Shown: in pieces, positions 1 to 64,000 of the stretch
Position numbering within the stretch: the stretch's first letter is position 1
Layout of the letters: each line of letters begins with the position of its first letter
The notes under the pieces: model-generated
The model's input: only the letters and a program-made list of their open reading frames with translations
What the model was told of the DNA's origin: nothing
The model's database searches: none
Source: Linnemannia elongata
Lineage: Eukaryota; Mortierellomycota; Mortierellomycetes; Mortierellales; Mortierellaceae
Assembly (NCBI GenBank): GCA_036320915.1
Contig: JAXBDG010000009.1
Coordinates: 558,001 to 622,000, forward strand
Length of the DNA stretch: 64,000 bases
Direction of reading: 5' to 3'
Position numbers and translations under genes: made by a program

Positions 1-1476
1 TTCGCACGTTTCTTGTAACATAGACTCACTTAAAAAAGGATCAGTTTATTCTTTTTGTAACATAGCATAAGTAGAAAACACTAATAACTGGCATCATATT
101 CTCTCTCGATCTTTTCCTTGGTCCCATCGCTGCATATCCTTTATTGCTATCCATGCGCGTCTGTGTGAATTTTCCTGCAAAAACAAAACCACCAATGCGC
201 AAAAGTCATCCATTTCGTCTCTTTCCCTGGACCAGGGGCCTAGGCAGGCGGCGCCGTGTCAGGTCTATCAGCTAAGAATTGCTCTCCTTTGCATCATCTT
301 GTGTATATATGGTTTTCAGCAAACCAATCTTGGGTAAACTTTGCTGACACTCTGGTGGAGCTAGCCGCCAAGTAAGGCTCTCAATTGGAGAGAAACTTAC
401 CTCTCTCTCAATGGCCACTGGGAACCCTTCCCGGCCACGTGAGTAGTGCCACAAAAGCTGACGAAATGAAGATTTTCGTTGTCATTTTCTTGTTCCTGTT
501 CTCTTCAATTGAAGCCGGTGTTCTCGTCTTTTTTTTTTTCTTCTTGACCTGGGATTATGGATGAGGAGGATGATATGTGAATGACCTCGTCTGTTTTTAT
601 TTGTTAACAAGGTAGGGAGATGATGTAGAGGAATGGGGTAAGAAAAGGAGGATGAGGGCAAAATTTAGTGGTGATCTCTTTCTTTGGGCAGTTCGGGGAA
701 CGAGCGAGGGGTTTCTTCTCGTTCATGCAACGGTTCAAGGGGGAGGGGATGAGATTAGACCATGCAACCAAAGTAGGAAAAGAAGCATGAAGACGAGGAA
801 AAGTGTGAACAAAAAAATACGGACAGGGCGAGATGGATTGACAGGGCAGGAGAGTGGGGTGTGTCTTGCCTACGTTTACTCCGTTGCAAGCCAGTTCAAC
901 GGTAGAATCACCCCTTCATTTTTCCCACATCTCTCATTTTTCTCACCTTTTCATCCTCTCGCTTGCATTCAGCACTAACGGACAACGGGGTAGAAGGAGG
1001 AGCAATAAGAGGAGGAGTGAAGAGAGGAAAAGAACGGTTGTCGATGAGGCATGGTTCTTCCTTACGCTGCGGGCAAAGAGAGGGTACTTCCTTTCCCGAA
1101 AAGGAAGTCATGAAACGGTTTTTGCTAAGAACCGTTTTTGCTTTGTTTGTTCAAAGGGCCCTTCTATTCTCTGTGCGGCATAATGCGTGTGCGTGTGTGT
1201 GCTTCGTCTTTGTCCCATTTGGACTCGATTGTGTCGTTCCTTTTTACCCACCGCCTCAATTGATTTCCTTTTACTTCTCTTTTGTTATTCTTTTTCTTTT
1301 CTTTCTTTTTTTCTTTTTGTTCTTCCCCTCAACCTCACTCCACTTCCTTCCCTTCCATCACATCCTCTCTCTCCTCCTTCCGCCTCCTGTATATATCCCC
1401 ACCTTTGCACAGATTCTCGTGAGAAAACACTTTCCCACATTCTCCCTCCTTTTCCCACAAACAAAACACACACATA
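1..1476. other. Upstream region, no gene seen
   Basis: No convincing coding region. The interval carries low-complexity stretches, including a strong pyrimidine tract at about 1255-1440 that leads into the start codon at 1477 and is probably the promoter/5'UTR of the amidohydrolase gene. Several short open frames overlap here in all phases but have biased Ser/Phe/Leu or Lys/Arg composition typical of translated CT/GA repeats. Confidence 0.6.
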
Positions 1477-4400
1477 ATGGCTGATTACGCGAGCGTCCCT
1501 CAGCACGACAACGAAGAAGTCGGCCACGCCTACGACCGCCCCCAGAAAGGAGCCTTCCTCCGCAAGAAGTCAACCCTCCTCCTCGCCACCGCCGCCATCG
1601 CCCTCCTCACCACCACCGCCTATTTCATCGGTGCCTCCAACGAGCTTTCGCCTAAAAAAGTCCACTTTGAAGACGTCAACATCTCTGGTCGTCATTTCGC
1701 CCAGGGCCTTGCCAAATGTCGAGCCATCAAGCGTGAGAACAAACACGTCTACCCTGCCCCCGAGTCGAGGATCAAGAATCCTCGATTTGTGAACGGAACG
1801 GCGCCGACGTTGTTCAAGAATGGATATATCTTTGATGGGGAGAATGAGGCGTTTAAGGGAGATATCCTGATTGATAATGGATTGATTGTTGAGATTGGCC
1901 ATGGAGTTAAGGTGCCTGAGGGCGCCAAGGTTGTGGACCTGAAGGGTCATATCATTACTCCTGGTATCGTCGACATGCACAGGTAAGCGTTACAGTTATG
2001 CACAATGCAGTGAAAGGAAAGCGGGGATGTCAATTGGCACAACATGGGTGGAGATTATGGGTTCGTTTGTTCCAAGGACATGACCTGTGGGTGTTTATCT
2101 TTTCACATTTGGCGCAGCGGGAAGCGGGAGTGTAAAGAAGAAGGTTTTTTTATTATTTGTCAACAACGCGAGGAGTACATCGCGCAAAAAGAAAGGGAAC
2201 GAAAAAAAGTTGAGGTGCTCTTTTTTACTTCATATCGCCGCCTTGATTTGTTTTCTTTTCTTTCCTCATCCTCCTGTCCCCTTGTGTTTCTACTTCCCAG
2301 GAAGTGTAAATGGAATGGAGTCATCGAAGGAGAAATGTGAAGCACAGAAAAAAAAAAAAAATAGAGAGCATTTCTACTCCCTAACAAACACATTTTTGTC
2401 AAGTGATCCATGGTTAACGCTGGTACCAATGAACCTATCAACTAATCCCCCCCCTTTTTTTGTTCACCCGTCTGGCGCCATTTCTTGCCCATGTATTTTT
2501 CTAACATAGCCATTTCGGAGTCGACTCATGGCCTGCCTTGGACGCCACCAGCGACACCAACGAGATGACCCAGCCCCTCACCCCCTTCATTCGTTCAATC
2601 GACGGCTTTAACCCTAGCGACCCCGCCCGCGAATGGATTCTCTCCGGAGGTGTCACCACCTCTCTGATCCTTCCTGGCTCCGGTAACGTCATGGGAGGCG
2701 AGGCCTACACGGTCAAGATGCGCAAGGTCGACACGCTCAGTACCGACGACATGTTGGTCCAGGCCGGCGAGGACGAGAAGTGGCGCTACATGAAGATGGC
2801 CTGTGGTGAGAACCCCAAGCGCTACTACGGACAGTACCTCAACCAGATGCCCTCGACCCGTCTCGGTGAGGGCTGGCTCCTCCGTGATCAGTTTGCCAAG
2901 GCGACCGAGCTCCGTCGTGCCCAGGACGATTGGTGCCATGCCGCTGAGGAGTTGCCCAAGTGGGGTCGTCATCGTCTTGATAAGCCCTTCCCTGAGGACC
3001 TCCAGTACGAGAGCTTGGTGGGCATCTTGAGAGATGAAGTCAAGTTGAACATTCATTGTTACGAGACCCACGATCTGGAGGCCATGGTCCGTCACTCGAA
3101 CGAGTACAAGTTCAAGATTGCGGCCTTCCACCACGGTTTGGATGCTTACCGCGTTCCAGAGATCCTCAAGCGTGCCTACAATGGCATCCCCACCGTCGCT
3201 ACATTTGCTGGCAAATTTGGATACAAGAAGGAGGCCTTCCAGAGCTCTGTCAACGGACCCAAGATCTTGGCCGATGCTGGCATCCCCGTCGCCATGAAGT
3301 CTGACCACCCCGTCTTGAACTCCCAGCATCTTGTCTATGAGGCTGCTCAGGCCCGCCACTATGGTCTTTCTGAGCTCCTTTCGATTGCCTCGGTCACCTC
3401 TGTTCCTGCTAAGGCTCTCGGTCTTGACCACCGTATCGGCAAGATTGCGATTGGTATGGATGCCGATGTCGTCATTTGGGAGAGACACCCTCTCTCCCTC
3501 GGATCGCACCCTCTCCAGGTCTACATTGACGGTATCCCCCAGATCGAGGATGTCGACGAGTCCGAGTGGTCTACCCAAGAGGCCCCTTTGAAGTTTGAGG
3601 AGTACCCCGACCTTGTCGCCCCCAAGGCCAAGGATGCCTGTACCGAGAAGTCCGAGTCTGGTGTCTTCACCGGAATCAAGAAGATTATTCTCAGCGGCGA
3701 CGAGGAAGAGTTGGTCAGCCAGTCTGGCGATCTTTCAGTTGTCATCGAGCACGGCGAGGTTGTCTGCACAGGTCACTGTGACCGCCACAGGGCTGCCATG
3801 ACCGGTGGTCCCATCTACAACTTGGGTGGTGAAGGTGTTGTCTTGCCCTCGTTGCTCTCTGTTGGCGCTCCCAACTTGGGTCTGATTGAGATTGCTGCTG
3901 AGGAGACTACTGGTGATGGTCACCCCAACTTGAGCTCGGGTATCTTGGCCGCTGCTGATGGGTTGAAGTTTGGTGGGCTTCACATGGATGAAGCCTACAA
4001 GGCTGGTATCCTTACTGGTGTCACTGCTCCCGAGTCTGAGCACGTTGTACAGGGTCTCTCGGTCGCCTTTGCTACCGGAGCCGAGAACGGTATGATTTTT
4101 TTTCTGTTCTGTGTTCATCTCATTCCTGGTATTTTTCTTCCTTTGTTGTCTCCATTTACTCAAATATCTAAGCTAACATATTATTTACCTTACTATTTTT
4201 ACAGCCCTTTCGTCGAAGGGGGCAGCGATCATCAAGGAGAAGGTCGCTCTCCACGTCCGCGTCGGCCAAAACTCCAAATCAACTCTCTTCCCCACCGTCT
4301 CCTCCCAAATTGCATACCTCCGCACTACTCTCAAGAAGGCCCTCGCCTTCTCTCTTCCCACACACGAAGAGTTCTCCCTCGTCGTCCGCGGCAAACTGCC

Positions 4401-4929
4401 CCTCGTCATCGAAGTTGACAACCGTGACGAGATCATCCGTCTGATCCAACTCAAGAAGGAGCTCGAGAAGGAGGGCGCTAAGCTCAAGGTCGCTCTTCTT
4501 AGTGCCACCGAGGCCTGGACCGTTGCCGAGCACCTGGCAGAAGCCGAGATCGGCGTCATCTTGCGCCCATATCTCTGCACACCCGTCCAATGGACCGCCC
4601 AAAAGTGTCTCCCCGGCGCCCCTCTCTCCAAGGAGACTGGACTCTCTGTCCTCTACAAGGCCGGTGTTAACGTCGGACTTGCTGCTCATGAACCCGAGGA
4701 TGTCCGTCAGTTGTCTTGGATTGCTGCTTGGGCTCGTTCGGATTTGAACATCTCTGAGAAGGAGGCTGTAGGCTTGGTTAGCTGGAACTTGGCCAAGATT
4801 GTTGGTTTGCCTACGGGACCTTCGGGATTGGTGATTTATAACGGAAACCCGTTCGAGTTCGGAGCCAAGGTCTCTGCGGTCGTTGGTGGTGGTAAGACTG
4901 GCATCCAGTGCAACCCTCGTGCCTTTTAA
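1477..4929 (+). CDS. Membrane-anchored two-lobed amidohydrolase (metallo-dependent hydrolase)
   Basis: Three exons (1477-1982, 2510-4089, 4205-4929) join in frame to give 936 residues. Residues 1-31 are cytosolic-like, followed by one hydrophobic segment (about 32-53), so a type II membrane or signal-anchor protein is likely. The N-terminal lobe is an imidazolonepropionase/amidohydrolase-type TIM barrel. The metal-binding HxH (H168, H170) is created across the first splice junction, with further candidate ligands H351, H376/H377 and catalytic D434 in a KSDHP motif. The C-terminal half (about 560-936) looks like a second, degenerate amidohydrolase lobe: its counterpart of the HxH strand reads LPSLLSVGAPN and lacks the histidines. 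Related fungal proteins are often filed as composite-domain amidohydrolases or carbohydrate esterase family 9; the substrate cannot be read from sequence. Intron borders are GTAAGC..TAG and GTATGA..CAG. The exons are strongly codon-biased (C at third positions), suggesting good expression. Confidence 0.88.
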
Positions 4930-5582
4930 GAAAGAAGGTGGTGGTAGCTAGGTATCATATTTTTGGTATCTATCATATCATAGTTCATAATCCGTTTTCT
5001 TCCATTCTGACAAACGATATATTTATAAAATAAATAAATACCTTGGAGCATTGAAAAAAGTAATAAATCATTTTCGCAACCTTGACGCCGATGTTTCTTG
5101 GTGACTGAAGCTAGATGATACTTGGTCCCGAGCAGATGTACAGGGTAGTTTTTCATAGGCAGAGCGATGGATCTTGAGGCGTTGTATAGGATGCTTATTA
5201 TCTCTATACAGAATCCATGCAGATGCCAAGATTCGACAACACGACAGACTTGTAAAGTGGCGGTGTAAATGAGTCGTTCCATTTCCTGACTCACACACGC
5301 ACAAGAACGCGAGGATCTTTTGAGGCCGAGGCTGCTGCAATTCTTGAACGAAACTCGCATGTGTGTGTGGAATGGCTATAGGATGAACGTGAAAATAAAA
5401 GTGGAGGTGGAGAGGATCGCTCATGGTTGCGCAAACAAAATTTCAAGGGAGCGAGGAAATGTCGAGGGTACCCTGTCGCCTTTGTACCAAAAAAATGTAA
5501 CACTCATCCTCCTCTTTTTCCTCTTCCACCTTCTCATCTTCCTCCTCCTCCTCAACTTCCTCAAACCCACTGACACGATACT
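4930..5582. other. Intergenic: amidohydrolase 3' end / surface-protein promoter
   Basis: No gene seen. The left part is probably 3'UTR, with AT-rich TATTTATAAAATAAATAAAT near 5020 as a candidate polyadenylation region. The right part ends in a pyrimidine-rich tract (5508-5570) immediately before the next start codon. Confidence 0.5.
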
Positions 5583-6226
5583 ATGAAGTTGACTACTCTT
5601 GTAGTGACCCTGGCTTTCACCGTTGTCTCCAATGCTCAATCTCAAGTGATCAGGTGAGTGCCTTTAAAACTATATCTCTCGAAGGCGTCCTGCTGCACCT
5701 TTTCCATTTTTTCACTAACAACCTACCTTGTATCACATATGGCAATAGCCATCCTACCGTAGGAACTGTTTGGCACGGAGGTGGTCAGGACTTTATTAGC
5801 TGGATCGGAAATTGTGCCGACATGGGCACTGCAGGTCAAGCCGTCAATATCGACCTGGTCTATGGACCGTCCATCGCTGTTCGCTTTGTTGCTTCCTTGG
5901 GTACTCTGAATTGTTCAGGCAGAATCACTACGTGGACTCTAACTGTACCCAGCAACGTTGCCCCCGGCGAGTACTCTCTTCGCATAGATACCACACCTAC
6001 AATTTACTCATCCATTTTCCAAATCGATAGCCCTCAGACTTCGACTATAACACCTCGCGCTACTACCACAGGTCTCACGCCTACAGGCCCTGTGACTACA
6101 AAGCCCAACACTTCCGACTCTAATGTCTCCCCTGGGTTAATTGGAGGTATCGTTGCCGGAGTAGTTGTGGTGGTTGTTATAATTGCCTTTTTCGTTCGGA
6201 GGAACCGGCGAGGCGAGAAAAGGTAG
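5583..6226 (+). CDS. Kre9/Knh1-like secreted single-pass membrane protein
   Basis: Two exons (5583-5653, 5749-6226; 95-bp intron GTGAGT..TAG) encode 182 residues. The N-terminus is a signal peptide (about residues 1-18, cleavage after SNA). Residues about 25-120 resemble the yeast cell-wall synthesis Kre9/Knh1 N-terminal domain: a Gly-rich start, VWHGGGQDFISW, and an immunoglobulin-like tail that ends in a YSLRI strand. A Ser/Thr/Pro-rich stalk (about 123-148, likely O-glycosylated) precedes a transmembrane helix of Gly/Val/Ile and a basic stop-transfer RRNRRGEKR. This places the domain at the cell surface or wall with a short cytosolic tail. The annotated stop is at 6224-6226. A +1 frame shift in the AAAA run just before it would add a 147-residue Pro/Gln/Ser-rich tail ending at 6665 (listed separately). 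The family is clear; the exact role is unknown. Confidence 0.75.
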
Positions 6227-6665
6227 TCGTGGCAACGAGGATCAAATCAAAGGCCAACCAGAAATGGAAGTCAAGTCATCAGTGCTACCACCGTCGCATA
6301 TGGATACTCAGCCTCAGTCATTTAATCAAAACGCAGTGCAGGGGCATCAGCACTACACTCAACCCCAGGGCGTCATTCGGGACGGAGTTCAGGAGTTGCA
6401 ACATCAGTATACATTCCAATTCTCCAATCACCCGCGACCCAACGTGGTTACCACAGCGAGTAGTAATGATTACAGGAATCCTCAACAACCTTCGATTGTA
6501 TGGGAGCCAAAGCCTTTTGTACCATCACCATCATCGAGAGTGCAGCCGGCCTCATTCTCCCAGCCTTCTGACCCTCAGGCATTGCTTCAGCGCTCTCACC
6601 CCCAGGCTTCGCTTCATACCTCTTATCCTCAGGCATTGCCAAGCTCCTCTGACCCACATAATTAA
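6219..6665 (+). pseudogene. Out-of-frame cytoplasmic tail of the Kre9-like protein
   Basis: An open frame in the next phase directly continues the surface-protein gene. After EK it would read GSRGNEDQIKGQPEMEVK and then a Gln/Pro/Ser-rich tail with imperfect repeats of the type S-x-P-Q-A-L/S, ending in a TAA at 6663-6665. The composition and position are those of a disordered cytoplasmic tail after a transmembrane helix. The switch needs one extra base in GAGAAAAGG. No GT..AG intron of suitable length restores the frame: the AG sites I checked give lengths with the wrong phase. It is therefore either an assembly homopolymer error, a real frameshift allele, or (least likely) programmed shifting. 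Confidence 0.5.
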
Positions 6666-7253
6666 CATTGGAGCTGTAATTTCAAAGCAGATTGCCCACT
6701 TATTTTTGTCACCTTATACGGTGCCCCATAATCCCCCCACTCTCGTTACCCTCAATTAAAAAGTTTAGGTGTTGCCACGGCTTGATAAAAACGTTGTGCC
6801 CTTTACTAACCGTTGCCCACTCCTCCCTCGCCCAGCTCCCGGCCAGGGCCGCGGCGTTGAATTTCCGAGGTGTGAATTAAGCTTCTTGCTGGCTCTCTCG
6901 CTCGTTGGCAACCTTTGCTAGGGACTTTAGTCGTTTGCTGCGAGGCCGTGTCACCATGTTGGACTCCTCGATGTATGCAACACCAGCGGACGCTGGCAAC
7001 GTCTAATTTTCAATGATGGGCAAAGATTATCGAAGTCCATGGCAATGGTTAAAAATCCGTTTAACGAGCAACGAGAGGAAAAAAATAATAATTGGTGGGC
7101 AACCTATATTAAACGTTACCCAGGGTTAGATATGTCCCCCCCACCTCAAAAAAAAAAAAAAAAGCGATAGAGAGAAGAAACGCGTCGTTCCCACAAGTGT
7201 AAGACAACGAGGCAAAAAAAGCGCACGTCTAGGCGCCGAGAAAGTGCAAAAGT
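6666..7253. other. Intergenic, no gene seen
   Basis: Contains several TTGCCCA-type words in both orientations (for example near 6691, 6806 and 7097) and a GC-rich patch at about 6820-6870. No open frame with recognisable protein character. Confidence 0.4.
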
Positions 7254-7326
7254 GTTTGTACTCGGACTTGAACCGAGGACCGTCTGTGTGTTAGACAGAC
7301 GTGATAACCAACTACACCATACAAAC
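7254..7326 (-). tRNA. tRNA-Val (AAC), intronless
   Basis: Read on the minus strand this folds as a complete 73-nt cloverleaf. There is a perfect 7-bp acceptor stem (GTTTGTA with TACAAAC), an anticodon stem TCTGT/ACAGA with loop CTAACAC giving anticodon AAC, and a T arm CTCGG-TTCAAGT-CCGAG. AAC decodes valine GUU (and GUC after A34 modification). No intron. Confidence 0.93.
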
Positions 7327-9217
7327 TTGCTAATTGCTTGATGCTAAATGGGTTTCCAGGACAATTATATTTTCAGGCCATATAATTTCACGTGATGTAA
7401 AGATTGGTGGCGCAACACGTGACGAATCGGGTTAAAAAAAAAGGGCTGTGTTGGCTTTGGTCAACGGACTGCAGTCCTGGCTGAGCCAAAACGCAAAAGA
7501 CAAAGCAAAGCAGGGTCCTGTCTTGCTTGTTCATTTGGATCATGCTTTCAGTGATCAAGTAGAACAATGTCTAAAGAGACGAGAGGTATCTTTATCCGAG
7601 TATCACCGTTACCTATCAAGACTATCACCAGGATCCTAGCCTCGTGTCTTTATTCAATCTCTTCTAATCCGGCAGGTAGGCAGGTAGGCAGATCGGCCGA
7701 GTACCCGTCATCAACAATTAAGCCAACCGATAGCGAGCATCAAAACTTTTTCCGAAAAGAAAAAAAAAAATAGACTATTTCTATCGCAGGTACTTCCAAT
7801 TTTCCCTGTGTTCAACCTTCCAACCACAGTTGTCGAATGTGCGTTGTAGGTGAGTGGTGAGAAAAAAAAATAGGAGCGAGCGACATTTGAAAGAGGTTGA
7901 CATGAAAGAAAGAAAAAAAGAGGAGCTAGAGAAGGGGTAAGTAAGAAAAAAGAGACGCTGTTGGCTGATAGCCATAGGATTGGTCGGCTCCTTGCTCTGT
8001 GTCTCTTAGGCAAAATGAGGAGGAGCAAAGAATATAAAAAAATAGAAAAATAGGCCCCACGTGCACCCCCTGACGGCCTCTCAAAAAAAGTTAGGGAAAA
8101 TAAGCGAGAAATGTCCACGATGTTTATTGCTGGTCGCTCTTTTTTTTTTTTTGTCAGATCAGGGTTCCTCCGGCAAAACGAGAGTCATAGGGATATGAGG
8201 AGGTAAGGAGGGGAGATGATTTGGAATTGTTGGATCAATGCTCGTGGGCCATGGTATTTGCTGAGAAGACGTGGAGAGAACGAGGGAGGATGGAGTAGGG
8301 GTGGATGGATGCACAAAAAAAAAAAAAAAAAAAAAAAAAGCGAGGGAAGAAGATAGAAGAGAGAAGACGGAAGAGGAAGGTGATAGACACATACAAAGAA
8401 GAGGAAGTATGGAGGAAGAGGATTGAGCGAACCAAGGTCGAGTAAGCAGTGCGCGTGCCCCCTTTCCTGAAGTTGGATTGCTCGCCTGTCCTCTCTCTGT
8501 TTTTTTTTTTTTTTTGTTATGGAGTTGTTTATGTGTCCCTTCTTTCTCCTTTATCCCGTTGGCAGACAGACAGACAAAGGCAAGCCAGGGCTCAATTTCT
8601 TTTTAGCTACAGAGGGAGAGAGGGACGGAGAGAAGAAGAGCGTGCGTGCAAGCACAAGAGAAGATAATTGTCGTCCGAATCGAGCAGATTCGACCCCGCG
8701 TGCCATGGTCCCCTCGACCAATTGGCCCGCTGGCCCTTGCCCTCACGTTGGCCGCGCTTTGCATCACGTTCGCTCCCTTCTTTCTTCTCTTCTCTTCATC
8801 CCGTTAATCCCTCATTCAAACTCATACTCATACTCACACATACAAACGCACATTCATATCGATTCGTTATGTTCGTTGTATTCGTTCGTTCCCGGCGAAT
8901 GCACCCCCTTTCCTCTTTTTCTTTTTTGCCTTTCTTTTTTTTTTTTTTTGTTTGTTGCTTATCTCTTTTTTCTCTTTCACTTTCTCTCTCTCTCTCTCTT
9001 CTCTTCTCTTTTCTTCTCTCTTCTCTTTATTCTTATTATCATCCCTAAAACATCACATTCCACTTCAACAACCCTGCAACCTGTAACCACTACCAAGCAG
9101 CTTTTCATACAACTCTCTCAATTGTAGCACACCTTTACTCCCCTCCTTTCTTCTTCTCCTCTACCTTATCAAACAGCTTTCTACGACAACACAAACCTCG
9201 TTTGCTACAGAACTGCA
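7327..9217. other. Long 5' region of the bHLH gene
   Basis: No supported gene. It contains homopurine and homopyrimidine runs, an A-tract at about 8315-8339, T-tracts at 8501-8516 and 8935-8950, and a CT-rich stretch (about 8960-9030) close to the start codon at 9218. Three CACGTG E-boxes lie at 7389-7394, 7416-7421 and 8058-8063. Short open frames here are translations of repeats. Confidence 0.45.
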
Positions 9218-11311
9218 ATGCGCTATATCGAAACAGACTCGACTGCACCCAAGAAATCAACCCACTACAAGCCCATCGTCCCCGCTCCTTCCTCCTCGCT
9301 TACTGCTACTACTTCTCAGCAACACCACCACTCGCGTGATCCCCGTACCAAGCAAGCACCGTCATCGTCCTCATCTTCTATTTCTTCAACTTCAGTCGTC
9401 ACCCCTTCGTCCTTCTTTTCTTCTCCTCCAACCCCCGACCCTTCGCCCACCATGAACCCCGAAGACCCCAAACACCACTACTCTTCAACTTCTTCTCACA
9501 GACCGTCGATTAGTTCTATCAACGAAACCACTTCTCGAAAACACAGCCTTGGTGGCAGAGAGCAACTGCCAACTTTCAGCGATATCAACAAGTCTGCAGC
9601 CGCTGTGAACCACCCACCCTCGTCTACATCCTCACCTTCAATCCACCCAATCAACAACCGTTCAACCCACACGACCACAAACTCGGCCACCTCTAGTGGT
9701 GGTGCAGGTGCAGGTGGTGGTGGTGCAAGTGCTCTCTACCCCAACAGCGTCGTCGGCACCCCACCCATGTCCCCCGGCCACGCTCTGCTCTCACCCCTCA
9801 CCCGCCCTCATTGTGGTATCACCGATCCTTCTCAATACTCTTCTTCTCTCTCTTCCTCTGGAGGAGGTAATAATGGGTTCTATCAACTTCCTCCTCCCGT
9901 CCAACCCTTTGGTCCACCACCCGTTCACCGTCCAAGCCCACACCAATCCCCAGCCATGCACCCTCAATCCAACAATCATCACCACCCTCTTCCTCCTCTC
10001 CCTCCACTCCCTGGGGCTGCGAATACTACTACAGGATACTCGCCAAGGTCGACCCCTCAAATGTCACCCATCGCAAACCACTACCTGGTATCGCCTCACC
10101 TGGGCCCGCTCTCACCCTACCCGACTCCACAGCACCAGCCTCGACAGCACCACTATTCGAGTCCTCATCATGATCCTACCATGGTTAGCGGTGGTATGGC
10201 CAAACAGTCCATTCCGGCCATGATCCTTCCAGCTTCAGCTTTGTCGTCTGGTGGACTCCCGCTTCTCCCTCATGAGATGTCTTCTTCGGGTTCGTCGTCG
10301 ACGAGGGCTTATACGAACATCTTGCCTAATAGTAACGGCAACAGCATTAGCAATAACGATATCAGTATGGGCTCGCCGACAAGTGGACCTGTCGACCCCC
10401 GGTCTGCACCTCCATCTCCTCGGCGGTACGTTATGCTCCCACCTCAGAGCCCCGCCATGGGTCCTACTTCCTCATCTGGTCGCCCCTCCAGATCCCAAGG
10501 CCGGAAATCCAGTGCCAGCTCCACATCCTCCACCTCTGCTGCCGCCACCGCCGCCGCTGCGTCTGCTTCCACCATCGCCCCGTCATCATCCTCATCATCA
10601 AGGCGGCGCCCTTCGTCCAACTCCAGAGCCGTCGACCAAGAGACCCGGGACATGATGCGAAAAGTCTCTCACTCTGCCATTGAACGCCGCCGCCGCGAGC
10701 GGATCAACGACAAGATCCTCCAACTCAAACATCTCGTCCCAGCCTGCGTCGACGAAGATCACCTCCACAAGCTCTCCATTCTCCAATCGACCATCGAGTA
10801 TATCCAGCATCTCAAGTCCGTCCTCCCGGCATCGGTCGCGAATGTGAAGGTTGGCAAAGCGACGAATAATAACCCAAACAACAAGACGACGGATATGTTG
10901 GATGCTTTGGGGGCTGGGATTGCGAATAAGGTGCCGTTGACGCCTTTGATGACTACGACATTGGGGCATGTTTATCCAAAGCGGCTCAAGCTTGACAAGC
11001 ACCATCATTCGTCCTCCGGCTCTTCGTCCTCGCACCAGCATGGTCAGCAGCAACAGCACGGTCAACACCGCTACGAGTCGTACGATGACAGATCAGCCGG
11101 CGCCAACGCCTCAGGCATGCACTCCTCCTCGTCTGACGAAGATGCTAAGGATGGTCTGCTACTTCTCGCCGGTGGACCCCAAAAATCCTCTTCCTCATCT
11201 TCATCATCGTCTTCTTCCTCGTCGCCAGTCGAGTCCGTTTCCCGATCTGAACACAAGCGCGGGCTTCGGAAACGAGATAGCAACGCCATTGCTTCTCATG
11301 AATCTGGATAA
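9218..11311 (+). CDS. bHLH transcription factor
   Basis: Single-exon gene of 697 residues. Residues 1-480 are low-complexity (Ser, Pro, His, Asn-rich), as in many fungal regulators. The basic helix-loop-helix spans about 480-540: SHSAIERRRRERINDKI is the basic region and first helix, with the E-box-contacting His, Glu and Arg all present. Then comes a short loop, and a second helix beginning HKLSILQSTIEYIQHLK. A nuclear E-box (CANNTG, probably CACGTG) binding role follows from these residues. The C-terminal 150 residues contain His/Gln-rich and poly-Ser tracts and a basic end. No leucine zipper is obvious after helix 2. The target pathway is unknown; the closest style is the small group of fungal bHLH proteins with a long disordered N-terminus. 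The start is the first ATG after a long CT-rich leader. Confidence 0.85.
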   Translation: MRYIETDSTAPKKSTHYKPIVPAPSSSLTATTSQQHHHSRDPRTKQAPSSSSSSISSTSVVTPSSFFSSPPTPDPSPTMNPEDPKHHYSSTSSHRPSISSINETTSRKHSLGGREQLPTFSDINKSAAAVNHPPSSTSSPSIHPINNRSTHTTTNSATSSGGAGAGGGGASALYPNSVVGTPPMSPGHALLSPLTRPHCGITDPSQYSSSLSSSGGGNNGFYQLPPPVQPFGPPPVHRPSPHQSPAMHPQSNNHHHPLPPLPPLPGAANTTTGYSPRSTPQMSPIANHYLVSPHLGPLSPYPTPQHQPRQHHYSSPHHDPTMVSGGMAKQSIPAMILPASALSSGGLPLLPHEMSSSGSSSTRAYTNILPNSNGNSISNNDISMGSPTSGPVDPRSAPPSPRRYVMLPPQSPAMGPTSSSGRPSRSQGRKSSASSTSSTSAAATAAAASASTIAPSSSSSSRRRPSSNSRAVDQETRDMMRKVSHSAIERRRRERINDKILQLKHLVPACVDEDHLHKLSILQSTIEYIQHLKSVLPASVANVKVGKATNNNPNNKTTDMLDALGAGIANKVPLTPLMTTTLGHVYPKRLKLDKHHHSSSGSSSSHQHGQQQQHGQHRYESYDDRSAGANASGMHSSSSDEDAKDGLLLLAGGPQKSSSSSSSSSSSSSPVESVSRSEHKRGLRKRDSNAIASHESG

Positions 11312-12151
11312 AAATAATCCCTCATGGATGGCGCTTCGTTCTTGTCTTTCTTGTTGTTCTTTTGTATTCTGCACCTTTTTTTTTTTTTTTTCTTTTGACA
11401 ACACTCACACTCCACTCCACTCTACTCTTAGTCCTTTTTTTTCTTTTTCTTTCGTTCTTTCTCCACTCTTATCCAAAACACACACACACACATATATATC
11501 TCTCCTTACTCTTCTGGCATTCTCTACGTTTTGTCGTGTACATTTCTTCGCATACTCTATTCTTCCTTCTGCTACAAAAAAATAAATAACAACAACATTA
11601 CAAAATAACCAAACCCTACCGATCTCCATTGCTATGAAAGTTTTCCTGGGAATTATGAAATCCGCTTGTTTGTTGTGTGTACATGGAGGAAAGATGATAC
11701 AGTCCTCCGTTAAAAGCCAGTTGTCACGAATCGATCTATCTATCTATCTATCTATCTATCTGGCTGGACTGGCTGGCTGGCTGGCTACCCCCCAAAAACA
11801 AAAACAAAACAAAGAAAAAAAAATAGATCATTCACTCGCTTTGTTTCCCACAAAAAAGTACAGGCACGGGCCAAGCATACACATATATTTTGCAGGCAAG
11901 AAAATAGCAACACACAGCTGCGCTAGATTCCCCTTTTCATGTTCTCCCGTACTTTGATCCAAGTATCATATAAAGCAGGGGTCTCCCAGTGTTGATGTTT
12001 TTAGAAGTGTACTTTAATTCAATGAGAAAAGAGAGAGATGATATGGGGTAGGGGGGTGTGATATTTGACAAAATGAATGGGTGAGTGTGTGTATTGACGA
12101 TAGACGAAAGAAATAAAGAAAGAAAAAAGAAGACGACAAAGAAAACCATTC
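11312..12151. other. Convergent intergenic between bHLH and ADE13
   Basis: The 3' ends of the bHLH gene (plus) and adenylosuccinate lyase (minus) face each other. AATAAATAAC near 11580 and similar AT-rich words are candidate polyadenylation sites. A tetranucleotide microsatellite lies in the middle. No gene seen. Confidence 0.5.
11734..11786. repeat. (ATCT)n/(GGCT)n compound microsatellite
   Basis: Seven uninterrupted ATCT units (11734-11761) run directly into an imperfect GGCT tract. It lies in the spacer between two convergent genes and is probably length-polymorphic. Confidence 0.9.
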
Positions 12152-13976
12152 TTAAACGGACAACTCAGCCTTGCTCTCCTTCTTCAAAACTTCCTCAAAA
12201 GGCTTCAATGCGGGCTGAACATACTCTTTCAAGAATCTGTCGACCTGCTGAGGGGCACGTCCGATAAAAGTCGAAGGATCCATAAGCGTCTTCAAATCGG
12301 CCCAGATGGGCTCAAAGTAAGAATCCTTCTGAATCCTCTGAATCAAATCGTTCTCTCCTCCTTGTTGCTTCACAACCGCACCGGCCTCGTGAGAGAGGAC
12401 ACGGATGTGCTCATGGCACTCCTGACGATCACCGCCCTTCTTGACCATGGCCATAATGATGTTCTCGGTGGCCATGAAGGGGAGCTCCTGGTGGATGCGG
12501 CGTTCGATGACCTTGGGGTAGACGACGAGACCCTCGGAGATGTTCTGGAGGAGGGTCAGGAGGATATCTGTGGTCAGGAAGGCCTCGGGCAAGCAGATGC
12601 GACGGTTAGCACTATTGGGGAGTGATGGAGTTTGAAAATTGAAATAAACGTTAGTGGATGACACATAAAAAATTGAGAAACGAGGAAGAGATCGTAAAGT
12701 AAAGTGGTCGGATCCATCCGCTTTTTGGCGATGGGAACAAAAAAAAAAGGCCCTGGGAAAAAAAACAAAAGAGTCGAGAACACAAAAGTAAAAGAAACAT
12801 AAAGAGTTCCATTCCCGTCTCACATCTAATTGTCCTCGTCCAATTCCCGTTATCACTCCCAATGATCGTTACCTGTCGTCGAGGGTACGCTCCAGCCACT
12901 GGACAGAGGCAGTTCCAAGGGCATCCTGGACCAAGATCTGAAGATGGCGGGCCAAGGAGCAGGCACGCTCGCAGCGCATTGGGTTGCGCTTATAAGCCAT
13001 AGCGGACGATCCAATCTGGTCCTTCTCAAAGGGCTCCTCAATCTCCTTCAAGTTGGCCAACAGACGAATATCCGTCGCAATCTTGTGAACGGTAGCACCG
13101 AATGAAGCCATGGGCATCAAAACATCAATATCGATCTTGCGAGAATAAGTCTGGCCAGTAACAGGGTAGTACTCCTTGAATCCCGAAAGCTCTGTCACAC
13201 GCTGGTCCAGATCCTCAACCTTCTGATGATCGCCCTCGAAAAGAGCCAAGAAGGAACCCTGGGTACCAGTAGTTCCCTTGACACCGCGGAAGCCGAGATC
13301 CTCACGGGCACGGGTCAAGTTGCGGAGATCCCAGAGCAACTCTTGGATCCAGAGAGTGGCACGCTTGCCGACGGTGGTCAACTGGGCGGGCTGGAAGTGG
13401 GTGAATCCCAAGGTGGGGAGGTCCTTGTACTGCTCGGCAAAGGCGCTGAGACGCTGGATGACGCGGGCGAGCTTGGGGATGATAATGTCGAGACCGTCGC
13501 GGAGGATCATCAAGTCGCCGTTGTCGGTAACATAGCAGGAGGTGGCGCCCAAGTGGATGATACCGGCGGCCTTGGGGGCGGCAACACCAAAGGTGTGGAC
13601 GTGGGCCATCACATCGTGGCGGCGCTTCTTCTCCTCAGCAATCGCCAACTCGTAATCGATATCGTACTATTAGAATTGATGGTCGGCAATAAGGAAGAGA
13701 CGAAAAGTATGTCAGTCTGGATGATCTGTATCAACACTTGACTATGACGAAGAAAGTCGATGGAGTATATAGAAGAAGAAGACGTACGATGTGCTCCTTC
13801 ATCTCCTCGATGGCGCCCTCGGGGATATCAAGACCAAGCTCCTTCTCGGCGATGGCGAGGTTGAGCCAGAGCTTGCGCCAGGTGCTGAAGCGCTTGTTGT
13901 CAGAGAAGTTGGCGGCCATCTCGGGCGAGGCATAGCGCGAGGTCAAGGGCGACTGGTAGCGAGCGTGAGGGTCCAT
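12152..13976 (-). CDS. ADE13: Adenylosuccinate lyase
   Basis: Three exons (13788-13976, 12873-13666, 12152-12611; introns 121 and 261 bp) encode 480 residues, the length expected for the eukaryotic enzyme. It catalyses two beta-eliminations in purine synthesis, SAICAR to AICAR and adenylosuccinate to AMP, both releasing fumarate, as a cytosolic homotetramer. Visible family marks are the N-terminal [20 protein letters not shown], the [11 protein letters not shown] segment with the catalytic His region, the TSCYVTDN strand, [15 protein letters not shown], and the superfamily signature [14 protein letters not shown] in the flexible catalytic loop. Both introns are phase-consistent and interrupt conserved blocks, so the gene model is secure. 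It lies head-to-tail behind lipin on the same strand, with a 651-bp spacer as promoter. Confidence 0.96.
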
Positions 13977-14627
13977 GTTTGGTGGATTTGGTGTGAGGAG
14001 GGGGGTGAAGGGGTGAGGAGTAAAGAAAAGAAAAGAAAAAAAGAAGAAAGAAGAAGAAAGAAGAAGAAGAAGAAGAAAAAGAAGAAGGAATGAGGAATGA
14101 GATTCCTTTGAAGTCTTTGACTCGTTGACTCTCGTCTTCCGTGTTCTCGACGCCTCTTTCCCCGCATATTGCTTTATTCGTCGACATTTTTTTTTTCTTT
14201 TCGTGACTCCGGTGGAACAGTCACTGTTTTGCTTGTGCATATCGTGTCGCCATATGTCGGTTGTCCAAACTTGCTCCTGGTCATATCCTATATTCGCACC
14301 TTGCTGCAGTCAAAGGACATGGATGTTTCAATTGCTTTGTATAGGAGAGAAAGGAGAAGAAAAAAGAGAAACCGTTGCATTGATTGATTGACACATGCAA
14401 CAATGAAGGCATAGGAGAAAAACGGCCGTCGGTAACGCTGCTAATGGTTTATATCATCCGTGTTTATCCATGTTCCTTCTCAACCAACTTTCGCCGGTAT
14501 CAAACAACCGTTAGGACTAAAAAGATAGATCAATGAAAAATAAAATGCTTAACCAGTTTATGGTTATCTAAATGTCTATCGTACAGTACAAAAAATGAAG
14601 TATCTTTTCTTCGTCTTCTTTTTCTCT
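13977..14627. other. Intergenic: ADE13 promoter / lipin 3' end
   Basis: A GA-rich tract at about 14020-14095 lies just upstream of the ADE13 start (minus-strand CT-rich leader). The rest is AT-rich with no gene seen. Confidence 0.5.
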
Positions 14628-17600
14628 TTACAGGAAAGGCTCCTCAAGACCCTCCTCAATATCATCCAAAAACTCATCATCCTCGTCCTCCTCATCACCA
14701 TACTCCTCACCCTCCTCACCATCCTCATAGTCACCCTCATACTCCTCCTCTTCCTCAACAACGCCCTCTGGAACAAGACCCGCTGCAAGTCCATCGTCCT
14801 CCTCCTGCTTCACAGGCAAAAGGTCGTCGAGATTGACACTGTTGGGTCTGCTCGAGTAATGGTCCTTATTGCTCTGGTCAAGAGATTTGCGCGAGGCCTT
14901 GGCGACCTCCTCGTCCGTCTGCAAAACAACATCGACTGGTGCGGGCAAGGGGATCGAAACAGGGCGATCGCTCTCATCAGCAGCGACCTGCGCTAACTGA
15001 GTGGGAGATAATGGAGCAAGGGACTGAGGCAATGGTGTGGCTGCACTGCTAGTGCTTCCACTCCTCACTGCACGGATCAAACGAGTAGGGACAAAGGCAG
15101 AGAGCATCGAGGGTGATGTTGCCCGAACTCTCCGGCTACCATCCTCAGTCAATTGTCCATCCTGACCCTGGATCTGTTGCTGCAGCTGTTGCTCTGCATG
15201 CTCATCATCACTAGTCCAATTGTCAGCGCGTCCACGGAACGATCCTGTGTAACTTGTCCGATCATACGTCAATTGCTTAGACTTGGTATCGACTGCTGGG
15301 CTGGTGGGTGACGAAGGCTGTAGAAGACTGGAGCTCGAGGATGTATGGGTGAGTGATGCAACCTTTTTGGCGACGCTGGTGGTCGACGACAAGAGCGAGG
15401 TCGACGATCCAGAATTGCCATAAGTGTTGGTCGAAAGAGGGAGATCAGGCAGCTCAATTTTGGGCAAATCCGACTTCCAGAAGTTCCAGTCATTGAACTC
15501 GGGCGCAACCTTTTGTCCAGGGAAGATCTCATTGACCAAATCGTTCAACGCCAAGTACCTATCAGTTCAGTTAGAAGAAAAAATGTTAGCAAAAGACTAC
15601 TAATGCCTATAAGAGGCATTCAGTGCAAAGTACAGGAATTCACTTACGAGGACTTGAAGGCGCTCAGAAGCTCCAGCTTGACCTCACCGTACGAATCAAT
15701 CGTAAAGATGCGAGAAGGAGGGACGTTGACACTTCGGTAAGAGAGGGCATCTGTGATTCTGTTTCCGAAACCAGCGTAGAAGGGGTTGCGGTCTCCAAAC
15801 AGCTTCTTGACATCACGAAGACAGGCCATCTTGAACACCTCAGGTTTGCGAATGATCACCTCGCGATGGAAGGCAGAGAAGAGACGGTCGGGACTCATGA
15901 TCACTGGCCCGTCGGGCAATTGGTAACTGTTCTGTTCGACCTTTTGCAGGTACTTGCGTGTGTAGTCGGCCTGTCCAATGGCACGAGAGGTCAAGTACAA
16001 GATGTGGTATCCGTTGCTGCGAATATCGGTAAACAGCTTGGCGACACCGAGATGAGTCCAATCACGTCCAGCCATGGCAAAGATGTGGCCCAAAGCATCC
16101 GATTTGGTGATGGTTCCATCGATATCCGAGATGACAACCTGAGAGTCATGATCCCACAAGAAGATTTTGGCCACACAGGTTGCTGTCCCCTGGTAAGAAG
16201 ATGTCACTGAGAACGACACTGTATTGGCACCCTTCTTCAGGCCCAAAGTCTTGAGCTGCTCAGAGGTGAGACGAAGGGTCTTGGCATAGCGCTTGGTGTC
16301 AGGGGCTGCGGTCACATCCTTCTCAGACAAGGCAGGAACCTTGAAATGGTTCTGCGTATGCTCCTCAGCGCCGGTGTCGAGTGGGGGCAACGACTTGCTA
16401 CGGAGAGCTGGGTTGAGGAGACGAACTTCAGGATCCTGTGACTCCAGAGCAGCTACACCATCAGTCTCGTTGGCTGGGAGAGTAGAGGCTGTTGATCCCA
16501 AGTCGGGGGTCGAGGTAGCAGAAACTCCAGCGGGGGTCTTCCTGAACCATCTCGAAATAGTGCCGAAACGAGTCGAGCTGGGTCTGTCCTCTGCGGCAGG
16601 CTTTTGATCCTTTGTTCCTGGGATAACACTGTCTGAGAGGGGTTGATGGAAGAAGAGAAGAGCGGCAAGCTGGGGCACAGCGTTGTTCCAGGAGTAGAAG
16701 CGCCCATCAATGTAACAGACCAACTTCTTGTCAGCGAGAACAGCGGCGGGGTCCTTTGAGAAGGTCTCGAAAGTCAACTGTGCGCTCTGGAATGCCTTGT
16801 GGCTCGCAACCTAATTAACGATAAATCCAAAAATAGATACCTCAGTTAAAAACCAACATTCATACATACGACCATGATCAAATTAGCTTTGTGGTAAAAT
16901 AACTTGTCTGTCTTCACATACCGCATCCTTGTCAAACTCTTCCTCGCCGCAGAGAGAAAGAGCAACACGGCACTTGGTAGAACCCATCTGGAACTCTCTC
17001 GTCTCAATCTCGACTGGTTCCTCGGGGATCAGAGGCTTGGAGGTATCCTCCTTGACCTCATCATCCTCATCAGGATTATCCTGCTTGACTGGCAAAGTGC
17101 CCCATCCCCAAGTCCACTCCTTAGTGCTTGTAACAGGCTTGTTTGTCTCGTACTATAAGCGTCATACAGCAATATGGAGGTTTTGTAAGGCCATTGTCAG
17201 AAAGAACATGCTGTACGTAATATTGCTAATGAGACGAAAGGGTGATAATTACCTCCATCTCGGTGTCACTCATGACGTTGGGTCTGGCAGTGCGCTTTGG
17301 CATCTTTTCAACAGCGACAGCATCCTTCTTGGCAACAGTGTCGCGGTGCTTTTCAGGAAGGCTATCGATTCCGAAGAAAGGAATGTCTGTTGGCAACAAA
17401 AAATAACAATAGAAAGAAGCGGTTAATGCACGATCTTTCACAGGACAAAGCATGTGCACAATTATTTTTGTGGAGTGGGATTGTGGTTTGTCAGCGTGTG
17501 TCCATTTACCTGGCTCTCCGATGGCAGGCATACTGTTGGCTCTCTTTCTGCCCTTTCTTCCTTGCGAACCATGAGGGATTCCTGCTCTCTTCTTTTTCCG

Positions 17601-19500
17601 CTGGTCGCGAGATTCTAATAAACAAGGAAAATAAGTGAGCACAGCATGTAGATTGTTAGTGTTCTGGCGCAACGTTTTTTTTTTTCCTCTTCACGCGAGT
17701 TGGAAAAACGAAAAAAGGGTAGCAGTCGATTCCTGATTCTTACTCTGACGCTCCAGCTGGGTATTGGCGAGGGTCTCCTCGGGCTTTAAGAATGCTCCTT
17801 GCTTGATATCCTCCACAAGCTGCTGACGCTGCTCTTTGTTGAGGTGAGGTCTGGTCCTGCTAAATCTCTTGCGCAAAACGCGGTTATGACGTTCGCTGTC
17901 GGAGAGAATTCCCCGAGGGAGGTCGTCTTCGTCATCTGAGGACTCTGTGCCTGAGTCGGTCTTGTATCCCGTCATATCAAACAGCACCTCTAATGACGAC
18001 ATGTAACAAAAAAGAATTCAGACGCATGCGCATAGACCGTCCATAAACCTCTAAAAGGAATCAAGGGTGAAGGACAGGATAGAGAACAAGCGGTAATTGG
18101 CAAAGAAGTGCACATACCACTCTTACGACGTCCTGATCTTGACGACTTTTGTTCTGGTGCAAGAGTGTCGGTCAATTCCTCGCGGACGACAGCAGGGAAG
18201 AGAGCGTTGACGGTAGGGTCGATGGTGTCTCGGGGCAGGGGTATTTGGTTGTCGTTTGAGTGTGATTTGGAGGGGGTGGGCGATTCTGGTTCCTGAAGGG
18301 GCCCATGTGATTGAGAGAAGGAGCCAGGCATGGATTGGAAGAGGTCTTTTGGGGCGGGCTCGTCCATGATTCGCTCCGAAGTTGAGGCGATGGATTCCCG
18401 GTCGCTGTCGTCGCGCAGGCTCTCTTCGAAGGCAGAGCCATGGCCACTGGCGGCGCTCACATAACCATTATCGAGAAGAGCGTCTATTGATAGGCGGGGG
18501 AAGGGGGGGGGAGGGTAATTGAAAATAAGAAAGAAGGTCAGGCTAGGGTATAGGGCATACGGTGTGAGGTGTGGACAAAGAACGAAAAGGAAAGAATGAA
18601 AGGATAAAAGTGAAGCCAGATCATATGTTTCGCTGAATCAAAGAAAGACAGAAACGAAGCTGGATCTGAATTTTTTTTTTTTTTTTTTTTTTTTTTTCTT
18701 TTAGATTGACATATGCCAAAGCGTAATCGAATGCAAAAATGAAATCATGTTCGATCGATAGACAGGGACAACTCTCTTTTCTCTCTCCCTTATACACACA
18801 TACACTCTTAGCTCCCAGTGCCAAGGAGACTGTTACAACCCACGCACGACCACTCTTCCCATCGCACAAAAAATACACTAAAGGGCACACAAAACAACTG
18901 AGCAGACAATCAAGAATAAACCCCGATCAACCTATACCCAACTCTACTGCCACTACACGTTGTATCTTTGTATCATTGCATCGAGTAGGGTAAGCATAAT
19001 AGATAATAACCATGTCATCTTAAAACACGTGTGTGTGCGTGTGTGTGTGTGTCAAACGTACCTTCTTCGCCAACAGGGTACTGTCCGTTCATAGCACCCT
19101 CGATCTGCTTCTGCTTCTGCTTGTCGCTGCTGTGCGGGTGACCATTGAGATCAAAGTAGTCAACGGGCGTCAGATCGCTCTCGTCAGTAGGGCCAGCAAT
19201 GGGCGAGGTCGCAAACTCGTCTGGGACATAGTCATCGGTCTCGAGGACGAAGAAGGCTTCACCAGCATCTCCGACCTTCATGGGAAATGCAATGACATTG
19301 CCGTTCACTCTGACCTCGACGACCTTTTCCTGGGGTCGCAGGACACTGAGCTTGCCAAAGCGGACGTGGAAAGGTGAGCAGGCGAGTTCACCATCAGCCT
19401 GCTGGACGACGACAATGTCGATAGCGCCGGAGAGAGTGGCCGGGTTGATCTCCGAGTAAAACTTGGAGACTGTTGAGAAGAATGACCCAACAGAATACAT
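14628..19500 (-). CDS. PAH1: Lipin-type phosphatidate phosphatase
   Basis: Eight exons (19062-19500, 18118-18483, 17744-17989, 17510-17614, 17253-17386, 16922-17152, 15648-16810, 14628-15558) keep frame to give 1,204 residues. It dephosphorylates phosphatidate to diacylglycerol (Mg-dependent) at the ER/nuclear membrane and so controls triacylglycerol versus phospholipid synthesis. Domains: N-LIP at residues about 1-105 (MYSVGSFFSTVSKFYSEINP); a long acidic/Ser-rich middle with the basic patch KSRDQRKKKRAG; the WTWGWG motif at about 443-447; and the C-LIP HAD-like phosphatase with catalytic DIDGT at 736-740 followed by TSRAIGQADYTRKYL. The C-terminus is a strongly acidic tail, as in yeast Pah1, where it recruits the Nem1-Spo7 phosphatase. 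The first intron (578 bp) holds a GT microsatellite and a long T-tract. The gene is longer than yeast Pah1 (862 residues) through disordered insertions. Confidence 0.94.
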
Positions 19501-21055
19501 TATGGTAGGCGAAGATTTAGAGGGAGGAGAGGAAGGTGTTCATACAAAGAATGGTGTTCAGCCCAAGAGAAGAGACAGGCAAAAGAAAAAGGGAGGGAAG
19601 TGGCGGTAGATGGAGTGAAGGCGAGGAGTGTGATGCGAAAAAAGGTGTTCAAACCAAAGGGAGGGAGGGGAGGGAGAGGAAGGAGAAGGTGGTTGAACAA
19701 AGAAAGGAAGGAAGGGGGATTAGGTGGAGTGAAGAAAGAAAGCTGAAATTAAATGAATGAAGAGATGCAAACGTAAGAAAACAGGTGAGAGATGGGTTTT
19801 TCTTTTGTGAACGCATAAACTGTTGGGACAGACGTTGAACAATCCCACAAAAAATGTTTGCTTAATTTCGGATACACGTGATTCAAGCTGGCCGTAAACA
19901 TCAGATCACGTTATAACTTTTTTCAGACACAGCGCCCTGCTGCGCTGATCGAGAACAAGAGAAGATCGCGAGCACAGCAACGATGAATCAATCAGCCAAA
20001 CACTGATGTTAACAGTGACGAGAGGAGCGTTTCAAAGGTGCATGTTATCCACATTGCCCTCTTCTACCAAAGATTAAGTCGTTCGCGATCTCTCATCCTG
20101 ACAAGATTCATTTTCATCCGACGCTTGACGCATTTGTTTTTTTTTGACAACCTGTCCACACTGTCACTGTAATCGCCTCTATTCCATCCTAGAGAGAGAA
20201 GGAGAGAAAGGAACAAGGGCGATGGCATTCGCGAGATCTAGACACTTTGGTGGTTGCCATTCTTGGTCTTTCTCATAAACACGTAAGTATGTATGTAAGC
20301 AGCATCTAGTAAAGAATACTCATCTCCGTCGTTGATGTGGCAGCAACACCGCCAATGACCATCTGTCTCTCTATCAGAAAGGAGGGCGGCTGTTGCGCAG
20401 CGTGATGTGTGATGTGGCAATGATCCAGTCGAGATGGATCATGTACTTCTTTCTATGTTTTTTTTTTCCTTTTCTCCTTCCCTCCTTTCCTCCGTTGTTT
20501 TCTTGATTTTCAATCCCAACCCATCTCGGACGGGATCTGTTTAGCGTGTCCGCACAAGCAAAGGGCAAAGAGCAAAGTTCAAAGTTCCCCTTGAAAAACA
20601 AAAAAAAGAAAAAAAAAAGTGAGAGCACGCAAAGATTACGTGCTCCCGAAAAGGAAATTGTTTTCCGAGATTGATTTTGATTGGTTTACCCCTTCGTCAT
20701 CCCAAACGCAAAAAAATAAAAAAATAGCGCCCTCTCTTCTGTTGTGCATGCACAACACATACACACTACTGTCCTTCTCTCCCTTCCATCTCTTTCTTTT
20801 CACTTCGGAGCGGATGACCATCCTCCCTCATCTCTGTTTTTTTTGGATTTCTCATCTCCGCTTTTTTATCTCCAAGGACAGGTGGACTTCGGACAACTCC
20901 TGCCTATAAAAGAATTGAAGAATTCTCGGATTTTTTTTTCCTTTTTCTCTTTCTTTCTCTTCACTCTTCCACAACTCTCCCTTCAGTCTCCAACACAACA
21001 CTAAACACTCCTCTTTCCCACCACTTTCACCCCACAACACAAACACACATACACC
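19501..21055. other. Divergent promoter region between lipin and ferritin
   Basis: 1.55 kb separates the two start codons, which point away from each other. It contains GGAGGA/GAAGG-rich sequence on the lipin side, several T/A runs, and a TATA box close to ferritin. No supported coding region and no CAGUGN iron-responsive-element loop were seen in the last 150 bases. Confidence 0.5.
20905..20911 (+). promoter_or_regulatory. TATA box of ferritin gene
   Basis: TATAAAA lies about 145 bases upstream of the ferritin ATG and is followed by a pyrimidine-rich 5' leader, consistent with a core promoter that initiates about 30 bases downstream. Confidence 0.55.
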
Positions 21056-22080
21056 ATGTCTCTTGCCAAGCAGAACTTCTCTTCCGCCTCCGAGGAGGCC
21101 ATCAACCACCAGGTATGAATCTCTTTTTTGTCTGTCTCTCGCTCATCTACATGCCTGCTTCGCACCTTTCACACCATCCAATTCACTAACCATCCCACCC
21201 CCCTCCCTCTTCACTGCAACCTCTTCCATCCAACAGATCAGCCAAGAACTCCAGGCTTCCCAGGTCTACCTCTCCCTCTCTGCTTGGGCTGGCCACGTCA
21301 ACCAGGCCCTCCCCGGTCTCGAGAAGTTCTTCCGCGAGTCTGCTGAGGAGGAGCGCGAGCACGCCCAAAAGTTGATTAACTACCAGAACCGTCGTGGTGG
21401 CAAGGTCGTCCTCCAGACCCTCCAGGCCCCCGAGTCTGATTGGACCTCTGCCCGCAACGCCATCGAGTCCACTCTCCAGCTCGAGAAGGGTATGTTGCTT
21501 TCATTTTTTTTTCGTTGATTGCTCTGCTTTGCGATTGCGTGTTTCGCTTGATTTATTTCGCGAGGTGTTAATTCTCCGAATACAAATCGCCTCAAAAGAA
21601 AGGGAAAAAAAAAATTGTATGTTAATCACATGCCCTCTTTCTTTTTACTTCCTACTATCCTCATAAAAAAAACACAACAGATGTCAACAAGTCCCTCTTG
21701 AACCTCCACAAAGTCGGTGAGGAGAACAACGACCCCCAGCTCTGCGATTTCATCGAGTCCGAGTACCTCGAGGAGCAGGTCGAGGCCATCAAGAAGATTG
21801 CCGACCTCGTCACCCAGCTCAACCGCGTCGGTGGTGATGGTCTTGGTTGTAAGTTATCTTTTATCTTTTCTTTCCTTTTCCTCCGATTCCCCGCATTCAA
21901 GGCATTCTCGAATATCCTCCGCGTGCATGGCGTGATGAAAAAAAAACGGAGCTTTAATGACCGCGGTAAAAGTCTCAAAATTGAACCCAGATACTAATCC
22001 CCTCCTCCTTATCTCTCTCACTTCTCTCTCTCATAGTGTACCTCTGGGATCAGGAGTTGTTGAAGAACAGCAGCCACTAA
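21056..22080 (+). CDS. Ferritin, H-type (ferroxidase-competent)
   Basis: Four exons (21056-21112, 21237-21489, 21681-21848, 22037-22080) join in frame to give 173 residues. It has the animal H-ferritin architecture of a four-helix bundle plus a short fifth helix. All ferroxidase-centre residues are present: E23, Y30, E58, H61 (EEREHA), E102 and Q136 (EEQVEAIKK). The subunit should therefore oxidise Fe(II) and, as a 24-mer, store it as a mineral core in the cytosol. No signal or mitochondrial presequence is apparent, so it differs from plant (plastid) and insect (secreted) forms. Dikarya lack ferritin and store iron in vacuoles or siderophores, whereas zygomycete fungi are known to have it; this supports a Mucoromycota origin. 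Codon use is strongly biased to C-ending codons, which suggests high expression. Confidence 0.95.
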
Positions 22081-22525
22081 AGCCGCTTTCCCCTTCGTAT
22101 CCCTGTCGCTCAAGAATCTCAACCCATATCATTCCCCCCTCACCACAATGTGGTTAGCTGTACCATAGTCAAAACAAATAAATCTGTACCAAGTCTCTCA
22201 TCACATGAATTGTCCTTTGTTCTGTTTGCTCTGTGTGTTTGTTTTGTTCTTGACTCTTAATTGCGTTTGCATTTGTTTTAGTCCCACGTTGCATGTTTCT
22301 CATGGGTAAGCGAGGGGGATAGGGAAGCAATGCACAGCGACGATCAATGGTATTGTCAACGTTCTGCTGTGAAGACGGAGAGAGAGAGAGAGGAGCAGGC
22401 GCCTTTTTTTTTGGTCCTTCTCACTTCCACTTGAAGCAAGTGGATCGGAGGGGGGCTTTTTACGGGAAAAAAATTACCGGGCTGACCCGACTTGCAGTAT
22501 TAACGATCTCTCTGAAGACAACAAT
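22081..22525. other. Ferritin 3' region
   Basis: Probable 3'UTR with CAAATAAATC near 22175 as a polyadenylation candidate. No gene seen before the segmental duplication starts at about 22526. Confidence 0.45.
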
Positions 22526-22586
22526 CTACCACGACGTCACCTCATGGAATTGGGTCTACGCCATATTGCTCTCAGATTCTCAAGTT

Positions 22587-22993
22587 TGAAAGAATAGGGG
22601 CCTAGGAGTACTGGGGGTGCTCCTTGGGGGTGATCCTCTATTGCTACGTATCAGCGGGGCTGAGTTGTTCCAAGGTGAAAAGGCGGGTTTAATAAGTAAT
22701 GAGTATATACGGTATGCTAGTAAACTAAGGGTAAGGATAGGTCTTGTACCTGAGTTGTTCCAAGGTGAAAAGGAAGGAACCACTCAGGTCAAGGGAAAGA
22801 GGCTAACTTAAGGTAGTGCTATTAAGGGCAGTATATCAAGGGCGCCGAGGGGGGTTCGAGGGAACCATAATAGGTATGCCTACTCGCTTGCCTGCCGGAG
22901 CAGGCAACGAGGGGGCAATCGGCATTCGGGTACCGATCATGACATCTTGAGAGATGGGCTTAGAGCTTAAATTGCCCCTGTTTAGGACAAGTT
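22587..22993. mobile_element. 407-bp insertion in copy A, flanked by CAAGTT
   Basis: Copy B reads straight through CTCAAGTTCACATCC. In copy A the CAAGTT is present twice (22581-22586 and 22988-22993) with 401 bp between, as expected for an insertion with a 6-bp target duplication, or for a deletion in B between short repeats. Inside are a 22-bp direct repeat (starting near 22669 and 22751, core GAGTTGTTCCAAGGTGAAAA) and a perfect 8-bp-stem hairpin at 22888-22907 (TTGCCTGC-CGGA-GCAGGCAA). No open frame. It could be a small non-autonomous element or a mitochondrial DNA insertion; I cannot decide. Confidence 0.55.
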
Positions 22994-22998
22994 CACAT

Positions 22999-23081
22999 CC
23001 GAAAATAGCTCAGTTGGTAGAGCGGGAGACTGTAGTTTGTCTGTCATCTCTAGGTCCCTGGTTCAAATCCGGGTTTTCGGA
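22999..23081 (+). tRNA. tRNA-Tyr (GTA) with 10-nt intron
   Basis: The cloverleaf starts CCGAAAA and ends TTTTCGG plus discriminator A (C1-G72, typical of eukaryotic tRNA-Tyr). Anticodon loop CTGTAGA gives GTA. Ten bases (TTTGTCTGTC) interrupt the loop one base after the anticodon, the canonical intron position. T arm CCTGG-TTCAAAT-CCGGG. An identical-length copy is at 41275-41357 on the other strand. Confidence 0.95.
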
Positions 23082-23420
23082 TATCCTTTTGCTTCTTTCC
23101 CTTCCTATCATCGCTCCACTTTTTTGCTCGCGAATAACCGAAAGAAAACCGTCTCCGCTTTGGCGCCCCTAGATCAGCCATCACTCTCCATCCATTTCAT
23201 TTCGCGTTTGATAGTCTTTTTTTTTTTTTTTTTCGCCATTCATTTTCCGAGTAAAAGAAACATCCTTCTTCCTTTTTTTGTCTTCTCTATCTACAAAAAC
23301 GAGGATAGGATAACCAACAAAAGAGGCTTGCTGAAATGTGAACAACAAAGAAAATAGAAAAACGTCGTGTCTTTTATCTGTTTATTCACTCTTCACTCTT
23401 TGCTCTTCACTCTTCACTCT

Positions 23421-24256
23421 TCACTCTGTTCCGTTTGCTTGCTGGCTTGTAGACGGGATTGCCTCCTTGGGATACCCAGGTAAATAACGGCCCTTGAAGG
23501 TCTTTACAACCTTCAATTTAGGCATCCTCTCCATCAAGTACCGCACCCCTGGCAAATACTCGACTACCCTCCCTTCTCGAACCGTGTACAGCTCAATACA
23601 CTTCAACTTTGGTCAGTGTTCCACAATCCAGTCAGCCTCAAGTTCCCCAAACTCAAATCCATGTTGCACCTTATCCACATTGAACAATCCATGGAGCTCA
23701 TCGAGCTGGTCAAGTCTCGAAAACAACTGCAGCCAACCACGTCGATGCGCAACCTGATCCTCAAGGACCAATAACCCAGGGACTGTCTTCTCTTTGTATC
23801 TTACATAGTTCTCATCGCTGACGGGATCAACTTTTCCCGCCATCGAGATCCTCAAGTCCAGAATCCGGAGTTGTCGCAAGTTTGCAATCCGATGATAGAG
23901 TGAATCCAGTAATGGAGTCGATGTTTCTGATGGGTTTGAATCGTTGACGAGAGTTGAAGGATCTGGCTCTCTTCGACTGAGACCCATCACAAACACCAGT
24001 TGTAATTCCTGCAACTTGACTATCGCCCATTCCCGCTCCCGCCATATTTGACCCAAGTGCACTCCAAATCGACACTCAACATGCTCGCTCATCCTGAACA
24101 CTTCCAGGGCAGGGTATTACCGCAAGCGGTTGCTGGGTGTTGATCCGTTGACCTTAACACAGTCTTCCAATACGATCCTCTTGAGCGAATTTGCGTGGCA
24201 CAAGAACCGCCTGTTGAGATATTGATAGCTGTATCTGCCGCTCTGGAGGTGGGTTC
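23421..24256 (-). pseudogene. LRR/F-box-like gene fragment, copy A
   Basis: 3' part of a gene that is almost identical to 31504-32339. The reading frame is broken by TGG to TGA in the EHWPKLK motif (near 23607-23612) and by loss of its upstream part at the duplication junction. The protein has spaced Leu/Ile (for example LRQLRILDLR, MPKLKVVKTFKG) like the leucine-rich-repeat tail of fungal F-box proteins, but no F-box is present here. It terminates in GTE at 23421. Confidence 0.65.
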
Positions 24257-25408
24257 GGTTTTGATGGTTTCTGGTCTTATTTTGTCCCATTCCTCCAAAA
24301 TGGCTTCAATCATCTCCTCCTTGCTGGTTGGTTTCCTAGGGCAGTTGTTAAGGAACCGTTTGAAGATCGACCAGATGTTCTCAATAGGGTTAAGATCTGG
24401 AGAATTCGCAGGCCACAGCCTTGTCCGAGTGCCGTTTTCCACCTTCCACTTTGTTGAGAGCTTGCTAATATGAGTTGACGCGTTGTCCTCCCTAAGGGTA
24501 CCATTCCTCGCTTCCCCCATGAACCTTCTCAACTCCTTATACACCATGTCGATGAATCCCCGTCCCTTATTATTTTCGCTGTCAAGGGTGACAAGCTTCG
24601 ACTTCTTCTCCCTCGCAATCGCTCCCCATACCTTGACGCTTGATCGGCCGCTACGGAGTAACGGACTGATGTTCTTGGTAGATACTTCTCCTTCTTCCTG
24701 CGCCAGAGATTGACCTTCCTGAAATCTTTTGCCTATTTCAAAGCAAAACTCGTCAGTCTACACAATTCTCTCCCAGTCAATCCATGTCCAACCTTGCTTA
24801 TAGTTGGCAAACGCAAGACGATGTGTGACATGCCCGGTTAGTATATAAAAGAAATTTTTTTGGCGGCAACGCGGCAGAACAACCCATGTTTGATAAGCAC
24901 CTGGCGGACGGTTGTTGTGTCAACAGGAATTAGACATGAAAGTGAATAAAGGAATAATAAGGGGTGTATGTGTGCAAGATGGAAATAAGAATAAGCTGGA
25001 CAGAAACGTATCTCTTTATTTTCTCTCTTGTCCTTACTTTATATACGCCTCTTTTCACGTGAGTAAACATGTAGCTGCTGCGACTAGCAATTACTAAACT
25101 TCTCACACATGTTGTGAACGGTGCTCTCGAACATAGGCTTGGGTGACCTGGCAACTATGTCAGCAAGGATGGAGCGTTGTCGCTCTTGGTGCTGCGAGGA
25201 TAACGTTGACATCCAACTTTTCAAGGATTGGTCGTCTTCCAGTTGATTTTTTGGGAATAATGGTGCTGTCCTTTTTCCATTTTTTTATGACAGCGAGGAT
25301 TATGGTGATATGGAGTGCGTGTGTTTTGGCAATGCTTGCTGGGGTTGTGCCGGCTTCGAAGGCGTCGATAATACGACCCTTGAGCTCAACAGAAAGGTGT
25401 TTGGGCAT
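24257..25408 (-). mobile_element. Decayed Tc1/mariner transposase, truncated at duplication junction
   Basis: Reading from 25408 leftward, an N-terminal helix-turn-helix (MPKHLSVELKGRIIDAFEAG) is followed after frameshifts and stops by the DDE core. Recognisable pieces include a WTDE block with Trp changed to a stop near 24762, REDNASTH, and the family signature RLWPANSPDLNPIENIW at about 24370-24420. The frame then runs through WDKIRPETIKT into the duplicated segment, so the transposase C-terminus is missing. An AT-rich stretch at about 24935-25100 interrupts the middle. It is a dead element; the terminal repeats were not identified. Confidence 0.75.
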
Positions 25409-26599
25409 GGTGTTTGTGCAAAGGGAAGAACAATAACTGATGGTGAGGAAGGAAAGGAATTTGATGATGCTTGAGCATTCACGTGTTACTTTTTTTTTTT
25501 TTAGATCCTTTTAAATCCTGACTGCCCTTCAATTGAACTAGTGCCCTGCACTAAGAAATTGAACAGTGATGTTTATTAATTGCTATTGAGCTGCAGATAA
25601 ATCAAAAAAGTCCATGCTGGCGCCTCCGAAAGACTTCACCATTAAAACCAAAAGCAAAAAAAAAAAAAAAAAAAAAAGATGGGCTCAGTCTTGTTGCAAC
25701 TGAAAAGTGGTTCTCACCCTCCCCTTTTTTTGTTCTCTTTGATGGCTCAGTTAGGAAATTTATGAACATGTGGACTATTTGGTGTTGTGCCGCCCATTAG
25801 GTGCTTGTATATAAGCATAAAAAATCTATCCGCACACTTCTGAAGGGAAGACATATGGCAGAATCATAGACTGACTATCTGGTCGCTCGCCCATCTTACC
25901 ACACGCCCGTCTCATCAGACATCTATCTCACCACGAATCTATCTCAGCACACACCGGCAACCCCCTGTAAACTTCTTGTACAATAAACATCATCCTTTTT
26001 AACGCCATTCATCTCGTCTCTCCTGTTCCCTCTTGTCTTTCCCTTGTTTCCACACTTGTCCCTTGTCTGGTCGTTGTTGCTATCACAAGGGAGCACAAAG
26101 AAGGTCTAGAACAGTGCGTGATAAGTAATAATCATACAAACGATGTTTTAGAGAGGGACAGATGGCAGTTTGGCATCATCTTTGCAGGAGATGAAGCTAG
26201 TCTCAAGGTATTGGGCAGGGTACCATGCAACGCCCTTGTGGTAGAAATACAGTAGACGAAGCAAGGAATAGAATGAGACCACTAGGGCAGGCGAAAGTCA
26301 GTTATATGAATACGAGTCTAAGAGGAAAGAGGCTAAGAAAAAAAGATGCGTGTACTGGCCAAGTATAAATAAATGCATCGGATCTCCATCAATTTCTCTG
26401 TTTTAACTCGTGCTTCTTCTTTCTCTGTCTTTTTCTTTCTCTTCATCTCTTGTCCCTCTCCCTGTCTCTATCTATCATTTGTATTGCGTATCGCCCTCAC
26501 GGTCTGTCATATTTATCAACACTTCTCCCGCTACTTCTCCCCCTCCCCCCCAAAAAAAAAAAAAAAAAAAAAAAAATCAACAAGATCTATCTATCCATC
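25409..26599. other. Intergenic with an LTR-like stretch
   Basis: Contains A/T tracts at 25488-25502 and 25656-25678. A segment at about 25740-26090 has the order of elements expected of a solo LTR: TATATAAG at about 25809, pyrimidine-rich body, AATAAA at 25982. Further right are a TATA-like TATAAATA at 26364-26371 and a C/A-rich run at 26540-26576 just upstream of the fucosyltransferase-like gene. No gene seen. Confidence 0.35.
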
Positions 26600-28267
26600 A
26601 TGAAGACTTTGCCAGATCTCGGTACCAAAGATCCTAGAAGGGGTTTCCGGCTCAGAACCCTGTTCATACTCGGCATCATCATCCTCACCTCAGTCAGGAC
26701 CCTCCTTATAACCATCCACGTACGGTTCCAAATTGATTCCAGTACACCTCCCGAGAATACCAAGAATGAACATCGTACAAGCCATGACGCAACAAAGTCA
26801 ACACTGCGACCGTCATCATCCCCACCACCAGCACTTGAAGCTGTTCTCGCACCCGCCATCTCTTTGCTTGACCCCAACACAAAATACCTCTCCTATTTAC
26901 CCTTTGCTGGCATCACCAACCAGTTTATCGCCCTCGAGGCCGCGCTCTTAGCCGCAGTGCAGCTCAATCGAACCATCATCATCCCCCCGATCATTTCCAA
27001 CACCCATGACCACTATAACACCCACCAGCGCTGGTCCCAGTTCTTGGACTTGCCGCGGTTTACAGAGATAACGGGCATCCCCGTACTCGAATGGGACACC
27101 GTCCGGCCGCTAAACTATCTGCAGCTCCAGGTCGGCAAAGATCAAGCCCTTCTAGGCCACGCTCGAGGCAAAGGCGCCGAGACGGACGAATGGAGGAGCG
27201 TAGCCGAGAATGTGACCTGTCAGATCATTCTGGGATACGGCGACCCAGTTCGGGGCATTAATGTCTCAGCCAAGAATTTCGTCTGGCATTTCTTGTTCCG
27301 AGTAACGTTTGTGCCCCCGCCGCCTCGTAAGGCAGAGATTCCGGTGTATGGCAGGACTAAGGTTGCACTGGATAATGTCCATGAGGATGATCTGGTGATC
27401 ATGGACGACCTGGTCGCGAGGTATCAAAACTATGAAAACGAGGCTGCGGGACACGGACAGGGTCCTGATGGAAAGCTGAATGTTTTGTTTCTGAGCCATA
27501 CGTTTGGGATCAAGGATCCAGGGCATGGCGACCGGTCCTGGCGCGAGATTGGGAGGAACCTGTATTTTGTACCACAGCTGATGGAATATGCGACCATGCG
27601 CGTCAAGGAGGAGCTAATGGGCGATAAAGGTATGTAGGCGATGCACAGCGATGAACCGGAAGATGTCGAGACCCACGATAACTATATTAACGCAACTTCT
27701 ACAGCATTCGAGGACCAAAACCAAGAGGATGAAGAGGTCGTCAATAGCACAAATATCAAGGTGCCCATGAACAGGATCCCCTATATTGCCGTGCACCTGA
27801 GACGAGGAGACATTGGCAGTAAATGCCAAGAAAGGGACATGGCTACCTGCGTCATCTCCTTTGAGCGGTATGCCCAAGCTGTGGACCGCGCTCGGGTCAT
27901 TGTCGCGACCACCGGTGTAACCTCGCGTGTGCCCGTGATCATAACCACGGATTCTGAATCTGAGGACGATTTCCGACAGATTCGGGAGCTAGGTTGGCAT
28001 CGACTCGATCACGAAAAGTACAAGACTAACGAGACTTGGGGAGCCTTTGCACCTGCGATGGTCGACGCTGTGATCTTGGCACAGGCGGATGTGCTTATCG
28101 GGAGTGGAAAATCGACTATGACTCGGATTGCAGCTGCGAGGCAGAGGACTTGGTATCAGCACGAGACGCTCTATCCGGTGGAGAAGGATTATATGACCAG
28201 GAGGAGTGCGGAGAGGAGGATATACGAGAGGTTTGAGAGAGTGGAGGAGGATGTTCGCTTCTCTTAA
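26600..28267 (+). CDS. Type II membrane O-fucosyltransferase-like glycosyltransferase
   Basis: Two exons (26600-27629, 27705-28267) give 530 residues. The 75-bp intron has GTATGT, a TATTAAC branch site and CTACAG. Its length is a multiple of three and it contains a TAG, so unspliced transcripts would truncate. A short cytosolic basic stretch is followed by one transmembrane helix (about residues 20-40, FRLRTLFILGIIILTS), then a Ser/Pro stem and a lumenal catalytic region. Family marks of GDP-fucose protein O-fucosyltransferases are the N-terminal AGITNQFIALEAALLAA block (cf. the GxxNQ loop), the IAVHLRRGDI motif (GDP-fucose-contacting Arg), and a C-terminal LIGSGKSTMTRIAAAR block. It is expected to act in the Golgi/ER lumen with GDP-fucose; the acceptor is unknown. 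An upstream in-frame ATG at 26450 lies in a low-complexity leader, so 26600 is preferred. Confidence 0.75.
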
Positions 28268-28551
28268 TGAAACGACTTCTGCATAAGAAATAGTGTGATT
28301 ATATATTGTGGGGTTATCCACATAAAATTATTTATTTCAACCGCTAAACCTCGATTAGGTAGCTGTTCAGGACTACATTTTGTACCACACCTGTGCAAAC
28401 CTGCTCACTGCTGGGCATGGGGTGGATTAGTGGTTAATTTTTCAGCCCTTTTTTTGGTTGAAAGGCACATTACTCTCATGTCATACATCCTCATTAAACC
28501 CAACGATAAATAAAGTTAGAAAAAAGAGAAGGGTGATCAGTGCCCATTGTT

Positions 28552-28980
28552 TCAAGACAAAGTTGGTAGCAGCAAGAGTAGTGTAACAAAGGTAAAGAGC
28601 AAACAGTAAGCAAGACACACGGTGTGAACGCTGGTCTGGGCAACGATTGACTTAGGATCTCTAGAAGAGGAGGAGTCCATTTCCATTTCAGCGCAAGTGT
28701 GCTCCTCCTGAAATGAAGTAGAGAGTTGAAGGTGGTTGACCGAAACATGGATGTGAGTCGTCCATTCGCGTTTTGCCAATGTTTTAAAGGAGTAAGGGGC
28801 GACGCCCGTGAAGTCTTGTGCAAAGGTGGGAAGAAGGGCAGTATGTTCTTGCCTGAAAGCGTGTGTATGATGAAAGAGTAAGTGAAAAGTGGTTCGAGTG
28901 AGTCGAGTGTTTGAAGGGAGCGGATTGTGGAAGAAGGAAGGAAGGGAAAGAAGGAAGACAAAGAAAATTTTCATGGACAT
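28552..28980 (-). CDS. Possible small secreted/GPI-like protein, unrecognised
   Basis: Open frame of 142 residues. It starts MSMKIFFVFLLSLPSFF (signal-peptide-like) and ends in a hydrophobic tail (AYCLLFTFVTLLLLLPTLS), as in GPI-anchored precursors. Between them is an unremarkable region with Ser/Glu-rich QEEHTCAEMEMDSSSS. No family is recognised. The low-complexity context and an overlapping open frame of similar size in another phase make this weak; an intron near the CTTTCAG at about 28857 is possible. Confidence 0.3.
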   Translation of the reverse strand: MSMKIFFVFLLSLPSFFHNPLPSNTRLTRTTFHLLFHHTHAFRQEHTALLPTFAQDFTGVAPYSFKTLAKREWTTHIHVSVNHLQLSTSFQEEHTCAEMEMDSSSSRDPKSIVAQTSVHTVCLAYCLLFTFVTLLLLLPTLS

Positions 28981-30363
28981 TATTGTCTACAGTAGACAAG
29001 TCCAGACTGATGGTTGCCCTTTCTCTCCTTTCCTTTCCCTCCCAAGCAACACGAAAAGAAAAGAGAGTGCGCGTGCTTGTCCTTGTTTCTCTCTTTCCTA
29101 CTCTCTTTTCCTGTCTTCGCTCCTTTGTTTTCCTGTGAGGGGTGCGCGTCCGCGTTCTTTTTTCTTCGCTCTTTCCCTTTCCTCCCAACCTCTTTCCTCT
29201 ACACTCTGTTTTCCCACTCTCTCCCGCCTCTTTCGCGTTTAACTAGTCGCCATTGAAATTATTATTTCACATCGATCAGTGATCAGTGATCAAAAATCAG
29301 GAACACCTTCACACAATTTTGGTGGCGCGAACTTATTACTTCCCTTGTCATCGTATCACTTTAGTGACAAGGGGTATCAAGAAGGGGCCAAGAGGAGTCA
29401 AGACCCCCCTCCCCCTCATACCCAAGTATCTGCAAGCCCGGCTTGACATGGTTGACCTTTTGCCATGTCAAGGGCGTGGGTGCGCCGGCATGGTGGTGGC
29501 CTTTGGGGGCGTCTGGCCCTCCTAGCGTTTACATATGCTATTGGAAGACGTAATGGGGGTGCCAATCCTAATTTTCCTTTTTCAGGATGAGATCGCGGGA
29601 TATAATGGGGTTCTGAGGGCTAACTAAGGGTTCGCGGGTCATTATGCGTTCGCGGGATCATGGGTTAGAGGGATGATTGTGTGCCCACTACTAACGATGA
29701 CACATTAATGGGAACGCGGGCTTTTTAATGCCTAAGATGACAGTCTTTTTGAGGCTCCCCGTTCCATTGTAAACTTGCTTTTTGTAACCATGCCAAACTG
29801 AGGCAGTGGAGCAGCCAAGGGCAAACATTCGCCTGAGATGACACTTTTACTGAATCAAGGCTTTTCGTCCCACTGTGGGCTTTCTTTTTTCAATGGCACA
29901 CTTGAGTGCCTTTTATTCTTTTTTTTGTTCTTTACTTACTGGTTTTTTTTTTATTTGTTTCTAAGTTAGGCATTGGAACAATTGTAGGCCTATTCGTTTT
30001 GTACTAGGAATGAATGTCCTATTACATTCCGGCTATGTGCTTTTTTATTTTGGGATGCGAAGGCGTGAGGTCTTGCAGCCCTGTAGCTGGGTTTGGTATT
30101 GTGTAGGATCAAGAGTAGTGGCGGCAGTGACAGGTGAGAGGGCCGTGCTTGAATAAAAAGAATGTCATGGAGTAGGATAGCTTGTTTCCTTTTTGCTCAG
30201 CAAAGGTGGATCGCGCGCACTTATTTTTTGATGTGCTTGGAAAATGTCGCACATGTGTATCTTTTGCCCCATATCTATCTGAACATGTGCTAGAATTGTC
30301 ATAAGCATATTTTTGAACAATCGGCAGGCACTTGCCTTCACAAGAACCAGCACAACTACCATG
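28981..30363. other. Intergenic, repeat-derived sequence
   Basis: No gene seen. It contains a triple GATCAGT direct repeat near 29274-29292 and a 10-bp-stem inverted repeat at 29443-29473 (CTTGACATGG ... CCATGTCAAG). A GC-rich block of unknown origin (about 29330-29530) is followed by AT-rich sequence. Confidence 0.4.
29443..29473. repeat. Inverted repeat, 10-bp stem
   Basis: CTTGACATGG and CCATGTCAAG are perfect complements separated by 11 bases inside a GC-rich island with no gene. It could form a hairpin or be a remnant of a transposon end. Confidence 0.6.
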
Positions 30364-30558
30364 TTCAATTTCTATTGCAACAACATTTCATCAGTAGGGT
30401 AAAAGCCTGTCTCACGTTGGTCTAAATCCCAGGTCTTGTTCCCTATTAGCAGGTGAACAATCCAACTCTTACTGAATTCTGCTTCAATATAATGGGAGGA
30501 GTCGACATCGAAGGATCAAAAAGTAACATCGTTATGAACGCGTGGCTGCCTCAAGCCA
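30364..30558 (-). pseudogene. Diverged relic of the 3' part of large-subunit (28S) rRNA
   Basis: On the plus strand this is the complement of the very conserved region of nuclear LSU rRNA around the sarcin-ricin side of domain VI. Recognisable words in the right order and spacing are CATCAGTAGGGTAAAA, CCTGTCTCACG, GTTCCCTATTAG, GGTGAACAATCCAAC, GAATTCTGCTTC, GACATCGAAGGATCAAAAAG and ATGAACGCGTGGCTGCC. I estimate roughly four in five bases match a typical fungal 28S, so it is an old fragment, not a working rRNA gene. It ends abruptly on both sides; no 18S, ITS or 5.8S nearby. Confidence 0.85.
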
Positions 30559-31214
30559 CCCATTCAGTATTTTTTTGTGTTGTTCTGATCTATTCCCGTT
30601 TTGGTTCCTCAAGCCATAAATTTTACTTTGTTGGCGGGCAAAAAAGTTGCTCCAGCGGTCTTTACATCCCCACAGCATAGCAAAAATGCATGGAGAAAGT
30701 TGGCAATAGGTCCAAGAGCGAAGAAGTTGTCCGTGATCTTTTTTATATCAGTATGGAGGTCGCCTATTTGTATGGAAAGGGTAGAGTATGAGACACTTTG
30801 AGTACATAACGGGTTCCTAGCAAAGAGTGGCGCGCTTAAAGCAATTGTACCCACCAGAGAATAGTGTACCTGGACGAGAACCATCGAAAAGATAGCCAGG
30901 GAGTGGAGTAGAGGCGCGAGCAGGGACTGGTGCATGGACTATGACTATGCAATTGGATGTGTGAAATAAAGTTAGTTCAATATAGTGCAATGAACAAGCT
31001 AAGAGCAAGTATCCATGAAACAAACGCGTCTGCATTACCTGGTAGTGAGCGCTGGACGATGATTGTGAGTCTTATCCTCGGACACTCCAGTGCGAAAGAC
31101 TACGAGGAGCTTGGTGGTCGCCTTGAGCTTCTTTTTCTCACAACAGGACTCAGACGGATTGATGGACACTGCATCGACACTGTTGGGACCTATCATGGCA
31201 CGGAATGAACAGTT
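30559..31214. other. Intergenic / decayed 5' part of copy B gene
   Basis: Broken short frames. Pieces of the region near 31090-31210 (for example LWRLTDWRLP) may be the degraded upstream part of the LRR-like gene, but stops and frame changes prevent a model. Confidence 0.35.
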
Positions 31215-32339
31215 ATGGAGGTTGACGGATTGGAGGTTACCGAGAGCAAACTCATCGATGCCCAGTTGTACATCTCGATCCTCCAATACCTCCCGGAGCT
31301 TGCCTCAATGGATGCACCCACAATCTGGTCCCTAAACTCGTGGGATGATCCGGATCTAACCATAATGGTCACTAACAAAATTGTTTCCCACAGTCGCAAG
31401 ATGAAGAACCTTCGCAGACGGCATCAGGAGTATAACTCGGAGTCCAGTATACATTTTCACATCGCTGAATACATGCTGCCCAATACTCTTAAGTCCATCG
31501 CATGAACCCACCTCCAGAGCGGCAGATACAGCTATCAATATCTCAACAGGCGGTTCTTGTGCCACGCAAATTCGCTCAAGAGGATCGTATTGGAAGGCTG
31601 TGTTAAGGTCAACGGATCAACACCCAGCAACCGCTTGCGGCAATACCCTGACCTGGAAGTGTTCAGGATGAGCGAGCATGTTGAGTGTCGATTTGGAGTG
31701 CACTTGGGTCAAATATGGCGGGAGCGGGAATGGGCAGTAGTCAAGTTGCAGGAATTACAACTGGTGTTTGTGATGGGTCTCAGTCGAAGAGAGCCAGATC
31801 CTTCAACTCTCGTCAACGATTCAAACCCATCAGAAACATCGACTCCATTACTGGATTCACTCTATCATCGGATTGCAAACTTGCGACAACTCCGGATTCT
31901 GGACTTGAGGACCTCGATGGCGGGAAAGGTTGATCCCGTCAGCGATGAGAACTATGTAAGCTACAAAGAGAAGACAGTCCCTGGGTTATTGGTCCTTGAG
32001 GATCAGGTTGCGCATCGACGTGGTTGGCTGCAGTTGTTTTCGAGACTTGACCAGCTCGAGGAGCTCCATAGGTCGTTCAATGTGGATAAGGTGCAACATG
32101 GATTTGAGTTTGGGGAGCGTGAGGCTGACTGGATTGTGGAACATTGGCCAAAGTTGAAGTTTATTGAGCTGTACACGGTTCGAGAAGGGAGGGTAGTCGA
32201 GTATTCGTCAGGGGTGCGGTACTTGATGGAGAGGATGCCTAAATTGAAGGTTGTAAAGACCTTCAAGGGCCGTTATTTACCTGGGTATCCCAAGGAGGCA
32301 ATCCCGTCTACAAGCCAGCAAGCAAACGGAACAGAGTGA
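31215..32339 (+). pseudogene. LRR/F-box-like gene fragment, copy B
   Basis: One frame runs from 31215 to 32339 and is broken only by a TGA at 31503-31505, after which it continues for 278 codons without interruption. Leu/Ile-spaced segments (ISILQYLPELASMDAP, LRQLRILDLR, MPKLKVVKTFKG) resemble the leucine-rich-repeat tail of fungal F-box proteins. Upstream, a TGA at 31206 and frame changes remove any N-terminal F-box. Its 3' two thirds duplicate copy A (23421-24256); copy B retains Trp where A has a stop. Probably a 5'-truncated pseudogene, although translation from the internal ATG at 31557 (260 residues) cannot be excluded. Confidence 0.6.
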
Positions 32340-32644
32340 AGAGTGAAGAGTGAAGAGCAAAGAGTGAAGAGTGAATAAACAGATAAAAGACACGACGTTT
32401 TTCTATTTTCTTTGTTGTTCACATTTCAGCAAGCCTCTTTTGTTGGTTATCCTATCCTCGTTTTTGTAGATAGAGAAGACAAAAAAAGGAAGAAGGATGT
32501 TTCTTTTACTCGGAAAATGAATGGCGAAAAAAAAAAAAAAAAAGACTATCAAACGCGAAATGAAATGGATGGAGAGTGATGGCTGATCTAGGGGCGCCAA
32601 AGCGGAGACGGTTTTCTTTCGGTTATTCGCGAGCAAAAAAGTGG

Positions 32645-32692
32645 GGGTTAATCTATTTGGCAACCCGGGTTGCTCATTTTATTTGACAACCC
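32645..32692 (+). repeat. MULE left terminal inverted repeat
   Basis: Starts GGGTTAATCTATT and contains the 12-bp palindrome CAACCCGGGTTG, then GACAACCC at its inner end. It pairs with 41184-41231 in inverse orientation with six mismatches. A 7-bp-stem hairpin (32692-32709) and further GACAACCC and CAACCGGGTTG copies follow within 80 bases, likely transposase-binding repeats. Confidence 0.93.
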
Positions 32693-32864
32693 TTTCCTTA
32701 TTAGGAAAGTTTCATGGCTTATTTGACAACCCCCCAATCTATTCTCATTTTCCAACCGGGTTGCCGTATAACAGAAGGCCTGAGGCTCAACCGTTTTACC
32801 TGGACTAATATCACCTTGTATTTTTTGTGCATAAATGTTGCGTCTTTGTTTAATCCAGGTCGTT

Positions 32865-33850
32865 CTATGGGTCAAACTGAGAGCGACGATGTTTTCTTGC
32901 ATTGTGACCTTCTCCATTGCATACTCCACATTTTGTCGAGTGCTTCTTGACCTCGGTTACACTCCTTATCCGCGACGTTTTGGGTCTGCCTTTCGTCTTT
33001 ACGTGAACTGGATCCCTCATTCCTTCAACTCCTCTACCTTTCACAATGACTTGATCGAGACTCTCCTTGACCATATCGAACACGTCCGGATTTGAGTCTA
33101 CCACCGTAATAATATCCTTCATCAGACCCGATATCTCGCCATAGCGGCGCTTTTTTGAAAGCTGGCTTTGATCATCTCGCGAGAGGGAGGGCGCCAATGG
33201 AAAAATCTTTTGAATATCGACCATGTACGTGGCGGCAGGGTTGACAGTTGCGTCCTCCAAGCCGACATATGCCTTCTGCGTCTTGGTGCGCAGGAAAGGC
33301 CCCATCGACTTTTCAAGGTCAATTGAATCCTGCAGCTCTTCCTTGAACCACCGTCTGGGAATAAGCTTGAGATGATACTTGCATCGACTATCGACTTGCA
33401 TGAGGTGGAAAAAGTGCCGACACACAAGTCCATTGTTTTGGAGCAGAAGACAAGTACAAAGATACGAGTCGTCGTTCAGCAGGATAACATGCTGTCGTGT
33501 CTTTTGATCAACGTCTAGGCGGTATGTCACATCAAACACGCACTTAATCCGGTCGCAAGTGACAGTTGCCATCAAGGACTTGAGCGAGGTTTTCAGACGG
33601 TCATCCCTGGATGCCTTCTCAATCTACATGCGAAGGTAATAGCAATCATTAATGCCCTAGTCTTTTTTTTTTTTTTTTTTTTTTGGCTTAGCAACTTTCA
33701 TCAACTAACGATCTTTTTTTTTATAAGCTTACCTCCTCCACATCGCCTGCCTCGTTTAATTGCTCCCCACTGCGCTTGGTTGGTGAGCTTTCTTCCTTGG
33801 ACGCCTTTTCAAACTACAGACGAAGGCAATAGCAATCATTAATGCCTTGA

Positions 33851-33883
<33 letters not shown>

Positions 33884-36800
33884 GGCTTGGCAACTTTCAT
33901 CAACTGACGATCTTTTTTTTTTATAAACTTACCTCCTCAACATCGCCTGCCTCGTTTAATTGTTCCCCATTGCGCTCGGTTGGTAGGCCTTCTCCCTTGG
34001 ATGCTCTTTTAAACTACAGACGAAGGCAAGAGCGATCTTCAGCGCCTTATTCATTTTTTTTTGGGGGCTTAGCAACTTTCATCAACAAACGATCTTTTTT
34101 TTTAAATAAGCTTACCTCCTCAACATCGCCTGCCTCGTTTAATTGCTCCCCACTGCGCTCGGTTGGTAGGCCTTCATCCTTGGACGCCTTTTCAAACTAC
34201 AGACGAAGGCAATATCAATCATTAATGCCTTGACCATTTTTTTGGGGGGGCTTTAGTATTTTTCATCATCTCACGATTTTATTATATGCTTACCTTGTCA
34301 TCATCGCCAGCCTCGTTTGGCTGATCTTCATTGCACTCGGCAGCTCTTTCGACCTTGGTAGCTTGGTGCAATTCGGATTGATAATAGATGGATCGCATCA
34401 TCTCCATCATCATCTGGCCTTTTGCTGCGATGCCAAGAAAGCGACTGTTCACATCAATAATATCAGCAAACATCTTCTTGGTGAATTGGGTCAGTGAAGG
34501 ATCAGCTGTCATATCCATCCTGTAGTGTAGATACCGCGACGTCCTGGCCTCATCCGATAGCATCTTTTCAGTAGACTCGAATAGGACTGGAAGGGAGGTC
34601 TTGCTGTTAACGGCTCGCTTGATGATTGCGTTTACACTCTCCACCCTTTGTGTTGCTTGAATTCCAGCGGTGAATCTTGTACCAACCCACGGCCACGCCC
34701 AGTGCTCGCGACGCTTAAAGATCCACTCCAAGTAAGCCTCAACGTCTGGTTTGTCAACGCCAAAGACTTTAACGTGCTGCGACCATCTATTCTCGAAATC
34801 GACAACTGTGAGAGCATTTCGTGTAGTCCAAAAAGTGGAAATAAAAGCCTGCCAGTCCTTGCCGAGCGCGCCACGAAGATTTCTACCTAGATTTTGATGA
34901 CCAAGATGCCAGATGCAGTTCAAGAGAACCGTGCGTCCAATGACGCTGGCGCAGGCAGCTTCCATTGCGTGATCGTTATCGACAATAATAGTATGCGGAG
35001 CAAGATTGTCGTTTGCCATCAACAACTGTCGAAGAATCCACTCATAGTCCTTTGTGTGCTCTCCGGAGACCAATGAACATCCAACCAGGCGATTTTTTCC
35101 ACTGTTGTCGACGATAACGATAGCATTGAAGGGCATACCAAACCGGTTCGTCTTGAAGGTATTATCGCTGAGGACCACATCCCGATAACGTCGGTAGAGG
35201 GATCTCTGAGAAGGACTCATCCAGAATATTCGTTGAAGGCGTCCTTCGGCATCAAGTTCTGTTGCAAAGTACCATTCCTTGTCCTTGCGCGCCTTGTCTT
35301 GTAGAAGCTTGTATAACTCTGCAGCCTCGGAGCCATCAGAGTACACATTGTTCCTCGCCTTTTGGATGGCGTTAGTGACCGTTCGAAGATCGAACACCTT
35401 GTCAGGCCACTCTTGATTCAGCAAGTAGATAATTTGCTTTGCGTTGAATCTGCCTGCCAGAGAAGAAATCTGCTCCAGCATTTTGTCGGTAAGCTGTCTG
35501 TCGCGTCGGTTGAATTCCATGGTGCCTTGCTCGAACCCGTGACCGCTGTGAGCTGTGACAGCGGTGGTGATGTGCCAGTACGGAGATATCATTTTTGGAG
35601 ATCGAAGAACAATACGGCAAGGACAGTTGGTGCGCTTGGAAATCTTGTTGCGATGCTTTTCTGGATCCACGTTTTTCCGCGATTCGTGTTTGCCGGCGTA
35701 AGAGCAACCAAAAATTACTATGCATAAACAAAATACATGGGTTAGACGGAAATTGTATTCAAGGAGGAGCACGTACAACTAGCAGTTTCATTATTTACCT
35801 CGGGGACATTGGCCATGTTGTTCTTCAAGTCTAGACTGCATTCGTCGCAACTGAAATCCTTGTCGGTGTGCCCAAGGATGGACCAGATCTTCAAAGATCT
35901 CCAGACTTTCAAATTGTTGGCCAAGCTGAGGTATCCACATCGATCCGTTATTCGTCTCATCAGGCTTGTCCACCACGCTAGTTTCACCACCAGCATTGTC
36001 CTCAGCAACTTCCCCTCCAGTGATCTCCACCTCAGAAATCTCCACCTGAGGAATCCCAACCTCAGAAATCTCCTCCTCGGCAATCTCCTCATCAGCAATC
36101 TCCACCTCAGAAATCTCTACCTCGACAATCTCCTCCTCAGAAATCTCCACCTCAGAAATCTCCACCTCAGAAATCTCCACCTCGGCAATCTCCTCCTCAG
36201 AAATCTCCACCTCAGAAATCTCCACCTCGGCAATCTCCTCCTCAGAAATCTCCTCCTCAGAAATCTCCACCTCGGCAATCTCCTCCTCAGATATCTCCTC
36301 CTCAGAAATCTCCACCTCAGAAATCTCCACCTCGGCAATCTCCTCCTTACCAATCTCCTCACTAACCTTCCCCATAGCAGCCTTCATTCCCGATACGGCT
36401 CTGTGATCAAGTATCTTTACCTCTCGGTTCCGATCACTTTTTGTAGCAACATTGCAATGACCTTGAGGTTCGATCTACATGTTAACAGCGGTTGTTAGGT
36501 TGTAAAGAAAGATATTTTCATACATAGTAATGAAGCTTGATGTTTTGTAACAATATTTACCTTGCTATAGCCAGTTACCAGCTTAAGAAGCCTTAATCGA
36601 TGTTGCGCAGACTTTGTATGGGTCCAAATTGCCGTCCTTGGATTCACGCTCCTCTCCACTGCATTAATGGCATTAACAGCGCACGATCCGCTTCCAGGAG
36701 GTTGTTGAGGAACGGCAAAGTGTCCAGTGTCGCAGTCCCACCGACCAATGTCAATGCCGCAGCATTTTATCCAATTGCGAACGTTGTTGATGGTCACTTC

Positions 36801-37738
36801 AGGGATAGAACACGAGAGAGAATCCCCGAATGAGATCTTGCGCCGCTCAAAATCGACTTCAAGAGCACCCCAGTGATCCGGCATATGAACAATCGCGAAT
36901 GCCTTTTCAAGTCGCCCACTCTTGACTAGGTCCTTCTTCCATTCCCAAAGGATATTTTGACCCCAGAGAATGATTTGAAGGGGAGGAATGAAGAGATATC
37001 GATCGTTTGCACCATATGACATGGAAAAGAGCTCCATGACTGTACGCACAATCTCATCGTCAATGTAAATCTCTTTCATGAGGTCAAAGGTGTTTGAAAT
37101 GCCTAGCGACGCGCCAGACGTTGGATTGAATTTCCACATCATGATGCCCGGGGTAGTGTAAAGAAGGGTACGGAACCAATCGGCGAACTCACGGTCGGAA
37201 TTTACATCGATCCAATTCAGTATCTCTCTGGCCTTGACGATGAAAATGTTCGTGTCCACCGCACCTAGTAAGATCTTGACAGCTGCGGATGTAAAATCGC
37301 CTATGCCTTCGATACGAATTCCCCAAGCCCCTTCAGCTTCAACTATAAAAAAAGGATTACTAAAGTTAGCACAGAGTTATATACCAAAAAAAAATGGGAG
37401 GGGGGGTTGTCGAATAGTTCAATCCAAAAAATGATGCAAAGGCAAATGAAAACGATATTGTTTATGCGCTTCATACCTAACATGGAGTTGGCTTGCAAAG
37501 CAATGTTTCTTGATGGAATAGTCCTGAGGGCTGCGAGTCTGGCCTCATATATCCTCTCCTTGGGTGGCGGGGGCTCATAGATGACCTCAACGTTGGCATT
37601 TGTTTTGATATTGGGCAAGGGAATTCCCAGCAACATTCGACCGGTCTGCAACTTTTGCCAGTAAGTACTGTACATAACCCTTGACTCTTTAGATTTTGGA
37701 GGACAGTCCTCAACAGGAATAGGCTCGGTGCTTGACAT
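32865..37738 (-). CDS. Ulp1-protease / FAR1 / MULE transposase / SWIM fusion protein
   Basis: Eight exons (37477-37738, 36561-37342, 35799-36474, 34294-35717, 34116-34196, 33933-34013, 33733-33813, 32865-33623) stay in frame and predict 1,381 residues. In order: a novel N-terminus; a Ulp1-like C48 cysteine protease (about 150-310) with candidate triad His in DHWGALEVDF, Asp in SFGDSL and Cys in QQPPGSGSCAVNAIN; an acidic EVEIS/EEEIS repeat linker (about 385-503); a FAR1/WRKY-GCM1-like zinc domain (about 535-615); MULE transposase with DDE residues near 758 (LSDNTFKTN), 820 (IIVDNDHAM) and 933 (TQRVESVNAIIK); three 27-residue repeats (1049-1129); a SWIM finger (CTC..CRH, about 1185-1199); and a C-terminal CGVCNGEGHNARKH knuckle. 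Introns have good GTAAGC/GTAAAT sites. Without splicing of 36475-36560 a Ulp1-only protein would end at 36495, so protease and transposase might also be made separately. A TATA box sits at 37924-37930. Confidence 0.82.
33624..34293 (-). repeat. Tandemly duplicated exon-intron modules in the transposase gene
   Basis: Three 81-bp exons (34116-34196, 33933-34013, 33733-33813), each encoding a near-identical 27-residue module that begins F-E/K-K/R-A-S-K and ends NEAGDVEE, are separated by 102-119-bp introns with T-rich (plus strand) runs. Spacing is 183-200 bp. The end of exon 4 (NEAGDDDK) and the start of exon 8 (IEKASRDD) match the module ends, so the unit arose by repeated duplication across an ancestral intron. 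Each exon is phase 0, so any number of copies keeps frame. Confidence 0.9.
36005..36365 (-). repeat. 15-bp coding minisatellite (acidic pentapeptide repeat)
   Basis: About two dozen copies of a 15-bp unit (plus strand CTCCACCTCAGAAAT and close variants) encode alternating EVEIS, EEEIS and EEEIA pentapeptides between the protease and the DNA-binding domain of the fusion. A flexible acidic linker is likely; copy number should vary between element copies. Confidence 0.9.
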
Positions 37739-37923
37739 TCTAGCTTTACAATCAGCACAACATCAACTATTAACAACTGCATATTGTTCAAGTGCAACAA
37801 GACTGGATATAAGTTTAATACTAACCGGGAACTGCGGGAAAAAGAGATCAGCAAAGGATGGGTCAAGAGTGTAACAAGTAAGCTCGATGGTTTTTTTCCT
37901 ATCCTACCTTATCCTATATCAGC

Positions 37924-37930
37924 TTTTATA
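37924..37930 (-). promoter_or_regulatory. TATA box of the Ulp1-transposase gene
   Basis: TATAAAA on the minus strand, about 190 bases upstream of the proposed ATG at 37738. Confidence 0.45.
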
Positions 37931-38239
37931 GCTTATTGCTGATGTGTCAAAAATAGGAGAAAACCGCCTTTCCTTTAGCACAAATTACACCTATTCATTA
38001 TGGATCAAGCAGCTCTAAAGTCTCTTACAAGTGACAGAGAGTACAGGGTTGTCAAAAGTAATCGTCTTGCGCTGGTATGCTTAAAATTGTAGCGGGACCA
38101 GTTTATGTTGCAAGTCCGCAACACATCAATTCCCAGCTGTACCATTTGCGATGCATCAAAAAAAAAAAAGATAGAAAGCCAGGTGCCTTGCACATATACT
38201 ACGGTACCACAATGGTTGGATGCGTATGTATGCTATGTG

Positions 38240-39650
38240 ATGCTCCAGTCCGCTTTCAAGGAAAAAAAAAATTTTGGAAGGAAGAGAGGCGTCTCGCACA
38301 CTTCCTACGATATCTTGAAGGATGTATGTACATGCCTGTTCCTCTTTCTAGGAAAAAAAATTTTTTTGGAAGGAAGCAAGGCGTCTCGCACACTTCCTAC
38401 GATATCTTTAAGGATGTATGTACATGCCTGCTGCATACCATGCTCCGTTCTCAAGGAAAATTGTTTTTGCAAGGAAGAGAGGCGTCTCGCACACTTGCTA
38501 CGATATCTTTAAGGATATATGTACATGCCTGTTGCATACCATGCTCCGTTCCTCTTTCGGGGAAAAAATATTTTTTTGGAAGGAAGGGAGGCGTCTCGCA
38601 CACTTCCTACGATATCTTGAAGGATGTATGTACATGCCTGCTGCATACCATGCTCCGTTCTCAAGGAAAATTGTTTTTGCAAGGAAGAGAGGCGTCTCGC
38701 ACACTTCCTACGATATCTTGAAGGATGTATGTACATGCCTGTTGCATACCATGCTCCGTTCTCAAGGAAAATTGTTTTTGCAAGGAAGAGAGGCGTCTCG
38801 CACACTTGCTACGATATCTTTAAGGATGTATGTACATGCCTGTTGCATACCATGCCCCGTTCCTCTTTCGGGGAAAAAATATTTTTTTGGAAGGAAGGGA
38901 GGCGTCTCGCACACTTCCTACGATATCTTTAAGGATGTATGTACATGCCTGCTGCATACCATGCTCCGTTCTCAAGGAAAATTGTTTTTGCAAGGAAGAG
39001 AGGCGTCTCGCACACTTCCTACGATAACTTGAAGGATGTATGTACATGCCTGCTGCATACCATGCTCCGTTCTCAAGGAAAATTGTTTTTGCAAGGAAGA
39101 GAGGCGTCTCGCACACTTCCTACGATATCTTGAAGGATGTATGTACATGCCTGTTGCATACCATGCTCCGTTCCCAAGGAAAATTGTTTTTGCAAGGAAG
39201 AGAGGCGTCTCGCACACTTCCTACGATATCTTGAAGGATGTATGTACATGCCTGTTGCATACCATGCTCCGTTCTCAAGGAAAATTGTTTTTGCAAGGAA
39301 GAGAGGCGTCTCGCACACTTCCTACGATATCTTGAAGGATGTATGTACATGCCTGTTGCATACCATGCTCCGTTCCCAAGGAAAATTGTTTTTGCAAGGA
39401 AGAGAGGCGTCTCGCACACTTCCTACGATATCTTTAAGGATGTATGTGCATGCCTGTTGCATACCATGCCCCGTTCCTCTTTCGGGGAAAAAATATTTTT
39501 TTGGAAGGAAGGGAGGCGTCTCGCACACTTCCTACGATATCTTTAAGGATGTATGTACATGCCCGTTGCATACCATGCTCCGTTCTCAAGGAGAATTGTT
39601 TTTGCAAGGAAGAGAGGCGCCTTACACACTTGCTACGATACCTCAATGAA
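38240..39650. repeat. 14-copy tandem repeat (101/109 bp) inside the MULE
   Basis: The word GCGTCTCGC marks the units, with starts near 38289, 38381, 38482, 38591, 38692, 38793, 38902, 39003, 39104, 39205, 39306, 39407 and 39516, and a degenerate last one (GCGCCTTAC) near 39617. Spacings are 92, then 101 or 109. The 109-bp variant carries CCTCTTTCGGGGAAAAAATA in place of CTCAAGGAAAATTG. Each unit contains ATGTATGTACATGCC and CTACGATATCTT. It fills the spacer between the two divergent genes of the element, so it is likely a shared regulatory or transposase-binding array. Open frames across it are by-products of the period. Confidence 0.95.
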
Positions 39651-39770
39651 TATACATATATATGGCTACTCAGCTAGCTTGATCAAGTATCTCTTTCAGA
39701 GTATTGTCTTATTCATAATCATCTGTTGAATAGTGAACTTTGGATTATGCATTTTCATATCAATGGTTTG

Positions 39771-39778
39771 TATATAAA
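39771..39778 (+). promoter_or_regulatory. TATA box of the MULE zinc-finger gene
   Basis: TATATAAA lies 106-113 bases upstream of the preferred ATG at 39884. Confidence 0.45.
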
Positions 39779-39883
39779 ATGAGGCACATAAATATCCGAA
39801 AACATAGCACCTCCGATTCCTCACACATTCTTCATCTTCTTGCCAACCCCATCTCACTAAACCTTCCAGCACCCTCTCTTGGC

Positions 39884-40819
39884 ATGCCTCGCGGAACCAT
39901 TTGTTCGTACTATGATTGTGGCCAAGGCCTTCTTGTCCTTGGTCGACCACTATCCAAGGCTCAAAAGAACCACGTTGTAGCCTACCACACAGACCAACCC
40001 ATCACATTCATTTGCAGGCATACCGATCAACCAACCACTTTCAATCGACAAATCGCAAAGGGCATGGATTTTGTCTGCTACTGTGGATCAACCTTTACCC
40101 TTAACTCGTCTCTACAACGCCACTATCAGCTCTGCAAGGTTGCGAAAAACACCGCTCTAGAGGCACTCAAGAAGACGGCGCAAGTCGATGGTTCGGTTCC
40201 TAGACAAGAGAAAGATGTATCTTTACGCTTATCCGACTCAACCGGCGGCATCTCAAGCGCCAGTACCTCAAGCTTCGGCGCCTCAAGGGGCGGCACCTCG
40301 AACGGCGGCACTTCGAACGGCGGCACTTCAAGCAGCAGTACCTCGAGCGACGGCACCTCATGCGGCGACGTCATTGTTTCACGTGCGCCCACATCAATGG
40401 CCTTGGTGGCTGAACCTACTATCGGGCAGCTTCTGGAGCAAAAAATGATTGAGCGTCATCAAGTTTTCTTGGAGTCATTCACCGAGCATACGACAGCCCA
40501 GCATGCCAAGTTTATGGCTTCAATGACCGAGAACCATATGACGTTCTTACAGGCTTTCACCACTGCTCAAGTTCAACAAAGCACCGATCTTCAGAGCGCC
40601 CTCGCGGAACAACATCGCAAGGCCTTCGAGCAACAGCGTATTTACCTTGATATCCAGCAGAAAAGGCAAGAAGAGTTGATGTACGAACAAAAGCTCACTA
40701 GAGATACAGTCAAGAGCCTTTTATCAACAAAGCGTGAAGGATCGTTCACTTTGGAGGTTGATGAACAAGCCCTCAAGAGAATTCAAAACGATCCAGTTTA
40801 CGTTGTTCGTCCTCATTAG
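39884..40819 (+). CDS. MULE accessory zinc-finger / coiled-coil protein
   Basis: Single exon, 311 residues from the preferred start MPRGTICSYYDCGQ; the frame is open upstream to 39740, but that start would lie before the TATA box at 39771. A finger-like segment (CYCGSTFTLNSSLQRHYQLC, about residues 64-83) has Cys, Cys, His, Cys spacing similar to C2H2-type fingers with a Cys replacing the last His. A Ser/Gly/Thr linker follows, with repeated GGTSN units. The C-terminal 150 residues are Gln/Glu/His-rich and probably helical or coiled-coil. It is transcribed divergently from the transposase gene within the same element. A DNA-binding helper in transposition or silencing evasion is a guess from position only; no family was recognised. 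Confidence 0.65.
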   Translation: MPRGTICSYYDCGQGLLVLGRPLSKAQKNHVVAYHTDQPITFICRHTDQPTTFNRQIAKGMDFVCYCGSTFTLNSSLQRHYQLCKVAKNTALEALKKTAQVDGSVPRQEKDVSLRLSDSTGGISSASTSSFGASRGGTSNGGTSNGGTSSSSTSSDGTSCGDVIVSRAPTSMALVAEPTIGQLLEQKMIERHQVFLESFTEHTTAQHAKFMASMTENHMTFLQAFTTAQVQQSTDLQSALAEQHRKAFEQQRIYLDIQQKRQEELMYEQKLTRDTVKSLLSTKREGSFTLEVDEQALKRIQNDPVYVVRPH

Positions 40820-41183
40820 ACAATAAACGTATATTCTACTATAAAAGCAGCAGAGCAAGTGGGTGTGAGCAAGGGAATAGAAGGAGACAAGTGTATAGAC
40901 AGGGGCTTAAGAAACAAGGGTAGAGAACAAGGTACACCCGTGTCAAGACAAAAGAAAGGGGCAAGAAAAGATGCTGTTAATGGTACAGGGGAACTGCGGT
41001 ACTTTTATATGCTTGGTTAAATGGTGATGGCAGCGTGATTGGGGGCCAGATAGCTGAGTGTAGAGGTATGGCAGATGTATTTGAGGCAGTGGCACAGAAG
41101 CGTTGACAGAGGCTGGTGCCAATGCTTTGAAGGGTGTAATATCGCAACCCGGTTGACAAATTATTTTGCAAAGTGTGACTGCC

Positions 41184-41231
41184 GGGTTGTCAGCTAAGGT
41201 GAGCAACCCGGGTTGTCGAATAGATTAACCC
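41184..41231 (-). repeat. MULE right terminal inverted repeat
   Basis: Reverse complement begins GGGTTAATCTATTCGAC and contains CAACCCGGGTTGCTCA, matching the left end. Immediately outside is the target duplication AAAAAGTGG (41232-41240). Further inward, GCAACCCGGTTGACAAA (about 41145) and CCGGGTTGTC (about 41182) repeat the same word. Confidence 0.93.
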
Positions 41232-41274
41232 AAAAAGTGGAGCGATGATAGGAAGGGAAAGAAGCAAAAGGATA

Positions 41275-41357
41275 TCCGAAAACCCGGATTTGAACCAGGG
41301 ACCTAGAGATGACAGACAAACTACAGTCTCCCGCTCTACCAACTGAGCTATTTTCGG
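41275..41357 (-). tRNA. tRNA-Tyr (GTA) with 10-nt intron, second copy
   Basis: Minus-strand cloverleaf with the same 83-nt length, GTA anticodon, 10-nt intron and CCGAAAA/TTTTCGG acceptor stem as 22999-23081. It sits 35 bp outside the MULE target duplication, in copy B of the segmental duplication, so the insertion spared it. Confidence 0.95.
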
Positions 41358-41428
41358 ATGTGAACTTGAGAATCTGAGAGCAATATGAAGCGTAGACCCA
41401 ATTCCATGAGGTGACGTCGTGGTAGATT

Positions 41429-42814
41429 ATTGGTGCCCGAGAAGATCGTAAATGCAACCTTTTGCGCCGCCAATTTTTTTTGTCCGTTGCTTTGCCCATC
41501 CCTTTCGATCTCCTGTTGTTTGAAGTTGATGACCGGTTCCTAACCACATCACCAAAATTGACGCAAGAAGGGAGGATATTCTTTTTCTCTCAAGTTGACG
41601 ACGGTAATGAGGGAATATGAAATAAGTAATACTGGCCATATTCAGCGCCTTTCTTTTCCAGTTGCAAGATCGTTTTCCGCTCGTAGTTGCGCTACAAGCA
41701 AGGAGGAGTGCAAAGTTTGTCGAACGTGTTTTTTTTATCGCTATTCTATATTTCGAATATGGGTGAATGGGAACACAAGCATCAATGCGGAGAAACAGAA
41801 GGAGGACGAGGAGCGAGCAGACACATTCTTTTGTTGTGGGCGGTGGTTGTGTCAACATGAACAATTGGGTCATAAAAAACAAATCACAACACGTTATTTT
41901 TCCGGGGAAATGGAAGGCACTCAGTAGTGGTGTGGAGGAAGACAGGTACGATTGCAAGACGACGGAGTAATAATGCAGGATATTCATGTGCCATGTTTCT
42001 ATGATGTCGAAGAAGTGTTCACTCGGAGTTTAGAGAGTCCATATGAGTGAATTCTTCCTCTGGCGTGTAAAGTCAAACGGAAGTGGATTTCCCGGATCGG
42101 ACATGGGCACACACATGAGAGAGAATGACCGCATTGATGTATTCTTACTTGCGTTCAATTCGTCCTTTTTTTTAAATTGCACCTGTCGCTACTTTTTTTT
42201 TTTCTGGGATCAAAGAAACCTGGGTAGCATGGATGTTCAATTGAGCATGCCGCTGTCGCTTGACTCGAGTCGAGGAAACCCAGGTATCAGAATCGTCAGA
42301 CAATCCCTTTTCAAAGAGTAACCCGATTGAGATATCCAAGTGGATGCGATACTTTATTTATAATGCAGGATGAACTGGAAACACAAAAGCAGCAACAAAA
42401 CAAATGATCGCCCAGTCCATTCGTCGATGTCTGCCTCTCTTTGTTCCACAACGACGTAATGTCCGGAAGATTAAATTGCCCACTGCATGGACAATGTAAA
42501 CAATGCAAGCACCTCACTTGTCCACTTCCCCTTCCCTTCCCTTCTCTCTCTTCCTTCCTTCCACCCCTACCAACCCCTACCCACTTCCACCATCCACTTG
42601 TCAACCTATCGTCTTTTGCATTGATCACTCGCACGCGACGTATAAACACCGAAGCAGTCCTCTCCCCAGCTTTCTCCGCAGCCCTCACTCGCATTACAAA
42701 TACCTCGCGCAAAAAACGACACCCGCTCGTCATCTTCATCTCCTCCTTCCCTCCTTCTTCACTTCTCAACAGTCAACCCCTCGACACGACTACGCACGTA
42801 AAACAAGAAGAACG
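41429..42814. other. Intergenic between duplication and ceramidase gene
   Basis: No convincing gene; two overlapping frames of 110-186 codons on opposite strands lack any recognisable domain. The last 250 bases are strongly pyrimidine-rich and are probably the ceramidase 5' leader. Confidence 0.4.
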
Positions 42815-44274
42815 ATGGCGCCGACAGTGATCGCAGCAGGCAGCTCAGCAGCATTTGACCGGCTCGGATACTGGTCCCCCAGCACCTCATCTGTCGACTG
42901 GTGCGAGAGTAACTACGTTGTCTCCTTCTACGTCGCCGAGTACTGTATCTTTTTTTCTCTTGTCCTTTTTTGACACCCCTCCATGGAATGGATAGTTGCA
43001 TTGAAAATATTTTAATTCTTTTGTCACTCATACCATTTTTTTTATCTTTCCCGTACGTTCGTTCTGGGTGAAATAGATTCTGGAACACGATCTCGAACGC
43101 GGCATGTTTCGCAGCAGCGGCGATCGCATACCACTTCTTCCCGGGTGCCAAGGAGGCCCGGTTCAGGTACCTCTTTGGGACCCTTTTTCTTGTCGGACTT
43201 GGGTCTGTGCTCTTCCATGGCACCCTCCGGCACAAAATGCAGCTCCTTGGTAAGAATTGAGAATGAAAGAGGATGGACGAACGTCATTTTACTCATTTTC
43301 ACCTATGGTCCTAGCGCTTTTTTTTATATTAAATTGTGTCAGTCAGCTTTGTTCTCTCTAACGATCTCGACCCTTTCTTTCAATGTGGTATAGATGAGTT
43401 GCCAATGCTATATTCAGCAACTATTATTCTGTTCATCCTGGTCGAGGCCAAGCATGGACCCCAGGGCCAATGGTTCCCTCTCGTCCTTGCGGCGTGGTTA
43501 GGTAAAGAACAGCAAAGGCAAAATTTGATCTCCCCTTCTGCTGTCTGTCTTTTTTTGTTTGTGTCTCACTTTATGTCTCTGTCTCCGGGATTGAATCAAA
43601 GAGACATGTGTTTCAACGCGAACATGAACACGCCACCATCGCCCGTCATCCATCACCATCACCAAGCATAGGCACAACCGTTGTACCTGAATTCTAACGC
43701 CTCCACCTCTATCCCTTTCTCTCTTATTCACAAACGCGCACATTCAGCCACAACAACACTCATCTTCTCAACAGCAACAGGAAACCTCCAATTCTACACC
43801 TTCCAATCAACCTACACAATCCTCCAATTCGGTATGATTTACTACCTCCGCATCCTTCACGTCCAACAACGTACTCTCAAAGGTCCCAACCCTCTCATCT
43901 CGACTCTTATCCGTCGTGCTCTCGGATTCGCTTTATTCGCAGTATCGATCTGGTTGATTGATTTGAGGGCGTGCGAGTATGTCAATGGGTTGACGGGGAG
44001 GTCGGTGTTGAGGTGGAATTTGCAGTTGCATGCTTGGTGGCATGTTTTCTCGGCGGCCGCGTTGTATCATGCCATGATGTTGGTGATTTATTATCATTTT
44101 GATGTCAGGACCAACCTTGGGTACATTGCTGAGAAAGATGCAAGTCAACAGCAACAACGACAACAACAAGCAGGACAGAAACAACAGGAAAGGCAACAGC
44201 ACCAGCAGCCGTTTGTCGACCATTGGATGGGCCTCGTTCCTGTAATCCGACTCCGTCATTCAAAGCGGGTGTGA
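42815..44274 (+). CDS. YPC1: Alkaline ceramidase
   Basis: Four exons (42815-42939, 43077-43249, 43394-43501, 43748-44274) give 310 residues. The first donor must be the GTACTG at 42940, which makes the junction read VAEFWNTISN. It is a multipass ER/Golgi membrane amidase of the CREST superfamily (ACER; yeast Ypc1/Ydc1) that hydrolyses (phyto)ceramide to a sphingoid base and fatty acid. Visible motifs are the N-terminal DRLGYWSPSTSSVDWCE, the FWNTISN segment, the metal/active-site region GLGSVLFHGTLRH with the following DELPMLY, and the C-terminal LHAWWHVFSAAALYH that supplies two metal-binding His. The last 45 residues are a Gln-rich cytosolic tail, longer than in yeast. It converges with the sphinganine C4-hydroxylase gene 630 bp downstream, an enzyme that makes its phyto-type substrate. 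Yeast Ypc1 prefers phytoceramide and Ydc1 dihydroceramide; which this is cannot be told. Confidence 0.92.
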
Positions 44275-44902
44275 AATAAGAGTTCCCCAATATCTCCGCT
44301 GCAGGATGACACCCACCGCACAAACATACATACGTATCGCTCCTTACTTTTCCCTCTCGATGCAGGATGACAAGTTCCGGTTGAGACGAAAAAAAAAAGA
44401 AAAAAGAAAAAAAGCAGGAGGTGTCTGGTACCTCCGAGCTATATGCACATTACACAGGGTCCTTATGGTATTTTTAAAAGCCCTTCCTCTCTCCTCTTTC
44501 TCCTTTCTATCTTTCTCCTCTTCTCCTCCTGTAGTTTCTCACACATACATTATCACATCATACATGTACATTTTTTTCTCTTTTCTCTTGCATATATTTT
44601 TCTTGTGGTGTTTATTCTCATCTTTTTGGCGATTAGTAATAAAACGAGGGATTAGGATATTGTAAGCGAGGAGAAAGAGATTGGGTGAATGTGGTTGGTT
44701 ATGAAAAAAAAGATGAAGTGGATATAAGTGAATGGTTTTTTGTACAAAAAAAAAAGTAGATGAGTTTAAGAACGGGGGGGATATTACAAGATTATTAACA
44801 CAGGTGCCATAGGCAACAAGAAGGGGAGGAGCGCAAATAGGTACGCGTGCGACAAATACAAAAACGAGTAAAAGAGAAAAAAAAAAGAACAAAGACTCCA
44901 GA

Positions 44903-47900
44903 TTAAAGAGCCTTGCCCTGTCCCTTGCCAGAGATATTGCCATTGTCGACACGAACACGGGTTGCAAGGAGCTCTCGATATCCAGGAAGCTCGACTGCAG
45001 TCGTCGTCGACGTTGCCTGCTGATGGATTGTTGTTGCTGAAGCACCACTGGTCGAGTTGCCATCAAAGCCGACCGAGGAAGGTGTGCGACGAAGCACAGA
45101 TCCTGCAGGTCCACGCAACTTCTCGTCGTTCTCCTCATGACTATCGTTTCCACTGTTGTTACCGCTGCTGTGGACATCCTCGTCCTTGTTATGGATAGGC
45201 TTGGCTCCGATGGCGACGGCCTCGTTGTTGGTCAGGGTCAAGGACGAGGTCTTGGAGTTGTTAAGGGCAGAGAGACGGGCGGCCTTGCGCTCCTCCTTCA
45301 TCTTGATGATCTTGTTGGCCTCCTCACGCGACATGTGTGTGCCCAGGACGTGATCCCAGATAGTGCCAAAGGGCTGAGAGAAGTTGCTCTTGATGCCAAA
45401 GTTCTGGTGATGAATGTCATGGCTAAAAGGACGAAAGAATAAAGGGGAGAGAGGATTGGTTAGTGTCAAATCTAAAAAAGAACTGCAGGAATGTGACGAA
45501 ACATAGCACAGCCAGATCCTATAAAGGACAAAGACTTACTAGTCTGCGTTGTTCCAGAAGAGAGTCTGGAGAGGGTTGAAGGGCAAGTTGTATCCGCAGT
45601 GGTCGTCGACAGTCTTCAAGGTCGAGAAGGAGAAGAAGACCAAGGCACCACGGTTACCCATGCCACTGAGAAGGAAGGCCAAAGAGGCTCCAACACTGTC
45701 CATCAAAAAGCCCTCGAAGGGGTGGTTGTAAAGGGCGCCAAAGGAGTAGGTGACATAGAGGCGGTGGTGACACGAGTGGAAGTGCTTGTAGAGATATGGC
45801 ACGTTGTGGAAGAGGCGGTGGAGGAAGTACTGCCATGTGTCGAGGAAGCTCATGGCGAGGAAGAAGCGGGCGGCGGTCTCAAGGTAATAGTAGGCGATGT
45901 GGGCCATGGTTTGGATGGTGGCCTGGGTGAAGACAGTCTGAAGGCCTGCAAGGGTAATAAGTGAAGAGATCCACATCTGGTATTTGGCCAAAGAAGCCTC
46001 ATCGTCAAAGATCATATCCGAGTCATCTGCAACGACCACAATGAATCCAAGGGCAGTCTAGAAACGTAATAGTCGAGAGCACGCAAAGATAATCGCAAAT
46101 AAATATGTCGGTTAGTATCCATGTAAGTTTTGGCAAAAGGAAATAATTTAAATAAAGCGCCCATTTTTGGACCAGGCAAGCAGGTTGGGACCGTGACTCT
46201 TTTGGTTGTTGTTCGTCCAAAACAACAAACAAACAAACATAGAGAGAGAGAGAGAGAGAGAGAGAGGGTATGCGCACTTGGGGATTCATAAGCACGAGCT
46301 GTTTGTCGTTCGACACGCAAGTACGGACAATAATAACAGCAGCAAGGAAAAGGGCTCTGAAGAAATGACCGAATGTTGTCCCGGAGGGAGTGAAAGCGAC
46401 CCGAATTTGACACCAGACCCTTTTCTCTGTTTTTTGACCGCGCCGTTATCGAGTGCGAGTAAACCCCAAGTCTTCAAGCAACATAGCGAATGCCCGCGAC
46501 AACAAAAAGACGCCGAAGATGACAAACAGGGACGAAAAAAAAAAAGGGAAAGCGCAGCAACAGTTCCTGACATCCAGGAACACTAACGGATGACGATCCT
46601 TTTTTTTTTATCGACCTTGTGTCTCTCGACTTTGCCTTCTTACGATCCATGTTCGTATCGCGTGAATGACAGTCCCTCAATGCGTCCCTCGATTCCATCC
46701 ATGCCAAGCTGTGGGCTTTTTCCTGTGCATGTTTCTCTGTCTTCTTTTTGACCCATCTTGTGCCCAACGGCCAACAGCCTTATTTTAGAAGTCGTCGTCC
46801 ACGTATAAATCGGGCGAGCAACGGTGAATGGAGTTGGTGGAAATTGGACGCGAGAACAGCCCGGCAAAAGTACAGCAAAAATTGAGGTGAACACCAAAGC
46901 CAGTTTGAATACAGGTCTTGTACTTTTGAGTCCTCTGCATTCCACAATGAACCCACAGTGTTCTCTGCTCTTAATGTTGTATAAAGATTCTTGTGGTTGT
47001 CCTTCTTGTAAGTAGGATCCAGGTGGCCGATAAAAATGCCATGGTTGGATGGACGTCCTTATCGTCCCGTACCCCTGCCCCCCCCTTCGCTGCACACTCG
47101 TCCTCGTCCCTCTGTCTCCTCTCCATCGCTCCCTCCTCCCCCAGCCTTTCTCATGTCTCTGATTTTTTGTCTGCTCGCTCCCCTTCCCTCTCCAGCCCAC
47201 GCCTCTCCTCATGCTCCTCTTCCCCCTATGAATGATGTTTGTCTACTCTTCCTGTTCTTGTTGTTGTTCCCCGATAGCGTTTTCTGTGGTGCATGCCATC
47301 CCGTTTTCCCTTTTTCACTCCTGTATAGTCCAGTCCAGTCCAGTCCTTCCTTTCTTCGTCCCCCACAGACCTCCTTGCTTTGACGACCAAAGACAAAGAA
47401 CACGAAAAAAAAGGATCAAAACAGACAAAACTTAAAACACACAAAGAAGACTACGAGAATCCATTTTCTGACTTGGATCCCTTTTCTTTTTGTCACTTCC
47501 TTCCTCTATTCTCTCCAGCTCTGTTCCTCTGTTTCCTTTTTTTTTTTTTTTTTTTTTTTTGAAAGGGGATAGAGGCGAGGAATGCTTGTTGTTGTTTTGT
47601 TTGTTTATCGTGTCCTTGGGTTGAGGGGAAATAAGGATATAGTCCTTGTTTTTGGTCGCTATAGTTGTTACGTTACCTGGAGAACCTGCTGGACGATGAC
47701 GGCCTTGATGACCTCAGGGAGCGAGACTCTGTTGCGGGTTTCCTCTTCCTTGTCGTGGATCCTGTACTTTTCGAACCAGGGGTACTCTTGGAGGGAGATC
47801 CAGTGGAAAAAGAGCGAGTAGGACCAGTAGACGATCAAAGGCAACAAGAGAGCCAGCGACTGGTCGCTTATGAACGAAAACAACGGGCCTTGAACCGTAG

Positions 47901-47907
47901 GTGCCAT
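44903..47907 (-). CDS. SUR2: Sphinganine C4-monooxygenase (C4-hydroxylase)
   Basis: Three exons (47677-47907, 45540-46057, 44903-45422) predict 422 residues. It is an ER di-iron membrane hydroxylase that converts sphinganine (or dihydroceramide) to phytosphingosine. The three histidine boxes are present: HRLFH (157-161), HSCHH (171-175) and HDIHH (251-255, formed across the last splice). The N-terminal exon ends EVIKAVIVQQVLQ and splices to TALGFIV as in fungal Sur2. The C-terminal 130 residues (Ser/Asn/Thr-rich) exceed the yeast protein (349). The first intron is 1,619 bp, by far the longest resolved in this window, and holds a GA microsatellite and a T-tract. A 190-codon open frame inside that intron looks accidental. 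Convergent with alkaline ceramidase. Confidence 0.92.
46240..46267. repeat. (GA)n microsatellite in SUR2 intron 1
   Basis: Thirteen or more AG dinucleotides in the 1.6-kb first intron. Confidence 0.9.
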
Positions 47908-50900
47908 GATTGTCTGTTGTTTGTCGAGTTGGAGGCGGAAGAGGTAGGGTTGAGAGGAGGGAAGGAAGGGAGGTGAAAAAAAAAAGTGGGAGCCTGGTCG
48001 GGTTCTGTGGTCGGTGCTTTCTTCCTGGTCGAAGCGTATTATTATTTCAAGAGCAAGGGAGAAGGTTGAGAGGTGTGAATGGAATGGATTGAGGAATGAG
48101 GTTGCAGTCCTGATTGTTTGTCGATGTTGGTTGACAAGAGTGAAGGTGAAGAAGAAGGAGGAGGAGAAGAGAAGAGGGGGAAAGAAGAGGAGGAGATAAG
48201 TAAGAGGAGAATAAAAATGACGAGGTGAACAAAAGAAAAGGAAAAAAAGAAAAGAAACGGCGCCGCTTTTTCCTGCGGTTTAAATACTCACCCGCAACAG
48301 CATCAGAGAGACAAGAGACAAGAGAGAAAAGTCGACTTTTACATGCCCATACCATGTCGATTTGTATGGGTTCACTCACTCACTCACATTCAATTGAATG
48401 GGGAGAGAGAGAGAGAGAGACAGAGAGAGACAGTGAGAGAGAGGGTTAAGAGAGAGGGGCTGGAGTTGAAATTGGATTGAATTGGACTCAATAGCAAAGG
48501 CATATGAACGATGACATGGCGATGGGCGCACAAACAACCGTATTCAAAATATTCAAACAGGTCAGGAACCGGTTTAGGGCCCTTCCGCTTCCTTATATTA
48601 TTATTCTTATTATTTTACTTTACTCTTTTGTCCACTTTCAGCTTCAGCCTTCTCGCATGTATTATTCATCCGCCCCTTCCCTCTCTCGCTCTCTTCACTC
48701 TTTCTTCAGTCACCTACTCTACTCTGGTCCATCTATCCCTCTCTCTCTCTATCTCTCTCTCTTGTCAGTTGGTGAACAAGAACAAGAACAAGAACAAGAA
48801 CAAAAGCAAGAACAAAAACAAGGATAAGTAGCTTATCTTGCGGCACATTCCTCTCCATCTGACAAGCCATCTCACTCTTATCGTTCTTGTAACTGCCCTC
48901 TCACCTTCCAACATCAACAATGCGGAAAAAAAAGAGGTCATTTGCTTCGCCTCAATAATAGGCCCGTTGTTCTGGCTCGAATCACATCCCTTTCCCTCCT
49001 CTCACCCCTTATCCCTGGTCAATTGAACTCATCCTTCCGTGCCCAGGAATTTCACTTTTGTCACCTTTTATCCCTCTCAGATACGATCCAAACGAGGTGC
49101 CTTCATTTGCTGTCTTTTCATCCGGCTGTCCCATGCGCGCAGACGACAATGAACCATCCATCTAGCGGAGGATTGAATATGACAAAAAAACATAGAGAGC
49201 AAGGCAACACCTCTGCATCCAATGCAAAACAACAACAACATTACGAACTCTAGTTTTCAACAATGTTGTTATTGATTTATGAGCAATTGAATGAAGGTCT
49301 GTCTCCTTTCCTCCACTCTCTATCACCACGCAGCTCCATCATCTCTCTTCTATTCCTCTCCTCCTCCTTATTTTCTCACTCGTACAGCTCCATCCATGCC
49401 CCCCCCCCCTTGCTTACTTCTTACCCCTCTTTCTCTTGGCTTGCCTATACGCTTTTGCCTATTTTGTCTTGCCATGATTATTTTTTTTTCCATTTGTGCT
49501 CAAGCAAACATACATAGCCTTTTGAGGTAGATTGGCTCAACCCCTTCACAAATCGTTCGTCATTCTACCTTGCCTCACAAAAAAAAGCCCTTGCTTGGGA
49601 AGTTGTGTTGTAATGATCCATCTATCGTGCATTAGGTATTCCTTTTCCTTCCTGCACGCCTTCCTGTGATGGAGTAGTTGGCGTCCGTTTTTTTCTCTTT
49701 GCTGCGTGGCATATTACTCGTGTCAAAACCTTGTGGTGGTACCCTTTTTTTTTTATTGTACCTACCTCGTTGTACAAAAAAAAAAAATAACAACAAGGAA
49801 ACTGCGCTTTGTTCACTTTGTAGGCTTATTTTCGTTTCTTTCGTCACTTGGCTACTTTGCCCGTACTTTGTCTTGCTTGAGTGGACGGTATATTCTTTTT
49901 GGCGAGTAAATCATCGTTTCCTTCGAGTGTGTCATCATTTCATTTCAAAGCAAATATATCTTCCAAGAAAAGAAAAAAATATACAACGACGGGTACTGTT
50001 ACACTCTTTCATTCAGTGGCAGTACACATTCCTCATCTCTCCTCTGCTCCCTACCTTAATTGACTACGCAGTAGCACGATGGAAGGACAAAGTAAGAACG
50101 ATGAAAAAAAAAAGAAAAAAAACCTTCCTTCAAGGGACCTCACTCCCCTCGTATTTTTTTGTTTTGTTTAGTTTTTGGAGGTGGATGAAAGTAAGGAGAC
50201 AAAAAAAATCAAATAGACAGCACCTAAAAAAAAACCAACGATAGCCAATTTATGCTAGGGGTCAGAGAGGAAGAAAGAAAACAAATCTTGCGTGCGTGCG
50301 TTCGAATTGTTATGGTTGCTATTCTCACCATCCACGCGTGTGCCGCGCGCAGGCTGGCTGAAGGATGGGATGGGATGGGAGGATGGTATTAATGTAACAA
50401 CCCACACCGTGCAATTTCCTGTTTTTCCAAAGGTCCATGGGCAAAGCAGTAAGAAAAAGTGATTAATAAAGATAACCACTCTTCTTGTCCATCCCATTGC
50501 TCAAAGAAGAGAGAGAGAGAGAGAGAGGGTCAATGCAAGTTACCAACAGTCTAGCAAATCCCTCGTTTAATCGATCCCAAAGATCCAGTCCCCTATCCTC
50601 TCCTCTCACTCGTTCTCTTACCCTCAAACAGCCCCTGGACATGTATTCAATTGTGGAAGCATTACCGACCGTTAACTTTTTACCTTTTTCTTTCATGAGA
50701 GCGAGGCTGAAGACTTCTTGGCAAAAATGAAAATACTGAACGTTGTGTATGTACAGCGCTGTACATGGTTTCAACCTCTGCTACCGACACACACTCTCTC
50801 TCGTCAACAACGACAGGCATGAAAAACAGCCCTCGTTTTTTATTCAATTTTCGGGATGGACAAAAGCATAATCGATCACGAATGAAGTGGATGTCATGTA

Positions 50901-53900
50901 CTTACATGTACATGTTGAGGAACAGCCATTGCCAAGTCATTTCTTCTTCCCTCCTCGCTCTTATACTTTGTCTTGGTCGACTTCTTGAACCTGACAGGTT
51001 AAGTAAGAGAGAGATATGGTCAATTGAACGATGTCAACAATTTGTTGTTGTTCTTGTTGCTGCGACAACAAGAATAGGGAGAGAGATAGGCAGTAAAGTG
51101 AGAGAGAGCGGAGATCTATTTTTTTCTGTGCGCAGTTGGGCGGTGTGGCCAAGAAACAAATAAAAACGACAGGAGAAGCAGTAAACAAGCAGGCAAGCAA
51201 AAAAAAAAAAGCAACTGGCACCACAAGAACAAGCATCCCAGCTGGACAAAGTGAGGCGGTTATTTCATACTTGGAACCAACCCGCAGATGAACCATTGAC
51301 CATGAGACCCACTCAGCACCCTGTCCGTTAGCGTGTCGATGTATGTCCGTATATATCTGTGTGTGTCAGTTCAGTCATGTTGAATGAAGAAAAAAAAACA
51401 AGAGCCCTGGTTTGGGAAAATACAACAGGCAAAATGACTACAACAACAGACAACAGACCAACGTGCAAAACTAAGTGAACATCAAACGGATTGTCGCTTG
51501 CCGAAAAACAGACAAGCGCAGCCCAACCTCTCTTTCCTATCCCTCCACTTCACTCGCGCCTATATTTTACTTTTCTCTCCCTCTCTCACTTTCGGCGATA
51601 GTTGTTTGTTTGGATATTTGTTGTTCTGTGTCGCTTACCCGCTTGCCGATTCAGTGTACCTCTCTCTCTCTGTGAGCAAACTTTTGTTTTTTTCAGTATC
51701 TTGTTCAACCACACGAAGAAAATAAAGGGTGCCGGCAATGGATTTACCCATCTCTCTCTCTTTCAAGCACCCCTTTCTCATCCCAACCACAGAAGTCTCC
51801 GCTAAAAAAAATGCGACACACGAAAAAACAGCTCAAAAAACCTTCCTGGGACGCTGACCAATGACCATCCTTCCCTCGCATTTGAGGTAGTTCGTCGTCG
51901 TCCTTCGTCATCTCCCATCAAGCCAGCCAGCCAGATCCTAGGTACCTTTTCTCCGCTGCCTCTCTTTCCTTCCAAGCCCCTCTTGTTTTGTCAGCTCTTT
52001 ATGATTGCTGAGAAATTGTATTTTTTTTTTTTTTTTTTTCGATTGGTTTCCATTGGAGATGTTTGTCACCACCGGAGCAATCTTTTTTTTTTTTTTTTGT
52101 TCAAGTGAGATAAGGGTCAGAGTGAGAAAGAGAGGAATGTTGACTATTGACTACGCAGTCAACAAAAACAACGAAAAAAAGGTACAGAATAGCGAAGCCC
52201 CAACGGTCAAGGTGCTTAAAAAAGTCTATTTCAACCGCCTCATGCCTCCGGAAAACGAGGAAGCACAATAACGTGAATGTCATTGCCCAAAAAAAAAAAA
52301 AAAAAAAAAAAAAAAAGAAGCATGGATGGCTCGTTGTCAATTGCTGTTTCTCCTTCAATTCTTCTCCCCGCGTCCCCCCTTTTTTCATTGCGGCGGTAGA
52401 CCCGGTTTGGTTGTTTACCTTTTTCTTTGTGTTTTTCTACGTGTAACCACCAACTCCTCTTTCTCCAAGCCCGCAGTCGAACTTTGTCTACTGGAAATAA
52501 AAAACAAAAAACAATAAATGAGAAGAGTAAGTAAAGAAGGGTTAAGAAGGACTTGAAATGCCGATGAATGGAATCGAGAGCTTTTCGTATTCGTTGTCCT
52601 CCTTTCACCTTTTGTTTCCTCTCTTTGTCTCGGTTGTCCTTTTTGTTGTTGTTGTTGTTGTTGTTTGTACCTCCATCGTGTCTATCCCTCCTCCCCTCGT
52701 CATTCCGGCACACGATGGATAATTTCTTATTCGAGGTATACTTCTTCCTTGCATCACCACCACCACCAACCACCAACGACAACAAAGATACAAACACAAC
52801 TCCATCCCCTCCATGAGACTCCAATCCTCTCCAACGTCTACACTCAGCTTTCTAAAACCAATCTCCTCGTACGTACTGCAGCTATAAGTCAATCAACCAA
52901 CCCGCAAAGAATCTATGCCACACCTGCAATCTCCACCCACGTACTCTCTAACTCTCTCTCACTGCTCCAAAAAAGCCCTCCCTATCATATAGATACAGTT
53001 CGTCCACCTGCAGCTTACGGTAAACAGCCCCCTTCCTCTAAACAGAACGAGATGTACCTCCCAAAACCCTTCATGAGGGAATATTATCACCGAAAAAATA
53101 ATCAAAAACCTTGAACTGAGAGAAAGGGCAAGGAGGGTGAAGGGATGAAGAGGGGAGGCACGAACAAAAAAGATATGAGCGGGATGGAGGAGTTGATCTC
53201 CATTAGGCAATTCCCCCTCAACAGGGCACCCAAGTAAAAAAAAAAAAAAAAAAAAGTGCTCTCAACTTACATATACCAATGACATCGGTGTTTTTGTTCA
53301 AGCAAACACAAAGAAAGAGGAAGAGAGAGAAAAAAAAACAATTGCTCTGACTCTAGCTGGCAGAATGGTTCAGGCAGAAAAAAAGAAACGAACCCTGCAA
53401 CCTGCAAGGTTTTGCATATGTATGTTGTCAAGGCGCCTTACATTCAAAGACATGTAGAGTACAGCAACCAACGCCAGTCCAAGAAAGGCGTGTGGGCCGG
53501 TGCGAGGCACCAAATAGCTCAACTCAAAAAAGTCTTTGCCGATTTTGCCATGTGGCAGGTAAAAAAGTAAGGGTACTGGAAGGGGGTTCTTCCGCGCGGT
53601 TTGTGATGAGTTGGGGACCTGTTGTTTGGGGAGGCTTTTTTTTTTTTTTTTTTTTTCGCTTAGCCTTTTCATTTTTGCAGATCCCCTTTATTCCCTCTCA
53701 TTTATCTTTCGAGGCACCAAGCCCTCTCCATACAGACAACAATGGCAACAAAAACTGTAACAAAAGGCTGATAGCTAGGATAGGGTAAACGCAGGAGTGA
53801 TAGCCTCAACAAAAGACCGCCAGTTTTCTCGCCCCTCTTTCTCTCTTTCTTTTCTTATCAGCGTTTTCATCAACCCTTCAAAAAACTTTGCATTTTTTTT

Positions 53901-56375
53901 TTGTTCCTTGTTGGCGGGAAATTCTTTTCCTTCATTCATGGATTGAACCAACACAACCAGCAAGATCCGTCATCGCAACCACCAACCCACAACCAACTTG
54001 GAACAGAACAAGAAAAACCCCTCACATAATTGACCGAAAAAAAGCAAGGCACATTAAACAAAAAAAAACCTTATCACCTCACACGTTTTAGACGCCTTTA
54101 TCGGATCAATTGTCGGCCGATCGCCGGAATCGGAGGTGATGATGAGGTGATGGGAAGAAAGTGATTTCAGGTACCATCCATATGAGGATTGACTGCTTTC
54201 TTGGTGATCACCCAACCGTCAAATTAGAACTGCATCAGAAGACTATTCAAACAAAAAAAAAAAATGTTTATTAGGATGTGGTGCGAAGACTCTGATTCTG
54301 CAATACGCCACCAGGACTTGGTGTCGAATGGGTAGCTCGTTATGCCCCAGAACAAAAAAGAATTTACACTCGATTTTATCGCCAAAGATCGAAGCATGGA
54401 CAATATACCTCAAGGTTACTGATTAAAAAAAAAAAATGAGAAGGAACCGGACGTTAAAGGTAACTAGTGAAAGTGTAGGCCTCACTTCTCACAATCTACA
54501 CTACTGAGACGAAAGAAAAAAAAGTGAGGAAAAAAATATAAGAAATGAAGTGGAAAAGACGCGTTCGTGGCAGAGGCTTACACTATCTTACGCGATCCAC
54601 TCCTTGGGACACGACAAGCGGGTAATAAGAGGCGAGCCCTAGGAAGTACATTTTCTTGTCATCGTGCAACATTGGCTAGAACAATTGAAATAAAAAAATA
54701 AAGCACAGAAAATTTGGCATTAAGGATATTAGAGGTTTGTTTTTCGCGACAGTAGTGCAAGAAGGGCTGAAGAAAAACATGGATGGAGAACGTGTGCTTA
54801 TCGACCTACTTGGAGTACTCATAACCACTTGACAGGGTGACTCGAACCAAGGCAAGATCCCTGATGCACGATCCCCGATGCACGATCCTGAATTTGACTC
54901 CTAATCATGTCAAGAGCCACTGATCCCAAGCAGAAAATAAGAGTAAGAAAAAAATGAGTGAGATGATCAAAAAGACGGAACACTCCCAAACCTCCTTCGC
55001 CACAAAAACTAGTGAAAAAAAGGATAATTATGTTTGTGAATATATATTTGCCAATGTACTCAAGACATTCGCCTGGACGTGACATACGGCTAATAAGAAG
55101 GCAATCCTAGGAAAAGCATATATCCTTCTCAATTTCTTCATGCGACTGCAAAACACAGATCACATAGGATAAAGAAATGTGTAAAGAGGGCTGGTAAAGA
55201 GATCAATAACAGAAATAAATGCAAGCGTGCATCTACCTAGAGTGCCCCCCTCCCCAAAAAAAAAAAAAAAAAAAAAAAAAAAGAAAAAGAACAGGAGGCG
55301 ATGGTCCCTATTGATCGTCGCCTCAGATTTTCCTGTTCCGACAGCTCGGCTTCATTTCCTCCGCCTATCACCAATGAAACTGAAGAGCATCTTGATCAGT
55401 GGATGAGATTTGCTGATCCAAGGCAGTGATCATCAATTACAAGCTGCGGAAAAAAATATCCGTGCTAATGTTGTTCATACCTAACCATATCATCCTTGAC
55501 GCCGCTTCGCCATGCCGAAGCTGAAGCGAGCTTGACGGAGCAAGTCAGACCAGAACTTGTGGATAGTCGTGGAGAAGAATTGGAGGAAAGAATGAAGAGG
55601 TGCATTTTATGCATCATCAAATTAATTGCCAAGCAGCAATGATGACGTCTCTCTGTAGTTGGTTGGCAGGTGGACTGGTGCAAGGCACAGGCTGACCCAA
55701 TGGCTCGTGTAACAGTTGCAAGTCTTTTTTTTCATACATTTTGCGGACTAATTCTTCGTCTTTATTTTTTTTTGTCAATGCAGGTGAGAAAGAACGTCAA
55801 ATGACACAATGGTTTTCTAATAGACTTTTCTATCGTTCAAACACGAAAGAAAAGACGCAGAATCTCATCCGGACGCGTTTGAAGAATTCAGTTTCCAGCA
55901 AGGCATCGATCGTCTTATCTCTTCCTTTTTTTGAGTTGCAGTGCGTCCCTTCCCTTGTTCGATTGGCCAATTGATGTCAATCGGAGTTTGTATTCACGTG
56001 ACATATATGTTGTAAGAGGTAGACTCGAACTTGCGAGAAGCAGCGAGCATGCACCATGAACAACGAGGTATTTTGGAGAGGATGACTTCATCAACGAGGA
56101 ACGAACAGACTAAATCAATAAAAAGAGTCTCTTTCTTCTCGTTCTCTTATTTTTCTTTCTTTTCCTTTTCTCATTCACACTTCCCTTCACACACTTCCCC
56201 TCTCTCACACCCGCTCTCTTGTTTGCACCCACTCCTTCACACGCACACGCAATTCATTCCACTTTTGTAACAAAAAGCAAACAAGCACTCCTCACATTTT
56301 CCCACCCATCCTCTCACTCATACCCAACCCTTTCCCACAACCACACCCACAAGACACATACATAACACAGCAGCC
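47908..56375. other. 8.5-kb gene-poor interval
   Basis: I see no supportable protein gene, tRNA or rRNA. The interval is packed with homopolymers (for example T-runs near 52021-52039 and 52082-52098, A-runs near 52289-52316, 53236-53254 and 55257-55281), GA/CT tracts (48405-48450) and AAC/ACA repeats (48776-48830). Open frames up to 194 codons are low-complexity. A diverged pair of about 45-bp repeats lies at 54608-54650 and 55075-55120. The left end is the SUR2 promoter and the right end (56100-56375, CT/CA-rich) is the Hsp40 leader. Confidence 0.5.
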
Positions 56376-57518
56376 ATGGGAAAGGACTACTACAATATTC
56401 TCGGTGTCTCCAAGGACGCCGACGACGACCAGATCAAGAAAGCTTACCGCAAGCTCGCCCTCAAATACCACCCCGACAAGAACTCGGCTCCCGACGCTGA
56501 AAAAAAGTTCCACGATATTTCTGAAGCCTACGAGGTCCTCTCTGACAAGAACAAGCGCGCCGTCTTTGATCAGTTTGGCGAGGAAGGACTCAAGGGCGGT
56601 GGAGGGGCTGGTCCACCACCGGGCGCTGGCGCTGGTGCCGGAGGGTTCCCTGGAGGGTTTAAGGGATTCCCTGGTGGTGGTGGTGGAACGACCTTCTCGT
56701 TTTCGAGCACTGGAGGCGGACCTGGTATGGGAGGCATGGGTGGTGGGTTCCGTCCTTCGAATGCAGATGATATCTTTAAGTCGTTCTTTGCTTCCTTTGG
56801 AGGCAACAGTCCGTTCGGTGATGATATGGGAGGCATGGGAGGCGGTATGGGCGGTATGCCTGGAGGCATGGGCGGTATGGGCGGTATGGGCGGCATGCCT
56901 GGCGCACGCACTCGTACGACACATTCTTCACAGCAGCAGCAGCAATCAGGCGGACCACCACCATCATCATCGGCTGAGAAACCACCACCACTGGTCCGCG
57001 CTTTGGGCGTCACGTTAGAGGAGCTCTCCAAGGGCGTGACCAAGCGCCTCAAGGTCATCCGCAAGGTCCGCGACGGTTCTGGAAGGACAGCCGACAAGAT
57101 CCTCACCATCGATGTTAAACCCGGTTGGAAGGCTGGTACCAAGATTCGGTTCCCTGGTGAGGGAGACGAACTCCCCAACGGCGCGCTTCAAGATATCGAA
57201 TTCATCCTGGAGGAGAAGCCCCATGATACGTTCACACGGCGCGGAGACGATCTGATTGTCGATCTGGAGTTGACACTCCTCGAGGCTTTGTCGGGCTTCT
57301 CCAAAACAGTCAAGACCCTCGAGGGCAAGTCATTGCCCGTCTCTGCGAGCAGCTCTAGAGTCGTCCAACCCGGTCAGGAGGAACGGTTCCCTGGTGAAGG
57401 AATGCCTATCTCCAAGAAACCTGGTCAAAAGGGCGACCTCATTGTTCGATACGTCGTCAAGTTCCCTACACAGCTTACCCCTGCCCAGAAGGAAGGGCTC
57501 AAGAAGATTCTCGCATAA
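56376..57518 (+). CDS. SIS1: Type II Hsp40 (DnaJB/Sis1-type) co-chaperone
   Basis: Intronless, 380 residues. The J domain (1-70) has the Hsp70-stimulating HPD at 32-34 and the [25 protein letters not shown] end. A long Gly/Phe- and Gly/Met-rich region follows (about 72-190, with GGMGGMPGG repeats), then a Ser/Pro-rich hinge and two beta-sandwich substrate-binding domains (about 205-375), including the [19 protein letters not shown] strand and the [21 protein letters not shown] segment. There is no Cys-rich zinc region, so it is class B. It acts with cytosolic Hsp70 in folding and disaggregation. The G/M region is longer than in yeast Sis1. The long CT/CA-rich leader and lack of introns fit a heat-inducible gene. 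Confidence 0.94.
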
Positions 57519-57970
57519 GCATAATCCAGGGACCACTTTTCTCCTTTCGCTCTCGCGCTTATTTCCTTCCTTCCTTCCTTTTACACGCACGCACGACACC
57601 CCTTATTTTTGAGTCGTACCGTACCGCGATATGACATACAGCATCATTCCTCTCTCCCTCCTTCCCACCCTCCAACTTCGTCAGAATCATGCAACCCTTT
57701 CTTTCCCCGACTCCATCCCATGTAAAATCAAAATCCACTCTGTACAGTTCCCTAATAAACAACTTTTTGAAAGTAACTTCTCTCTCTCTCTGTCCCCGTC
57801 CCGTGTTTTCTTTTTTCTTTGTTGCGTTCATGCTTTCATGTGTGCGCTATGCACTTCTTGTATTTTAACTTGTTGTTACTTGCTGTATTATGATGTAGAC
57901 CCAGAGTAAAAAAAAAAAAATCGCGCTAACCTACGACTAGACGATCTACCTACTAACCTACTACATCCCC
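57519..57970. other. Convergent 3' regions of Hsp40 and acetyltransferase genes
   Basis: No gene seen. CCTAATAAACAAC near 57749 is a candidate Hsp40 polyadenylation signal. Confidence 0.5.
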
Positions 57971-59161
57971 TTATGCATCATACTCGACAGGAACGGGCAT
58001 AGACTCAAAATCCCAATAGAACTGAATCGCGTCCACATATCCTTCTTTCGCATCACCACCCAACTCCCCTTGTCCACGAAGCCGACCGGCGTTAGGAACC
58101 CGTCCAATCTCCTTGAATCCCAGACGACGCCACAACTTGACAGATGCAACATTGGACTCAAAGACGAGGTTGAACATGGAGGCCTTGTAGCCGATCAGGG
58201 GGACGACCTTCAGGAAGGCCTTGCCCATGATCCCGCCCAGACCTAGGCCGCGGTGACGGGGATTCACCATGAAACCTCCATTGCAGATCTATTACAGGGA
58301 GGAAAAGATAGTTTGCGCGACAAAACGGCAGAAGCGGGGTGGAACGAGTTAGAAGGTAGAAGAAAGAGAGGAGTGAGTCATGAAAAAAAAAGAAAGTAGG
58401 ATGGTAACAGTGCTCCTCTGGGTTCAATGAACTTACGTGTGAACAGCGGCCCTATGAGAAAAAAAAGTCAAGTAGCCAACATGGGATGAAAGATCGGTCA
58501 AGCACGGCGGGGTGTTAATGATTGGAATAATAAAGCAGCTCCTTTTGATCAACAAAATTTCGGCTCCAAGGGTCCAACGTCCCAACACCGCACGCCACCA
58601 CTCACTCAAGACATCTTTCTCAATTGCCCACGGAACGTACAAAGCAGAGACACGGATAATAACAAACAAAAGCACATACACTCAATATCCAACTGCAGAG
58701 AAACAAGAAGAGAAAACACTTACAGGGAAGTTAGGCTTGACATAGAAGAAGCCCAAAAGATCCTTATCCCACTCCTCCGCACTCGCCCTCGCCTCCACAC
58801 CCTCAGCATCCTTGTACTCCCCCTTGATCAACACAAACGCATCCCCACCCAAAAAGTAGTTCCCAAACTGCTCCTCGTCCAGGGGAAACTCCTGGGGGTA
58901 AGTATCACCACGCTCGACTTCGGTGTTAAAGACCTTGTGCATGGCGTTGACCAGTGTCGCGTGGGTTGCAGCGGAGAGGGTGAAAGACATAGAGGCTGAG
59001 GAAGGTGCCTTGGAGATTGCGAAGAGTGTTGCCTGGTGGTTAGTGGAATGACCGTTCTGCTGATCAGTTGGCTGGGAGCGGAGGGTTGCATGGCGAGGGA
59101 GGACTGAGCCGAGACTGCCGGCTGAGACTGGACGTGCAATGGCACCGTAGGCTGAAGACAT
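57971..59161 (-). CDS. GNAT-family N-acetyltransferase, with a 15-nt microexon
   Basis: Three exons (58724-59161, 58437-58451, 57971-58288) give 256 residues. The middle exon is only 15 nt and encodes GRCSH; with its neighbours it forms the continuous conserved block KPNFPGRCSHICNGGF of this fungal acetyltransferase group, and without it that block is lost. The acetyl-CoA binding motif A is RHRGLGLGGIMGKAF (about 162-176), followed by the FNLVFESNVASVKLWRRLGF motif B region and a C-terminal DAIQFYWDF. The first 60 residues (Ser/Ala/Arg-rich) could be a disordered or mitochondrial leader. The acetyl acceptor is unknown. The microexon has clean borders (TAG before, GTAAGT after). Confidence 0.85.
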
Positions 59162-59515
59162 GTTAGTGAATGTGAAGTGCGAATGAAAGTTAGAGAGCTG
59201 AGTGAATGAAAGAAGGAAGAAAAGAAAAAAGAAGAGTGGAGTAGTTCAAAGGAGAATAAAAAAGAGGTGAGAAAAAAAAAATGTCCGTTAGTGGCGTCTG
59301 GCTGTGATTGGTTCACAGAATGCACACTAAAAGGCGATCATGGCAGTAGTATAGGAACACTCTCCATCGTCTTTGTCCCATCCATGTAGTGTCTTTATCC
59401 TTTGTTTTATTCATGTGTCGTGTCTATGGTACATCCAAGGATAATAGTAAAAAGTAATAGTATAGTGGGGAAGGGAAGGCATATTCGTTTGTATTCGTTT
59501 GTAATCGCGATGGCT

Positions 59516-61243
59516 TTACAGTCCTGATAATGCCCGCATCACCAGTTCGTAGGTCGTAAAGGTCGCAGCAGCGGCAGGAACAGCACGGATAATGGTGGGC
59601 GAGAAGCCGCGGAAGAAGGGCTTGATGCCGCCCTCGCGGTACACTTGCTTAGCTGCATCAACAATGTAGAATGCTCCCTTAGGTGGGTTGCTCTGGTTTT
59701 GGATCTGTAGGAAGGAGAATTGATATTGGAGGGAGTTTGTTAGCAGGAAGCGCATAATTAATTACAATTGAGAAGACTTGTGAAAGAGAGAGAGAGACAC
59801 ACAACAAACTTACCATGGACTTTAGCATGTCCAAAGGGTAGCAAGCGAACCAATAGGAAACACCACCAGAGGCACCCGAGGCCATGAGGGAGAGGAGGCC
59901 GAGAGGGTAGGTGGCAGGGTTCTCACCGACAGGGGTCAGGTATCTCTTCATGCCCTCGAATCCAGCATAGAATCCAGCATAACCGGGGATCTCCCTGATG
60001 ACGGTGATCCAATATCCACGCATCAATCCATGTCTGATACCGTGTTCCTTGATCAATTGACGGGCACAGTCAACGGGACCCGAGTAGTGAACTGTGGATC
60101 CTGCGCCGTATTGTGCCTGCATCTTGATCTTGAGCAGCTCGACAGGCGAAGCAAGCACCGCATTCACAATACCTATTCGTCCAAAACAAGAAGGCATAGA
60201 AAAAGAAGAGAATGGTTATGGTTAAGATGGAAGACGAGGAAGAACCATAAAAAAACGTCAGCTTGATTGAGTGGAGATACAAGATCGCACAGAAAGGTGT
60301 CTGCTTGGCAGACATGTCACCATCTTTTTCGAGATTGGCGCAATTGACACCAAAAAATTAATTTTTTTGGAAGAGTCGTTACAAACAAACGATCCATTTG
60401 CTCAACGGTCGCCTCTACTCTCGGTCATCTTCTGTACAAAATACTGCTGCTCTTTCCTCTTGTTGTTTGTTCATCACTTTCACTCCTGTTCGCCTTGTTG
60501 GTGAAGATTACCTGCTCCAGCTCCTGCAATTCCGATCTGGGTGAGCGTCAATGGTCCACCGGGGTAAGGCTCTTGAATCTTCTTGAAGTTGGAGTAGGCA
60601 GCAAACAACAATGCATTCACAGCAGCGACTCCGACCAATGGACTGGCCATGCCTATGTTATAAAGAAAAACAAGTGCGTGGTTAGAAATCTAACTGTATT
60701 TACTCCACTGTGAAGTGATCCCGTAGAGATTGAGAGTCGTACCCTTGTAGAGTCCAAGGAAGCCTTCGTTCTTGATAGTCTTGCGGAGGCAGTCCATGGG
60801 TCCAACGAACCGACCGTTGGGTCCCTCAATTTGAAGACGAGTCTTAATGGTATCCATGGGCTGACCGACTGTTACTTGAGCCTAGTCATTGGTGATAGGT
60901 CAAAGAGGAAAGGTCAGCGATATGGTGATAAGAGAAGTTGCGCAGGTTGACTCTCAGTCGAGAAGTTGGGTTGATGTAAAAGTATCCCGACAGCATCCAA
61001 TGTTTTTGTATCTAGTGATATAGTTGGATGAGCATACCATTCCTCCCAGACTATTAAGGCGAAAAAGAATAGATTAAAAGAGAAGCAATTGAGTGAGTAA
61101 TCTGAATGAGTTCAAAGCTTGAGGGAGGGCGGTATGGGAAGTATCTGAGGGAGCTCACGACCGAATTATGAGGGTGTGTTGTACCTTCCGGCGACAAAGT
61201 CGTGCCAAGGGACAATCTCTTTTTGCTTGAGTTCGGCGGCCAT
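59516..61243 (-). CDS. Mitochondrial carrier (SLC25), carnitine/ornithine-like branch
   Basis: Six exons (61185-61243, 61038-61050, 60743-60881, 60512-60652, 59814-60172, 59516-59704) give 299 residues, the usual carrier length. The second exon is a 13-nt microexon that completes SLGGM in the first helix. Three tandem carrier repeats are visible, each with a PX(D/E)XX(K/R) signature: QPMDTIKTRLQ, SPVELLKIKMQ and YPLDMLKSMIQ. The NEGFLGLYKGMASPLVG segment is like the carnitine/acylcarnitine and basic amino acid carriers. It should be an inner-membrane exchanger. The substrate is unresolved; similarity to acylcarnitine, ornithine or Ymc-type carriers is by motif only. The start MAAELKQKEIVPWHDFVAG is a typical short N-terminus. 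Confidence 0.88.
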
Positions 61244-62188
61244 TATGAAGTAGCAGAGGGTAGAGAAGGGAGGAGAAGGGAGGAGAGAGGGTGAAAGAGG
61301 GAGAGAAGGGATGGGGGGTGAGGAATGAAGGAATGAAAAGAAAAAGAATGAAATGAATGAACGGACAGTTTTCTGCTTACTGTACCTGGAAGGCCGTTCG
61401 CGCGTTATTTTGTTTCATGCACCACGAGTGACTGCGAATGGCGTCAATCAAGTTGAATCAACTCAACATGCGAGATCCTCGCTCTGCCCGCTCTTATTAA
61501 GCACGGGGCTTGTAAGCAGGATCTTGATAGTTCTAACTTCTAAGTGATATCCCCAGTGTGCCTGAGAGCAGTTTTCGTTCGATTGGAAAAGGAATGCTAG
61601 ACGCTATGCACCATTGTTCTTTGTTCTCTAGTTCTCTAGGCAGATAGATAGAAAAAAGGCACGGTGAGCCTACAGAGATTGTCTTTTTGATTCATATGGG
61701 AGCATTGGAGGGCGTGTATGCCTGGACTCTTTCCTACTTTCTTCCCCTTTCACTCCGACGAACCATTTTCTTTCTTTCTTTTCCTTTCTTTCTTTCCGCT
61801 GTGACACATCGCTTTTTCTGTGTGCGTTATCTGTGCCCAGTCGGATCTGCGTGCTAGCCTCATGTAATATCCATTGGTTAGTTTGATAAGGACCCCTTTC
61901 TTCTGTTCTTCTTTACCCCGCACCTCATTTGGTAAACAATCCAGAGCGGAAAGCTTACTTTTGCTCTTCTTCATAACTCTTGGTTCCTTTTTTTTCTTTT
62001 TCTTCTTCTTCTTCTTCTCCTCCTTTTTCTCTTTCCCTTCACTCTTCATCCCTCTCTCCTCTCTCCACCCCCCCTCCTTCCTTCCCTCCTCCTTCACCTT
62101 CTCACCCCTTCCTTCTCCCTCATTCCACAAAAGAGATCCTTCACACCTCCCTCATTAACATTCCCGTTTATTTCTTGTCACATTCACA
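61244..62188. other. Divergent promoter region, carrier and SPX gene
   Basis: Both flanking genes start outward from here. It contains a [13 protein letters not shown] patch on the carrier side and a long pyrimidine tract (about 61975-62125) as the SPX-gene leader. No gene seen. Confidence 0.5.
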
Positions 62189-64000
62189 ATGAAGTACGGA
62201 AACTACCTCAAGGAGAGGAAACAGCAACTCCCAGAGGAATGGCAAAAAGTCTTTGTCGACTACGACACCCTCAAGGCATTCATCAAGGCCCATATCGCAC
62301 CCGCCTGTCTCAAGCCAAGCCTCGCCCACCAACAGGCCCACCCCACCGCTGATAATACAACCCTCGGTTCAAATGCCTACAACACTCCTCAGATCCCTCA
62401 CCTCCAGCCCTCGCCCATCATCGGAGGTACTACCTCGGCCTCCACAGTTGCTGCCCACGAGGACCTCAATGCCTTCTCAGCCATGATTGCCTCTAGGCTC
62501 ACGATCCTCCAGACCAAGGTCCCCGAGTTCTTGGCCATGCTCGATCAACAGGTCGGAGACGTCTCGAACTTCACCACCCTGCAAACCCGCAGGATCTATG
62601 AGGCTTACGGAGCCTTCCAAGGCGGCCAGGTCGGATTGGGCCTTGCCTCCTCGAACAACGATAGTAAATTGGCTCAAACTACAGCAAACGGTATCGCTTC
62701 TTCTACAGCCTCCACGGAACCGGCTTCGTTGGAGACACTGTTGCAGTCGGTCATCAAGCTGGAAAAGTACATCTTCTTGAACTATACTGGTATTGTCAAG
62801 ATTATCAAGAAAATGGATCGCCATGCCGGTCTGAGCATCAGTGAAGCCTACCTGGGTCGAGTCTGGAAGCTGCCGTTTGCCAGAGCGGAGCAGCTGAGCA
62901 CGCTCAAGAAGGAGCTTATGGAGAAGCTGAGCGGTGTCGGTGTCATGATCAAGACCAACAACACCAGCTCTGCTCAAGTCGACAATGCCATCTCCCGATC
63001 ATGTAAGCCCCTTCCATGCCTTTTGTTTGCTGTTTGCTTTTTTACTTTTTTCATGCTGTATGGATGATTCATCGGCTGTCCAAGAAAAGAAGAGATTAAA
63101 AAAAGAAGTGAGTTGACAGAAAAAAAAAAAAAAAAAAAAAAAAGAAGATAAACAGGCTGGGTGTGTCGGGGACCCAGGCATGCGTCCAAGATTGGGACAG
63201 AAACGCTCTATTTTCCTTTCACTTTTTGCTTGTGATGACTCTTACTTTGGACTTGCACCAAACACGCGAGAGCACCTGTCCCTATTTTTTTTGTCATGAA
63301 TCTTCCGCCCTGCACTTGCACTAACAAATAATTCTCCGCTTCTTGCATTTGGCCCTTTTGTTCATACCGAGATAGTCGAATCGCCGTTCTCGCCTCTGGC
63401 GCTCAACTTCAAGTCAGACTCCCCGGTCATGATGTGGCGCCCTACCGCCCTGGCCCCCATAGAAAAGACCTGGTTCCCTCCAGCAGCCCTCTTACTCCAC
63501 CAACGCGTCCTCATCTCCATGTCCGGTCCTCACGGAACTGACATTATTGGAACTCTCTTGGAATGTGCGGCCAAGTACCAGTGTGAAGTCGAGGATTTCT
63601 CGTTCGCTCGTCTCTACCACAACGTCACCTTTGCGATCTTGATCACCATCAAGAACGACGACATGGATATCTTCAAGGATCTCGCAACGGCAGCCAAACG
63701 GTGGGATGCGACGTTGACGTTTGATATTCTGGACTCGCTCAAGAAGGACCCTCATTTCGGAAACTATGTTCCTGGATCGTTGGAGGATGCGCCTTACGAG
63801 GGGCGGTCCAAGTACACGGCTACGGTGCTCTGTCAACATGGGCTTACGTCTGCTTTCCTCTCGGATTGGACTCACCTCTTGCTGGTCAACAAGATCTCAG
63901 TCGAGAAGATGGTCCGTCTGAACGAGGGCCAGCTCTCCTGTGCTGATTATAAGCTGTCGATCCCTGCCAGCTTGAACATGGATAAGTTTAGGGAGTCGCT
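62189..64000 (+). CDS. SPX-domain protein fused to ACT/phosphoserine-phosphatase-like region (3' incomplete)
   Basis: Exon 1 (62189-63002) and exon 2 (63376 to beyond the window) join in frame. Residues 1-270 are an SPX domain: MKYGNYLKERKQQLPEEW start, central helices (FSAMIASRLTILQTKVPEF), and the lysine cluster KIIKKMDRH that in this family binds inositol pyrophosphates, so phosphate status is probably sensed. After a short linker, a segment beginning LISMSGPHGTDIIGTLLECA looks like an ACT domain and the next, TATVLCQHGLTSAFLSDW, like the second N-terminal repeat of SerB-type phosphoserine phosphatases. The HAD catalytic part, if present, lies past 64000. The cytosolic enzyme would dephosphorylate phosphoserine to serine; the fusion suggests phosphate-regulated activity. 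The SPX assignment is firm, the phosphatase half moderately so. Confidence 0.72.
63003..63375 (+). other. 373-bp intron of the SPX gene
   Basis: GTAAGC..GATAG borders with a 23-base A-run near 63120-63143. The frame across it (phase 1) joins SRS to FESPFSP. Confidence 0.8.

Follow-up and report, generated by a model that had tools for sequence, protein, structure and literature searches.

A recently mobile MULE was identified in a 64,000-nucleotide stretch of Linnemannia elongata DNA (GCA_036320915.1, contig JAXBDG010000009.1, positions 558,001 to 622,000; hereafter, the window), and its transposase is best read as a single chain composed of a C48/Ulp1-type cysteine protease, a low-complexity linker, a FAR1 domain, a DDE core, a SWIM motif and a zinc knuckle. 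According to this reading, whose probability was estimated at about 0.7, FAR1 and the other DNA-binding parts would recruit the protease to the element and its target. The presence of protease and MULE transposase in one predicted chain, as proposed in the initial annotation, was well supported by sequence comparison, since the same order and the same phase-0 junction intron were found in three families, and predicted proteins from other records matched on both sides of the linker.

Gene Model and Domains of the Predicted Chain

The gene was rebuilt from the window sequence on the minus strand (37738-32865) as eight exons and seven GT-AG introns encoding 1,381 residues. Hence, the eight exons, consensus splice sites and single frame of the initial annotation were borne out, and the mRNA would be spliced as predicted. 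Exon 1 (37477..37738) encodes the N-terminal region and exon 2 (36561..37342) the Ulp1/C48-type protease domain, with the codons of the catalytic residues H, D, and C at 36873-36875, 36822-36824, and 36681-36683, respectively. The junction intron that follows (36475..36560; 86 nt, phase 0, GTAAAT...TGTAG) has a counterpart in the related families B and C. Exon 3 (35799..36474) carries an acidic linker, with 15-nt tandem units at 36023-36358, and the start of the FAR1 domain, while FAR1 is completed in exon 4 (34294..35717), where the DDE transposase core also lies, with the Pfam MULE match at residues 754-845. Exons 5 (34116..34196), 6 (33933..34013), and 7 (33733..33813) are repeated exons of 81 nt that recur in tandem every ~183-200 bp, introns included, and exon 8 (32865..33623) contains the SWIM motif and the zinc knuckle. 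The region 33663-34243 has the appearance of an exon-intron unit amplified within the transposase gene, the three 81-nt exons all being in phase 0.

When the whole chain was compared with Pfam, the MULE domain passed the cut-off (PF10551, 9.6e-21), and matches to the ZSWIM1-3 RNaseH-like domain (6e-10) and FAR1 (1.2e-7) were also obtained. The FAR1 and MULE domains expected from the initial annotation were thus found, whereas C48 and SWIM had no match in the 1,381-residue chain at E 1. The SWIM finger and the zinc knuckle stood only as motifs read in the sequence, C-x-C...C-x-H from residue 1184 and a knuckle from residue 1361, in patterns that we take to be those of these two elements. Residues D758, D820/D822, and E933 occupied invariant columns across families A, B, and C, as in a DDE core of the MULE type.

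Identity of the Protease Domain

A profile was built from the protease domains of three families, named A (that of the window copy), B, and C in this analysis, and its best matches were SENP1 and Ulp1 (SENP1, E 7.1e-11). The fold predicted for the protease also matched SENP/Ulp1. The residues H244, D261, Q301, and C308 were aligned with those of SENP1 and were invariant in A, B, and C; the catalytic H, D, Q, and C were also aligned in P0006-P0009, four predicted proteins from other records described below. PF02902 (C48) matched two of the three family members at E values up to 10 (best 6.9e-6), with no match for the window protein alone. Since the window protease by itself gave nothing significant against the PDB by phmmer (best 0.12, SENP5), the profile and the fold are the basis of the C48 assignment; the similarity to C48 claimed initially was recovered at that level and not with the single protein. 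A stronger Pfam C48 match, which would bear on a possible derivation of the domain from a host Ulp1, was located elsewhere in the same genome (C2:1680316-1681041).

These results suggest that the protease would act on SUMO or a SUMO-like protein. A fused deneddylase or deubiquitinase, or a mere binding module for a ubiquitin-like protein, is an unlikely reading of the same domain, given that the top profile matches were SENP1 and Ulp1 and that the catalytic residues are conserved in all three families and in P0006-P0009.

Related Families in the Same Genome

Searches of the same genome with the transposase and with the protease as queries hit the same sets of places. At least 22 loci passed the PF10551 cut-off (11 of family A, two of B, and nine of C), and a comparison of coordinates located a protease match upstream and on the same strand in 22/22, five of these matches being weak (E 0.001) and belonging to a C subfamily. 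The DNA was read for the 11 A copies, one B, and two C, and the remaining eight of the 22 were taken from match tables. This count leaves out two MULE matches below the cut-off (C30:847k), a degenerate A-like copy (L060, C14:890-892k), and a protease-like fragment (L059, C4:199k). Without the linkers, the chains of B and C were 32 and 31% identical to that of A, and the corresponding values for the protease domains were 30 and 21%.

In the B locus that was read (L056), a GTAAGT donor closes the protease exon in phase 0, and the frame continues in the linker. From there it runs through FAR1, with a phase-1 intron like that of A, to the DDE core, the SWIM motif and a CCHC knuckle; counted from the protease start, there are two introns altogether. 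In the C locus L057, the protease ends at ...GFDK|GTACAC, also in phase 0 and at the same point as ...GYSK|GTAAAT in A; the junctions read from the sequence place its linker exons in phase 0 as far as FAR1, whose intron is again in phase 1. Both the protease and the transposase parts looked broken in a copy of the C subfamily (L058).

Evidence for the Join Between Protease and Transposase

A phase-0 junction intron was therefore present in one locus of each of the three families, with gaps of 86, 97, and 96 nt in A, B, and C, respectively. When the junction interval was shuffled preserving dinucleotides, a permissible in-frame join was obtained in 377/1000 shuffles for A, 46/1000 for B, and 97/1000 for C. 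The join in A alone consequently proves little, and the chance of all three would be ~0.2% if they were independent, before requiring the same place and phase.

Proteins in other records were also searched. None of the 7,996 scored candidates of the first search, many of them probably drawn by the repetitive linker, was significant at E 0.001, and a FAR1 protein of quinoa was the only one retained among the 3,190 candidates for the transposase query. With the three-family alignment as query, five of 7,492 candidates were obtained at E 1e-5: P0005 (labeled Mortierella sp. GBA35), P0006 (Mortierella sp. GBA30, partial), P0007 (from ENA, no name), P0008 (Dissophora globulifera), and P0009 (no name). 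P0005 aligned with A over residues 1-252 and 441-721, to either side of the linker, as did P0006 over residues 1-327 and 543-650, and P0007 matched along 39-562 in a single stretch. The BLAST matches of P0008 and P0009 were on the protease side only, P0008 showing by eye a FAR1-like start near its end. Pfam FAR1 was just over the cut-off in P0005 and under it in P0006. P0005 is devoid of the Cys part, and the whole chain was covered by none of the five proteins. The identity between P0005 and A was 49% on the protease side and 48% on the side of the linker, FAR1 and early transposase, as expected if both sides were under constraint. In P0007, the frame from protease to linker was apparently open even at the place of the junction intron of A, and this protein might be fused whether or not splicing occurs. 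No relatives were found among the 47 pattern stretches in viral contigs or the 116 in prokaryote genome contigs, two collections not meant for fungi.

The protease and the transposase could instead be two adjacent genes on the same strand of the element, an arrangement found in some ULP-carrying MULEs of plants; in that case the junction intron would be unused and the join an artefact of prediction. The unspliced protease frame stops ~20 codons further on, methionines are present shortly past the junction, and 38% of the shuffles yielded an in-frame join for A, all of which would suit separate genes. Nevertheless, the place and phase of the junction were identical in A, B, and C despite identities to A of only 32 and 31%, the gaps measured just 86, 97, and 96 nt, and the predicted proteins P0005-P0007 matched on both sides, so that two separate genes seem improbable, somewhat more so than a different specificity of the protease. 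A single predicted chain remains the preferred reading.

Self-cutting of the fused precursor in the linker, freeing protease and transposase, is very improbable. The long low-complexity linker between the parts and the Gly-Gly pairs in the linkers of A (two) and B (one) would agree with it, but no Gly-Gly occurs in the other four of six linkers (C, P0005, P0006, and P0008), Pfam matched no ubiquitin-like domain in the 1,381-residue chain, and Ulp1-type enzymes need a SUMO fold ahead of the cleavage site. Gly-Gly self-cleavage sites were accordingly rejected, and the self-processing suggested by the initial annotation found no support. SUMO-interacting motifs in the linker were also considered, and are not claimed since their counts were inconsistent across the six linkers: compared with the shuffle mean, they numbered 2 vs. 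5.0 in A, 0 vs. 0.4 in C, 0 vs. 0.5 in P0005, and 0 vs. 0.0 in P0006, and 3 vs. 0.1 in B and 5 vs. 1.6 in P0008.

The Element, Its Copies and Its Mobility

The whole element of family A in the window spans 8,587 bp (32645..41231), as defined by its terminal inverted repeats (TIRs), edges common to 11 copies and a paralogous empty site. The TIR at the 3′ end of the gene (32645..32692, plus strand) is 48 bp long and 88% complementary to that of the other end (41184..41231, minus strand), and the element is flanked by identical 9-bp target site duplications (TSDs; 32636..32644 and 41232..41240, plus strand), within the 8-11 bp of Mutator-like elements. The empty site, at 23025-23215 on the reverse strand, equaled the joined flanks minus one 9-bp duplication in 191/191 bases. 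It adjoins what looks in the sequence like the 3′ half of a tRNA.

Family A comprised 11 near-identical copies of 7,405-8,587 bp in the same genome (51.1 Mb, 32 contigs). Perfect 9-bp TSDs, all of them different, flanked 10 of the 11, and the C12 copy showed 7 bp. These near-identical copies with separate target duplications indicated recent transposition. The aligned A genes differed by a few single-copy substitutions, the lengths of intron poly-A, whole 15-nt linker units, and one single-base deletion. The reading frame was intact in 10/11 copies, one being frameshifted in exon 1; the in-frame changes of linker length are uninformative on selection, since the linker unit itself is 15 nt. Thirteen further places in the genome matched the TIR over its first 46 bp only (87-89%; e.g., C1:1781330, C32:1813107, C31:995921, and C30:981239), and it is possible that they correspond to non-autonomous elements or to another family with like ends.

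A second gene of the element, divergent from the fusion gene, is an ORF of 311 aa (39884..40819, plus strand) in which a C2H2-like motif was seen by eye near the N-terminus. It was found in all 11 A copies and in the degenerate C14 copy (82%), and its residues 6-87 matched weakly (34%) beside four family C loci; no Pfam match over a cut-off was obtained for this protein. One more weak match was noted at C6:421k. A minisatellite with units of ~101 bp lies between the two divergent genes (38240..39640), and the length of its array varied among the A copies.

Comparison With Known Systems

The presence of an Ulp1 domain is shared with Kaonashi and other plant ULP-carrying MULEs (Arabidopsis, melon, rice, and grapevine). 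The initial annotation had pointed to Kaonashi elements (KI-MULEs), in which captured Ulp1-like genes are normally separate; as the closest plant counterpart, these agree with the descriptions consulted, where ULP lies in another gene, reverse to mudrA, in elements without TIRs (PMC13317346, PMC2528002). In the present element, by contrast, the ULP domain is N-terminal in the transposase chain, on the same strand, with a single predicted frame across the junction intron, and the element has 48-bp TIRs and a fungal host.

An Ulp1 domain on the transposase itself is a trait shared with Ginger1, with "Mutator TPases", and with the Mutator of hydra and lancelet; a figure legend of PMC2836005 depicts it for the first two, and the Ginger authors proposed a role in transposition for this domain (PMC2836005). 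Ginger1 has a transposase of the Gypsy-integrase type and a C-terminal Ulp1 or OTU domain, whereas here the core is of the MULE type and the protease N-terminal. ULP1 has also been described in the same frame as the transposase in grapevine MULE families, and together with the Tnp2 transposase in rice CACTA proteins (PMC2528002), although CACTA elements with ULP1 (grapevine and rice) belong to another transposase superfamily. Oomycete Cryptons are DNA transposons encoding a C48/Ulp1 peptidase; they use a tyrosine recombinase instead of a DDE transposase, and the CryptonS peptidase is described in an additional protein (PMC3212892).

Among fungal MULEs, MULE-Mucorales, Hop, and Mutyl are alike in their 9-10 bp TSDs, short TIRs and SWIM or zinc finger, and Mutyl has a second ORF, as has the present element; the main text of that survey is devoid of the words Ulp1, protease, and peptidase (PMC6446971). 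Further related literature covers arthropod MULEs (PMC13359780) and Mucoromycotina genomes (PMC7928374), and no matching passage was found in the text seen of PMC12730594 and PMC5735166. A fungal Ulp1-MULE fusion was named in none of the titles and abstract beginnings among the matches listed in the open-licence literature.

Discussion

The most likely mechanism is that of a SUMO-type deconjugase carried by, and so tethered to, the transposase, with an activity, substrate and place of action that we infer. Guided by FAR1 and the other DNA-binding parts to the element and its target, the protease could remove SUMO from chromatin, from the complex of the transposase, or from factors of silencing and repair, and this removal would favor expression or integration. 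The stripping of SUMO at chromatin is plausible. A link between SUMO and transposition is made plausible by HMGXB4, a host factor of Sleeping Beauty whose SUMOylation has been reported (PMC10138897), a case that bears on that transposon and is no evidence for the present element.

Ulp1-type proteases occur in plant MULEs, Ginger, Cryptons, and CACTA, with a role that, in the texts consulted, is only suggested by the authors (PMC2836005, PMC13317346). An Ulp1 domain on a transposase is already known from Ginger1, "Mutator TPases", rice CACTA, and grapevine MULEs, and what is new here is a variant of that theme. In this genome, the protease is apparently tied physically to the transposase, in a family of 11 copies, and was matched upstream of all 22 loci passing the cut-off. 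Tentatively, and with somewhat less than even odds, these elements may represent a fungal MULE clade in which an N-terminal SUMO-type protease is a fixed part of the transposase, so that each transpososome would come with a deSUMOylase in cis. In that case, the fusion would be older than the split of the ~31-32% identical families, and the protease would be needed for transposition or for escape from silencing.
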